Source: Ceratodon purpureus (lineage: Eukaryota; Streptophyta; Bryopsida; Pseudoditrichales; Ditrichaceae). Taken from it: DNA of 64,000 nucleotides. Under the pieces are notes generated by a model that was given only the letters and a program-made list of their open reading frames with translations, searched no databases and was not told the DNA's origin. The stretch covers positions 10,391,105-10,455,104 of the forward strand of contig CM026425.1 of the NCBI GenBank assembly GCA_014871385.1, read 5' to 3'. Of this stretch, positions 1 to 64,000 are shown piece after piece; the first letter of the stretch is position 1; the number at the start of each line of letters is the position of its first letter. The position numbers and the translations under genes are program-made.

Positions 1-219
<219 letters not shown>

Positions 220-1388
220 GAATGTTTTGGGGTTCCTGTCGCAACGACCAGTAAATGTTTCAGCACCCCCTCAGAAGTATCTCCTTGTTGCTGCTTCTGC
301 GTACATGAGATGGGAAAATCTATGGGGTTCTCAACAAGCCGTGTATTCTTGGACTCCAAATCGAAGCAGGTGTATTTTGAAGCGTAAGTCGAAGCTACAA
401 AATGTCAACGATCACCGCTCCATGAAGCTTCAGCAACTCGAGAAATTGTGAGGTTTCGATCTTCTCCTTTCGTGTAATTATTGCCATGCTTGACAGTGGC
501 TTCAAATCACTTCTTCTACTCGAGGTTTGGTCTTAGACACACGTGATTTATCCCTCTGACTTGCTTAGGAAGAGTTGTTGTTAGAGGAATTTTGTGACCT
601 CTCAACTTGCTAGAGAGAAAAGACAATCAAATTACCCTAGCAAAAAACTACGCACTAGTAGGTCGAGTCCTATCCCTGGCCCTTCTTTCTTAGCTTCTGG
701 TTCCCGGTTCTGCAGGTCACTTTCTTACCGTACTACCTCTATGTACCTTGCCTGCGGGCACCCCCTGTTTCTCTTCCTTTTAACCCGAGATGGGATTTCA
801 CAGGAATTTTTTGACCTCTTTGACAATCTGCATAGCTATGAGCGTGAGGGTTTAATGAATAGGAAATAGAAAAGAGTGAACATCTTCTAGAAGACAACAG
901 TTCGTAGGGGAAGTGTAGCGTGTCGGAGGGCAAGAGTTCAGGTTACACGGCGTGACGAGCCTAGGCTTCGGTAGTCAAAACAGGGAACAACCATAGAGTC
1001 AGAACAGAAACTAGGTCTTAAATGACGGTAGCTCAGGACCTTCTTCAGTCGTAGTCTTTCTGCTAGGTGCTCCTTATCACTAGTGGCTTACCATTTTGCC
1101 AAAATGGAGCTATGTACCAACTTCGCTTTAAGCCAGAAACATGTACGTACTGTAAAATGAGGGATTTTTTTCTCAACTCGCATGGCACCTTTGAAGTTAG
1201 AAATACATATGAATGTGTTATGCTTCATAAATGTTTCATGTTGCTGCTTCTCCCGGATCTCACTTCGTTCAGTTTCCATTCTTGATTAGTGTGCTAAAAT
1301 TTTTGAGTTCCTAGGATTAAATTGAAAGTTTGTATCAGATGTTTTCATCTGAACCGTGCGATACGAGTGCGTCCTGCCTCATCGTACG
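220..1388. other. PRP17 3' flank, no further gene seen
   Basis: This stretch follows the PRP17 stop. Short open frames exist on both strands, but none has a recognisable domain or credible splice structure. It probably holds the PRP17 3' UTR and the spacer before the tRNA gene. No canonical AATAAA was found near the stop. Confidence 0.5.
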
Positions 1389-1459
1389 GCACCGGTGGTC
1401 TAGTGGTAGAATAGTACCCTGCCACGGTACAGACCCGGGTTCGATTCCCGGCCGGTGCA
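1389..1459 (+). tRNA. tRNA-Gly (anticodon GCC)
   Basis: The 71-nt sequence folds as a cloverleaf. The acceptor stem GCACCGG (1389-1395) pairs with CCGGTGC (1452-1458), followed by discriminator A1459. The anticodon stem GTACC/GGTAC encloses loop CTGCCAC with anticodon GCC at 1421-1423. The T arm CCGGG/CCCGG carries the internal B box GGTTCGATTCC (1438-1448), and the A box is in the D arm (TGGTCTAGTGG). A TTTT run at 1461-1464 is a fitting RNA polymerase III stop. CCA is not encoded and there is no intron, as expected for a nuclear plant tRNA-Gly(GCC). Confidence 0.97.
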
Positions 1460-3213
1460 CTTTTGGTTTTGCTGATGGTAGCTCGTGCCTAATCGTTTTT
1501 TGGTGGGCAATTAATGAGTCGAACAGACAGGAGTTCGATGGTGAAATCCGGTTCTGTTGTGGGTGTGCTGGATGGTTTTTGCGGAGACAATATTTGTTGT
1601 GTTGCGGAGATTAGGCTTTGAAACTAAACAGAGTGGCGGTTGTTTGAATTGCACAGAATTTGCTCGGTTTTTGAAAAAAAATATTTAGAAAAGTGCTCTG
1701 AAATTGGGCTGAAGAAGCTGCATGCGGAATGTCTGAGCTGTTCTGTATTAACACAACCTTCGCCCACAATATGTCAATAAATCAACGGCAAGCTTATATC
1801 AAGGAATGCAGTTGCCCACAATATGTCTGAAGAAGATTTGAGCTCTCATCTATGCTATATATCTAAAGATGCTGGGATTGTCCCTGTCTCGCTCTAGAAA
1901 CTCACGACAAATGAGGTCTTCAATTTGCTTCGTGATCAACTTGATATCAGGCTTAAGTGGATGAGAACATTGTCAAAAGGTTCCCAGGACAAACTGGTGA
2001 TGAGGCAACTGTTTTCGACTCTTCATGGATCACACAACACACGAATCAATGGTGTATTGTCTATCTTTATCCTCATTTTCTGCCACCTTCTTAGCTGCGA
2101 TGGAATCCTTATCCCTCTCATCTTGTCCGTGAGCTTGGAATTGAATTCAAAGGTGTCGCTTTGCCCAACAACCTTGGTACTTGGATAGTTGCTTAGAATC
2201 TTGTATTTTATACATGACAACGAGTGTCACAATTTGAGAATAACATCATCGATAAGGTTCACATGGTTCACGATAGCGTTGTAGCTCAGCCTATCTCCGA
2301 TATTGAAAAGCAAGAAGAATCGCACACTGCAGTAGTTTCACAATGAGGTCAATGGACTTGACATCAAAATTTCCTTTCATATGACAAGTTTGTAGGTCAA
2401 TGGCTTTTCCCATCTCCTCAAGCAAAATGAAGTTGGGAGGCTTGTAAGAGGGCCAAAACCCACTTGTAAGAGAATTCACTAACGATTCCAAGTGAAATAA
2501 TGACTACGAGAAAATCATCAAATAATTAAAACTTATCAAAACTTATCAAATTTTCTCATTATTTACATTCTGACCAGATACCCTCATTTACTTCTTTGTA
2601 GGATTTTCTTGCTCCCTTCTTAACAATCTGTTAGAGAAAGTGGCCAAAAGCTTCGCACTTGTGCTCCCTACAACACCCTTATTGAAGAAAAATTCAAATA
2701 GTTCCTTCAAATACTCGTGGAAAAGGAAAATATTCGTTCAGCAAGCATTCCTCCCCTTTTATCATGTAGCCAGAACATAAATCCACCATTATTTTATGAG
2801 TTTTCCATCTTTTCACAAGCTTCTCAACCATCAAATAGCAAGATTGATCATCGAAATTCCATGACTAATTTTAATAAAAAAGACTCAAAAAATGTTGTCT
2901 CTAAAGCAAAGTGAAAGAATTTTAAATCATAATAATAAATTACTCTTCCAAGTTTCTCCTCTGGTCCAACCAAAATCATCAAATAAAATAAAGAATACCT
3001 CATTTTTTGAGAATTCATCTCCTAAAATTCATCTGCTAATGTACTGGAGTGAGACCTGTGCAATACTCCTTCTATTTTAGGTACATAGTGACACATAGCA
3101 GTATGCAACTTTACGAAGTTGAACAAGGAATCTATATTACAATACAACTCACTTAGTCTCGCTCAACCGTTCCGTGCTGAAATTTGTTGAGGAGGCAAAC
3201 TAAGCTATAAAAA

Positions 3214-3217
<4 letters not shown>

Positions 3218-3283
<66 letters not shown>
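3218..3283. repeat. (TA)n microsatellite
   Basis: An uninterrupted run of about 32 TA dinucleotides. It is a simple repeat, probably length-variable between individuals and prone to assembly length error. Confidence 0.97.
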
Positions 3284-3284
<1 letters not shown>

Positions 3285-3420
3285 CTTTTATTAGAAAAAT
3301 GTATTCAATGGCACGGGCCCCACTAGTACTCTATATATGTAACTTGAGTATCTTCAATGATCGGCCTGCTCACTTGAAAGTATTCTGGTTGTACCAGAGT
3401 ATCCCACTGAAGTGGAGGTT

Positions 3421-3498
3421 TGCAGAGTTCAATTCTTGCCGCGGTGGAGTCTTTTGTTTAATCCCAGTGAGGATTTTAAGGTGTGCAGAGTTCAATTC
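3421..3498 (+). repeat. Pair of 15-bp direct repeats resembling a pol III B box
   Basis: TGCAGAGTTCAATTC occurs at 3421-3435 and again at 3484-3498. The core GAGTTCAATTC resembles the tRNA/SINE B box (GGTTCRANNCC). This may be a decayed SINE, but no A box, poly(A) tail or target duplication was found. Confidence 0.35.
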
Positions 3499-4309
3499 CT
3501 CATACCAACATATGATGGGTTTGTCTAGCGTCATACGGTATACGGAACACCTTTTTTTCAAAAACGAAAAGCCAGCTACTTGTCACGTTTTACTTTAAAA
3601 TGACCATAATATTTTACTCATTTATTTAAAGGGAAGAAGATAAAAAAAAAGCTAAGGAAGGCTCAATTCTAGAGAGGAGTTTGGAAGTTTTCCAGCTTGA
3701 ATCGAAATTCTTACCTTGAATCACATGCTCAGCCTATGAATCACAGACTGGGCATTTCAAGTTTTGGTGTTGTCTTTGGGTACTTTCACCATGCATATCA
3801 TAAACTTGCTCTTCAGATCACATCGCTCTGAAACTTCAGCCAGATGTAACACTCCCAGCTCCGGCTCCACACAAGGACCCATGTCCTTCCACACGTCTAC
3901 ACCATGTCGAAGCGCCGACCCCACTTGGCAGACGCACAGGTGTCCGTCTCGGATCAGGAACTAGCAACACAAAACTACTAGAATATTTATCAGATCCTGT
4001 TTCCTGGCACCGTTCCAGATGCACAGAAAAGCTTCTCACTTGCTTGTAACTAAGTGTTTCCTCCGAGGTTCAACTCTAGATGAGATCTACAGACTCCTTT
4101 TCTGCTGCCACAGTTGTACCTTACTAGATTCTTTTGCTCGCTAGAGACTTAGTCGTTGTCTAGAAACTAGGCGAGAGGGTGAAGCAGGGGGTGTTGAGAT
4201 TGTGGGAAACTGTCCCTTGGTTTAGTTCAGGGATCGACGTCGGTGACTTCTTTTGTGGAACCTTGTTACAAGCTAGTTTCTAGAAAGGTTTCAGTTTGGG
4301 AGCTCCGTC

Positions 4310-4432
4310 ATGAATGAGTTTGTGAGGCTGCTGTTTTACACGTATCTCCCACAGATTGCTGCCGTGGGATACTCAGCTCTGGCTGTCCTGATCGTCTCCC
4401 TGGTTGTCAAGTTTCTCAAGAAGGGCGCTTAG
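4310..4432 (+). CDS. Small single-helix membrane peptide, copy 1 (40 aa)
   Basis: ATG 4310 to TAG 4430 encodes 40 residues: a polar N terminus MNEFVRLLFY, a hydrophobic segment of about 20 residues (roughly 16-34) and a basic tail KFLKKGA. The layout is typical of a one-helix membrane microprotein with its basic end facing the cytosol or stroma. A purine is present at -3 of the ATG. The strongest evidence is a second ORF 139 bp downstream that starts MNEFVTLVFY: of the first 14 residues 10 are identical, and 7 of those identical codons differ only by silent third-base changes, a pattern expected under selection on the peptide. I do not recognise the family, and no function is assigned. Confidence 0.55.
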   Translation: MNEFVRLLFYTYLPQIAAVGYSALAVLIVSLVVKFLKKGA

Positions 4433-4570
4433 TCTTGAGTGATTACTGCCGTAGTTTCAGTTGGGTCTTCCTTTTAGCCTCCTCTGAGTAGTGACGGGTT
4501 GGTTTTAGTCAGTGAAGATAGCACTACTATTATTCTAACTCTCAGGTTCATCGTTCTCGCTCTTTTCACG

Positions 4571-4675
4571 ATGAACGAATTCGTGACGCTTGTATTTTAT
4601 CAGAATCTTCCGGGTTTGATTGTGCTAGGGGTTACAGTACTCACCATCGTCTTGCTAGTGTACATGTTCAAGTGA
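4571..4675 (+). CDS. Small single-helix membrane peptide, copy 2 (34 aa)
   Basis: ATG 4571 (A at -3) to TGA 4673 encodes 34 residues: MNEFVTLVFYQNLP, then a hydrophobic helix with GLIVLGVTVLTIVLLVY and a short end MFK. It shares M-N-E-F-V-x-L-x-F-Y-x-x-L-P with the upstream copy, while the codons have diverged silently (AAT/AAC, GAG/GAA, TTT/TTC, CTG/CTT, TAC/TAT, CTC/CTT, CCA/CCG). The tail is shorter than in copy 1. The two could be separate genes, two ORFs on one transcript, or upstream ORFs of an unrecognised transcript. The spacer of 138 bp (4433-4570) has no convincing promoter by eye. Confidence 0.55.
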   Translation: MNEFVTLVFYQNLPGLIVLGVTVLTIVLLVYMFK

Positions 4676-5838
4676 TTATCCCTGCAGCTGCACCAGTCGA
4701 CTTTAGGGGTTGCCTGTTTCTTCGGCTTCTCTTAACCGTCGCCAGGACGATGCACTTTGGGTGGAAGTCTAGTGCGAGCAATGGCTCAACGATGGCGTCT
4801 TTCGTCGTCCAAGAGAGTGCTCTCGATTTGAGGTAATTGTGGAGTGTGAGTCGATCCCTGCATCTGCCATAGCTCCTTACATGTTTCTTTGGAATCAACA
4901 TACACTGGTTTATTTGTGATTTTGGTTTCGTTTTCAGCAATTGCCATGCTTTTGTTGTGCTTCAGGGTGGTTCGTGGATGTCCTTGCGGAAGAGTTCGGC
5001 CAGTTTGCAAGTGAAGACGATAGTCACTCTGTTGTAGGGGTTTGGAATATCCGCAAAAAAGGCCATTCTCTTGGATACCAATTGAATTTCAGGATGCACT
5101 GCGGTGTCATGATTTTGTAAGTTTGTTTGCCTGAAACTCTTCAAAGGCTTCTTCATATTAATCTGGACTTATTGATTGATGATGTACTCTGCTTTTGTCT
5201 TGAGGATTGACCTCACGAATATGGATTTAGGGTTATTGTGAAATCAAGTGATGTTTGCCTCTATTACTATACTGTACATTTCCAATTTTAGGGACGAGAG
5301 TTTACAAAGCAAATTTATACAAAATCGCAATGACGTGTAATAGTTTTCTCCTCATAACCTTGTTACCATCACATCTAGACTTCATCGGGATTGAAACAAC
5401 TATTTTTTGCGATATCCTGTACATTTGAGTCATGACAACTTTTGATGATTGTATCTCAAAACATGGACAAGAGTAATACAGTGCTCAAACAATGTACAAT
5501 ATGCACTTCGGGATAATGGGATTTATTCAATTTCGTTGAGCTTTATAGTCCAAGCTCCGAAACTGAACCTCTTTTATCCTCATAGAGATATGCATATTCA
5601 TTAGTTAAGCTGATAATATTTTTTGAGTTCTACTTGAAGTAACACTTGATCCACACAAAATTTTGCTTTACATTTGAAGTTGTTGTATATAACACCTACA
5701 CAGAGAACCTATGTACACTCTGTTTTTTCTGCCGCAAATGACCAAATCATAATAAGCACAGTTCAAAATTGAAATGGAAACTGAAAAACGTCAAAACAAA
5801 ATTCAATATTTCGGTTGCTTTCCCACCACTCCAGTAAT
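4676..5838. other. Spacer between convergent small ORFs and the minus-strand gene
   Basis: No supported coding sequence. The right part is probably the 3' UTR of the minus-strand gene ending at 5839, with a candidate poly(A) signal at 5522-5527. Short frames around 4740-5150 have no recognisable features. Confidence 0.45.
5522..5527 (-). terminator. Candidate poly(A) signal AATAAA
   Basis: TTTATT on the plus strand reads AATAAA on the minus strand, about 310 bp past the stop of the seven-exon gene. Position and sequence fit a plant near-upstream element, but nothing else confirms its use. Confidence 0.3.
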
Positions 5839-8800
5839 TCACGCATTGCCCAAGTCCTCCCATGTCGGTGACACCGCATTTTGGGAACTCGACTCTCCTT
5901 GTGCTTGTGTATGAATCCTCTTCCATAGGGAAACCGACTCTTCTCCTAGAGCTTCAAGTTTCAACTTCTCAACTTGGGTTCGCTTCTCAAATTTCCAGAA
6001 GTCGGGGAACCTCAACTTTCCATCAGAGTTTCTCATGGGCTGTTCAGCTGATACAACTGTTTTCTCCTTCAATGAAATAGGTTCCATGTCTTCTAGAATT
6101 TTTTCCCAACGAAAATCTTGGTCATCTTGGGAACTAGACTCTCCTCGAACTGGTCCAGTACTTCTCTTCGGAGGTCCAGCAGATGCCGCTGATACTTCAT
6201 GGGGTTTTATCTGAGAAAGAAATTCATGATAACTCATTTCTCCATAAGCTTGTGCAGAGGTTCCATCGAGAGGACACGCTGATGTGGATGCTTTCTCCCA
6301 CTTTTCCTTTGACAGTGAACGAGGGCTTGGTACTGGAACGTTTGACTCTTCTGGTGCCTGTGGAGAGGTTACCATGGGTACGGAATCATCTAACATATGA
6401 TTCCCAATAAAAGTACCAGTTTCAAACCCGAAATCGTGCTGCTCTTCTATATCATCCCAAGGTGCAGTCTCTGCCCACCAATTCCGTTCATCATCATTGA
6501 GTTTCAAGGTTTTTCTCCTCTTGGGAGCCTGGGTCTTGCTATCCCTGAACGTCTGACCTGGGCTTGCTGTCTCCCTCTCATCAAACTTTTCATCGCCCTT
6601 GGGCTTGGGGACGGCCACCTTAAGCCAAGAGTTGCTCGCTTTTATCTTGTCAGCCAGCCATTTCGCAACTTTCTCAACTTTTTCTTGATAAGTTCCCCTC
6701 CATGCTACATCGCGACGTGTCATGAATTGCCTCGAATACGCTTCATAAAGGGAATCTTCACTAAAGGAATCCATCAACCAATCTTCGATCGTAGAGAGTT
6801 CCAATACCGCCGGAGGGGTTACTACCAACCACGCACCATACATGGCTTGGCAGATATTCTTCTCACAAGGAAGTGGAACAATCGAAGTAAGCAAGTCTGA
6901 CTGTGTTTGATGGTTGCATATACAACATGTCTGTTTGATGAAAACCAATTGAGCAACCACATACTGCATAAGCCCTGTTATGAGCTCGCCGTCTGGAAAT
7001 TCGTACCCACTGTCAGCTCGCTTGACATGCACCTCTTGTTTCAGGTACTGCCGCACCAGATGAGGTATGTAACATGACATGCCTGCCACTGGCGGCAAAA
7101 CTTTGGTTTTAGCCCCAGTATCCTTCCAGGTTCCCATATGACCAGAAGGCACACCTTGATGAGCAGAGACTCGAACATCTCCTTTGAGAAGACTTTCACG
7201 CACGTTGGTCGAGTCAAGGAAGATCTCCACGTGGAGAGGAGACTCACGCGAAATACCAGTTGACAACGTAGCGATGTCATCTTCCATAAAAGAGCCCACT
7301 TGAAACTTCAACTCGATTGAGCACCTGTTCACATCGATAGTAAGAATCCCTTTGTCAGTCCTTATTCACAGATTTATTAACACGTAAATAGGTAGACCAC
7401 TTGTTCAAATTCGCGCAAGTATTCAACACAAAATTAGCGTATTGTCAAATAACATCTCGTACTGTTTTCCCCAATTCTAGTGTGTGAAAAATCTTCGTTT
7501 ATGAATGTTGGACATAAAGTACCTTAACTTGTTGAATTTACATGAACACCACTGAAGTACGTTCCCCTCGGTAGCTGCGTGTAAGACATATGATCTATAT
7601 GCATGAGAAATTTCCGGATCATAGGCTGGTTCCTCTGCCAAAGTTTCAAGTCGTGCTGTCCGTGTCTTTTTCACAGATGAAGCTGTCCAGACATCCCATT
7701 CACAAAATTTAAGTTCAGATCCATATTGTATTAAACCACCATCTTGGCTTCAACTGAAATTCGCGAGCTCGAGAAAAAGCATTGCATCGAACAGAGCATT
7801 GAACTGATTTTAGACTAAGTAGCAGTAAACTACACACCAGAGGAATACCAACCAACATCCTATCCACGTCACTAGTCTGTAATATCTATAAAGAATACAC
7901 AAGGTGTGCTTTCTTAATAAGAAAGCTTTGAGATCTTAAAGGCGATAGATGCTAGAATTGTCCCCTAAGCAATACACGCTCTCGGAACTAATATCCGAGA
8001 GCTTGAGCACTTTCTTCGAAATCAAAAGAGAGTACTAGTCTAGGGCATAAGAAACAGAATAGTGAACAGCCATGCGTACCAGAAGAGAGAATGTCGTGGT
8101 CAGTCCAACCGCCTGAATTTGAAGACGACCAGCTTGCTAAGCGTTGCAAGACCTTACTTTCTCGTTCGTCTTGGACACAACTACTATGTTCCTGTTAAAT
8201 AAAATATCATGTCAGTGATTGTAAGCATATGCTAGATAGTGACTACATAGCTAGCATGGTCATAAATCAGATGCAATACCAATGCGGTTTCGCTTTCGGG
8301 AGTGCTGAATTCCTGATAATTATAAGTGGATATTTCAGACAATCATGCGACTCAAATTATACGCCTTCTTCCATTGCACCCAAAGTCCCCGTAATTTGAA
8401 CCCCGTAATTTTAATCGAACTTGGTCCCCTGGAACCTAAAATATTCTGTGACGATAACGAAACTTTACATTCACCGAGAACTTCCTTTAGAACCAGATTT
8501 TTATTTTAAAATAACCAGTTAGATTTCAGGGTTGGTACGATCACTAAAGGCACATTGGCATGAAGTTCAACAAATGACTAATGTTAACTGGCTTCATGAA
8601 ACGATTCAATAAACTAAAATTATATTCTGCAAATTTGGAGAGTAAATTACCTGGTCCGAATCGTCCCCTGAGCAGGTAGCAGAATTCATCTTCAAGCTAA
8701 AAAAATCGTTGATTAGTGGTGAGCAGTCGCGCTTTCCAAATGGATCTAAATCTCGCAGCATCACGTCCAAGCTCTCTGCATCTGAAAATTCGGCACCGAG

Positions 8801-10663
8801 AATGTCGGTTTCATCCTCTAGGGTTGACTCATTCCTTTGTGATCGTACAACCTCCCAGCTGCTCTCAGAAGACGTATCATTTCCAACGTCGCTTTGCCAA
8901 CTACTACCAAATGAGTGAGTTCGGAGTAGCGTTCCTGTTGGATTGTTGTTGTCACCCAAATCTTCGATTCCAAATTGATTACAATCGAGTGGATTTATTA
9001 AATCCAGCGAGAGGCCGTCGAGGTTAGCAGCACCAGGTCCAAAATCTTCTGACTTACAATACTGTTCAGTTGCCGAGGGCTTCAGCTCCTCATAGATTGC
9101 AGAATTTATCAAACCGTCTTGTTCGCAGGGTAGACGCGGAGTGGAATCTGGATCCACCTCATCTGAACACTCATCCATTTCTGAGTCGCTGAGATTTTCG
9201 ACAACGTCACTGTTGGGTTCATCGTCTGCATTTGCAGTCAAGAAAGGAATCAGAACATTGTCAGCTTACAAAAAATTAGCGAGAGCATTATGGCTTCACG
9301 ACTGTTAAGGGCATAAGTCTACCATTTGTCATAGCCTGTCAACAAACAAGGTCCACCGTTTTATAAACGAAATCATGGTTAAATTTATCCGCTTAAATAT
9401 ATCTAAAACCATATTCTTTGAAAATCAAGGTTGATGTTTCAACTCTTTTACCTCTCTTAAATTGAAAAGCGTGAGGAACTTCGGAAGGTTTGCTGTACAA
9501 ATCAACAAATACTCGTGCGCCGACCTCAGCAACCTCTGCAATTGCTGCTGCAGCTGTCTGGCATTTCATTGCTGCATGGTTCACTTGCTGCCGAACCCAG
9601 AGACTGCCGTTTTTCCTCGAGTCCTTCTCCCAAACCTACCATCAAAACGCAAAGAGTTCAACCGACCATTGGCAATCACTTTCTCTAAAGAGCCTAATAA
9701 ATTGAACAAGATAGCCTAGCTGAAGGAGGTAGTTGGGTAGAGAGGAGAACCTGCTCATTGTAAAAGTAACTAGTCAGATCGTAAGTTTCGTCTTGTTCTT
9801 GTTGAAGAGCTTGCTGAGTTAAGTGGTAGGCAGCACTTAGCCCTAGAATTGTTTCCAGCACATCTGAAATACTTTTTGCAGTTTGCAAATCACGGACACA
9901 CCTAAGAAAGGGTGTACTGAAATTCTCTCCTATTATCTCTGCCTTCTTTTGGGAGGAAGACGCTGCCGTTTCTGGAGAAAAATGTGGATTTCGTTAAAAA
10001 TTTCATGGGCCAAAAACATGTAGAATTTGACATCACATGACTTAGAACATTGCCGTTTGAATCTGTAATCTGCTCTTTAAAAATCAGAGTTACTAACATA
10101 TCAATTTGACTCATGCACTCAAGGTCGGCATGCACATAAACCTCATTATTCAAAATTGATGTCTACTTCGAGTACGAACACATACCTCTTGTATTGAAAA
10201 AGCGTGCGAGTAAGTTGTTGCTCAGCTTATCATCGACATCGAGATTATCAATCGAGACATCCCTACCAGGTGACCCCTCTCGCAGTCCCAGGTTCTGCAT
10301 GGACAAGGGCAAGAGAGCCTGTGATCCGAGGAACGCCACCTCGTCGCTCTGGGGGCAAACTTGAAGGGGACGAGTTCCATACGGAGAGCGAACAGATACT
10401 TTAAATTCAGACCCCGACACAAGCAGCCAATTATCCTTTGTTTCGCAGTAACCAGAGTAGTTGGAGGGAGGGGTCAATTCCCAATCAAGCCTTCCAATCT
10501 TCACGGTGGCGACGCCTTTCCCTGTGGGCATAACCGAGGCTCCCTCAATCAGAGCAGCCTCTTCAACTAGTCGTGGGAGCGCTCCAACTTTTGATTTCCA
10601 TTTCGCAATGTCTGTTAGAAGCTTCTCCTCGACAGAACCCCATGACTGTCTAGCACCTTCCAT
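5839..10663 (-). CDS. Uncharacterised 1057-aa protein with a PARP6/8-like cysteine pattern, 7 exons
   Basis: Exons (minus): 10663-10186, 9971-9751, 9587-9452, 9225-8651, 8191-8080, 7682-7542, 7349-5839. All junctions are GT-AG with matching phases, and the joined frame is 3174 nt. It starts MEGARQSWGSVEEKLL; the N-terminal half is mostly globular, then acidic and Ser-rich (exon 4). In the last exon, near residues 696-721, lies C-x2-C-x16-C-x4-C (CCIC...PCEKNIC), preceded by a hydrophobic helix. From memory this spacing equals a conserved cluster just upstream of the catalytic domain in animal PARP6/PARP8. Here the remaining ~330 residues are basic and acidic low-complexity sequence with NLS-like KRRK, and no ADP-ribosyltransferase fold (H-Y-E/I motifs) is visible. 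Role and location are unknown; a nuclear protein is an inference. The relationship to PARP6/8 is tentative. Confidence 0.72.
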
Positions 10664-13600
10664 TGTGCCCGTAGTAAATCCCTACGAGTTCTTAATTTCC
10701 GTAAAACCTAGCCAGAGCACATCATCAGGTGGTTAGATTACTCAACACTCAACCTAGATTGCCAATTCACCCAAAACACCAAACCCCGAGGCACACTCGT
10801 AACACCCGCTAGCTTTAGTCCCTCCTCAGTCACCGAGCACCATCTGCATGATTCGCACAACCGCAACCCCCTCTCACATATATCCTTCACCGATGACAGA
10901 AACCGTAATTGCGTAGAAAACTGCACACCTTGAAAATACCGCCGGTTCTAAACAATGCCCTCTCAAAAGCACTTCGACAAATCCTAACCCTTACAAGGCA
11001 GCGCACAACGATTCTGACAAACAACGTCACAAGAGACAACAACAAAATCAGACAAAGAGCGAAAAGCACAAAACCATCTCAACCCAAACCAATTCTCAGA
11101 ACCGGTCTCTCTCTCTCCCTCTCTCCAAACCCGACAATCATCCTAATCCAACACACACGCTAACAACTAAACCACTTCCTACTCCTCTCTAAGAACCTCA
11201 CCACAGCGCAAACGAACAAACACGCCGTTGCATGTAACTTCACACACCATAAGAAGCTTCAATTATCCCTCAACACCGATCGCACCTCCAAACACCAAAC
11301 AAGCGCACAAAAACTTCACAATTCCCTAACGAGACTCGAAAAGGAAGATCAAACTCCTCCCCTTAACCCAAATTCCAAGACACATTGGACTTACCCACGC
11401 CGAGGCGACGAAACACCAACCGACAGAATACCGACAAGGAAAAAACTCTCCGTCGTCCAACACCTCCCCTCCTCCAGAAGTCCAACCTCAATTCACCACA
11501 AGGCAACCCCCGCCAACCTCCGAAACAAAACCCCCGCTCACGAAACGCTAAACCTCGCACTCCGAACGAGCTCTCTCCAACCTCGACGCATCGCTCACAA
11601 GCTACGCCAGCGCTCAGTCTCGGCAGTCTCCCTCTCTCCCTCGCTCTCCTCAGTTCCCTTCTTCCGCTAGAACGATACTCCGACTCCAATTAACCAGCTA
11701 CGAAGCGCCCCGACCGAAATTGAAGTCCGGAAACCGAAGCGCTTTGATCAGTGAGCCTGGCGCTTGCTGCTCTCGGAACGCTAGACGCAATTTATGCCGC
11801 TTCTTCGCTCAATTGTGATCGTTGTTGTGTAGAGTGAAGACCTGTGAGGCTCCCAAGCGCGCATTGTAGGTGGATCGGGCGTGGAATTCTCAGCAATTCG
11901 ACATCGCCATCGCTGTTTCTTCTCTGTGCTTTGTTTCTCGCTTCTGCCATCGCCTCGGCTTTTCTCCCACGCGGAGACGAGGACCTAATTTCGTTACTAG
12001 ACCTAAAACCGTATCTATCTAGGAAGTTAGAACGTCTGTATCTGAGAAATCTAGGAATATATGAGATTCTGATGTCGGGTTTAGGGGGGTGGGAATTTGG
12101 GGTTTGCTTACCGTGAGGCTTTGTCTGCTTTGGCCTTGAAGGAGAAGGAGACCCAAACCCGATACTAAACCTAAAGGAGTCTGACGCTACAAATGATGTA
12201 GATTTAGTGTTGTTAAGTCTAGGGAACTTAAAGTATTGGGTTGAGTTCCATTTAACAACAATCAAGGTTGTTTTGGTTTTCCTCTGAAGGTTTTTGTCGG
12301 CTGAGGTGATCTAAATCCGCCAGTCGACCTCATTCAGTCCATTATCTTGAATTTTCCTAGATTTGTGTTTCTGGAGTTCAGTTAATTTTTCGGATTTATG
12401 AATTTGGATGTGATAGCTTTGTCGACTATTTGCTTTAAAGGGAGGGTGACGGGTGAGGAACTTTAAACCGGGAGTCTCCTATATAAAGCGGCAATAATCT
12501 CTCTTCAATTCTAAATAGGAACCAAATTACTTACGCATTTTAAAAGCTCATTAATGTTGAGAAAAACAAAGAAAGAAGGAGGCACCTAAAGATTGTTGTA
12601 GGCAACCTTCATTGCTTCATGATTAGTAATTTGGAACAACCTTAGTAACAAAAAACCAATAACAAAGGCTTTTATTGGCTTTAATATCTAGTACTATCTA
12701 CAATACTGGTACATTCTCAATCCTGACATCTAAAGATTTAGAAATAATATTGGATTTCAAGGATTGTTATATGTCTTACTGAAAGCCTTGGGATTGGGAC
12801 TCAAGAGGAAGAGGATCCACAAGCGTCACTCCGAGCTTCAAATGAAGTTTAGCAAAGAAGAAGAATAGTGTCAGGATTAGGATACCCTGTCGCCAACAAA
12901 GCCATTGTCTTGGAGGAGGGTGTCCAGTTTCAGAAAATGGGAAGCCATCCCCATCGGAGATCAACACATTGATAACATAAACCATCAATCTTTCTGCGCG
13001 TTTCCTAGATCCAAGCTATGAATCTATGAAAATGGATTGTGGTAGCACTGTAGTGTAGAGTGTCGGCCGTGGGTAGGGGCGTTGGGAACGCTGTGAAGTT
13101 TATGGGAACAGGCTGTGGGCTTGGGTACACGCTCATATATACCGACTGTCTGTGAATGTCTGCTAACAATTTTGAGAAGATGGTTCCAAATAAAAACAAT
13201 TAAGGATAATTAAAATTCATTTTTAGAAAATGGGTTTCATTTTTGGGGAAATATTGAGAGGGTGACAGATTCTAGTTGGGAATTGAGGTGCAAACAAACT
13301 TATCGAATTTCTTGCATATTTTTGGGAGAGGGATGATATACAGGTGGCATGTGGCCAGGGCTGCTCAGTCTTCCAAAATCCACCCCAAAGCTTGAAAATC
13401 CCCCCATAAAAAAATAGCCACCCACTTTCCAAGGCCCCCATCTGCACCGTTGAGATTTCTGCAGACAGATCGAAGGGTTATGAAGCGTTGAAACTTGGAA
13501 CAGAGGGCTTTACCGTGTCCCAGAAGCAAAGAGCTTTGAGTTGGGTCCAAAGTTTTGTTAGCATAGAGTTTGGTGAGGTAGCAACCGAGGAGAGATTTGC

Positions 13601-13903
13601 TGATGTTTCCTACTTTCAACTTTTTACAAATTTCAACAGAAATGGAATGTGTTTTTCCTCATTGGTAATAAAGGTACCATTTTGTCCAAAAAAAAAAAAA
13701 AAACAGAAATGGAACCATATTTTCCTAACTGGCAAAATTCACGGCAGAATTAAGGAAAGTGAAATGATTCTTGTTTTGGGAATAATTTTTACATAATCAG
13801 CATTGTATTTCTGTTGCAGAATCCATGTAGGTAAATCCATTCCTATTGTTTGAGCCAAATGTGTGTCACAGCTCATCATCAGTTGGTCCTCACTCGAGCA
13901 TAA
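10664..13903. other. 5' region of the minus-strand gene and spacer before the Harbinger element
   Basis: Bases 10740-11790 are pyrimidine-rich on the plus strand (GA-rich on the minus strand), typical of a plant 5' UTR or promoter, and probably hold the leader of the gene starting at 10663. A good donor-like site (CACG|GTAAGC, minus, near 12112) suggests a non-coding first exon farther upstream. Open frames at 11363-12265 on either strand look like composition artefacts. From 12300 to 13900 no supported gene was seen; a 69-codon minus frame near 12780-12985 has one hydrophobic segment but no recognisable relatives. Confidence 0.4.
13666..13702 (+). mobile_element. Ultra-short poly(A)-tailed retro-insertion (22 bp + A tail)
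   Basis: TAATAAAGGTACCATTTTGTCC followed by about 15 A lies between two diverged copies of a ~30-bp flank: ACAGAAATGGAA...CATTGG at 13636-13665 and ACAGAAATGGAA...AACTGG from 13703. The layout (AATAAA, short 3' end, A tail, flanking duplication) matches a 5'-truncated LINE- or SINE-type insertion. The flanking copies differ at about 7 of 30 positions, so the event is old or the duplication is partly fortuitous. Confidence 0.5.
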
Positions 13904-13924
13904 GAGCATCCCCAATCGTGCCGC
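13904..13924 (+). repeat. Left terminal inverted repeat of the Harbinger element
   Basis: Begins GAGCATCCCCAATCG directly after the TAA duplication at 13901-13903. It matches the reverse complement of 18646-18666 at 19 of 21 positions. Confidence 0.93.
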
Positions 13925-14255
13925 GTCATAGAGACGCGGCATGCCAAATTGGAGGGGCCCCTGCAACGCACCGTGCCCGCCATGCCTTCCGCGGCCCCAA
14001 TCGAGGCCCGCTAAGGCTCACGCCAAGGGCTTATGGCGGGTGAGGTGGCGTGGGTGGCGTGCTTAGCTGGCCGGGGTGTGGGGCCTTGCTAGGCTGCTCC
14101 TGCGTTTTTTGAGTTCTTTCGAAACTGCCAGGGACTGTGGTCGGAGAGGAGCTGCTGCCGGCAGTGTGCTCTTTCAGCTGAGAATGCTTGCTGTTTGTGT
14201 CAATTGAGGGGAGGGTGTTTGTTGAAATTGGTTGGTTTCTTTGAGTGTGAGAGTC

Positions 14256-15578
14256 ATGGAGAATTGGGAGGAAGAGCTAGAGAGGAATCTCGGATTTGAT
14301 ATAGGGTTTGAGGAGGACATGGAGGATGAGCTTGAGAATGACCTTTTTTTACAGATGGTTGAAGGTGTGCAAAATGAGATTTTGGGGGAGTCTTCCATCA
14401 AGCCGAAGGTGGGAGGTAGCGTACCTGGAAGGGAGTATGTTTGGCGTGATAGAGAGGTATGTCACAATCTTCTTGTGGCAGATTATTTTTGTGACCAACC
14501 TACCTATCCTCCAAGGAAGTTCCGGAGACGGTTTAGAATGCGGAAGGAACTTTTCCTTACCATTCATGATGCTGTTGTGGCATTTGATCCATGGTTTACA
14601 CAGCGTTACGATGCTACCAAGCGGTTGGGTTTGTCCTCCTTGCAGAAATGCACAGTTGCCCTCCGTATGTTGGCATACGGAGTGGCAGCTGATGCATGTG
14701 ATGAGTACTGCAAGTTAGGGGAGTCTACTGCCCAAGAGTGCTTGACTCGGTTTGTGGTTGCAGTTAGAGGTTGCTTTGAGGAGATCTACTTGAGACAGCC
14801 TACACGGTATGACATAGAGAAGCAGATGGCTATCAATGAGAAGCGGGGATTTCCAGGGATGTTTGGAAGTCTAGATTGTATGCACTGGACTTGGAAGAAT
14901 TGCCCTGTAGCTTGGCAGGGTCAATTCCAAGATAAGGACAAGAATAGAAGCATTATCTTGGAGGCCGTGGCAGATCAGAGCTTATGGATATGGCATGCCT
15001 ATTTTGGCTTGCCTGGGGGGAACAACGACATCAATGTCTTGGACAGTTCTCCGTTTCTGATAAATCTCCTGCGGGGTGCTGGCCATGACATCAGCTTTGA
15101 GGTAAACGGTAATGTTTACCCTAGATACTACTTCCTGGCAGATGGCATTTATCCACCTTGGGCATGTTTTGTGCAGCCCATTCATGAGCCAGTTGGTGAG
15201 ATGAAGGAGCATTTTGCAAAATGTCAGGAAGGTGCACGGAAGGATGTGGAGCGGGCTTTTGGAGTGTTGCAGGCTAGGTGGGAGATTATCAAAAACCCCG
15301 TGCGGCAATGGGATTTAGGGGTTATTGACAACATCATGATGGCTTGCATTATTATGCACAACATGATTTTGGAGGATGAGAAGGGCCTCCACCTTGAGCC
15401 ATTTGCAGACTATGGAGGCCCTTCCCAATCCACTCCTATGCCATTCACATTTCGGGATTTACAAGATGGCACTAGACAGATTGAGAACATAGAGAGCCAC
15501 TTCGCATTGAGAAATGATTTGATAGATCATTTGTGGAAGATTAGAGGTGAGAGAAGGAGACTCAATTTAGGAAGGTGA
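14256..15578 (+). CDS. PIF/Harbinger transposase (DDE_Tnp_4), 440 aa
   Basis: ATG 14256 (MENWEEELERN) to TGA at 15578. The frame opens upstream without an ATG, so this is the first usable start. The N terminus is acidic, followed by a helical DNA-binding region (KFRRRFRMRKELFLTI). The catalytic RNase-H-like domain has the expected triad: D207 in GSLDCMHW, D296 in FLADGIYP and E332 in KDVERAFGVLQARW, a 35-residue D-E spacing. These are hallmarks of HARBI1-like plant transposases, which cut at the element ends and insert at TWA sites with help from the Myb-like partner. No frameshift or stop interrupts it. Its stop lies 11 bp from the stop of the opposing partner gene. Confidence 0.95.
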   Translation: MENWEEELERNLGFDIGFEEDMEDELENDLFLQMVEGVQNEILGESSIKPKVGGSVPGREYVWRDREVCHNLLVADYFCDQPTYPPRKFRRRFRMRKELFLTIHDAVVAFDPWFTQRYDATKRLGLSSLQKCTVALRMLAYGVAADACDEYCKLGESTAQECLTRFVVAVRGCFEEIYLRQPTRYDIEKQMAINEKRGFPGMFGSLDCMHWTWKNCPVAWQGQFQDKDKNRSIILEAVADQSLWIWHAYFGLPGGNNDINVLDSSPFLINLLRGAGHDISFEVNGNVYPRYYFLADGIYPPWACFVQPIHEPVGEMKEHFAKCQEGARKDVERAFGVLQARWEIIKNPVRQWDLGVIDNIMMACIIMHNMILEDEKGLHLEPFADYGGPSQSTPMPFTFRDLQDGTRQIENIESHFALRNDLIDHLWKIRGERRRLNLGR

Positions 15579-15589
15579 ATTGTGTATCT

Positions 15590-18461
15590 TTATTGTGGAT
15601 AAAATCTTGCATTCAAGTTCAAGCCTTGAGCAAAATTGCGGAAGCCATACATGTGTTGCTCCCCAATGGGAGAGTGATGTTCTACAAATCCAAAATTGTT
15701 TGCTACCGGGTACATGGGAGTGGGTTGTGCAAATTGAATGTGCCTATTCTCTACAAAAGTCCCTGCCGAAGTTGCAGGTGTCCTCCCCTCTTGAGTGTCA
15801 TTGAATCCTAAAGAGTCATCCCAGTCCTCCGCTTGTGAATCCTCTGAACAGGAAAAAACAAAAACTGAAACTCAGAAATGGTTCAAATGAGTTCGCAGCC
15901 AATTCCAAAAAAATTACAGACTGAACAGTAAGACAGTGCGAGCGCTGCAGAGAGAAAGACAGTGCGAGGGAGAGGTGGGAGAGGAGATTAACAAAAGAGA
16001 AAAAAAAAATTAAAAAAAAAAATTAACAAGAGAAGACGAGACAGGGGCTTCATCGGAGCGGTGAAGTTGCAGATTACCAGACAAACAGTGATAAGTGAGG
16101 GAGAATGCGAGGAATAAAGAATGAAAAAAAATGAGGAGACAACAAGAGAATGCGAGGAATAGACAGAGAGGGAGTGCTCGGTGAGGCAATCAGGAGAGAA
16201 AATTGAGATTGAAGATGAAAAAAAAAAAAAAAAAAAAAAAAAAAAACAAACATGAGAAGGCGAGACAAGGGCTTCATCGGAGCGGTGAAGTTGCAGATTA
16301 GCAGACAAGGAGTGATAAGTGAGGGAGAATGCGAGGAATAAAGAATGAAAAAAAAAAAAGGAGACAACAAGAGAATGCGAGGAATAGACAGAGAGGGAGT
16401 GCTCGGTGAGGCAATCAGGAGAGAAAATTGAGATTGAAGATGAAAAAAAAAAAAAAAAAAAAATGAAAAAGAGAGAATGCAAGGTCGGAGTACAGACAGA
16501 CGGAAGCTCAAGCGAGAGAATGGTGAGGGAGAGGGTGAGGGAGAGAGAAAGAGAAACGGATCGGGAGGGAGAGAGAGAGAGTGATCAGGGAGGAACATTA
16601 AAAAAAAAACAGAATTGAAACGGGAGGGATCGGGAGGGAGAGAGAGAGATAGTGAGGGAATGTAATTAAAAAAAAAAACAGAATTGAAACGGGAGGGATC
16701 GGGAGGGAGAGAGAGAGAGTGATCAGGGAGGAACATTAAAAAAAAAGAGAATTCAATAGGGAGGGATCGGGAGGGAGAGAGAGAGAGCAGGGAGGAACAA
16801 AAAAAAAAAGAGAATTCAATAGGGAGGGATCGGGAGGGAGAGAGAGAGATCAGGGAGGAACCAAAAAAAAAAGGAGAATTGACCAGGGAGGGATCGGGAG
16901 GGAGAGAAGAAAGAAACAGCACCTGAAAACCGAGATGGAGAGATGGTGAGGGAGAGATGGTGAGGGAGAGGGAGAGGGAGAGATGGTGAGGGAGAGGGAG
17001 AGATGGTGAGGGAGAGGGAGAGATGGAGAGAGAGAGAAAGGAGAGGTGGAATAAACCAGTAGAAGCACAGCGAGATATGTTGAGAGACAGACGGTATTCA
17101 GTACTGAAAGAAAAAAAAAAAAAAAAAAACCTGCAGCAAGAGAATGCGAGGGCGAAGGGGAGACCGCAGACAAACAGAATTCGGAGAGGGGAAATCAAAC
17201 CTGGGAGGTGGTCATCAGGAAGCTGGTCCTCGGGAGAGACCTCGGGGGTGATGGGGTTGCTACGAGGTTGAACCTCCTGCGTCGCTGTAACAGTTGCGGG
17301 CTCCTGCAAGGCCTCCTCCGTGGGGTCTTGCGTGGGCTCCTGCGTGGGGGAGGGCGGGGGTTGGAATTGCCTCCCAGCGGTTGCAGGGGTAGTGGCCTGC
17401 AGCCGTTGCCGCTTCTCCACAGGTCTCTCCCGAGCTTGTCTCTCCGCAGCCCGCTCCTGCACCAATTTTTCGTGGTCCAGCTTGTCCTTCTCAGCCTGCC
17501 GTTTCTCTTGGTCCATCCTCCTCTTAATCCTTTCGAGCTCCTCTTTCCGTCGCAGCTGGAAATACTCCCTTGCGTCATCATCCAATTCTTCCATGGGCAG
17601 CCGGAAAATCGACATAGCTGCATGATCAGCCATTGCTTCCGCCTTTCGCATGTTTGCAGCGGCCATCTGTTCCGTTGCTCGTGCCGTCGACTTCAGGATT
17701 GCTTCTCTCCTGCCCTGCTCGGCAAGGTCTGCCTTCGCAGCCTTATTGCCTTGCGGGCGTATGGGGCGGGAGGGAGTGATCTTCTCCGCCGAGACCACAA
17801 CCACCTCCTCTTCGACTGCTGCTACCTCCTCTAGGGCTTCTGTGCCTCCACTGCCGTCTGCCCAATCGGGCTCCTGAGTTGGACTGCTCGGTGAGCCTCT
17901 CCCCCGCGCCGCTGCCGAGACCGGTGCCCCTCGCCCCGCTGCCGACGCCGCTGCTCCTCGCCCCGCTGCCGAGGCCGCTGCTCCCCTCGCCGCTGCCGAG
18001 GCCGCCGTCCCCTCTCCCGAATTCCTGCGCTGCAAATCCATCGGGGTTTGCCACCACCTTGGGACCTCTCTCAAAATGTGCCAACAATGCAGAAATGAAA
18101 ACGTATGCTGCTTGGGATGCCGGTCTTTGTAATACTCCAAGGCTCTCTCCAACACATCCTCTTGTGAAACCCCAGACTCCCTCGAATCTGTCACCTGCTT
18201 GTACACACCTACAAATTTCGCAACATCATGCTTGATATGACTCCACTTAGTTTCAAGAGACCTAGCAGGACGATTAGGAGCAAATCTGGGTTTGCTGCGA
18301 TTGAAGTGTGTGGTGATGCGCTCCCAAAACGCAGTGCTCCGTTGCCCATTGCCACACACAGGATCCTGCGAAACGTCCAAAAAACTCCTGCACAAGCATC
18401 TCTCCTCATCAGCTGAAAAGTTCTTCCCCTTCTTCCCCCTTCCCGCCTCAGGAGCTGCCAT
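15590..18461 (-). CDS. Harbinger Myb/SANT-like partner protein, 504 aa, two exons
   Basis: Exon 1 is 18461-17201 (MAAPEAGRGKKGK...), exon 2 is 15843-15590; the phase-1 junction CCCAG|GTTTGA ... CTGTTCAG|AGGATTC keeps the frame open to TAA. Residues ~15-130 form a Myb/SANT-like DNA-binding domain (FSADEERCLCRSFLDVSQD, FWERITTHFN, RSLETKWSHIKHDV), followed by an Ala/Gly-rich stretch, a nuclear-type basic region and a long charged coiled coil (ERIKRRMDQEKRQAEKDK). This is the standard second ORF of autonomous PIF/Harbinger elements, needed for nuclear import of the transposase or binding of the ends. The exon-1 frame runs on as an artefactual ~830-codon frame through the repeat-rich intron. The exon-2 product is Gln/Phe/Asn-rich. 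Confidence 0.85.
16031..16463 (+). repeat. Tandem duplication, period about 224 bp
   Basis: The block with GGCTTCATCGGAGCGGTGAAG ... TGCTCGGTGAGGCAATCAGG ... a long A run occurs twice, offset by about 224 bp (marker GGCTTCATCGG at 16046 and 16270). The copies are nearly identical apart from A-run length, so the duplication is recent. Confidence 0.9.
16550..16915 (+). repeat. Six tandem copies of a 64-70-bp GA-rich unit
   Basis: GATCGGGAGGG recurs near 16558, 16628, 16697, 16764, 16828 and 16892. Each is followed by a GAGA run, a CAGGGAGGAAC-type segment and an A run. The unit length drifts through variation of GA and A tracts. Confidence 0.88.
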
Positions 18462-18645
18462 GCTGGAGCTTGACCAGGGGATAGCGTGGTGGTAGCGTGA
18501 GAAAATGTCTCCCGTCAAGCTGAGTTTTTTTGACGTGAGCGGGGCTGCTATGGCGGGTCGCGGCACTTTCGCGGGGGGGATGGCGCGGCTATTGGGGCAA
18601 GGAAGGGGAAGGCGGGCCCGCTAAGTGCCGTTGGCGGGCTGGTTT

Positions 18646-18666
18646 GCCGCCCGATTGGGGATGCTC
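18646..18666 (-). repeat. Right terminal inverted repeat of the Harbinger element
   Basis: Reverse complement reads GAGCATCCCCAATCGGGCGGC, followed outward by the TAA duplication at 18667-18669. Confidence 0.93.
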
Positions 18667-18669
18667 TAA

Positions 18670-21600
18670 GTCATCACTTTGATTCTATGATTGGACTCTT
18701 TAACTTGCCTTGCATGGTAAGTAAAGTATAATATTTACCAGATTATGAGTGCCTCACCGTTTCATGTCATGTCCTGTCCGAGTAGATATTCATGTCCATA
18801 GTTTATTTTGTTGGACCTTGTCTTACTTCATTGCAAAATCTTCATAAGTTAGTTGAAGCAGTGACGTTCGTCGTTGGATAATACACCACTCCCCAGCCAT
18901 GTCACCATGTCACACCACCCCTGAAGTTAAAGAATTAAATAGTTGATTTGCATGTTTTAAAGATCACTTTTGTCATTACATCTCTTTCTATACAATTAGC
19001 AAAGACTTGGAGTTCAGCTTCCAACTTTCTGGAATGATGTTGAACTGCAGCACCCCCTTCCCTCCAAATATTGTGAATCACATTGATTTGAAATTATTCA
19101 GAAGAAGAAGAAATGTACGTGTGCTTTAGAAAAGATAACCACTTATATTCCATTCATTCACAACACTAGGAACTAGCTGCACTTGCAATGCAAAAGAAGA
19201 AAATAAAGAAATCTCTACATTAATTTAACAAAAATCTATGAAGGGAGACGAATGGGTGACTTCCATCAATGGACTTTTTTTCCATTTTTATTTCTTTTTA
19301 GATTTCTTTGAAGATGATTTAAAGTTTAAGATGTTTGATATGTCTCTTGAAGAATGTATTATACAAAAATGGACACTCCAATTGAAAAACAATATGAATT
19401 AGTCTACACTATTGATACATCCATACTAATGCATTGAAGAAAGTAGTAACCCTTATTAATTTCTAAAGGCCGTTGAGGCCAAAATATGGTCCCAACATGT
19501 TTTGGGCAATTAATTGTTGGCTTCGGTTTTCATTTAAAATCTTGAGTTTTTGTGCAAAATGCTCTTTCCTATACAAACACAACAATATAACTCTTGCTAA
19601 GCGATGATTAGTAAAACAAAAGTCATGGATTCAAATATTGCAAAATTCTTTATTAGAGCAATATGGGGACTTGGTCAGCGTTGCTTCTTCTTAACCCTTA
19701 TATTTTCTTTAAAACCAAAACGGTCTTTTGCTGTTTCGGATAGCCTAGGTTTTTGGGTTAAAATTCATATTTTTGACTAAGATTTTGACTGAGTGCTCCC
19801 TATACTACAAGGTGTGTGTGCAAAAAATTGCAAAATCAAATTCCAATTTAGAGTTTTTTAACGCAAATTTTAGTTTTCAGGGTCTAGGCGGGCATGAAAA
19901 AAAAATTATGTTTAAGGTTTTTTTGATTTTTTTTTAAACATGTTCTTAATCAAATCACTACTTGAGTTCCAAAGGGCCCAAAGTCAATATGTATACCAAT
20001 TCTACAAGGGCAGTCTTCAAAGTTTACAAGAGCAAGCTTCACAATTTATAGTAATTTAACAAATTTTTCTTTCAAAATTTGTCAAAATTTGAGATCTAAG
20101 AATTTTAAAAAATAAAAAATAAATAATTCCTAAAACTCAAAAAATATCAAAGTACCTATTTATCGTTTATTTTCCCCCTAAATCAGATTAAATTAATATA
20201 ATGCATGTTTTACCAAATCAATATTTTTGTACCTTTGTATACAAAACAATTTTAGTTTTTGCCTTAGAAACATGGGGGAACTCTAAATTTTTGCACGCAC
20301 ATGCCCAACTTAATTACCAACATGGAAAAAGAATAGAAGCAAAATGTTTGGGGGTAACAATCATCAACTTGCTTTTGGACCCGTTTGCACCATGCCTCCC
20401 GGGCAATGCCCAAAAAAACTTTTGGTGCAACTTTAGACGCTATGATCTCACAAATGAAAAACATCCGACGGTCAATGTTTGGAATAATACCTAAAAATAG
20501 GGTTTGGTAGAAGATCTTACGCTTGGAAGACTTAAAAAAGTAAAATTATTTGTATTATACCCAGAGAGTCCATAGAGGTTGAAAATCGCAATTTGGAGGT
20601 TTGAAGCTTCCAAAAACACAAGGAAATTTAGGGATTAATCTTTTAGTAACCGGCTGACATAGGACATGAAGAAGGCAACATGTGGTACTGCCAAAGATTG
20701 AGGTTCCATTGCTTATAACTAAGTGACGTCATCATTCATTTCTTAATGGTTGAACTATTAGTTGCAATGACAAGTTGTACAAACCATCAACAATCTCAAC
20801 TACAAAATCGGAAGTACCAACAATCACTCTTAAAAGTTCTAAAGGATCACAAATTGAATGAGGTAAGCAATTGCAATTGAATATAAGCACTTACAACCTT
20901 CTTGGAACCCAGATTGATGGTTGGAACTAGAAGGAAAAAGGAAAGTAAATAAAATAATAAATAAAAAAAATAAAAAATAAAAAAAACACAATGCCTACAA
21001 AGCTTCATTTCGATCACAAATGGTTGTTGGGAAACAAACTACATTTCATTGGAAAATCTTTCCTTGATATGCAAGGTGCCGGGATTGACAAAAACTAGAA
21101 CCACTCTATGCTAAATTTGTTGCACCGAAAGCCACTACAAAATCCTAAACATTGTGCCACTCAAACTGTTCTTTCCAAACTAATGTATTGTGGATAGGTT
21201 ATGTGTTTAAAGCCCAAATCTATCACTTGGTGCTACTAGCGAGAAAAGTGTGCAACAACAACAAACTATGCAAAAGCAAGAAAATATGCAATTAGTACCA
21301 ATCAACAAAGCCCACCCAAACTCTAGAGCGAACAACATTTGAAGATTCTGAAGATGTAGTCTAGAAGTGATAAGATAAAATGTGGTGTTAATTGCTAACA
21401 ATTAAATGTGGTGGTTACCACAAGTCCTTTTGCATGTATACGTTGGGTCATGTTGTAAAGGAAGTGGCTATTTGTTTTGTACTTTTTTTGTGTGTAAGAC
21501 GATGAAAATTACATGATGGCTGGCTATATTGTCAATGTTTTTGAGTATACATTTAACAGTGTTTTAGGAATATTTAGATTTTTGTGCAAAGTTGTAGTTG

Positions 21601-22920
21601 ATGTTTTATGAGTAGATAAGTATGCCGGCCTGTTCCCATGACCCCTCCATTCCCAAGCCCTAAAACAGATTGTGAAGTGGTGACCCTCTATTCCATAACC
21701 GGGCTTGATGTCATGAAGACGGAATAGTGAGATGGAGGGATGAGAATTCATGTGAAGAGGACGGTTTTAGGTAAGTGATTGGATGAAACTGTGGAGCAGT
21801 CTTTTAGTTTTATGATAGGAGTTGGGCGGCATTGAGGTGAAATTAGGCTAGTCATTAAATGTCATGAGATTATGTTTTCAGAGCCTAAGTAGTGGATTTG
21901 TCCATAATTTAGTGTAATTATAGGTGTGGCACAAAGTATCTTAGGGAATGTAAATGGTTGCATAAGGACAACCGTCATCACGGAATTAGATTAATTCTCC
22001 TTTCAATCTCCTATGTATATTGTCACAGTGCAATGCAAAGTAGACACTCATTGTGTGATTGATTTTGAGTTGTGTCTGTGAAGAAAATTGTGTGTGAAGT
22101 GCATGTGCTGGAGTGGTGAATTGAGCTTAGTGAAGTAAATTTGCATGTATAGTTGGAAGAGAGGAGGGTTTGAACAAATGAGAGAAGCTGATTTGGAAGC
22201 ACATGGCTGGTCAAGGAGGGTCGTCGGGGTAGATGTGCGGGGTGAGGCTGGCGGTGGAGCCTCATCGACAAGATGGTGCCCACAGAAATGCTTCCAGCAA
22301 CAGGGGAGGGACTGATTTGCACCGGCGAGGACAAGCGGGTTTCTTCACGTGTGCGACACTGGACATTCTAGCAGCAGCTGCGGCCTACAAAGCCCATGGA
22401 CAGCCGATGCCAGGAAGTGATATCGAGTAAGAGCGACCACTGAGGGCGGGGGGCGCAGCTGCAGCAAGCCGGCCGCAAACCACATCCATGTGTGCCAGAT
22501 AAGGAGCGAGGGAGGCTTCTTAGGAGCCCAACGGATTGAGTACCATGCATGGGGATGAGCTGGTGCAAGGTGTTGGCATAGGAGGGCCTCTGCTCTGGAG
22601 CCAAAGGAATCGGTTGCAGACTAGCTGTTCGCAGCATGATTGAAGTGGAAGTGGACAGCTACAGGCTGAGTGTTTAGAGCTCCAGCAAGCCTCAGCTCCA
22701 GTGTACATGGGAAGTGGTCGGGGGCGTCGATCAACCTTGGAGGATGGAGCAGCGGCGGGGGTAGCAGGAAGCTCGCCTCTCACTGCAGCAACAGGGAGCG
22801 CGTACGCCAAATTTGGAGCAGGAGGTCGATCAAGAACAATGCACGACGTTGATGGTAGTGCCATGCATAGCATAGCTGCACAAGCGGGGAGCCCTCCGTT
22901 AGTCACGAACAATCTAGGAA
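18670..22920. other. AT-rich intergenic sequence, no supported gene
   Basis: No frame with domain-like content. Bases 18670-22000 are low-complexity A/T sequence. From about 22200 the composition becomes GC-richer and probably belongs to the decayed pogo-like element that follows, but its left end could not be defined. Confidence 0.5.
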
Positions 22921-24960
22921 GAGGTTGAAAACTGGACAATGGACAGATGCAACAATGAAGGCAGCCATTTCAGCAGCAGAGACTGGTGTAAATATAAAAA
23001 CTACAGCAAGGTATTTTGACATACTTCCTACATCATTATAAAAAGGGACCTCCTACGATATTGAGTGAGGAGGAAGAGAGAGCATTGAAGGCTTACATGA
23101 TTAAGATGCAAGAGATTGGACATCCCCTCTCAATGCAGCAATTGCGTTTGAAGGTAGCAACAATTGTGCAAGAGAGAGTGACTCTTTTTAAGGATGGCAT
23201 TCCTGGAGATAGCTGGATCAATTGGTTCAAAAGACGACATCCAGATCTCACAATTTGAAATTCGCAAGGGTTAGAATTTGCACATGCAAAAGGATTATGT
23301 CCAGAGAATGTGGCTTCATTTTACAAGAATCTACAGGACCTCTATAGCACACATGGATATACACAAGATCGGATTTGAAACTGTGACGAAAGTGGAGCAC
23401 AAGGAAGGAGAAATGGTGGTGGTTTAGTGTGGGCAAAGAGGGGCTGCAAAATAATGCACTCCCTAATTCCTAACAACCATGAGTGGCTGACAGCTCTATC
23501 CTGCATCAGTGCAAGTAGAGACTACATTCTACCTGGGGTTCTATATTTTTAGAGGGAAGAGAATGAAGGAGAACTATATTGTGCATTTTGAAGATAAAGC
23601 AAGCATGGCAATGCAACCAAAAGGGTGGATGAACGCTTTTCTTTTCTCAAAATGACTATCACATTCATAAAAGCATTAGAAAGCAAGGATAGGGTCTTGA
23701 GCACCTACAAATCGGCACTTGCTTATTGTGGATGGACATAACTCTCATGTCACTCTCCAAGTTGTGCACAAAGCCATGCAAGTGGGACTAGATATTGTGA
23801 CCCTGCCATCACATACAAGCCATGCCTTGCAGCCTTTAGATGTTAGTGTGTTTGGGGGATTCAAAAAAGCATTCAGAAGATACAAGGATGCATGGACATT
23901 AAGAAAAAAGGGGCGAGGAGCTACCAAGCACGTGCTGGCCTAGTGGATGTCTCTAGCACTACAGAAGGCACTGTTGCCTTCCAATTACATCCAGGTCGGA
24001 TTTCGGGCCACTGGCATCTAGCCCTTCAACTATAGTGCTGTCAAAAGGCACATGGCTCCAAGTGAACAGTTCAGCTGCAGCCAAGAAGTTGATATAAGAG
24101 ACCATGAGGAAGAAGATGGAGATCCGGACTTTACAGAGGACGATGACGACGTAGAGCAGGACCTAACATTGGAAGCTTTGCAAGGTGAGCGGATTCTTGG
24201 CTCGTAGCCACAGCGTTGACATTTTTTTGTAGGCGCCTTTGAGCGAGTCGCCGAAGGCAACCAGTCTGGCACTGAGCCCCGACGACATCCAGATCAGGTT
24301 CTCTCCGACATTGAACCAGCCGAAGCTGATCCGATGTCCTTGCTGCCTAAGTGAGGCACTCGATCTCAACCGCTCCATGGTCCTCATGATCGTGCACCTG
24401 CGGCAGACTTTGGGCACGGCCTTGCAATGGCCGCTGTCGATCTTGCGAGCCCACCCCCACCTCTGTCCTCGCCTCCCACTGCTCCTGCACTAGAACGCTT
24501 CTTGCAGCTGCCGAAATTTCTTGAACAGCAACGACGGCGACGAAGCCAGGATGAACCATTAGTGGACTATAGCAAGAGCATTTTAGTGACAAGTGAGGAA
24601 TACTTGCAAGCTATGGAGTTGAAGGCAGAACAGAAAGAGCAAGCTTAGAAAGAGGCTGAACATTGAAAGCTTAAAGGAGAGAGGAAGAGAGAACCAAGGG
24701 TTATTGGAAAGGAACGGAAGGAAGAGGAGGAAATTCTACAGGCCCGTGACGCTTGTGCAAGAGAGGCCTTTGTACAAAAATGGACCACCAAAGCTATCAC
24801 AGAAGCAGGAGAGCGGTTGCAATGGCTTGTGAAAAATGTGCCTCCTCAAGCAGATGGAGTTGAAGACATACGGTTCTTTGGAATGGTGCCAGGAGTTTGC
24901 AAGGAAAACATGGCTAAGAGATTGCCAAAACACAGAGCTGCAAAACTTTAAACCAGGAGA
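22921..24960 (+). pseudogene. Decayed pogo/Tigger-like (Tc1/mariner superfamily) transposase
   Basis: Frames with transposase features occur in order but are broken by several stops and shifts. Around 22930-23010 is a pogo-type helix-turn-helix (TGQWTDATMKAAISAAETGV). 23040-23258 has a CENP-B/Tc5-like domain (GPPTILSEEEERALKAYM ... GDSWINWFKRRHPD). 23719-23943 carries the DDE-domain block with LLIVDGHNSHVT and SHTSHALQPLDVSVFGGFKKAF. 24500-24960 is a basic, coiled-coil-like C terminus (EQQRRRRSQDEP, EEYLQAMELKAEQK). The protein is certainly not made as a unit. The block at about 24190-24490 looks foreign and may be a nested insertion. Terminal repeats were not identified. Confidence 0.8.
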
Positions 24961-25772
24961 GAAGACTGCACATTCGGCCTTCCTTTCCAACCCACTTGCA
25001 TGGGTGCATCACTGCGATCCACATTTTGCGCTTGGTCTTGAAGACTGCCAAGCCACACGAGGCCGTCAATGGTGATTGCAGAGTCGCTGGTGGAGGGATG
25101 ACTCGTGAATGCACAACTTGGAGCGGAGGCCTTAGGGCCGAAGAGCCTCAGATTCACAGTCGCCGGAGCCTCAGCATGGTTCTTTCTCCATGCAGCGGCG
25201 CCCAACGGCTACCTCTAGCCTGGCATGTTCCGGCATGGGACGTCCAGGCCCATGCATGGACGGATTGAGTACCATCACTAGTTTTTTTTGCGCGGTTTTG
25301 GACATGGTGCGAGACATGGATAGGCTCCCAAGGGCCCAGACCATATGCGGGACAAGTCCTGGTTTTTAGAGCGAGGAGTGGTTATTTTTTGAGTCCCACA
25401 TGCCATGAAAGGGATATTTTCCGGACGGTTATAGGTAGGCTTACTCATTTTCATGAGCGCATGTGCATCGCTAGATGGGCAATACCTGTTTGTGTTTTGA
25501 CAAGGCTAGGTTTGGGGATAGAGAACTATATAGGTAACTCTGGTATAAATAATACCAGCGTGAATAAACCGCCCTTTAATCCGTAAGAATGTTGTTTGTA
25601 GGCCGTGTGGCCTATTCAAACTCTTCTGAGATTTAATGCCCCCTTTTGATAAGGAACTACTACTGTGAACTTTGAAATTCCACTATAAATACACACTTAA
25701 TCCGAATTACATTTTTTTTAATAGAAAAAGCTCTCTTTTTATTTCCTATCAACTCCACAGTTTTCTGATTTG
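24961..25772. other. Right part of the decayed element and spacer
   Basis: No gene seen. GGATTGAGTACCAT occurs at about 22538 and again at about 25263, bracketing the pogo-like remnant. This direct repeat may mark the element's original limits, but it could be chance. Confidence 0.3.
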
Positions 25773-25775
25773 TAA

Positions 25776-26183
25776 GAGCGTCTCCACCGGAGAGTCTGGG
25801 AGGCCAGAAAAACGGCAACCTGCTACTGAAGTGGGAAAGTGGAATCGCACCGGAGACTCTGCAACGGCAGCGTAGTAGTCGGGCTCTCGCAAGGAGGCCC
25901 AGGGCATGGCCAAATCTCACAATGTACGGAGCTCTCTACACCACTCTTGAGAGCTGGTCAAAGCAAATCTTCTTGGTTTTTGCACCTTTTCAGGAAGGAT
26001 GGTGGGAAGTGGGAGAGCTTCGTAGCAGGCTGCACCTCTCACGTCGCAGGCTCACCTCTCACGTCGAGAGCCACCGGTGGGTGTGGTGCCACTGGGCCGA
26101 ATTTTTAGGCCTCTATCACATTCCCCGAGCTCGCCCAAAGCCTCTACGAGAGCCATTTCCCAAAGTCTCCGTTGGAGATGCTC
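25776..26183. mobile_element. Tourist-like MITE (Harbinger type), 408 bp
   Basis: The ends are inverted repeats: GAGCGTCTCCACCGGAGAGT on the left and, as reverse complement of the right end, GAGCATCTCCAACGGAGACT. Both are flanked by TAA (25773-25775 and 26184-26186), the same 3-bp target as the autonomous element at 13.9 kb. There is no coding capacity. The first bases GAGCATC-CC resemble that element's ends, but the interior is unrelated, so it is probably mobilised by another Harbinger subfamily. Confidence 0.85.
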
Positions 26184-26186
26184 TAA

Positions 26187-29100
26187 CTTATTGACGACCT
26201 GGCTGAACCCCTTAAACGGCCGGATATAGGCCGGCATACCTTAACAAGAAGAGGGTCTGTTTCCAGCGAAGTTGTTTGATGTGCCTGATGAGTGGTAGCT
26301 ACATTTGGGTATCTAAAATCTACAAATAATTCCATAGTGTGACATGTCGAGACAATTTTGTTGAACAACCTAAATACCTTATTCTTTCATGTGATAGCAA
26401 TGATTTGCACCTCAATGAGTCTAGGATACCCAATTGCCCATGACAATTGGTCACCGCTGTTGTACGAAAATGTAGCCGATGAGCGTCTAGCCTGAGCTTG
26501 ATCCCTAAGTTAAGTCCTGAGCCTTGAGCCCCACAGCAACTTATCTGTAGACCAAAGCCCCAGTGAATGCACATGCTGTTGAACCACATGAAAGGGAGTG
26601 CCAATATTCTGAGCGTGGCAAAATCATTAAATAGAACCTGCACCGAAAGCTCCTCATGGAGAGAAAAAAAAGAGCCAGCGAGAAATTGCTGAGAAGATTC
26701 AGCACAAAGACTCAATGGTAGGTCAAAAGAATAAAAGAATATGAAGTGCATATTCTACCCTAATCTACCATTTTATAAACAGTACTTTCACAGCTCTGTT
26801 ATTGTGCCCAAAAGGTTGAAATATGTTCCTGCCCTGGGCTTTGCCTGATGAGGGTTTGTACTCTATTTTCTCTGCTATGAACTTGTTTCAAAAAAAAAAT
26901 TAAAAATTAAAATATCTGCACCCAGTATTTGGGCACAACTCTTGAGATTTCAATCGGATACGCTTACGGTAACATATCACACCAGACAATGTAGCCTCGC
27001 CATTGTGGGTCCAGTAGCACTCGAAAGAAGCACATGTCCTGGAGGTAATTTGGATGCAGATATGATTCCCATCTGTCCAAAGGTTGCCATCATTTCTTTG
27101 CTGCTTGAATCCTCACCATTTCCAGTGTAAGTTGTATGATATCATACTAGTACTGTTTGCTTGTCTACTAGTATTGTAATGGTATAGTGTATGATGATAC
27201 CTTAAATAAATACCAGTAAGGCTTGCAAGTATGTTAAATCAGTGTTGATGAACTATATTAACATGTAGTCAGTTGGGCTTATTGACTCAACCAAAGAGCT
27301 CACTCCTCTCCAATAAATTCTGTTTCATTTGCGTTTCCAAAAGAAAAGAAAAAAAACAAAACCAAAACCGAAGAGCTCACAGTTCCGTTTACATGATCCT
27401 GGCTCTTTTCAGAACGTGAGCTGTGAGTTGTTTTGGATTAGTAGGCTTGTTGAGTCTAATTAATCACTGCGAATGCTGTATTGTAAAGCTGGTTCATAGA
27501 GAGTGTTGTGCTGATGATCTAGTTCTGGATAACACATTGTTGAAACAGAATATGCCCTGCATGACAGATTCTGATGCGCTACGAATATTGTTCCCTCTCA
27601 CATCAACGATGACCAAGATGTCCCTTCCACGATGGTGATCCACTCGGGACCTGTCTTACAACCTTATCTTAAGACCTGCACGGATCAAGCGTCGTGAAGG
27701 TATCAGTTCATGGCCTGGATGCACCTTCCATTGCAAGGACCTGGACAAATTCGTTTCACTTCAGCCCTTGTAACTTAAGTCTGATTCAAGCGATTGATTG
27801 AAAGCCTGGCATCATCAGCACTTAGCCTTCTGAGCAATGCCAGGGGAGTCGTGATTGAAGCATGGCGTAGCCAATGTGCCTTAATTCGTGACCGATTCAG
27901 AGTACTTCCTTGGTGTCCCTGTAGCGTAGACAGAGTACTTGTGTCAACGTACACAAGGTATGGCAGCTGGGACAGTGGCAGGGAGGTGGCAATCCATACT
28001 TTGACATAATGTACAGTGCACTGGCTTTTAACGGTCCTCTTAAGCTGAGTCCTTGAAGTGTTTCCTGGTTAGTGGGTACTTACTACTCTTTCCAACTTGC
28101 AAGTGTTGGTCCTTCTCTGCGGTGAAGTTGGAATGTAACATGGAGGGATTGCTTTCTCGCCCACTTGATGCTTATCCCTTGAGCCCAGTGTGTTGTGACG
28201 GCCACGTTCTCAGGACAGGTCCCAGAACTAAGTTACATACACATAAATGAGAGCAGCACAACTGTCACAATACTCCTATCTCATCATCTTGTCAGTGCAA
28301 GTTTTGGAAATAATTATTTAAGCTAAGTAAATCACTGTATCGACAACTCATCAATCCCAGATGAGCCACTAACTGCTTGTGCTTAACAGATGCTAGGCTG
28401 GTTTAGCTCTGTCGATGTTGAAGGTCAGTAGCCTCACAAGCACAAGATGGGTAACTCGTTTGTTGGCTGTGACAGAAGCGAGCTCCAGAAGTGGAGAATT
28501 GACATCCGGAGGATTTCATGTGAGCTGCATCCATCACGGTTCCTTTTCATCATGAAATGCCTCTTTTGTAGGTCACATAGCTTGGGGAAAAAACGCAGCA
28601 ATTAATGCATTGGTCCACTCTATTGACGTCGATCGTATTCATTAACAATCAGAGGCCCAATGTACAGGTACAACAACAGGCTTCAGTTCAGTAAAAGTTT
28701 TCAACAGCCAACTGAGTGCTTGCTAAGAAATGGAGTGATTTTCAGTAGGAGATGGCTTTGAGATTTAATTTTCAGTAATCTCCTCTTCACATGATAATAA
28801 TGTTTGGAGCTTGAAAGGAAACAATGGGTCAGACGCAGTTCACATCGTGGAAGATTCTTAATTCCACCCTTCAATCACTGCATCTACTTGAACTGGACGT
28901 GCCGAAGAAGTGGGGTAATCTCTCATTTTCATGTCTGATCTTCAAGCCTTATGTCGCTGCTTCATACGACGTACACAGAATAAGTTAGACATGCTTTGTA
29001 AGACATCATAATTTCGTATGTCACCAAAAAATAATGCCATAGACTATTGGCATGGACCGATGATGCCCCATGATGTCAAGGCCAGGGCGCCTGTGAATGA

Positions 29101-29821
29101 CGAGATTCCAAGCGCACCAGGCCACACAGAAACCTGGCAACATTCAGGGTGCAGCTGGCGATGCTGGCACAGCACTCATCAGAGTCATCACGCTTGCATT
29201 TACAGTACATCCGAGCCCATCATCACAGTAACACAGTTAGTCTTCACTCGCAACGCATTTGTAGACACTCTGCCACACTCATGTCTGTGCATCTTGACTC
29301 TAACGCTGCAACCCAATGCGATGCAATAACCGCGTCATTGTCTGTTTCGTCATAAAACCCTTCCTCTGCTTCTGCAGGTTTCACAGTCTTCGAGGCCCGC
29401 CCCAGCTCACTGCTCCTGCTCCATCATTCGCTGCAGCTTGCATTTCTTCAGCTTGGACCTCTTCCACATGCAGCTACAGCTTCAGTATTAGTACGAAGTG
29501 CTACATCACTTCTTTGGAGAGAATCCGAGAGAGTGGCTCCTTTTGAGCTTCAGGTGGAGGCCTTGTCTTAGTTCAGGCTGAGCCAGCCACTGTTGATTGA
29601 TTGGAGGTTTGGAGCTGGAGATTCGTCTGCCATTACTGAGAAGTTTGCAGCATTGGTGACAAGATTGGTGATCTTGGAGTTGGAGATCATTTGGGGTGGT
29701 ATTGAATCAAGCTCTGAGTTGCAGGTTCTGTCGTTGTCGTAGTGTGAGGGCTTGAGAGGATTTTTAGCAGCGTTGCAGGCTGTTGACATCTGAGCATTGA
29801 TCTTGGGAGAGAGCATCGAGG
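26187..29821. other. Intergenic and upstream region of XTH gene A
   Basis: No supported protein gene. It includes one short retro-insertion (27304-27365, listed separately). The last ~500 bp should hold the promoter and 5' UTR of the XTH gene starting at 29822; a polypyrimidine-CAG near 29365-29381 could be the end of a leader intron. Confidence 0.45.
27304..27365 (+). mobile_element. Ultra-short poly(A)-tailed retro-insertion (35 bp + A-rich tail)
   Basis: TCCTCTCCAATAAATTCTGT... ends in GCGTTTCC and an A-rich tail with G and C interruptions. It is flanked by AACCAAAGAGCTCAC (27289-27303) and AACCGAAGAGCTCAC (27366-27380), a 15-bp target duplication with one mismatch. The layout is that of target-primed reverse transcription with extreme 5' truncation. 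Confidence 0.75.
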
Positions 29822-31423
29822 ATGGGTTTCGTGGGGTTGCAAGCTGGGGTGCAGCTCGCTACTGTCGCTGCTCTGAGTTTGGCTATGGTGGGCATGGTCT
29901 ACTCTGCCACTTTTACTGAGCAGTTTACTGCTTTCTCCCATGATGGTATCCATGTTCAAGTCGCGCCTGATGGCCAGGAGGCCAAGATTGTGCTGGACGA
30001 ATACGCTGGTATGAAATGACTTTGTTTCTCATATGTTGCTCTAACAGGAGTTTGAAGTAAATGCGGGTCATTCATGTGCAAGCAATGCTGGGGCCATGTT
30101 TGAGAGTTCGTCTTCTTTTCTTCTGAGTGCATCCATTGCCAGGGCCTAAGTTAAAGCTTGGTGCTACCGAAATGTGTTGGAAGTCTATCTTGTAAGAATG
30201 CATTTCTGGATTTCTTTTCGTTTTACTCAAACTGAATCACCGAGTGGTTTGGCCAGCTTCTGGATTTGGATCCAAGAATCAGTATCTGTTTGGGAACATC
30301 ACAATGATGATCAAGCTTGTGCCGGGTGATTCGGCTGGGACCGTCACTGCGTATTATGTAAGCATCTTTCCTCCGTGAACGACTTCCACTCTTCTCGCTC
30401 TTGGTTGGGCTTGCACTTCTCAGAAAATGATAAAGATCTGTGAGTGTCCTGCGTGGGGCGTCGTTAGAAGCCATTATTGATCAACCTCTTTGTGACATTG
30501 CGAGGATAATGATGTTGTGCCTGACGCGTTTTAGGTTTGTAATATATACAATGCAAGATGTATTGTGCATATGAAGTTTAAGTTTCTGACATGGTTTTCT
30601 TGGACGCTATCAGTTGTCATCGGCCCAACCCAACCACGATGAGCTGGACTTCGAGTTTCTAGGCAACACATCTGGCCAGCCCTACATCCTGCAAACCAAT
30701 GTGTTTGCCAACGGCATCGGCCGCAGGGAGCAACGGATCAACCTCTGGTTCGACCCGACTACAGATTTCCACAACTACGGCGTTCTGTGGAACAGGAATC
30801 AGATCATGTACGTGGTCCATCACCCATTCTGCAATTTCATGTTCCAGTAACTTGGTCGCGTTCACTCAGTTGTTTACTGTCATGACATTGAACCTGTGCC
30901 TCAAACCAAGTGTCTACTGACATCGTTTGTGATCCAAGACAAGGGTTAACCCATATTTTGCAAGATGCCTCCTAACATTTTTTACGAACATGCTGTTGTC
31001 ATTGCGTGGTGCAGTTTCACAGTCGACAACAAGCCAATCCGCGTGTTCAAGAACAATGAGGATCTTGGCATAGCATACCCCAAGAATAAGCCCATGGGAC
31101 TCTACGCCAGCTTGTGGAATGGCGATAGCTGGGCTACACAAGGAGGTATGGTGAAGACCAACTGGACTCACGCGCCATTCATCGTTTCATTCAAGGATTT
31201 CACCACGTTGGATGGGTGCGTGGTGGCTAACAACGACATCTCTCCATGCACCGCAACCACCACTCACTGGTGGGAAGCCTCTGCTTATCAAACCATTGAC
31301 CGCAAGCAGGCCGAGCAAATTCTGTGGGTGAAGAATAATTATGAAGTATACGACTACTGTACAGACAGAAAGAGATTCCCAGTCGCTCCACTCGAATGCG
31401 AGCGAAACATACCCTTGTTGTAA
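29822..31423 (+). CDS. Xyloglucan endotransglucosylase/hydrolase (XTH gene A), 296 aa
   Basis: Four exons: 29822-30008, 30257-30357, 30614-30807, 31015-31423; all introns GT-AG, phases 1, 0, 2, total 891 nt. A signal peptide is visible ([20 protein letters not shown]). The GH16 catalytic motif is [11 protein letters not shown], with nucleophile E106, D108 and acid/base E110, followed by the conserved N-glycosylation site N-T-S. The C-terminal XET_C domain has paired cysteines (GCVV...SPC; YDYC...LEC). The enzyme is secreted and cuts and rejoins xyloglucan chains in the cell wall, or hydrolyses them; which activity dominates cannot be read here. Length is typical of the family. A poly(A) signal follows at 31708. 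Confidence 0.95.
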
Positions 31424-31707
31424 ACTGTTGGCTAACTTAACAGAAGCGTTTCTTCAGAGAACATTCCAGGCTTTATATTTTCCACTGGTTGCTATGGTAC
31501 GCAGTCCGGGAAGGCAACTAGAGTGCAACAGCAATAGGACAGGGAGCAATTATATTGAGTCATTTGATAGGAGTGTGAGGACTCATTCTTTTTTTTGGTG
31601 AGGTATTCTTTGAAGATAGGAGGCCCCCGCGGGCTCAGTGTACAGTAGAGGATCGTTTTAAGCACTTAATTTGACGAGATTGCGGAATGTATCACATAAT
31701 TTATTGC

Positions 31708-31713
31708 AATAAA
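31708..31713 (+). terminator. Poly(A) signal AATAAA for XTH gene A
   Basis: AATAAA lies 285 bp after the stop codon of XTH gene A in a suitably AT-rich context. It is the only canonical signal downstream within 300 bp. Confidence 0.5.
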
Positions 31714-33642
31714 GTCTTCTGTGGTGAAGCCTCACTACGTAGAATTATTGTTTCCATCTCTTTCCTTTGTACAACGATAAGTCCTTATTGGCTGGTGAAG
31801 TGCGTGTAAACAACTTAGACTGGACCTCGGTAAAGAATGCCTGCCTAATAATTTGGAAGAAGAATGGCCAAATGCACATCTATTCGACCTTTGGGTATGG
31901 AAAAAGCTAAGTCTTCGCTCAAAAGATCTGTTAACAAGCAACTCTATAAGATATGATAACGACTGAGAAAAGGTCTTGGGCAGCCTGTCTAGTCTGTAAT
32001 CCAACATCTCATATCCATCCAGCCTTCGATACATGACAATTAAATCCAATATCCCAAGTTAACATTATGATTCCTCATTCGTATTTCCTAGAATGTAAGC
32101 TTTACTTTGATTTCAGTCTCTCTATGTAATTTCACTGCCACATTCTTAGATGACAGAAGCTGAAAATGGTCAAGTTTGACCCTACATCACCGTAAACTGC
32201 CATCAGAGTTTCGAACAAATCTGATATTCTGAAAACCTACGTTATGAAATTAAAGGAGATGTTCTCGATTACACTTCGCAGCCACCCTGAACTGTTTTGA
32301 TATTGAGGATGTCTTGACAGAGTTCACAATTACAGTTACAATACACTACTAGCTTGACCCTGTGGTTTACAATTTATGTTTTCTACACAGCTGACACATG
32401 TACTAGTGACTGCACCTTCTGCATACGTCTAGGTTCCAGAAAAGATTGAGTACAATGAGTCCTTCGCCGATAGGGCAACGCCAGAAACTGCAGCTTCTCA
32501 CCAACGCCGCACTCTGTTTTTATTCCTCCACCATCTTCTCTCGCCCAGTGGACCACAATACTAGGTCTTCACCTTGCTCTGATTTCTTCCGACATACGAG
32601 GTTGCATGCCACGGATACATTCACTATAGAAAAACCATGCTGGAAATACCGTCAACTCGTAGATTATTTTGGTGTCAACTTCATGGGAACTGAATGCTGA
32701 TTGCCTCCTATGTTCATGCACATGAAGTCTCTGTTCTGGTACGAATTGAGACAAATTCTGTTGATCAGGTGCACATCATGTTAGACAATAGTTTGCAAGC
32801 GAGTGAGACGTGCACAAAGCAAGATCTTACAGGGCAGACAGAGCCACAAAATGTCAACGAAACTTTATGTTCCATATTTCCTCACACTCCACAAGACACC
32901 AGTACGATAACAAATGCTTTCTGCCACTATACCTCCTCACTTCTCATAGCTACAACATCAAAAGATAGGTTATTAGCAGACACAACTTCAAACTACAGAG
33001 GAAATCAGAGAAGGGGATAAGACCATGGAATTGAACAGAGTAAATCGAATAACACAACCCTTGCGGGAAGGTGAACTACACACAGAGATGAGTGCTACGG
33101 CCAGCAGTTTCAACATACTATAACAACAATATTTGTACGAAATACAAATATCATGGATCGCCTCATCATCATTACAAGCAATCGCTTCGAAAACCAAAAC
33201 TTGCACAGCCACAAACTTCATCCAAACAAGCAAAAGGAAAACAATAAAAATAGATGCTGATCAACAAACCAGGAAGTACAGCAATGCACTCGCAGTAGCC
33301 ATTCCTCCCCCACGACCACACAAGATCAAATAAAACAGCTCAAGCTCTCACACAAGCCAACTCACAGCTACCCAAATCCTTAAAGAGCAAATTCTGCTCC
33401 CGGGACTTCCTACACTTCCAGAACACAACTTGACCTTGACCTCACTCCCTTCCGAATCGGTGCAGCACTCCTTTACCCTATGCCCTCTCCTACCCAACTT
33501 CAAATCTGAATACTCGAACTTAAACAAACGGCAGCTACTTAACCAGACCACTGATCAACATATTCTTAAAAAACTACCAAAGGCATGCAGGCAACCACAC
33601 TTTCCAAAAGAGTGCATTTGAGGGACTTACATCTTATCGCCA
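31714..33642. other. Spacer between XTH gene A and the convergent SRA gene
   Basis: No supported coding sequence; only short unrelated frames. The part nearest 33643 is presumably the 3' UTR of the SRA gene. A donor-like AAGAT|GTAAGT sits just past that stop on the minus strand. Confidence 0.45.
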
Positions 33643-34518
33643 TCAACGCGTGAAACCATTAAAACGAACAGTCCCGTTCTGTAAAGGAGGTTGGTTGGAG
33701 CGGCGTCTAAGCTCAAACTTGTACACTTTATACCCAGAAGCCCCCATTTCCGTTGTAGCATTGTACACATCATAAAGCCCATCGTAGGAATATATTTTAT
33801 TCCACCCCTTCGTTGTTTCCACGTCGTGCCCCCGGTTCACACGAACAGGAATCCTCAACTGAAAGCTACGAACCAGTGCCTCATTTGCTATACTCCGCGT
33901 TTGATCCTCTTGCTGCCGTTTTTCGCCTCTGTAATCATTCCCTCCCTGTCCAGAGTAATGAAGTACCTCTCCATAATCCCTGTCATCCTCGTAACCACCC
34001 GAAGCCACTACACTTGTGGCAATCTTATCGGCACCATAATCCACATAGACAATCCCAGCTTGCGTCTGCCGATGCAATCCCACCACATACATCTCACTCC
34101 TGTAGTCAAATCTGTCCCCCACTATCACACCTGGTACATCACCACTCTCTTCGAACTTGAACGAAAGCCCTTCATCGTTCATTTGCTTCATCGCCTTCAA
34201 ATCCGGTCTTGCGATATTTTCGCCCCTTGCCTTCAGTCTCTCATAATGCTCCCGAAGTACCTTGTATATCCGCCGCCTTTCAAAGAACTGCTCTCTTGCA
34301 TCCCAGCTGCTGAAACCTGCTGGTAGCACCACACGTAAACGCTCGATCACGACTAAATCCACCTCCGCACTTCCACCCCGTGAAGCTCCCCCCCGAGAGA
34401 TCGAGTTTCTTCGGGGTGCAGGAACGCATCCTGGGGGATAATCTCGCACACCAATTGGACCCAAGTCGTCGTTCTCCATGGCGGAAATCTGTAGTACACT
34501 GAGGACCCCATTATTCAT
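33643..34518 (-). CDS. SRA-YDG domain protein (SUVH-type), no SET or RING domain seen
   Basis: The frame from ATG 34518 to TGA 33643 encodes 291 residues; a second ATG at 34479 (GCCATGG, stronger context) would give 278. Residues ~85-125 are helical and basic, as in SUVH proteins ahead of the SRA fold. The SRA-YDG domain begins VPGVIVGDRFDYRSE, continues GLHRQTQAGIVYVDY, then VASGGYEDD and GEVLHYSGQGG, and ends with the NKIYSYDGLYDVYNATTE block. SRA domains bind methylated or hemimethylated cytosine by base flipping. In SUVH H3K9 methyltransferases pre-SET/SET follow, and in UHRF/ORTHRUS there is RING; here the protein stops 27 residues after the YDG block. It is probably a nuclear methyl-DNA reader. 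Upstream coding exons are possible (next entry). Confidence 0.88.
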   Translation of the reverse strand: MNNGVLSVLQISAMENDDLGPIGVRDYPPGCVPAPRRNSISRGGASRGGSAEVDLVVIERLRVVLPAGFSSWDAREQFFERRRIYKVLREHYERLKARGENIARPDLKAMKQMNDEGLSFKFEESGDVPGVIVGDRFDYRSEMYVVGLHRQTQAGIVYVDYGADKIATSVVASGGYEDDRDYGEVLHYSGQGGNDYRGEKRQQEDQTRSIANEALVRSFQLRIPVRVNRGHDVETTKGWNKIYSYDGLYDVYNATTEMGASGYKVYKFELRRRSNQPPLQNGTVRFNGFTR

Positions 34519-34781
34519 AACTGAGACAACTTCAGTCTACACTGTAAGTCCACTCACAGCTAATAGAATTCAGAAAAAAGAGAATTTAACTACAGTAAAG
34601 AACAAGTGAACGAAAACTAGTTTAAGTTGTAGGATGAACAACACAAATTAGTTTAGGAAAGAAATGACGAAAGGGAAAGAGTTTGACATTGATGACATTG
34701 CAAAAGACTAAAAACACTCAAGTATAAAACCTCAACCCAAGAGATAGTACCAAACGTGCGAACGGGTTCGTACACACAAAC

Positions 34782-35148
34782 CTGTAAGAATAATGGGCTC
34801 CTCAGTGTACGTTATATTCCTTGTTCCCGCATCAAAGTCACTCTTCCAATAATACGCCTGCAAGTAAACAACCAATAAATGAGCTTCTCATCCCACATTA
34901 CACATGCCAGGCTGCTTTCTCGCCACCATACCAACGACTCTGATCAAAGAAGAAACACGCATTCCTAGTCCAAGAAAGGATGTTACAACTGCTCGTGACC
35001 TCGAAAACAAGAACCACTCATTCGACTCTACTCCATTATCAAGATTCATAAAAACACCATGAGACAAAAAACCTCCAAGCCTTGAAAGCTCACTCGAAAC
35101 CTCGAAGATCCTCGAAACAACACAGACACTAAAATCGTACCCCGCCAT
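34782..35148 (-). other. Possible upstream coding exons of the SRA gene
   Basis: A 76-nt segment, 34857-34782, lies between a strong acceptor (TTACTTGCAG) and donor (ACAG|GTTTGT) and is open as AYYWKSDFDAGTRNITYTE. It is phase-compatible with an acceptor just before the SRA frame (TTGTCTCAG at 34521). Farther upstream, ATG 35148 in good context (GACGATGGCG) begins MAGYDFSVCVVSRIFE with a possible phase-0 donor at 35100. Joined, these would add about 42 residues to the SRA protein. The model is tentative, because splice-like sites and short open frames can coincide by chance. Confidence 0.35.
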
Positions 35149-37300
35149 CGTCCCTACAATTCAAGGCCAACACCCCCCTCAAGGGGTTTTTCCAAAGCTC
35201 CAAATCCCTCTGAAAAATTCAGCACGACATGAGGTTGCACTCAACCCTTTTCCTAAGCCCTCGCCTGAGTATCAGGAACCTCACAAGTTCTCTAGCGTCA
35301 TTTCCTCTTCCCCTGCAACTTGTTGAATTCTAGTGTCTACCACCGAATGCCAAAGAGCGCGGACCAACCGGTACGGTATCCAGAGCACGCGATCACGCGC
35401 ACGAACCTTCCAGCGGTGGCTGCAACTGACTCAGTCAATTGACAGCCACTCCACTCCAACTACTAACGCAAACTAGAGTCTACTAGCACCGTTTCCGGGA
35501 ACCAAGAGACTGAAAGACAACGAGAGATGGTAAATAGCAACTGACGGAGGAAGGCGAAGAACCTGTTACCTCCCGATCACCACTTCAGGCCACCAGCTCC
35601 AACACAGTGCCCGCCTCCAAACCCTCCAACCAGATCACCACTTCAAACCACCTCTCGTCCAGCACTCATCCTGTGCACCATTCAAAAACCACTGAGCACC
35701 TCGCAATCCATCTCTCACACCACAATGGCAACCAGAAAAAAACTTCTCCACATAAAAACACCCACCCCAAAAGAACTAGTGCCATGTAGCATATGCCAAA
35801 ATAATCTAACCAACATCTAGCACATTCACTACACTCTACACTTGTGCTGGATCATCAGTATAAACCACTACCCAACTCAAATGTAAAATCACAAGGACAA
35901 ACACTCCGCAACACTACGACATACATCCAACACTAGAGACAAGAAATTCAAATACACATCAAGAGAAAAAAAAGAACTCCAACTCCTTCTCTCACTGCTA
36001 CTCTCCATCCTCAATTCTACAACACAGTAAGAGCTCCACCCAGTAACACCAGTAAACATTACCACACGAAATCCTCCGACGGCTCCTCACGCTACGCAAA
36101 TGGCACCTTGTGAATGGAAACTGAAGCTAAATCACTGAATCTACTCACATGCTCTCAGAAAACTAACCAAAAAACTCGTCTCAAAAACCCTACAACCGAG
36201 GCAGGAAAACCCAAAGATGAGAAGAGAAGAGCACAAACTTTGTTGAATGACTTCCAGAGCAAAACTCTCTTGAATGAGTGAATGGGTATGTCTGCTGCAA
36301 GAGTGGCCACTTTCTACTCACCACACTGAACACTAACCTCACTGTCTTGTACAATCTGACACCATCAACGAGGAGCTCCGGGCACCGTCTCCCACTGAGT
36401 TCTAATCCAGAGCGACAAACCTCAACTGAAGGAGGAGATTAAATCATCTAGATACAAGATGAAGTCATCCCACTGTTAACCCAAATTCCAGTCAAAGTAC
36501 TTTCACCTCTCGTATTAAGTTTAAAAACGTACAACCATCTGAGAAGCTCAGAAAACTGCAAAGTTTCAGATTAGTAACAATTTGAGATGAGCTCAAATCT
36601 GTGACTCCTGAGTCAAAATTTGAGAACCGACATGGCACGGAAGTTAAACCTAGAACATGATGGATGGAGTAACTTACTTGCCGAGTCTGCATTTGTTGCT
36701 AGTTAGTGAGCAACTGTTTGTATTCAACTGTGATGGAGGTAGTGAAATGGCCATTTGTGGATCTCTATGGTTGGTGCTTGGTCTTTGCAGGTAAGATTGG
36801 TGCTTGGTTTTTGAGAGGGAGGCTAGCTGAAGGAATTCTGTGGGGAGATGTGAAGAGAATGGAAGTGGAAGTGGAAGTGGAAGTGAGGAGGTTGAAGCTG
36901 TAAGTAACTGACCCAGTCTTCTGTTCACCTTCCCATTGGTGAGTCAGTGAGTTTGGGGGCTGTAGTATTGAAGGTTGGAGTACTCATTATGAATTTCATT
37001 TGGAAGGGTTATGGAGTTACGGTTTTTTAGTTGACGGGTGGGTTCAAAATCTGGGGCATTGATAGTAAATTTTGAATGGAGTTTAAAATGTATGTTATGA
37101 TGGTGTATAATTTGGAGTCTTCTTTTGTGCTAGTGATTGATCTTGGGTTGGATTTACTAAAACTAGAGTGGTGGGTTTTGGGGAGGGGATGTTTTGGAAT
37201 GGGGTTTGAAACATATATTGGTGAACAATGGAGGGGAATGTCAAGTTTGATGGGGGAGAAATATTGTAAGGAATCCGCGGATATGTTGTCTAGAAATTAA
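35149..37300. other. Upstream region of the SRA gene, no further gene seen
   Basis: AC-rich sequence with no domain-bearing frame. It includes a short (GGAAGT)4 run at about 36861-36888. It probably holds the SRA promoter and leader on the right side of that gene. Confidence 0.4.
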
Positions 37301-37911
37301 ATGTGGAGCTAAGTATTAATGTTTGAATTAAAGTCAAGTTTTCATTATTTTCATTAGAAGTTTGTTTGATTTTTTTTTTTTTTAAATTAATATGAGTTTA
37401 TGATTTTCTTTATTGTAATGAAATATAAAAAATTGTGAATTTGAGGTAATAATAGTTCATTTGAAATTTAAGAAGAAAGTTGTGGATGAATGGATAAAAA
37501 AGAGGTAAAGACATAATTGAACCATTCATTTGAAGATGCAAGATGATGAAATGAGCTTTATGAATGGTTGTAAGTTTATATTTTAAATACATATTAAATA
37601 ACATCTAGATATCCATATATATCTTGACCATAATAATGTCTAAATAGCCATATGTAAACAATCAAAGAATCGGGTTTTTTAAGATTCTGCCTTACCAATC
37701 ACTATTTTATAATTTGTTGTATAGTCTTTTTGTTTTATCAGCTTTCTCCCTATCTAAAACATGAGCTTGCATATTTTGATGTTACTCAAGCAGAAGACAA
37801 AGGAAGATAACAACAATAAAGCCATAAGTATCATTTTAAAAACAAACAAATGGTCCAATCAAAACAAGAATGAACAAAATACTGATACCTTTATTTATTT
37901 GTCTTGGCAAT

Positions 37912-38340
37912 AATGTGTCACATCCATTTAGATATAGATAGACTTGTTTGGATAGTTGTCTTTCTCTTTGCCAATCTGGATCTGTTTGAGTAGTCATCCG
38001 TGTCACATCCATTTGGATATAGATATACATGTTTGAGTAGTTATCTGCAAATCTAGATTTATCCATTTGGATATAGATAGACCTATTTGAGTAGTTATCT
38101 TTGAATCTGGATCTCTTTGAGCAGTCATCTATGCTGTGAATCTCAATCTATGCCAGTAGTCATTTGTGCAATAATCTATCACATCTATTTGGATTAAGAC
38201 AAAACTATTTGGATAGTCATCTTTTTGTGCATCTGGACAATAGTCTATCACATCCATTTGGATAAAAATAAACCTCCTAGAGCAATCATCTTTCAGTTCA
38301 CGGATCTAGATCTATTTGAATAGCCATCTTCAAATAACTG
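37912..38340. repeat. Degenerate tandem repeats with CACATCCATTTGGATA
   Basis: CACATCCATTTGGATATAGAT-like units followed by a TTTGAGTAGTYATCT-like segment recur about every 55-80 bp with insertions (near 37919, 38005, 38058, 38190, 38248). The divergence between copies indicates an old array. Confidence 0.6.
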
Positions 38341-40413
38341 TCATGTACACTGATCCAAACCACATCAAAATTTTGATGTGAATAAGTTTGTCAAATTATT
38401 GTAGTTATCAATTGAAACTCTAGAAATGCACATAAATAATGCTAAAATTGATCCTTATAAATAAAAAAAGTGCACCTTAAAATTTTTCTTTAGATATTAG
38501 ACATAAAATAAACATATTAAATCTAGATTTATTCTATATTATAGTGATGAAATGTAGCATTCCATTTCTAAAATTAAATTTTATATTTGAATAAAATTTA
38601 GTATTTCAAAGAAAATTTGATGATATTCAATTCATTTCTTTATATCTAATAATAGGCTTCCACTTGCCTCATGTCTGCCCATTACAAGAATTGCATATAT
38701 TTTGCCTTCATCCAATTTCAACAAGCAAATGCTTTGTTTGAAAATCAAATGAGGTGTATTATGGAATGGAAGTAACTAGATATGGCCTTCACAGACAAGT
38801 AGAGGGATGTTTTACCAAAAGACTAAGAATTGTGTTCTATTTTGTGAGGCTACTATGGATCAAAGGCAGGGTTAATTTGTTTGAGTTGGCATGACACATT
38901 TGCTTTGAGTTGGCTGAGTTTTATTCTTTGTCCATAGTAAATGGGAAACATAGTTTTATTATCTTTCAAATTTTTTTCTATCCAAACACCTACCAAGACA
39001 CCTACAGCATAATTTTGTTGACGATCTTCTAGAAGACTCCGGAAATCACTTGCTTTGTCAGATATGTCTAAGTGTCTTTTGGACCAAGTTTGCAAGCAGG
39101 TGTTTGCATTGTCAAAAGACAAAATGGTTGAGAAGTTTGATTGAAAGTCTTGTTACATGTTGTAGTAGATAAGCATCCCACAACAGTATTCAAACACTTT
39201 CACTCCTGTCTGGACCCTCAATTTTATATCTTAAATTTATCAATACTTATGTTGCTTAATCAATTGTACCAAAATTGAACTAATTTCTTATTTGTACTTG
39301 TGTTAGATACTTTATATTTTTTATAAAGATGATTCATTCATACATTGTAATTGATCTTTTACATATATTTTTGCTATTACCTTTTTCGTAAATTTATCTA
39401 TACATGAAGGCTTATCATCATCAAAGATTTATCTAATTCCTTCTTTCGCGATTATCTTTGTTGATAGAAGATCCATTTTATATTAGGAACATGAAGCACA
39501 TTTTCAAAGTTTAAATCTACAATTTTAGATATTTTTATGTTAATACTTTATTTTTCCATTAATTTTCTGCAAGGACTGATCCGCAAGGATGATTTTGTCT
39601 TCATCAATGACCCTACGTCTTTTAGAATTTGGGAACCTCTCTTTATTCTAGGTAATGTTTATTTTAGATGCTCTTGAATCGGCAACCCGACCTGTATTTT
39701 CATTCATTGAAGTGTGTTGTAGAAGTAACTACAATAGACACAATACAAGCATGAGCCTCCTAACTTCCATCATCTAAAGAATATTCTTTTTATTCATTTT
39801 CTATTACCACAAAGCCTTTTGCTTTTAATATTCTTTACTTTTTTTTCATGTTTTTTATTTGTTCTTTCATTATTGAGATTCTTCAATTTATAACTTTATT
39901 TTTAGACTCTTTATTTCTATTTTTGCAATTTTTGGTCATATGTCTTTCTTTATCACAAGAGTAATCCATTTATCAATTACTTTCATTTTCAACTCTAAGC
40001 ATTATCTTTAAAAAAATAAATCACTTTAAGTAGTTTTTACTTCATGAACCTTGTATAGCTCAATCTAGAGTAAGTATGGATTACTCTTTTTTTTCACTAA
40101 AAGATAAACATCTGTAATGAGAATAAACAAAATAATTTGAAGAGCTCTTTTGATAATTTCTTCAAATCCTACAACTCTAAGAACATATGCTAATGTTCTT
40201 GTATTGTTAATTAAATCACATACATTGTGTTTTTTTGGGATCATAGCCATTTCGTCTTTCAACATAGGCCAATTTTCTTTTTTTTGCATCAAATTTATAC
40301 ATCAATTTTTGCAAATCAAGCAAAGATGTCATATTGTTCTATTTTAATAAAGACCAATTTGTTAGGTTTTTATGATGATGTTTTTAGCACAATTTTTTCA
40401 TACCATGTAAGGG

Positions 40414-40783
40414 ATATTTAAGTAATTCTGGACAAAACGCCTAATTCTGGACTTTTTATCATTCCGTCGGCGGGCCGCCGACCAAAATAACAAGGTTGAA
40501 ATTTTTTTATTTTTTTTGCAATTTTCGCTCAAAATGTGCTATAAAAACCATTTTTTGGCTCAAAATTCATTGTTTTGACTCTGTTTCAGCCATAAATTCT
40601 CCATTTGGACATCATTATGTCTAAATTTTTGTGAATTTTGTGAAATATGCATTATTTTATAGTATTTATTCTAATTTTTTTGAAAATTTTCAATGATTTT
40701 AAGTTATTTACAACAAACATTTTGTCGGCGGATGAGTTGACTATTAATTCTGGACTTTTAAAAATCCAAAATTACCTAAATAT
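40414..40783. mobile_element. MITE-like element, 370 bp
   Basis: Imperfect inverted ends: ATATTTAAGTAATTCTGGA on the left and ATATTTAGGTAATTTTGGA as reverse complement of the right. Inside, AATTCTGGACTTTT is also inverted, and GTCGGCGG/CCGCCGAC (40466-40482) forms a GC hairpin in otherwise AT-rich DNA, echoed by GTCGGCGG near 40727. The target duplication is unclear (perhaps TA). The superfamily is undetermined. Confidence 0.5.
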
Positions 40784-41208
40784 GATTTATGTGAAAAAGT
40801 GGAACAAAGATAAATATATGTGATTGTAATAATATTATATATATATTTATTGGCTTCTCTCTCACCTTTAAAATCTCACATATAATATAGTAATCAATGT
40901 GTTTCATTTTCAAGCTTTATATAGAATGAAATTATCTCATTTTATTTCAAGTTTTTTTAATTTTGTCTACAATTCCACTTTAATACAAAAAGTCTAATTC
41001 AAATAATGTTGAATAGATTTTTTTACAAAAAGACTTTACATTCCTTCAAAAGACTATACATTGCTTAAAAAAATGATATAGTGTTTAAAAGTGAGAGCAT
41101 GAGTCAGTCAAGTTTCTCTACATTGCTTTAAAAGGACTTTTCTAATATAGTGGAGTGTTGAGGGTATTTACGTATACATCATTACGACTGATTTGTTGAA
41201 AACTTATG

Positions 41209-41715
41209 TAAGGTAGGTTGTCCTATTACCAACAACCATCCCAAAACCATTAGGTTGACTTGTCCTATAATCAACCATAGTGAGAATTGAATGTAGTGAT
41301 TTGTGGGACTTGCAAAAATTAAAGGTCCATGCAAGGTTAGTTTTGGGTTGATGTGGAGTGGAGTATGGTGTGGGAGCAAGTAAGCTACTAGTTTTCATTT
41401 TCAGTATGATTGATTATAGCCAAGTGCAGTTTTCAGTTCATGTATCTTGTAGTAGTTGGTTTTGGGTTTGATCATCAACAGAAAATAGGACCACCATAGT
41501 TTGATCATAGGAGAACAGTATATCAAGTTTGGGTCACAGGTTACTTTGCACTTTCGGATTTTGTATAAAATTGAGAAATATAAATTATATGTTATAATTT
41601 TTAGCAATTCCCATGAAATCCTATTTTGAACACTGTCATAATTTATTTTTGGATTTACCACTTCTAAATATAGGTTAGATTGCTTAAGTGGTTGGTTATA
41701 TGACAACCCACCTTA
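41209..41715. mobile_element. MITE-like element, 507 bp, inside a tandem repeat array
   Basis: Inverted ends TAAGGTAGGTTGTCCTAT and, from the right, TAAGGTGGGTTGTCATAT; about 24 of 28 positions match. Both sides continue into TACATTGCTTTAAA-type repeats, so the element split an older array. TA at the borders may be the target duplication (Tc1/mariner style). It has no coding capacity. Confidence 0.5.
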
Positions 41716-42193
41716 TATTGCTTTCAAAACCATACATTGCTTTAAACAATGGTACAATGTTTGAAAGTGGTGGCACAATTTGGTCAAATTTTTCTACATT
41801 GTATTAAAAATAATAGACTATACTTTGTTTTAAAGACTATATATTGCTTTAAAGGACTATATATTGCTTTAAAGGACTATATATTGCTTCAAAAAGCAAT
41901 ACAATGCTTAAAAGTGGTGGCATGACTTGGAGACATTTATATACATTGTTTTAAAAAAATAATGCAATACTAAAAAGTGATGGCATGATCTAGTCACTAT
42001 AGTGTACATTGCTTTAAATAATGGTACATGGCTAAAAGTGGTGTCATGACTTAGTCGAGCTTTTGTACGTCATTTTCAAAGAATGATACATAGCTGGAAA
42101 GTGTTGGCACGACTCGATGAGGTCTGTATACATTGCTTGAAAAGAAGGATACATTACTCGAAAGCGATATCATGATTCAATCATGTTTCTATA
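41716..42193. repeat. Degenerate tandem repeats built on TACATTGCTTTAAA
   Basis: Units of about 60-90 bp contain TACATTGCTTTAAA, then a ...CAATGCTTAAAAGTGGTGGCATGAC segment and a T-rich link. Copies are also present at about 41030-41150 and resume at 42511-42545 after the gene fragment. Copies are clearly diverged. Confidence 0.7.
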
Positions 42194-42510
42194 CCAAGGT
42201 TTGGGGGCACTCCCCCCTGATCATATACTTTTACAGCAGGGATATGTAAGGCCGGACCTGCATACTGAACATTATGCTCTAGTGTGATAGACTGAACCAT
42301 CCCTCGATTGTAAAGAGGTGAGCTCAGACGTCGCGGTCGAATCCTGGGAACATCTTCCCACATTTCAAATCTCACCTCCTTTGCAACCCTATTGATAGAT
42401 ATTAAAATTACCACCCGAGTCTCCCCTCCACTATTCGTCAACCAAAATCGTGCATCGTTTCGGAGCTGGTTCAAGCTTTCGGCCACACCTACCTCCACCA
42501 TGAGAGACGG
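42194..42510 (-). pseudogene. Gene fragment resembling a fungal protein family, inserted in repeats
   Basis: A minus-strand frame covering this 317-bp block (open 42546-42181) reads LMVEVGVAESLNQLRNDA, then RFWLTNSGGETRVVILIS and VRFEMWEDVP. From memory the pattern VEVG-ES-QLR-DARWWL-NS-GE-IVILISI...EKWE is common in hypothetical proteins of filamentous fungi, some of PD-(D/E)XK-like fold. The block is visibly GC-richer than its surroundings and interrupts one TACATTGCTTTAAA repeat copy (TTTCTATA | insert | TTTTAAAGAATGG). The ends of the open frame are supplied by repeat sequence, so the gene is truncated at both ends. Transfer from a fungus, or contamination or misassembly, are alternatives; no homology search was possible. 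Confidence 0.5.
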
Positions 42511-42920
42511 TTTTAAAGAATGGTATAACTTTGAAAAGTGGTGCATTATGTAAACTAGCCTTTGACATCAAGAGTTAAGATTTTGATCTTCAACTTTATC
42601 AATAATTAAAAACAAATTGCTATTCTCATGAAAACAATCTCTAACAAAAGAATTTCATTGATGAATTCAATTCAAGATTTAATTTTCATTATGGCGTTTT
42701 GTTTTAAAGAAATACTATGAAAGATGTATATTTTGAAAGGCCAAATTGTATTTGAGAAAAATTATAGACTTTGATTTAAGGCTCTAAATATTATGACTGA
42801 AATTCATGGTTACATTAAATAAAAAATTTATAGATTGAACTTTAAAAAAATAAATATATTTTAACATTAGAATAACTGCTTGCATAATAAATTATTTAAA
42901 AAATATATATTTTTTCTTAA

Positions 42921-43970
42921 TCTACACTATAAAAAATTGATGTATGTTTGACAACTATTAACCGTTTGTCCATAGTTGTATGTCAATTCTAATTTTTGTT
43001 TTTCTCAAGCGTTCAATCTTTTTTACTAATCGACATATTATTTATATGTCATTTGAAATTCTTCAATTAATTCCAATGTATTTTTAAACACAATCTTCTG
43101 GTTATAAACTTTTGTATATGTCACATAATTCACATTGTAAATGCATTTAATTATTTATTTAAATCTTAAATTATTAAAATTAAAAAATTAAGTAAAATTT
43201 TAGTTATTTTTGAAATGTAAAATTTGAACTTAGAATTAATAGTTAATGCAAAAATGACTCGTACATCATCAAATTTTTATATGCTTATATGTATATCTTC
43301 ACAAAATATTCATTTAAAATGCATTTACGTTTTCTTCTCAATTAAAGAAGTTTTTATAGAAAATAAAATACAAAATTAAGCATTATTTTTAAAATATAAT
43401 TTAAATTGGCTAAAATGTATAACTTTGTTGGCAATGCAAAAATACAGTTGTATAAGATTTTGTAATTGTAATGTTTTACAATCATGCCTTTTAAATTGAA
43501 TTTGCAGGAGTTTTTAATTTTTAAAAAATTATATTTAGAATTCTAAATTTTAATGTAAGTCTAAAATAATTAATGAAAAAAAAAATTGGCTCATTATGAC
43601 GATATTATATAATTTTTGTGTATATAATTATGATGTTTATACTTTTATGTGAATTCATTTTTCTTTCTCAATCAAGGAATATTTTCAAGTAAAATATAAT
43701 TTAAGAAACAATAATAAAAAACACTATTATGATGTAAAGACTCAAAAGTTAGTACTACTTTGTTGCTGTAAAATGTCTTGGTAAAATGAATATATAAATT
43801 TATTTTTTATTATAAAAATGGTTATATATTTGCAAAAATACCTTGATAGAGTAATATATAAATTTATTTTTTAAATAATACATAGATTTATAACTACTTA
43901 TAGAATGATTTTGTTTGGCATAAAAAACGCCAAAGATTCGTAATGGCCGATAGGCCACCGCATAATCTAG
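42921..43970 (+). mobile_element. Non-autonomous Helitron, 1050 bp
   Basis: The 5' end TCTACACTATAAAA fits the Helitron TC start and is preceded by A42920. The 3' end CTAG (43967-43970) is followed by T43971, giving the expected insertion between A and T. Nine bases before CTAG is a GC hairpin, TGGCC-GATA-GGCCA (43944-43957), in otherwise AT-rich DNA. There is no target duplication and no Rep/helicase coding. All terminal rules of Helitrons are met at plausible spacing. Confidence 0.8.
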
Positions 43971-45460
43971 TATTTATAAAATTCCTGTTATATTTGTTGA
44001 TTTGTTTTTCAAATACATAGAAATGAATTTTAACGAAAATTTTAAATATATTTTTGACTTTTAATCATAAGTCCTAAAAAGTAATAATCCTAAATGTTTT
44101 CTCAATAACAATATTATTTTATTAAATCTTTAATTTAAAGATTTTCATTGGTAACAACAATATGAGCTATTAGATCCTTGATTTAGAGCTTTGGATGCTA
44201 TCAAGCCATTGAGTTCTTAATTCAAAGCTTTAAATTAATAGTAGTTTGATGAATGATTACATTGGTGATTTAAAGCTTTTGGTTAGTAACATTTAGACCA
44301 TTAGATTTACAACAATCTTAATTTACCAATCCAAAGCTACCAATTTAACCCCTGAAGTTCCTTGACTAAGTTTCACCAAAAAACGCTACAAAACTGCCAT
44401 TTCCAATGTAAAAAGTACGAATGAATAAAAATCATTATTTCTAATTATAACCGTAAGATATTCAACTAGATTATTGTAGTAGATAGCTGAAAAAACTTCA
44501 CGATGATGGACCGTAGAGATTAAAAGATTACAGGGATTCCAATTTCAAAACAAACTTTTTTGACATGATTTTTGACTAGGTTGACATACTCTAACTTTTT
44601 TTCCCTTAGATTTTTTCATTGTGGATTGTGAAGGTTTTGGTGCATGACAAAGAAGACTAAGTTAGCTAATTGTATAAATTAAATTACAAACCAAAAACAA
44701 GTGTAGCATGTTGAAAACAATATTTATTCCCCCAAAAGTTCTAATTACATTTATGCTTGAAAAAGTTGAGTGTTTCTAATTGGTGCCATAAAGACACTAT
44801 TATCAAAATCCAACCTCTCATAAAAGTCAAGACTCTATGGGCGGTTAATGGGCACTATGCTTTTTGGCTTAAAATTTCATAGAATATTGAACAAATGCTC
44901 AAAAAATGTAAATATTTTTGGAATGCCTTTATACTAGCTTTGCAAATCATCCAAAAATTATATATATATATTTTTTCATTGGCCTAACTGTGCAAAACTG
45001 AAATTCAGTCAAAAATAAGCAATACCTTAGACCTACTTTGTACACAATGTGGAGCTAGCGAGAAGGTGGGCCAAATTCTATGTTTTTTGAGACTCTAATC
45101 TAGCTGAAAGTTGGGGCCTTAGTTGGGAGTTGGGACGAGGACAAACCTTGTCTGGATTCCATCACAAAGTTCTAAACATTTTGGCGCCAAACCAATGGCA
45201 CATAGAATGCCCAATAGGATAAACTGAAGTTCTAGTCAGGCCCTAGTATAAACCCTTTGGGCCCAATTTGAAAAAATCAAGCAATCTTATTGGTTATTTG
45301 AAGAGTTTGGGCCAACCTTTAATTTGGCTCCAAATGTACATGGCCCTTAGTAGCATTAATGTAGGATGGTGCAAAACCGTTCATGACGAAAACCGTTAAC
45401 ATCAACAAAGTATGTTCATTTCAAGTTGATAATGTAGCTTTTTAATACATGGCTTATTTT

Positions 45461-46112
45461 TTAGGTCACAGAAAATAAGGCATGTTACACGAGACCCCTA
45501 GAATGAACAAATATGCTACATGTTTACAGTTTTCTGTCATGTATGGTTTTGCAGCATCAGAGCTGACGTGTTGAACTTCCTTCTGACTGGTTCCCATAAA
45601 ACAGTTGAAGCTCTGACGCTGGTGATTGTCAAAACAGAGAGCATCATCCCAACTTCCACAGTGACAAGAAATATGGAAATGAGAGAACTTGATTGAAACT
45701 GAGTCATCACTCAAGGGCACAGATTTACAAAAAAATTGCAACTGACTGATCAGAAATAGTCAAGCTAGCATACCATTTAGCAACCAAATAAGAACCCTTG
45801 GTAAGCTGTTTCACTCACAGGCCTCCGGTTGACAAGCCATTGCAGTGACTTGAAACAACCACTATTTAGTACATACACTACCTTAATGCAGAAACAGAAA
45901 AAATCCTGGCAGCTAAAATCGTTAAATTCTTAATCCCGAGTACGCATTAATCAAAGAAATGGTTAATATGTTGATACTTAAATTCTGTCCCTATACTAAT
46001 CTGTGTAGAGACAAAGAAGATTTGAATTATGGAGCACAATACGAGGCACAAAGTTTCCATCAGAAGAAGCTGTCATTCAATGAGACACAGATGGGTACCC
46101 GAGTGTTGCAAT
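45461..46112. other. Downstream flank of XTH gene B, no gene seen
   Basis: Presumed 3' UTR and spacer of the minus-strand XTH gene ending at 46113. A 91-codon minus frame at 45466-45741 is Cys/His-rich but resembles no family known to me. Confidence 0.4.
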
Positions 46113-47687
46113 CTACAGAGGATTTCGGGCACATTCTGGTGGAGCAGTTGGAGTTCGATTTCGGTCTGCACAGTAGTCGTAGAGGAGGTAGTTCTTCCGC
46201 ACCCATTCTAGTTCATTGACTTGATGAGCACCTAGAGTTTGGTACTCGGATTGTGTCCACCAGCTGTTAGTCTGGGCAATGCAACTGCTTGTGTCTCCGT
46301 TCTGGACAAGACAAGCATCGACGCCGAACGATTCGTAAGAAGCGTTGAAAGGAGCATATGTCCAGTTGAGCTTCACCCAGCCGTTGTTTGTAGCCCAGTT
46401 GTCTCCGTTCCAGATTGAGCTGTAGATCCCCACTGGCCTGGAGTCTGGGAAAGCAACACCGATGTCCTTGTTGTTTTTGTAAACACGGATGGGTGTGTTG
46501 TCCACATAGAATCTACAAAAGAAGTGATATGAGTGTGAGATGGTCTGGAGAATATTGGCAACTGTCACCCTGAACCTGCGGAGGTCATCGATTGTATGAT
46601 TTCAACGGGATTTTGCACAACAATGACAGTTACTGGAAAAATGCTGCGAAATTATTCGAAGAGAACAATGGATGCTCTTCTCGAGTCCAAGTCAAGATCA
46701 ATTTTAACATGGAATATATTGAGAACTCACATGATCTGTTGCTTGTTCCACAAGACAGAGTACGAATGAAAATCTGCCGTAGGGTCAAACCAAAGGTATA
46801 TGCGCTGCTCCCTGCTACCTTGCCCACTCGCAAAGACGTTGGTTTGCAGGATGTAGGGCTGCCCTGACACATTTCCGAGGAACTCAAAATCCATTTCATC
46901 GTGATCTCCCGGTGTCTGCGATGACATCTGCAATTAAGATTCAGCAATATATGTCAGTTGAACGCTGAAGGTTGAAAAGATAACATGCCATGATGACACT
47001 AGAGAATATTCGTGTATTGCATACTAAAAAGTGAAAGATGTAGATTAAATGTATGGGATGAAGTTGTGGTGTTACATAATATGCTGTCACAGTGCCAGCA
47101 GAGTTTCCAGGAACTAGTTTCATGCGCATCCCAATATGGCCAAAAAGGTACTGATACTTGGAGCCAAACCCAGATGCTGCACAAGCAAAGATATTAGCCA
47201 GCCTGAGATATTGATAGGCGGATTAAAACTCCTGGTCATATACTACAAAAGAGTTGCAAACAAGAGCTAGAGCATCTTCATAAACTTTTCACTTTGCCTT
47301 CAATAACTCTCAGCAGCCTCCTTAAAACCAATGAATGTGTCGACTGGATGCACATTGCCGCAAGAAGATACAAAATGCTGCTATGTGTGCAAGGTCAGGA
47401 TTACAAGTTTCATCATGAGAGCTAGCAAGGTAAGGGGGCATTCTGAATGGATTACCTGCATACTCATCTAGCACCAGCTGCACTTGTTGGCCATCGTTAA
47501 GTAACCGAAAGTGCTGAGCATCCGACTGGCTAACATAATTTTCCAGAAAATTCACGGGGCCAGTTTGAGACCCATTGCCTTGGCCAAGCACAGGTCTCAC
47601 ATTCAGAGCAAGTGTGGAAATCAAACACGCCATATAAAGCCTCCACCATTTTGCGGCACCTTCAACTTCGACATCGGTTGCCGCCAT
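46113..47687 (-). CDS. Xyloglucan endotransglucosylase/hydrolase (XTH gene B), 309 aa
   Basis: Four exons (minus): 47687-47456, 47176-47076, 46927-46731, 46512-46113; introns GT-AG in phases 1, 0, 2, total 930 nt, the same architecture as XTH gene A. The signal anchor is [19 protein letters not shown] after a longer N terminus ([15 protein letters not shown]). The GH16 motif is [11 protein letters not shown] (E122, D124, E126) with N-glycosylation site N-V-S. The XET_C cysteines are present (DACLV...SSC; YDYCADR...PEC). It is a secreted wall enzyme acting on xyloglucan. Closer to gene A than to gene C in sequence and intron pattern. A methionine opens exon 3 but is internal. Confidence 0.95.
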
Positions 47688-48183
47688 AACTGGAAATCAA
47701 GTTAGGTCAATACCAGTCACTACTGGTCTGTTGACCTATTTCCTTGTAAGCCCCGAAACAAGGTACCTGGTAGGTTGCAAGAAATCACGCCCCGCGATTA
47801 AGTCATGAAGCACACGGCCGTCCCTGCGGATAGAAATGGAGCGCGATGAGATGCAAAATTGTACGGAGAATCATGTTCAAACATGCAGCTGGGTAAAGTC
47901 AGTTTTAAGGTGCAAGATGAAGTTAGAAGCAAGGAAACGCATCCATAGCTACTACATGAGCTACACACTCAACAGTTTAATGTCGCCCTTCTAATCCCAT
48001 CCTATGGATCATCCCTACTTAAGTGAGCTTGGGTACTAAGAAGACTTCACTGCTAATCACTGTGCAAGAGGCACTAACTGAAGACATTGAAAGTCTATCA
48101 ATATCACTTTTCAAACTCAGAAGAAGCTCATGCAACAATCACTTCCAGTGGATGTCACAGTAGGGGCACCACATCCTTAGAAG
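47688..48183. other. Upstream region of XTH gene B
   Basis: Presumed promoter and leader of the minus-strand XTH gene B (start 47687). No coding sequence seen. Confidence 0.4.
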
Positions 48184-48446
48184 CTTGAAGCATGGTATAA
48201 AGTTTTGATGAAGAATGGTCTTGCATGAATCAGAACTATTTTCTCCTACTTTGAAGGAAGAAAGATGAGTGAGGTGGCAAGTTGTGAGCAATTGCCACCA
48301 CTCTCGATCCTTGGAAGATTTCCACCCCTACACGAAGAACATGGAAATCCTCCAAGAATTGCGAACAATGTGAACTGCTCACAGCTTATCACCCCATACA
48401 TCTAAAGTAGGAGAAAACGGTGCTCATTCATGCATACCATGCTCCA
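48184..48446. other. Long imperfect hairpin (possible small-RNA foldback or MITE)
   Basis: The two halves pair along most of their length. Left blocks GCATGGTA, TGCATGAAT, TTTTCTCCTACTTT, GTTGTGAGCA and CTTGGAAGATTTCCA have reverse-complement partners on the right (GCATGGTA, TGCATGAAT, TTTTCTCCTACTTT, GCTGTGAGCA, CTTGGAGGATTTCCA) with the loop near 48317-48324. Pairing has bulges and mismatches, as in a plant MIR-type foldback or an old foldback transposon. I do not recognise a known miRNA in it, and transcription is unknown. Confidence 0.5.
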
Positions 48447-51400
48447 ACCCCACTTTCTGCCATACTCCATTCTCAAAGCCTACTCAGACACCCCCTTCCA
48501 GAAACAAAAACAGCCCAAATATCCAATGCAGAGTGCAGGGAAAGCTTTCCACAGGCAACTCACCACAAAGTAAGAGCCTCTAATACCGATCGACCAAGAA
48601 CAGCTGAGCTGACTTTTCCCAACGCCGGTTCTCACCTCAGCTCAACTCAGCCCAGAGCTGCAACAATCAAGACAAAACACGAACGTCCTCTCTATCTGTC
48701 AAGCTCAAAACCTGTACACAAAACCACCGAATCGTCAGCTTGCCGTCAACTCTCAACTCCTCAGCTAGCAAGGGTTAAACTCCACAGAGTACCTACATCT
48801 CTGATCAAGACATCTCTGCAAGCTCAGACTAACAAACACATCCACACATAGAATATTAATATCGCTCCAGCAAGCTAACAGCTCACACTAAACTTGTCAC
48901 GTCACCCACTAAGTACTACCCCACAAGTGGAAAAAACATCATGTACTTAAACTTAAACTACAGTAATGTCATAACAAATCACCAACCACCAAAGGCTCAA
49001 ATGCTGCAGTAAATGCATCACCTTGGCTTCTATCTCCAATGCAACGACATGGTAGAGATGGGATCAGCACAAATGGTTTTGCAACAAAGAGGTGGAGAGG
49101 GGAGCTCATGGGTGAGGAAGTGGATATGGCAAAGGGGGAGTGAGGAGGTGCAGGCTTCAAGTGCTGGATTAGGGGAGTGATTAGTGAGTGATTAGTGAGT
49201 AGGGTTAGTGAGGAGACTTTGGGGTTAATTAACGGACATACAAGAATTAATTGGAGGTTTAACACGTGTGAAGGGAGTGTGAGGGTAGTGGACTGTGGCA
49301 GGAGTACTGAGGAGCCAGCTGGGGCGTGGTAAGCAAGTACTTGATGGTAATGAATTCCTACAGGTGAACTGTGAACTCAGTGCCAAGTCTCAGTTTTTCA
49401 GACTTTTGTGACTCTCTCTTACATTGGGATGGGATGGCAGGTTTTTGTGAGTGGGAGTCCACCTGAGGGGGGGCTGCAGTTTTGAAGTTTGGCAGGGAGT
49501 CAGGTACGTAACACCATAGCATGTTCGCCACCTGGCAAATAAACATATATGTTTTTTGAAAAATAAGGTTTGTTTCTGGAAAACTGAATTTCTCAATTTT
49601 GTTTTTTAGCAAAATCAAATGAGTAGAAATTACCTTAAATAGATAAGAAATAACAAAATATATTACAAAAACTCATTTATTCTATTTTTGTTTCTATGTC
49701 TTCATAATTATTACATTTTTATTTTTTAAACTATTTTTGGACGAACCTGGTATGGTGCTACGGTTAGGGTTACCAAAGGTGTAGAAAATGTTTCAAATCA
49801 AGGTAGAGTGATATAATCGGTGAAAGAATTTGTAAATTAGTTTATTGAATGTGTTCGGTAAATTAGAAATTTGTGATGCAACTCTTTGAAGCAATGTAAG
49901 GCTTGCCAAAGTGAGTGAGAAGGATTTGATTGTGGGTGACTGTGTGGTAAATCTTGGAGCCTGGTAAGTATTAAGGTTTACTCCAAATAGTGATAGGAGA
50001 GGTTCTTGGGATTAGTTTTGTAGACCTTTGGATTAAGGAGTTTCTATTTTATTCTAATTGTAATGAAAAATAGATAAGCATCAAAATTCATGAGTGGAAT
50101 AAAAAACAAGATGCTTAGAAGTATAATGTTTATAAATTGTAATTATTTTGTGAAGATTCACTTGGCCTCTTATAGATACATGGAGTATATTTCAATTGTG
50201 GAAGTAATTAAAGGAATTGAATAAATAAAAACATAGATAAAAAAATTACCAGAATTTGAAAGTAATGCGGCCTTCTAAATCTTGAACCTTCATCCTCCGT
50301 GCAACAGAACTTTCATCACTGGCATGCCCAATTGCACCTTCGCGGGCAGAGCCCACATAATTTCGAGTCATGCCCAATAACCACTCCGGCATGAGCACGG
50401 GCACCGGAGACACCCAGGTGAAACCCGGTGAAGGTGGTGCGTCAACTAACTTCGCATCCCATAACCGTGTGACCTGTTCCTCAGATTATCGAAGTGAAAC
50501 AGACCCCTCTTGAAAGTTTTAGTGTAGACTAAAACTCTACCGTACTTCGACGACGTTGCCATTCATAGTAGAATACCGGTGTACACTAATAGTGCATGTC
50601 ATCAACCTAAATTATCATTAGAAATACCTCATCTAGACTCAGCAGAGCTCAACCAGTTGTCATGATGTACAAACCCTTCGGTCACTGTCGCACAGATCCT
50701 CTGGAGTTCAGCATCAGGACTGCGCCTGAGCAACGTCTTACATCCGCCCTGGCAGAAGAAACCAAGGTGCAGCTTCTTTTGTGATCCGTATCAATTGGGG
50801 TAGTGGAGGATTCAGTCCAATTCAGCCAGCTGTTGTGTAGGACAACTTTGTCTCTCCGATGAAAAAACCATCTTCTTCAACAATAGAGCTGCTGCTGCAG
50901 TGCTGCTCCTTCTCAAATCATCATTTCGAAGGGAGCGGTGTCAAAGAGATCGGTACAGTACTGAGTACACCAAGTGAAACGTCCTTCCAATTCCCAGTGC
51001 CGAAGTCACTCTAAATTTCTTGTACCAGTGTTTTTCTTGATAGATGGGTTCTGTTTGCTGTGAAAGAGAGGTTTTGATTATTTGATTTTTATTGAACAGT
51101 TTCAATATCATTAATCAAATAAAATAAAATATAATTAAGTAAAAATAAATTGTCATCAAGTATGCACAATGCTAGTGACGTCGCCATACTTATAAGCACT
51201 TCGGGGTTAACTGTTCGTGTACAGAGAGAAGTAGAAATACGTGCAAATGGCCCAAAGCACATTGTTTCTCTAATAGAGAATAAAAATCGAACCACAATCG
51301 TGACCATCGTGCACAGAAACGAGATCATGCCTCAAACATATTTTACACAGACAACACTGGGTCACATCAGATCTGGGCCAAATTTTGTGATAATTTATAT

Positions 51401-51577
51401 TGAAACAGAGGCGAGGATTTCTCCAGATTTCACACCATTACATTGATCACAAGATAAATAAGACGTTAATCTACACGGGAGTCATCGGAGTAGCGAAACT
51501 TTGATCCCTACTCCACCGACTTCGTATCTGCGAGCCGCTCTCCAAAGATGGCCGGTCTGATGAAGTCGAAACCCGAA
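48447..51577. other. Intergenic, no supported gene
   Basis: A 143-codon plus frame at 48420-48851 has no domain-like features and starts inside the hairpin; it is not called. Bases 50260-50900 are GC-richer than the surroundings but have no long frame. Confidence 0.45.
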
Positions 51578-51583
51578 TTTATT
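51578..51583 (-). terminator. Candidate poly(A) signal AATAAA for XTH gene C
   Basis: TTTATT on the plus strand (AATAAA on minus) is 160 bp past the stop of XTH gene C. Confidence 0.4.
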
Positions 51584-51742
51584 CAGCGTGAAGATGCAGA
51601 CCACGACTAGCTCGCGGTCCATCGAATAATCGATCAATAGAATCGTAACAATTGAATTAACAAAATATTCCTACGAAAGTAATCCATCACTGAAACATGT
51701 ATCCGAATGTGAATTCGCCAGTACTGTCTTTACAGTTGGAGC

Positions 51743-52864
51743 TCACATGGTGTTGAAGGCGCATTCGGGAGGAGGAGTTGGGTACCGCGGCCTGTCGTCG
51801 CAGTAGTTGTACTTCACCTGGGTAGCCTTCACTACGCGCATCTGGCGAATGCGGCCGATGTTGAGCTTCTGTGCCCTGGGACCCGGCGCGGCGAACTTAC
51901 TGTTCTGGCAATTGGCGATGCTGGCGGCGTCGTTGGCGTTCGCGACACAGCCATTAAGGCGGAATTTCTGATACGAGGCGACGAACGGTGAGGCGGCCCA
52001 GTCGATTTTCACCCTGCCTCCCTGTGTAGCCCAACTGCTGCCGTCCCAGATGCTAAGGTAGATGTTCATAGGCTTGACGTTCGGGTACATGAATCCAGGG
52101 ATGATGCCCTCCAGGTTGCGGAACATGCGGATGGGCGTGTTGTCGACGTAGAACACTAGCAGGTCCTTGTTCCACTGGAAGTTGTAGTAGTGGTACGCCG
52201 CCGTGGGGTCGAATGGGAGGTAGATCTGCTGCTCGCGCCCGCCCGTCCCGTTCACGAAGATGTTCGTGTGGAGCAGAAACGGCTTCCCGGTTTCGTTTCC
52301 GAGGAACTCGAAGTCGAATTCGCAGTGGTAGGGGTTGGGTGATGACATCTGTGGCACAAGTAGGATGTTCAGTGCAAGTCAGGCACAAAATCCAAGCAAT
52401 GACGGACATCAAGATTGACAGAAAGATGTGATATGAATTTCGAACTTACGTAGAACGTTGTGACAGTGCCGGCGGAGTTGTTAGCCGGCAGCTTAATCCA
52501 TGCGCCAAATCCACCGAAGAGATAACTGGTCTTCGATCCAATTCCTGCAGCTGTGGTCACAAATATAAACTTAATTTAGGACATTGCGGTGCTGAAACAT
52601 ATCCCACAGCTTCAAAGCTTATCACGAATGTACGTCACTGATTAAACTTGGAAATACGAATTTGATCAAGGTGTGGAACTTACCAGATAGTCTATCAAGG
52701 ACGAGGTCCACTCCTCTGCCATCAGGCGTGTACTTCACATTCTTCATACTCCAGGAATTGAATTGAGTTTGAATTCCTCTGAGTCTCTGGGCGTTAGAGT
52801 CAACTACTAAGCAGCTCAAGCACAACAGCAACGCAATTACGGTGGTTCTCGACGAGGTCCCCAT
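51743..52864 (-). CDS. Divergent xyloglucan endotransglucosylase/hydrolase (XTH gene C), 293 aa
   Basis: Three exons (minus): 52864-52684, 52544-52450, 52348-51743; introns GT-AG in phases 1 and 0, total 882 nt. The start ATG 52864 gives a good signal peptide (TVIALLLCLSCLVVDSNA); an upstream non-ATG extension was rejected. The third intron found in genes A and B is absent. The active-site motif reads HCEFDFEFLGN: the E-x-D-x-E catalytic residues (E102, D104, E106) are kept, but the usual Asp after His is Cys101. The N-glycosylation site N-E-T follows. The XET_C end has YNYCDDRPRYP...PEC. The coding region is markedly GC-rich. It is likely a secreted wall enzyme of a separate XTH clade. Confidence 0.93.
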
Positions 52865-54574
52865 TGCAGCTGAATTCAACAAAAATTCTCTCCTGGACTT
52901 GATAGCACTGATAAATGCTCCTTCAACCCCAAGTCGAACTATAACTTGCAGCCTGGTCAAGAGACCTGGTACTGACTCAACTAACTGCGATTGAAATAAA
53001 TCGGTGCTTCTAGCAACTTGCAATGGTATATTTTGATATATGATGCTACAAGTAGATGTCAGGTTCGTGAATGTCTACTGTAACAAGTAGTCTCCAAACT
53101 TGTATTGATCAAGAGCTGAAAGCTGCAGAAGCTGCGGAAGACGAACTGGAATGCTGGAGATGAGCACAGTGAGGGGTGCGCTTATAAAGGATGCAGCGTA
53201 ATGTTGGGGCCCAGGTGGTGGTTGACAACGAAATTGGTGGGCGGCGACGCGGTGGACGTCGCAAATTGCTGTCAGAGTGCAGGAACAATCGCTGCTGTTT
53301 CACCAGATTCATTTATTTCTTGAAATAATTAAACATAATTCATTAGTTTTTTGTATATTATGAAAGGTTGACAGACATTAACTTTGACAAGAAATTTATT
53401 CTAGGAGCCGAAGAGGGGAACATTGCATGATTTGTGGTTTTCTGCACCTTAGCTAGTGATTGAATTTTGCATCCGAAATTTGATACAACCCACACTTGTC
53501 ATTCTCCGGAGTTACGTATCCGGGCTACTTTTTATAATGTTTTATCCAAGTCGAGCTAAAAAATCATTTCAACTTGAAGAGGAAACTGGCCACGTTATTT
53601 TTATGTCAAAAAAAAAGTGGAAAGGGATCGCAAGCACTAAATTGCATTCAACAATCAGAAAGGAAAAGGAAGATTCACAGTATTTTTGCGTCCACACTAC
53701 TAACACTTGTCAAATTAGTATGCCAAAGGACCCTCGTTTCTGTGGAATTGATCATTAATCACTTCATTTTGTTTGCGAAGATTGAGTTCCTTGAATCTTC
53801 ATTTTCACCAGTTTGATTTTCTCTTCTCTCTATGAAATTTCAGCTATGAGTAGCCTACCCATTCGGTTCCTCTTGCCTTCTCAAATAAGACGCGACTAAC
53901 TAACTTCAAATGAAATTTCTACCAACTTACAAACTTCTGAAGCGCTTCTGGAGCGAACAGTTCATCAACAGTATCAACTAATATAATATGCAGAGTAATA
54001 TAGCGTATATCGTTTTGTCCTAAGAGTAGTACTCCTAAGTTAGCTTCTCCATGTTCTGTCGATACAATGAACATGTCATGTCGTGAATGCCTAAATTCCA
54101 GGAGTCATGCGATTGCACTCCCCAGAAGCTGCAGCATTCATCTGAAACTCACCCACTCAACGGAGAGGAAAGCTCCACATGTTCGCCGGGCAGTATAGTC
54201 AGCAGGCGAGAGCTCTATGTTTAGACACTATATGAACATAACACTATTTTTGAAAGCACATTTCGCAGTCCATTGTTCATTCCGCGTTAGGTTTAATATC
54301 CACTCAGTGAATGGACCCAGATTAAACAGCATTGCAGTTCAGTTGCAGTTGAATATAAAACTATATGTGACAAGATCTCCTGGCATTGATTATCCCATCA
54401 CTGACTCAGTTCCAGCTGGTCTTCGATGCATTTCAATGGAAATTCCATTACGATTTGCAGAAGCTTACTGTGTAAAAAAATTCTATCATTAGTAAGATTT
54501 AGTCCCACGTAAAGAAACTTCTAGTGCAAAATGACAGCTCAAATACGCGGCTTGAGAGGCAAATAGTCTGGAAT
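52865..54574. other. Upstream region of XTH gene C and spacer
   Basis: No supported gene. A TATA-like TTTATAAG on the minus strand (about 53181-53189) lies ~320 bp upstream of the XTH gene C start and could be its core promoter. The rest is AT-rich spacer. Confidence 0.35.
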
Positions 54575-55087
54575 TCACTCGAAAGTGCTGGACATTTCTC
54601 GGACCCATGTCACATATTTGACAGGAAAATGATCGGCAAGCACTTCTAGAAGTAGGAAAAAATATTTGTCCAGATAGTAGTTCAAAGCAGGCACACGGTG
54701 TCCATGACATGATTGAACTTCACTGCATGCTGCATAAGTTAAACCCAGGCATGAACAGGTGGACATTTCTTCGGCAAACCGCTCAGCAGTGGCATTCGAC
54801 GGCGTTGGGAGGCTATGGCGCATGTGAAGGTGTCGAGCAAGCAATCTGACCAGCACTGTGAGAGGACTCACGGTCGACATGGCAGCAACAACACACTCAT
54901 TTATTGCGACGGGGTTGTTGTCGAAGGGAGCCAAGCTTATCAGGCAATCCAAGAATAATTTTCTTGACATATATGATTGTGATATTTGCTTGCCCAGACC
55001 TACCGAAATGCGATGTGTCAAGTGGTCTGTCGTCTCACTCAAATTTGTGATCAGGTTTCCGTAATTTTCTCCAGACGTGTGAGCTTT
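54575..55087 (-). CDS. Unassigned open frame, possible gene remnant
   Basis: The minus frame is open from the edge of a retro-insertion at 55088 to TGA 54575 and encodes about 168 codons without a good ATG at the start (first ATG is internal, MSRKLFLDC). Its composition looks protein-like (SPLTVLVRLLARHL, ALNYYLDKYFFLLLEVLADH), with helical hydrophobic stretches. I recognise no family. It may be the last exon of an undetected gene or a remnant whose upstream part was separated by the insertion. It could also be a chance frame. Confidence 0.25.
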   Translation of the reverse strand, partial: KAHTSGENYGNLITNLSETTDHLTHRISVGLGKQISQSYMSRKLFLDCLISLAPFDNNPVAINECVVAAMSTVSPLTVLVRLLARHLHMRHSLPTPSNATAERFAEEMSTCSCLGLTYAACSEVQSCHGHRVPALNYYLDKYFFLLLEVLADHFPVKYVTWVREMSSTFE

Positions 55088-55207
55088 TCTTTTTTCTTTT
55101 TTCTTTCATTTTTTTTTCCTTTTTTTGAAGCAAATGGTGACTTTATTCCATAGCCTTGAGACAAAGAACAAAAACACTGCAGAGCAACCTAGAAAGCACG
55201 AGGCTTA
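55088..55207 (-). mobile_element. Short poly(A)-tailed retro-insertion, minus orientation, 120 bp
   Basis: On the minus strand the insert reads about 80 bp ending GGAATAAAGTCACC...GCTTC, followed by an A-rich tail of ~40 nt. It is flanked by CAGACGTGTGAGCTTT (55072-55087) and CAGACGTTTGAGCTTT (55208-55223), a 16-bp target duplication with one mismatch. This is a clear 5'-truncated LINE- or SINE-type insertion. Confidence 0.85.
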
Positions 55208-55875
55208 CAGACGTTTGAGCTTTTCATAATGAACGCAATTAGACTTTATTTTCCTTGATAACAATTTTCTTTTAAAACAATATGCAAAGCGTTTGAATTA
55301 AGCAAATGAACTTTCATACTTTTGATATCATCAATCCATAATTGACAATTCCTTACATGATACGACACCCAAAATCTCTTTTAAAATCCATTTTAAGTAC
55401 AATTCTCTTTTTAATTTGCGTTGGCTCTATTCTAGAGAAGTAAAGATTTTTTTAAGGTGCTCGGTTTGGTATTCTAAACAATGTCCCATTTGGTGCAATG
55501 GAGTGTAAGTTATGAGCAAGATTGTCCCAAAATAAAACCAAGCCTAAGGGGCTTGGGTTGTTGTTTAAGGGTTAAAATACACATGGAAATTTAGCTCACT
55601 CCCTTGGCTGCTGCATTGTGCTTTCAAGGATATGGTGTGCTTACAGTAAATTTGTACTCTTTAAGTTTTTAAGTCTTTTTTTTGAAAACACAAAACCAAT
55701 CATTGTTTTAAAGTCTTTTTAGACGATATTTTCTTATGTCAACCACGGAAATTCCGGATGAAAATTCAGTTTGGATAGTGATCTTCATGTCACTGAATCA
55801 ATCTACATTTAAATATGCTAGTTTTTCCTGAATGATAATTCCATAAGTGATTCTTTATGTATAAAACTTGTATTG

Positions 55876-57528
55876 AAATCACTTGGTTTTTTTATTTTTT
55901 TATTTTATTTTTATTTTTTAAATAATTTTTAAATTTTAAATTTTAAATTTTTACTTTTTAATTTTATATACAAATTTTAGACAAGCATGCCAATATTATT
56001 TCACTTCATAATTATTTTATAAATTTGTTTTGGTACAAATGGAATAGAAATCACTTGGTTTTTTTCTTTTTTTCGGTGAAAGACACGTATTCATTTATTA
56101 CTGCAAATCACATGATTTTATGGTGATGAAAGCATTAGAGGTTGTATCCATGTATATATGAAAGTTACTCCATGAAGTAGGTGAATGTTATTAGACTTGC
56201 AATTTGATTGTAAAGAGGGGGCTAAGTGAGAGTTACAAAGGATAAAGGGAGTCTAAGAGAGAGTTAATAAAAATAGAGGGCGGTCATAAGACTTGGGTTT
56301 CAAATGAAAACGGGCTTTCTCTACTCTACTTTACAGACCTAGACATTTGGTTAAAGAATACAAGTAATTTGTTTACATCTACTAATGACGTAGAGTTATT
56401 GCATCAGATATCCAATCTGTAGTGCATCAAGATGCACATTGGCCACCTTTCAAGAACGCAAAGTACTTTGTGCACCAGTAAAAATGATGTTTATTTAAGA
56501 CTTTTTTTAGACACAAAAATATCTTAAAATCAACAAAAAATGTGTTCCACGAATTCCCTGAATTTGCGGAGGCAACAGAAGCAATGACGTGATTCCCTTG
56601 ATCACTCTAACAGCCATATTCGAACACCATCGCTTCTCACAGACTCTTCCCGAGCGCTCTTAGAATTCAAGATTAAGGAATTTCTTTAAAACCTACAATC
56701 CTCACATACTCTCTTACGAAAATTCCTAAACGCACTCGCACTAACCCACAGCTCTTGATTATTGCAAGAACCACCATGTCCACGTATCACAGAGACATAA
56801 AAGGCGAGAGAAGGGAGTAGGTAAAAGCGAGAGAAGCGAGAGAAGCAAGGGAAGCGAGGGAAGCGAGGGAAGCGAGGGAAGCAAGGGAAGCGAGGGAAGC
56901 GAGGGAAGCGAGGGAAGCGAGAGGAGCGAGGGAAGCGAGGGAGGCGAGGGAAGCGAGAGAAGCGAGGGAAGCGAGAGAAGCGAGAGAAGCCAGGAGGACG
57001 GGATAAGAAGTGTCTCTCAAGTCCCAACGTCTCTTTCCATTCACCAAAATTTCTAGCACCCGCAGCCTGCCTCGTCTAGGACGCCCCACAATGTCCTGAA
57101 CGAGGTAGCGCATCAGAAATCGGCCCATTACGGACACCCATTCCACGCCCTACACCCCACGCAGATCACTCTTAAACCTCCACGCTTTACCCTTTGTAAC
57201 TCTCTCTTAGCCTCTCTTTACAATCAAATTGCAAGTCTAATAACATTAACCTACTTCATGGAGTAACTTTCATATACACATGGATACAACCTCTAAGGCT
57301 CTAATGCTTTCATCACCATAAAATCATGTGATTTGCAGTAATAAATGAATACGTGTCTTTCACCAAAAAAAAGAAAAAAACCAAGTGATTTCTATTCCAT
57401 TTGTACCAAAACAAATTTATAAAATAATTATGAAGTGAAATAATATTGGCATGCTTGTCTAAAATTTGTATATAAAATTAAAAATTAAAAATTATTAAAA
57501 AAAAAAAAAAAAAAAAACCAAGTGATTT
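55876..57528. mobile_element. Foldback element with ~350-bp inverted arms
   Basis: Left arm 55876-56247 and right arm 57185-57528 are reverse complements with few differences in their cores; outer ends AAATCACTTGG / CCAAGTGATTT. The arms contain an A-tailed retro-insertion stub (AATAAATGAATACG...TTTCACC-An) on each side in mirror orientation, so the stub predates formation of the inverted repeat. The ~940-bp centre carries a 9-bp minisatellite. No transposase and no clear target duplication were found, so it may be a foldback transposon or a segmental inverted duplication. Confidence 0.8.
56826..56990 (+). repeat. 9-bp minisatellite (GCGAGGGAA)n
   Basis: About 18 copies of GCGAGGGAA with GCGAGAGAA and GCAAGGGAA variants. 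Because the unit is a multiple of three, more than one minus-strand frame stays open (tripeptide repeats such as S-L-A and R-F-P); these are not genes. Confidence 0.95.
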
Positions 57529-58590
57529 TAAGGGCGCTTTATACTAAAAACCATAAAGATTGACTAGGAGAATTAAAATCATTTCATGGTACGGCTCTTG
57601 GTTTAGAGCTGTAACCATGAAAAATCAAAAAAATAAATTAAATGTCTTGGTTACTTCTCATACTGTAAAGTGGATTTGAACTGGAAAGATTTTAGACTGA
57701 AAAAATAATAAAATAACCAAATTTTGGCCAATCTATGGTGTTGTAAGCATGTGCAAATCATTTGAAGAATTGGAGGACCGTTGCACAAAAAAATCAATGA
57801 TTGGTTTAATCCGATAACTTGTATATTATAAACGATTGAAATAGCTATCTAGTTATTTTGTTATCTAGAAAATAACGGTCAAGATGTACAATCATTTGTA
57901 TTTATTATATGAATTGATGGTCATTATAAATGAATTGTTTTATAATTTCATATTTCAAAAACATTATATTATGTTAATTTAAGATTTCAAAGTTTTAATT
58001 AATTTAAAAATACCGTTTTGAAATACATCTTTAAATGTATCTTATAGAAATTTGCCCCAGACAATGTTTTAAAATTATTATGTCAAATAAATTTTAATTT
58101 TAATTTTTTGAATCAAAATTGTTACAACTAAAATTCTCTTTAATACATTTGAGTGGTTTATATAATGTCTTAAAAGAATCAAATTTCTAAAACTCAATTT
58201 GATTATATTTGTTTTGAAATATAAACAAATGCGTTTCAAGATACACTTTTAAGTCACTAAACTTGAGGATATTAGAATACGTGATACAACTCTTTCTGGA
58301 TCTGTCTAAATCTCCGAATCAAGCGGTGGCTTGGAGGCCATACCCCGGGGGGGGGGGGAAGCAAATCTTTGCCCCTATTATATGCTTGAGTGGGGGTCCT
58401 ACTAATCTCGAAAGGACCTACGGCCCCAAATTTATAAAAAACAAAACTAAAAAAAACCCTAGGATTCTGAAACGGGGAGGGCCAGCGAAATGGAACCCAT
58501 CGAGCCTAGCAACCAAACCAATGGTTGCACCTCTTGAAGGGAGAAATAAAGAGACCCCTCTTTCTGATGTAGCAAAACTCCCTATATTTT
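57529..58590. other. AT-rich spacer, no gene seen
   Basis: Low-complexity sequence. A G11 run occurs near 58347-58358. No frame with protein-like content. Confidence 0.5.
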
Positions 58591-58697
58591 TAACGGTTAA
58601 TAAAGTTCTCGTTTGTGTCCAAAAAAAAAAAAAAAAAAAAAACAAACAAACAAACAAACAAACAAACAAACAAAAAAAAAAAACAAAAAAAAAAAAC
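58591..58697 (+). mobile_element. Ultra-short poly(A)-tailed retro-insertion (30 bp + A/(CAAA)n tail)
   Basis: Only TAACGGTTAATAAAGTTCTC plus GTTTGTGTCC precedes a long A run and (CAAA)n tail. The insert is flanked by a perfect 15-bp duplication AACTCCCTATATTTT at 58576-58590 and 58698-58712. The intact duplication and long tail indicate a recent event. Confidence 0.88.
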
Positions 58698-58712
58698 AAC
58701 TCCCTATATTTT

Positions 58713-59613
58713 AGTAAGAGTAGATTCATGGAAAATTTTTTCACCTTGGATTAGCTTGCCAACTCCGATAGGGTAAATTTTTCTCATCTCCACCCATAAC
58801 ACATTTTCCACCACCCCTAGTATGTCTCAAGAAGAGGTGTTCAAACGGGGAAAGTTCGTACGTGAGCGGAGAGCGTAGAGCGGAGAGCGGTGAGCGCAGA
58901 ATGGAGAGCACAGAATTGACAATTAGGAAAATTTTCAAAAGCAAAGTAGACCCTATAACCGTGGAAAATTACTAAATTAAGCCTTAATTTTTACACTTTA
59001 TTTAGAAAAAGAGTATATTACCGTGGAAATTAGGGTTATCTCTGGTAAGAATTTATTACGTTTGTTTTCTAAGATACAAATTAGGGCTGATGTCATGATG
59101 ACGTCATGCATACATTCCTTTAGATTTGTCATGGGTTTAGGCAAGATACAATGATCAGGCGTTCAGTTTTAGATCAAACAAATAATTCTTTCATAGGATT
59201 ATGTAAATGCACAAGGAAAAAAACAAATATCACAGAACATAAAGGAGGCAAGGTTTGAAAACTTCCTAGAATATTTCAAAATTCGTGTATAATATCTTGA
59301 CTGCTGAAACCAAGATATACCTTGTCAGAGTGCTTGTCTTCATTGAAGATTACTCTCTCTTCCTAGGCAGCGAAGCATCTGAATTTGAGTGATACAAGTA
59401 GGAGATTTTCATCATGAAACAGCACTTGGTAAGCTGGGTTTCAGAGAAGGAGGTCACTCTTGGTTTCTTGAGCTTGTCTCGAGGTGGCGTATTAGGATAG
59501 TCATACAGTCCTTGGCATTCTGTGCTGTATGCGAAGGTAGCGATGGAGTTCGGGGGGGTCAATCTGTAGGCTTGCGTGGAACGTTTTAAGACTACAACAA
59601 TTTAGTGTGCGCG
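58713..59613. other. Spacer, no supported gene
   Basis: AT-rich. It contains a short GGAGAGCG-type direct repeat near 58865-58895. No domain-bearing frames. Confidence 0.45.
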
Positions 59614-59985
59614 ATGCCGAAGGTGTGTAATGCGAGATCCAGGAGGACGAGAGCGGCTGTAGGTTTGCCCCCAAAGGCACCGGCGAGTTATGAGGAGCTG
59701 CGGCCGTGGCTGCTAGAGGTGGAGCGCGCCAGGAAACGAGGCATGGACCTGCCACCGTTTAGGCACATCGGAAGCCTCCATGTTGGTGAAGGTGAATGGC
59801 GTTGGACAGTGCTTTGTACCAATGAGCTTCTCCGTATTATGGAGTTGTCCCTAATCCCGTATCCCTTGCTATCGAACGTCGATGAGAATCCAGTTGTTCA
59901 GCTGCCCGAAGTGATGATATCGGATGGCGAAACTTGCTGGTTTGATATAGACAAGAGTTGGACTGTATATCCTTCGAAGGATTAG
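59614..59985 (+). CDS. Small hypothetical protein, 123 aa
   Basis: ATG 59614 to TAG encodes a protein with a basic N terminus (MPKVCNARSRRTRAAVG) and a compact mixed domain including SYEELRPWLLEVERARKRG, WRWTVLCTNELLRIMEL and a Trp-rich end (CWFDIDKSWTVYP). The frame is GC-richer than its flanks, and amino-acid use is protein-like. I recognise no family. It converges with the minus-strand methyltransferase-like gene ending at 60499. An upstream exon cannot be excluded. Confidence 0.4.
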   Translation: MPKVCNARSRRTRAAVGLPPKAPASYEELRPWLLEVERARKRGMDLPPFRHIGSLHVGEGEWRWTVLCTNELLRIMELSLIPYPLLSNVDENPVVQLPEVMISDGETCWFDIDKSWTVYPSKD

Positions 59986-60287
59986 TACTGTGAAGTCTAG
60001 TGGGGTGATCGAATACAATCCTTAAGATTTGGTCATTCATTGGATCTACATACGTGTATTCCAGCATGATGGTTTAAGATAATATAGATGATTCTAGAAA
60101 TAAGAAAAGAAAAAGCAACTACAAGAAATGGTCTTAGAAGTCCGTGGAATATTTCAGAGTTCGTGTACAATAATGGAGTAGCAGAAACCAAGATGTACAC
60201 CAACTCGAGAATAGGTAACATGGCTATGCAAATGTGGGATTCTGAATGAGTAAAATGTAAATAACAGCACAATATTATATTTGAGCC

Positions 60288-60293
60288 TTTATT
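60288..60293 (-). terminator. Candidate poly(A) signal AATAAA for the methyltransferase-like gene
   Basis: TTTATT on the plus strand reads AATAAA on minus, about 205 bp beyond the stop at 60499. Confidence 0.4.
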
Positions 60294-60498
60294 TTGTAAC
60301 CTTTCATTCTTCATATTATATTTTGAGCATTACAGTTGTGACATTTCATACTTTACAAACACGGAGACAAATTGGACATGAGAATTATAACAAGTTTAGG
60401 TTCAGGGAAGTAGAGTAGACGAAGGATTACCCAATGAAATCCAATTAAATCAAATCAAATCAAATGAAAACAACAATAGACCGAAGCCTCCTTCAACC

Positions 60499-63400
60499 TC
60501 ACAACATGCTACAATCGCTACTTTCACTCTCAGAACTAGATGACTCCGAATCTCCTTCTACCGCCTCGTCATCGACGAATAGAAGGGCTCTGGGATCAAA
60601 AGTAGTTGGCCGACTAGGAACATATGTAAGGGCTCCAGATTGAAACGCCTGTGCTAAGTCCTCTGCGTAGTCCGGAAGTATGAAAGGCTGAATCGGGCTG
60701 GAATGAAGACGCCACGATGGAGTGGACACTGCACTTGGCACACGTGGCGGTGATGCTGAAACTACTCTGCAATAGAGAACCGATTGTGGTTACATCGAGT
60801 ACGTAGAGCTGCAAAGAGAAGTAATGCTTGGATAATTTGAACGTAGAATAGAAGACTTACACCACTTATCAGGTCTTGGTCTCTTTGGAGGCGCTTCGCC
60901 TGCTGCTGCCGGCCTTGGATGTTTAGGAGGGCCCATGGAGGATGGTTTGAGAAGGGCGTTGAATATGGCTTCGTCCTCCTCAAAAGCGAGAATGTGGCGA
61001 CCAGTAGCCTGGGCAGCCTTGATGGAGGCTCCTGAAACTCGGAGAGATACAAAGAAATGAGAAACTGTGGTAAAAACGAGAGGAATAATTCAGCAAAGAT
61101 ATGCATGAATAGTTACCTGTCCCAGCATTCCAATCAACAACTATGTCGCCGGGCTTTGACAGCTCCTCAAGTATGCCCTGCATCATGTCAATGGATTTCT
61201 CCCTTGCGCCTCTCCACGGCACCTCCCCATTCATGAGCTGCGAATCCACATCGGTGAAGTTGAAAATGGCATCACTCTCGGTAATGTTGAGGAGCCCATG
61301 TATCAGGTCTTCTTTCTTCGTCTGGAAGGAGAAAGTACTGCCACTACGAACGTAGACGCGAATCCAGAACCGCATAGTCTGCAGTCAAGCAAAACTAGTG
61401 AGTAAAATTAAGCGAAAGGGTTATCAATCAGTAAAGGGAAGGGTATGTTTAGGTCAATTACCAATTTCTCGGGGTTCGTTGGAGAAGTCAGGCCGAGTAC
61501 ATTGACACCCCACCAGTCCTTGAACAGCACGTATCCACCACCAGCAGCTTCTACCTCGATATCCTTAGCCAGCTTCTGATCAGTGTTGTAGATGAGGCAG
61601 ATGGCACCATCTTTCTGCAGGAATTCATCTGCAAAATGGAAGATGTCGTACAAATAATCCTTGTAGCGAGAGTTCCAAGGCGGAATACTCGTGGGGGGAA
61701 CGGAAACGGATGGGACGGGAAGATTCTCAGGGATGTCGGCAATGATCAAGTCGACTCCCAGATGGTTCTCTTGTTTGCAGCGGTCTGGAACTTTGTTTTC
61801 ACGGCCTGCTCCAAACTTGAGGAAACAAGAAAGGAGAGTTAGTAACTACATAGCGAGTAGAGGTGGCAGAATCCATTAAATGTCAAAATATAGGAACAAA
61901 CCTTGCGAATGAAGTCTTGAGTCTTGATCCAATCCGGGTCGCCACCTTTTCTCTCCTGTCTCCTATTTCGCCGCAACAGGGAATCCACAGATGAGTTGAA
62001 GACGGAAACTTGTGAGGAAATCGAAGCTCCAGCGGAAGAAGTTGCTTGGGGATATAGTTTGGCCTTCCTCTGCTCAAGGAGACCTCTGGTAATCTCCGAA
62101 GCACTGATCGAGGAAGGACCCGGTGAAGAAGTCGAAGAAGGCTTCGTAACCACATTACCCGGAGAGGGTTCTGGAGCCGTCTGCTCTGGAGCGGAAGACG
62201 CCGCACCAGTTTGCTGTGAAGCTTGTGAATTGGATCGCAAAGATTTCAGTCGCCTTCCTCTCCCTTTCTTCGGTGGAGGAGCCGATGATTGGTCTTCAGG
62301 GCCATTGTCATCTTCAGGACCGTCCGCCGTCTCTTCGACCACCACCTTACCCCCATCGTGTAAAGTCTTGATGTCCACCTCAGAGTCAATTGTGAAACCG
62401 CGAGAACAATCAAGGTACCAGCATCCCTCGAGCAAGTGAGGAGCTTTGTACCTTTTCAACTGCTGTGGAGAATAGATACACTGGTCCGAGGTTGTCTGCG
62501 TCCAAGAAAGGAAGTAGTTGGGGAGCTGGTGGACCATGATGGCCCCCTTCAGAAGAAGCTCTCGCTTGAAGTACCTAAGGGAAGAAATTTAGAAGGTTAG
62601 TAGCATAAGAAGCAATAGCGAATTATAATATGCAAATGCAATACAGTTTCGTGACATACCGGAATATAACCCTCTTGACAACTTCAGCGGTTCCAGGGAA
62701 TTTAGCGAAGTTGGACTTCTTGTCAAAGGGCTTCTCAGCGTTCTTCCCAATGAACGTAGGGAAGGCCTTGTCCCATAACATAATACGTGAACTCTCGACA
62801 AAGTCGCCCGGCTGTTGAACATCAGGAAATGCCCTCCAATCGATATTGAGGTTCTCCGACTTGAATATGTCCTCGACCTCGTTGACGACGGCTTCCTCCA
62901 ACTGTAATACAGAATTCAAATAAGTACCAATGAGAGAAGAATTAAGAATGCACTTTCTAATTGGTAAGGCATATTTCGAAACCATACCCCAGCCCAGAAT
63001 GAAGCCCTGTTCAACCAGGGGTCGAAATCAGTATCCTTGAATCCGGGCTTTGGAAATCTGTATGATAGTCTGGAACTCAGAGATGAGTTCCACCACCTCA
63101 GCCACCGAACCTTGTATTTGGGCTCAACGGCCGCCGGACAGATCTTCTGAAGCTTATCGAGGGACATCTCAGGTTTTGAGTTCTGGCTGTAATGCCGATT
63201 GATCTGCCAGGAGTAAAGAATTAGAAACTATAATTGCATAACGTTGTAACAATTCAAAATACTATCTGAAACTAGATGAAGGTGTCACCTCGTTCAAGAA
63301 GTCGTCACCGTTCTTGGGATTTGCAATTGCCAAGTACTTGGTGAAGTCCTTATTCTTGATGGAGTCCACCATTTTCTCAGACGCTTCACTCATGATTTCC

Positions 63401-64000
63401 CAAACCGCTGATGCAGTCTGTTCATGTGCCGGTGTCTTCTCCTTGTAGGCCTTAGCTGCTTCATCGGAGGCTACAGCAATTTCCCGCTGTAGAAGGATAA
63501 TCATTTTTTAGGGAAATCATAAATGAATGAGAGAAAGCAATCAAAGAATGAGAGGAGATAAAACGAGCAAAGAGAGGGAGGAGGTAAAACTTACTCGGTA
63601 AAGAAAGGCGATGAAAACTCGAGTAGTTAAGGGAAACCATGACGGGTTCGGTGGCTTGTTCTTCAAACAAGCATCGTATTCTTCCGGGTACAGGAGGTCC
63701 TTGAAGTCCTCCAGCTTCATCATTCCGAATGAGCGGATTCGAAACAGTTTTGCTGGGAGATTATTCTTCACGTGGTCATTCTCAGTCGACCTGAGTATCT
63801 AATCAGTAAGTAATTGCCAAGATATATATTAGGAAAATACTTCAAAAGGATAACAAATGCTCAAGATTTTTTAACGTACCAATTGATGTCGTGCATGGCG
63901 TGCAAGAGATTGCCCACATGGCCACGGGGGTCGAGTACAATGCAATGCACAGAGATGTGCCAGGATGGGTCGTCTGCATGATGCTCGTTGATATGCCTTA
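60499..64000 (-). CDS. Beta-class DNA methyltransferase-like protein with altered catalytic motif, 3' ten exons (partial)
   Basis: Exons (minus): 64000-63880, 63790-63595, 63486-63289, 63203-62988, 62901-62660, 62574-61902, 61815-61462, 61378-61117, 61031-60861, 60761-60499; all GT-AG with agreeing phases, giving ~897 in-window residues. The N-terminal part has no family I recognise. A disordered Ser/Pro/Lys linker (KKGRGRRLKSLR) precedes a Rossmann-type domain in permuted order: motif IV position GVDLIIADIPENLP, motif V FADEFLQKDGAICLIYN, then motif X/I GAREKSIDMMQG...KPGDIVVDWNAGTG and motif II RHILAFEEDEA. This order is that of beta-class N4-cytosine/N6-adenine methyltransferases, which are known in some seed-free plants. 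But the catalytic (D/S)PP(Y/W) reads DIPE. An NLS-like PPKRPRPDK and an acidic Ser tail end the protein. Activity is doubtful. Confidence 0.78.

Follow-up and report, generated by a model that had tools for sequence, protein, structure and literature searches.

A tandem pair of related single-helix microprotein ORFs in Ceratodon purpureus, a candidate bicistronic gene

Introduction

Sloth1 and Sloth2 of Drosophila are described as bicistronic, paralogous single-TM peptides with 27% similarity, and joint action in complex III assembly is proposed for them (PMC9681215). The same report names pri/tal and sarcolamban as further such cases and finds two mutually homologous ORFs in 44 of the 196 annotated Drosophila bicistronic genes (PMC9681215). 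Bicistronic genes of two green algae show AUG depletion before the second ORF and a stronger start at that ORF, features that fit leaky scanning (PMC11892635). In Arabidopsis, readthrough bicistronic mRNAs come from 271 loci, are targets of nonsense-mediated decay (NMD), and have second ORFs that are rarely translated (PMC9768141).

Here we examine two short ORFs, ORF1 and ORF2, in a 64,000-nt stretch of Ceratodon purpureus DNA, referred to throughout as the window. The locus resembles Sloth1/Sloth2 (human SMIM4 and C12orf73) in its tandem related short ORFs with one predicted TM helix each, the transcript being bicistronic there and presumed so here. Relatedness is given as 27% similarity for the Sloth pair and amounts to 38% identity for ORF1 and ORF2. 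The two loci differ in size and setting: Sloth1 and Sloth2 are animal proteins of 79 and 61 aa whose ORFs lie 5 nt apart, whereas ORF1 and ORF2 encode 40 and 34 aa with a 138-nt spacer. A role in complex III has been demonstrated for Sloth1/Sloth2. If translated, the two products would, by analogy, work like a Sloth1/Sloth2-type pair.

The low number of AUGs ahead of the second ORF in the green-algal genes has a possible parallel at this locus; the base at -3 is A at ORF2 and G at ORF1 here, and each of these two likenesses is weak alone. Transcripts and translation are demonstrated in the algae, whereas the transcript, translation and function of ORF1 and ORF2 are inferred from the DNA; kinship between paired ORFs goes unmentioned in the relevant passages of the algal report. 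The Arabidopsis transcripts are alike in placing two ORFs on one nuclear land-plant mRNA, an arrangement presumed for ORF1 and ORF2. They differ in arising between genes and in being degraded by NMD, and their abstract does not state whether the joined ORFs are related.

The ORF pair and its genomic setting

A first-pass annotation of this DNA reported two ORFs of 40 and 34 codons, 138 bp apart, sharing the signature M-N-E-F-V-x-L-x-F-Y-x-x-L-P. Positions, lengths and spacer are confirmed (Table 1), and the signature is present in both ORFs. Both lie on the + strand, and the spacer occupies 4433-4570.

Table 1. Coordinates of the features at the microprotein locus (positions within the window)
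Feature	Span	Strand	Description and basis
Presumed 5' leader	4084..4309	+	ATG-free; 1,808 of 5,000 shuffles likewise
ORF1	4310..4432	+	40 aa microprotein, stop included in span; in-frame stop at 4274, 36 nt upstream
ORF1 N-terminal signature, residues 1-14	4310..4351	+	Alignment with ORF2; pN/pS 0.18 over codons 2-14
Out-of-frame mini-ORF overlapping ORF1 start	4314..4325	+	ATG, two codons, stop; ATG list and sequence reading
ATG-free span, rest of ORF1 and spacer	4316..4570	+	255 nt, no ATG in any frame
ORF1 hydrophobic segment, about residues 15-33	4352..4408	+	Hydropathy; predicted helix 3-39, mean pLDDT 89.3
K-K-G-A C-terminus of ORF1	4418..4429	+	Direct sequence reading; lacking in ORF2
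ORF2	4571..4675	+	34 aa microprotein, stop included in span; in-frame stop at 4475, 96 nt upstream
ORF2 N-terminal signature, residues 1-14	4571..4612	+	Alignment with ORF1; pN/pS 0.18 over codons 2-14
ORF2 hydrophobic segment, about residues 15-33	4613..4669	+	Hydropathy; predicted helix 2-33, mean pLDDT 95.2
Likely intron 3' of ORF2	4833..4965	+	Donor GAG/GTAATT; first exon base 4966, or 4938

The resemblance between ORF1 and ORF2 exceeds chance. The two align without gaps over 34 codons and are identical at 13 of them, 10 within residues 1-14. Among 226,125 pairs drawn from the window's 674 ATG ORFs with lengths of 25-100 aa (overlapping same-strand pairs excluded, overlapping opposite-strand pairs included), their N-anchored BLOSUM62 score of 65 ranks third, and they rank first of the 1,734 same-strand pairs whose starts are separated by under 600 nt. 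The two pairs that outrank them lie on opposite strands (56017/57345, score 132; 48246/48265, score 88) and are perhaps inverted repeats or palindromic elements. None of 200,000 shuffles of ORF2 reaches 65, the highest scoring 53. By tblastn inside the window each ORF recovers the other at E about 1e-5, and no clear third copy appears there (next matches E 0.82 and 0.83).

By its protein matches the window appears to be land-plant nuclear DNA. To the left of the pair, the closest long or recognised coding stretch is Prp17, on the same strand; to the right it is a 508-codon open frame on the opposite strand. The Prp17 match covers positions 19-219 and falls at the C-terminal end of this splicing factor (residues 512-576 of 576 in the best PDB chain, 8xi2_W; E 3.2e-30). 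The 508-codon frame (5842-7365, -), which faces the pair, is without a Pfam match at E up to 0.01 and is probably a plant gene.

Farther along the window, matches to the xyloglucan endotransglycosylase C-terminal and GH16 models occur at 30950-31420 (+), 46116-46601 (-) and 51746-52378 (-); these three XTH-type ORFs, on both strands within about 22 kb, are an XTH cluster. The plant transposon model PF04827 finds an uninterrupted 450-codon frame at 14226-15575 (+) (E 2e-87), which is possibly a recent PIF/Harbinger-like element. A single ORF with a SAD/SRA domain (PF02182, E 6.3e-44) lies at 33646-34536 (-), and a tRNA-Gly (GCC) gene at 1389-1460 (+) is the window's sole Rfam hit to reach the gathering score.

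Searches for relatives

Searches of Pfam, NCBIfam and PDB sequences (E up to 10) and of viral, prokaryote, plasmid and phage (ORF1 only) collections, none of them a plant collection, returned no relative of ORF1 or ORF2, in keeping with the first-pass annotation, which knew of no family with this signature. Two low-scoring matches were taken as composition, probably hydrophobic in the first case: PF05356 (Inovirus coat protein B) against the helix of ORF1, at E 0.034 and 14.6 bits, below its cut-off of 23.5, and a PDB chain of a TNF-receptor peptide matched by the two-row profile in the helix part only, at E 0.34. Pattern scans with the two-row alignment gave 51 candidates in IMG/VR and 73 in GTDB contigs, and none was confirmed in either. 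With tblastn at E up to 10, ORF1 has no match in plasmids or phages and ORF2 none in plasmids. A bacterial, viral or mobile origin was rejected on the IMG/VR, GTDB, plasmid and phage (ORF1 only) searches.

Membership of the Sloth/SMIM4 or C12orf73 family is not indicated by any Pfam match at E up to 10, a search whose filters drop most weak matches and whose coverage of these families is unconfirmed. Existing annotations may already list the two peptides as small hypothetical transmembrane proteins. In open-access text, neither any of four peptide words nor a moss counterpart was found, and the main text of a Marchantia peptide paper contains neither 'transmembrane' nor 'tandem'.

Constraint on the peptides

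The similarity between ORF1 and ORF2 ends at the ORF boundaries. Over the 102-nt CDS the two score 20 against a shuffled mean of 8.6, and 0 of 300 shuffles reach 20; the flanks (137 nt upstream, 138 nt downstream) are at background, with 177 and 151 of 300 shuffles reaching their scores. A DNA duplication kept for DNA reasons was rejected, since the flanks score like shuffles and the CDS above them.

Within the frames, nine of the 13 identical positions use silently different codons and four the same codon. For the signature this matches the earlier count of seven silently different codons among 10 identical residues, the other three (M, V and F) having the same codon. The first-pass annotation took such differences as a sign of protein-level constraint, a claim that is supported for residues 1-14 and has weak backing in the helix. 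The pN/pS is 0.18 for codons 2-14, where silent differences amount to 0.91 per silent site, and 0.89 for codons 15-34; both ratios rest on two sequences only, with silent sites saturated. Codon positions 1, 2 and 3 are identical at 10/13, 11/13 and 5/13 of codons 2-14, and when 13 random nucleotide changes are introduced there, at least 9 residues stay identical in 544 of 200,000 simulations. The second codon position sets hydrophobicity. In the helix it is kept at 13/20 codons, against 5/20 at positions 1 and 3, which suggests that hydrophobicity, not sequence, has been held in this part.

Codon usage was scored with a rough table built from ten long ORFs of the window, of which five lack a Pfam match. 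ORF1 scores 0.213 per codon in frame, against -0.068 and -0.001 in the other frames, a level that 18 of 392 short ORFs also attain. ORF2 scores 0.110 in frame, against -0.088 and -0.074, a value reached by 56 of 392 short ORFs and hence unremarkable.

Similarity confined to the frames, saturated silent sites and a retained N-terminal peptide together argue for an old tandem duplication in which the encoded protein was long preserved. Since the comparison involves two sequences with saturated silent sites, it shows long constraint in the past, not present function. ORF1 and ORF2 are very probably a genuine old tandem microprotein pair that is or was protein-coding. A decayed relic, in which constraint on the old tandem duplicate ended recently and neither copy is now translated, would account for helix parts diverging at a nearly neutral pN/pS and for the ordinary codon usage of ORF2. 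It is nonetheless very unlikely: both frames are open, their starts are retained despite saturated silent sites, and the N-terminal ratio is low.

Transcript and translation

ORF1 and ORF2 probably share one mRNA, and separate promoters within the 138-nt spacer would be unlikely. GC content per 100 nt is 0.38-0.54 across 3800-5099 and 0.28-0.37 across 5100-5799, a profile that puts both ORFs in one block of gene-like composition.

From 4084 to 4570 the only + strand ATGs are the ORF1 start and that at 4314; 3.2-3.5% of 485-nt windows hold at most two. Between 4316 and 4570 there are 0 ATGs against 3.7 expected from base content, and 456 of 5,000 dinucleotide shuffles are likewise empty. Among 253-nt windows, about 2.5% lack an ATG, or 2.9-3.5% at matched GC. 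The scarcity inside ORF1 is itself unremarkable, random synonymous codings averaging 0.50 extra ATG and 0 of 20,000 exceeding the one observed. The empty stretch is weakly consistent with ribosomes scanning through to ORF2. At the starts, -3 is G in ORF1 and A in ORF2 and +4 is A in both; with a purine at -3 and A at +4 in each, ORF1 is not clearly a poor start.

The presumed leader contains a perfect 12-nt inverted repeat (4159-4170 / 4273-4284) that ends 25 nt before the ORF1 start and might act as an RNA stem or as a paired element of a promoter. A structured leader was considered and rejected: the repeat forms a stem, yet the RNA fold of 4140-4320 is ordinary (z -0.57; 58 of 200 shuffles as good).

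Splice sites were scored with hand-entered plant matrices. On this scale the donor at 4833 is in the top 0.014% of + strand window positions, and its two acceptors are in the top 0.017% and 0.11%. The likely intron begins 157 nt past the ORF2 stop, and either lies within the 3' UTR or is followed by further exons. By the usual plant rule, an intron that far past a stop tends to invite nonsense-mediated decay, so that an mRNA carrying this one in its 3' UTR would tend toward that fate. A splice extension of ORF2 from a donor-like site at 4672, which would drop the stop and yield 66 or 49 aa, was set aside, the donor being weak (top 0.35%).

The strong donor at 4833 suggests a spliced downstream part, as would be expected if ORF1 and ORF2 were conserved-peptide uORFs that regulate translation of a longer main ORF on the same mRNA. 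Plant uORFs of this kind are comparable in length and in peptide-level conservation, and 34 and 40 aa fall inside their range of 17-62 (PMC2075485). Such uORFs precede a main ORF, however, and none was found 3' of ORF2 under six splice pairs tried within 4000-5800, where the longest junction-crossing ATG ORF starting past ORF2 has 60 aa. Five ORFs at 4668-5156 (two +, three -) were compared with Pfam and 0 of 5 pass a cut-off: the two on the + strand have no match at E up to 5, and the best match, with E 0.029 and 14.9 bits where the cut-off is 29.4, pairs DUF220 with one of the - strand ORFs. The opposite-strand 508-codon ORF, running from 7365 to 5842, leaves scant room for a main ORF, and a uORF role appears quite unlikely.

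Splice-like sites also bear on whether the two ORFs are translated together. Alternative starts or splicing could put either ORF1 or ORF2 first, making the products isoforms that are not co-translated. An acceptor-like site at 4546 (top 0.20%), which would start an exon 25 nt ahead of ORF2, and a donor-like site at 4288 (top 0.76%), 22 nt ahead of ORF1, would permit this, but both are weak and were scored with the same hand-entered matrices. We regard such alternative products as fairly unlikely.

Predicted products and their membrane location

The earlier observation of one hydrophobic helix per ORF is borne out by a single Kyte-Doolittle stretch and a single predicted helix in each. The 19-residue maxima are 2.20 for ORF1 and 2.64 for ORF2, and structure was predicted from the two-row alignment for ORF1 and from the single sequence for ORF2. 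A single helix is a common prediction for isolated hydrophobic peptides and says little about function.

Charged residues flank the hydrophobic core: in ORF1, E3 and R6 precede it and K34, K37 and K38 follow, and in ORF2, E3 precedes it and K34 marks its end. The positive-inside rule would place the C-terminus of both predicted products in the cytosol. The K-K-G-A end of ORF1 we take to match the KKXX dilysine ER-retrieval pattern. Both products would thus be single-pass membrane proteins with a cytosolic C-terminus, that of ORF1 probably residing in the ER.

A different location, compatible with the other readings of the locus and touching only the membrane question, is a tail-anchored pair in the outer mitochondrial membrane (OMM) with the N-terminus in the cytosol. 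The hydrophobic segments end 7 (ORF1) and 1 (ORF2) residues short of the C-terminus, with basic residues following, as this location would have it. In plants, the dibasic signal of mitochondrial tail anchors is R-(R/K/H)-X, where X is not E (PMC4154396). This C-terminal motif of the dibasic plant OMM class is absent from both ORFs, ORF1 ending in K-K-G-A, which has no arginine, and ORF2 in M-F-K. An outer mitochondrial location is rather unlikely, and the ER reading of ORF1 is preferred.

A proposed bicistronic gene and its significance

The explanation we favour, at roughly even confidence, is a small protein-coding gene in which a single microprotein ORF was duplicated in tandem, most likely expressed as one bicistronic mRNA, with products acting together in a membrane complex. 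Both copies would have been retained in one gene, with a single transcript spanning about 4084-5100. ORF1 would be translated first, and ribosomes that bypass its start, or restart after the 4314 mini-ORF, would get to ORF2 because no ATG stands in between. The products, as paralogs, may be accessory or assembly subunits that a single membrane complex receives in fixed proportion, with the common N-terminal part serving as a shared contact and the divergent helices giving each product a separate role. Against this bicistronic reading stand the 456 of 5,000 shuffles that are also free of ATG, the synonymous codings of ORF1 that are as poor in ATG, an ORF1 start that is not clearly poor, the likely intron after ORF2, the rare translation of second ORFs in Arabidopsis readthrough mRNAs (PMC9768141), the helix pN/pS of 0.89 and the ordinary codon usage of ORF2.

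A broader proposal is more tentative: that ORF1 and ORF2 belong to a hitherto undescribed land-plant family of 34-40 aa single-helix proteins, paralogs co-translated by leaky scanning from one nuclear mRNA as an obligate membrane-complex pair, and hence an independent counterpart of the animal Sloth and sarcolamban loci.

Bicistronic genes in green algae and readthrough bicistronic mRNAs in Arabidopsis have already been described, as far as the sources cited above report them. No land-plant example of two related microproteins encoded in tandem was found in the open-access literature, among the matches listed. If both ORFs are translated from one mRNA, the locus would be a bicistronic nuclear gene of a land plant that encodes two related microproteins, as has been described in animals. 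It would then offer a small, testable case of leaky-scanning paired expression in plants, and a gene of a kind that ordinary gene callers may overlook.
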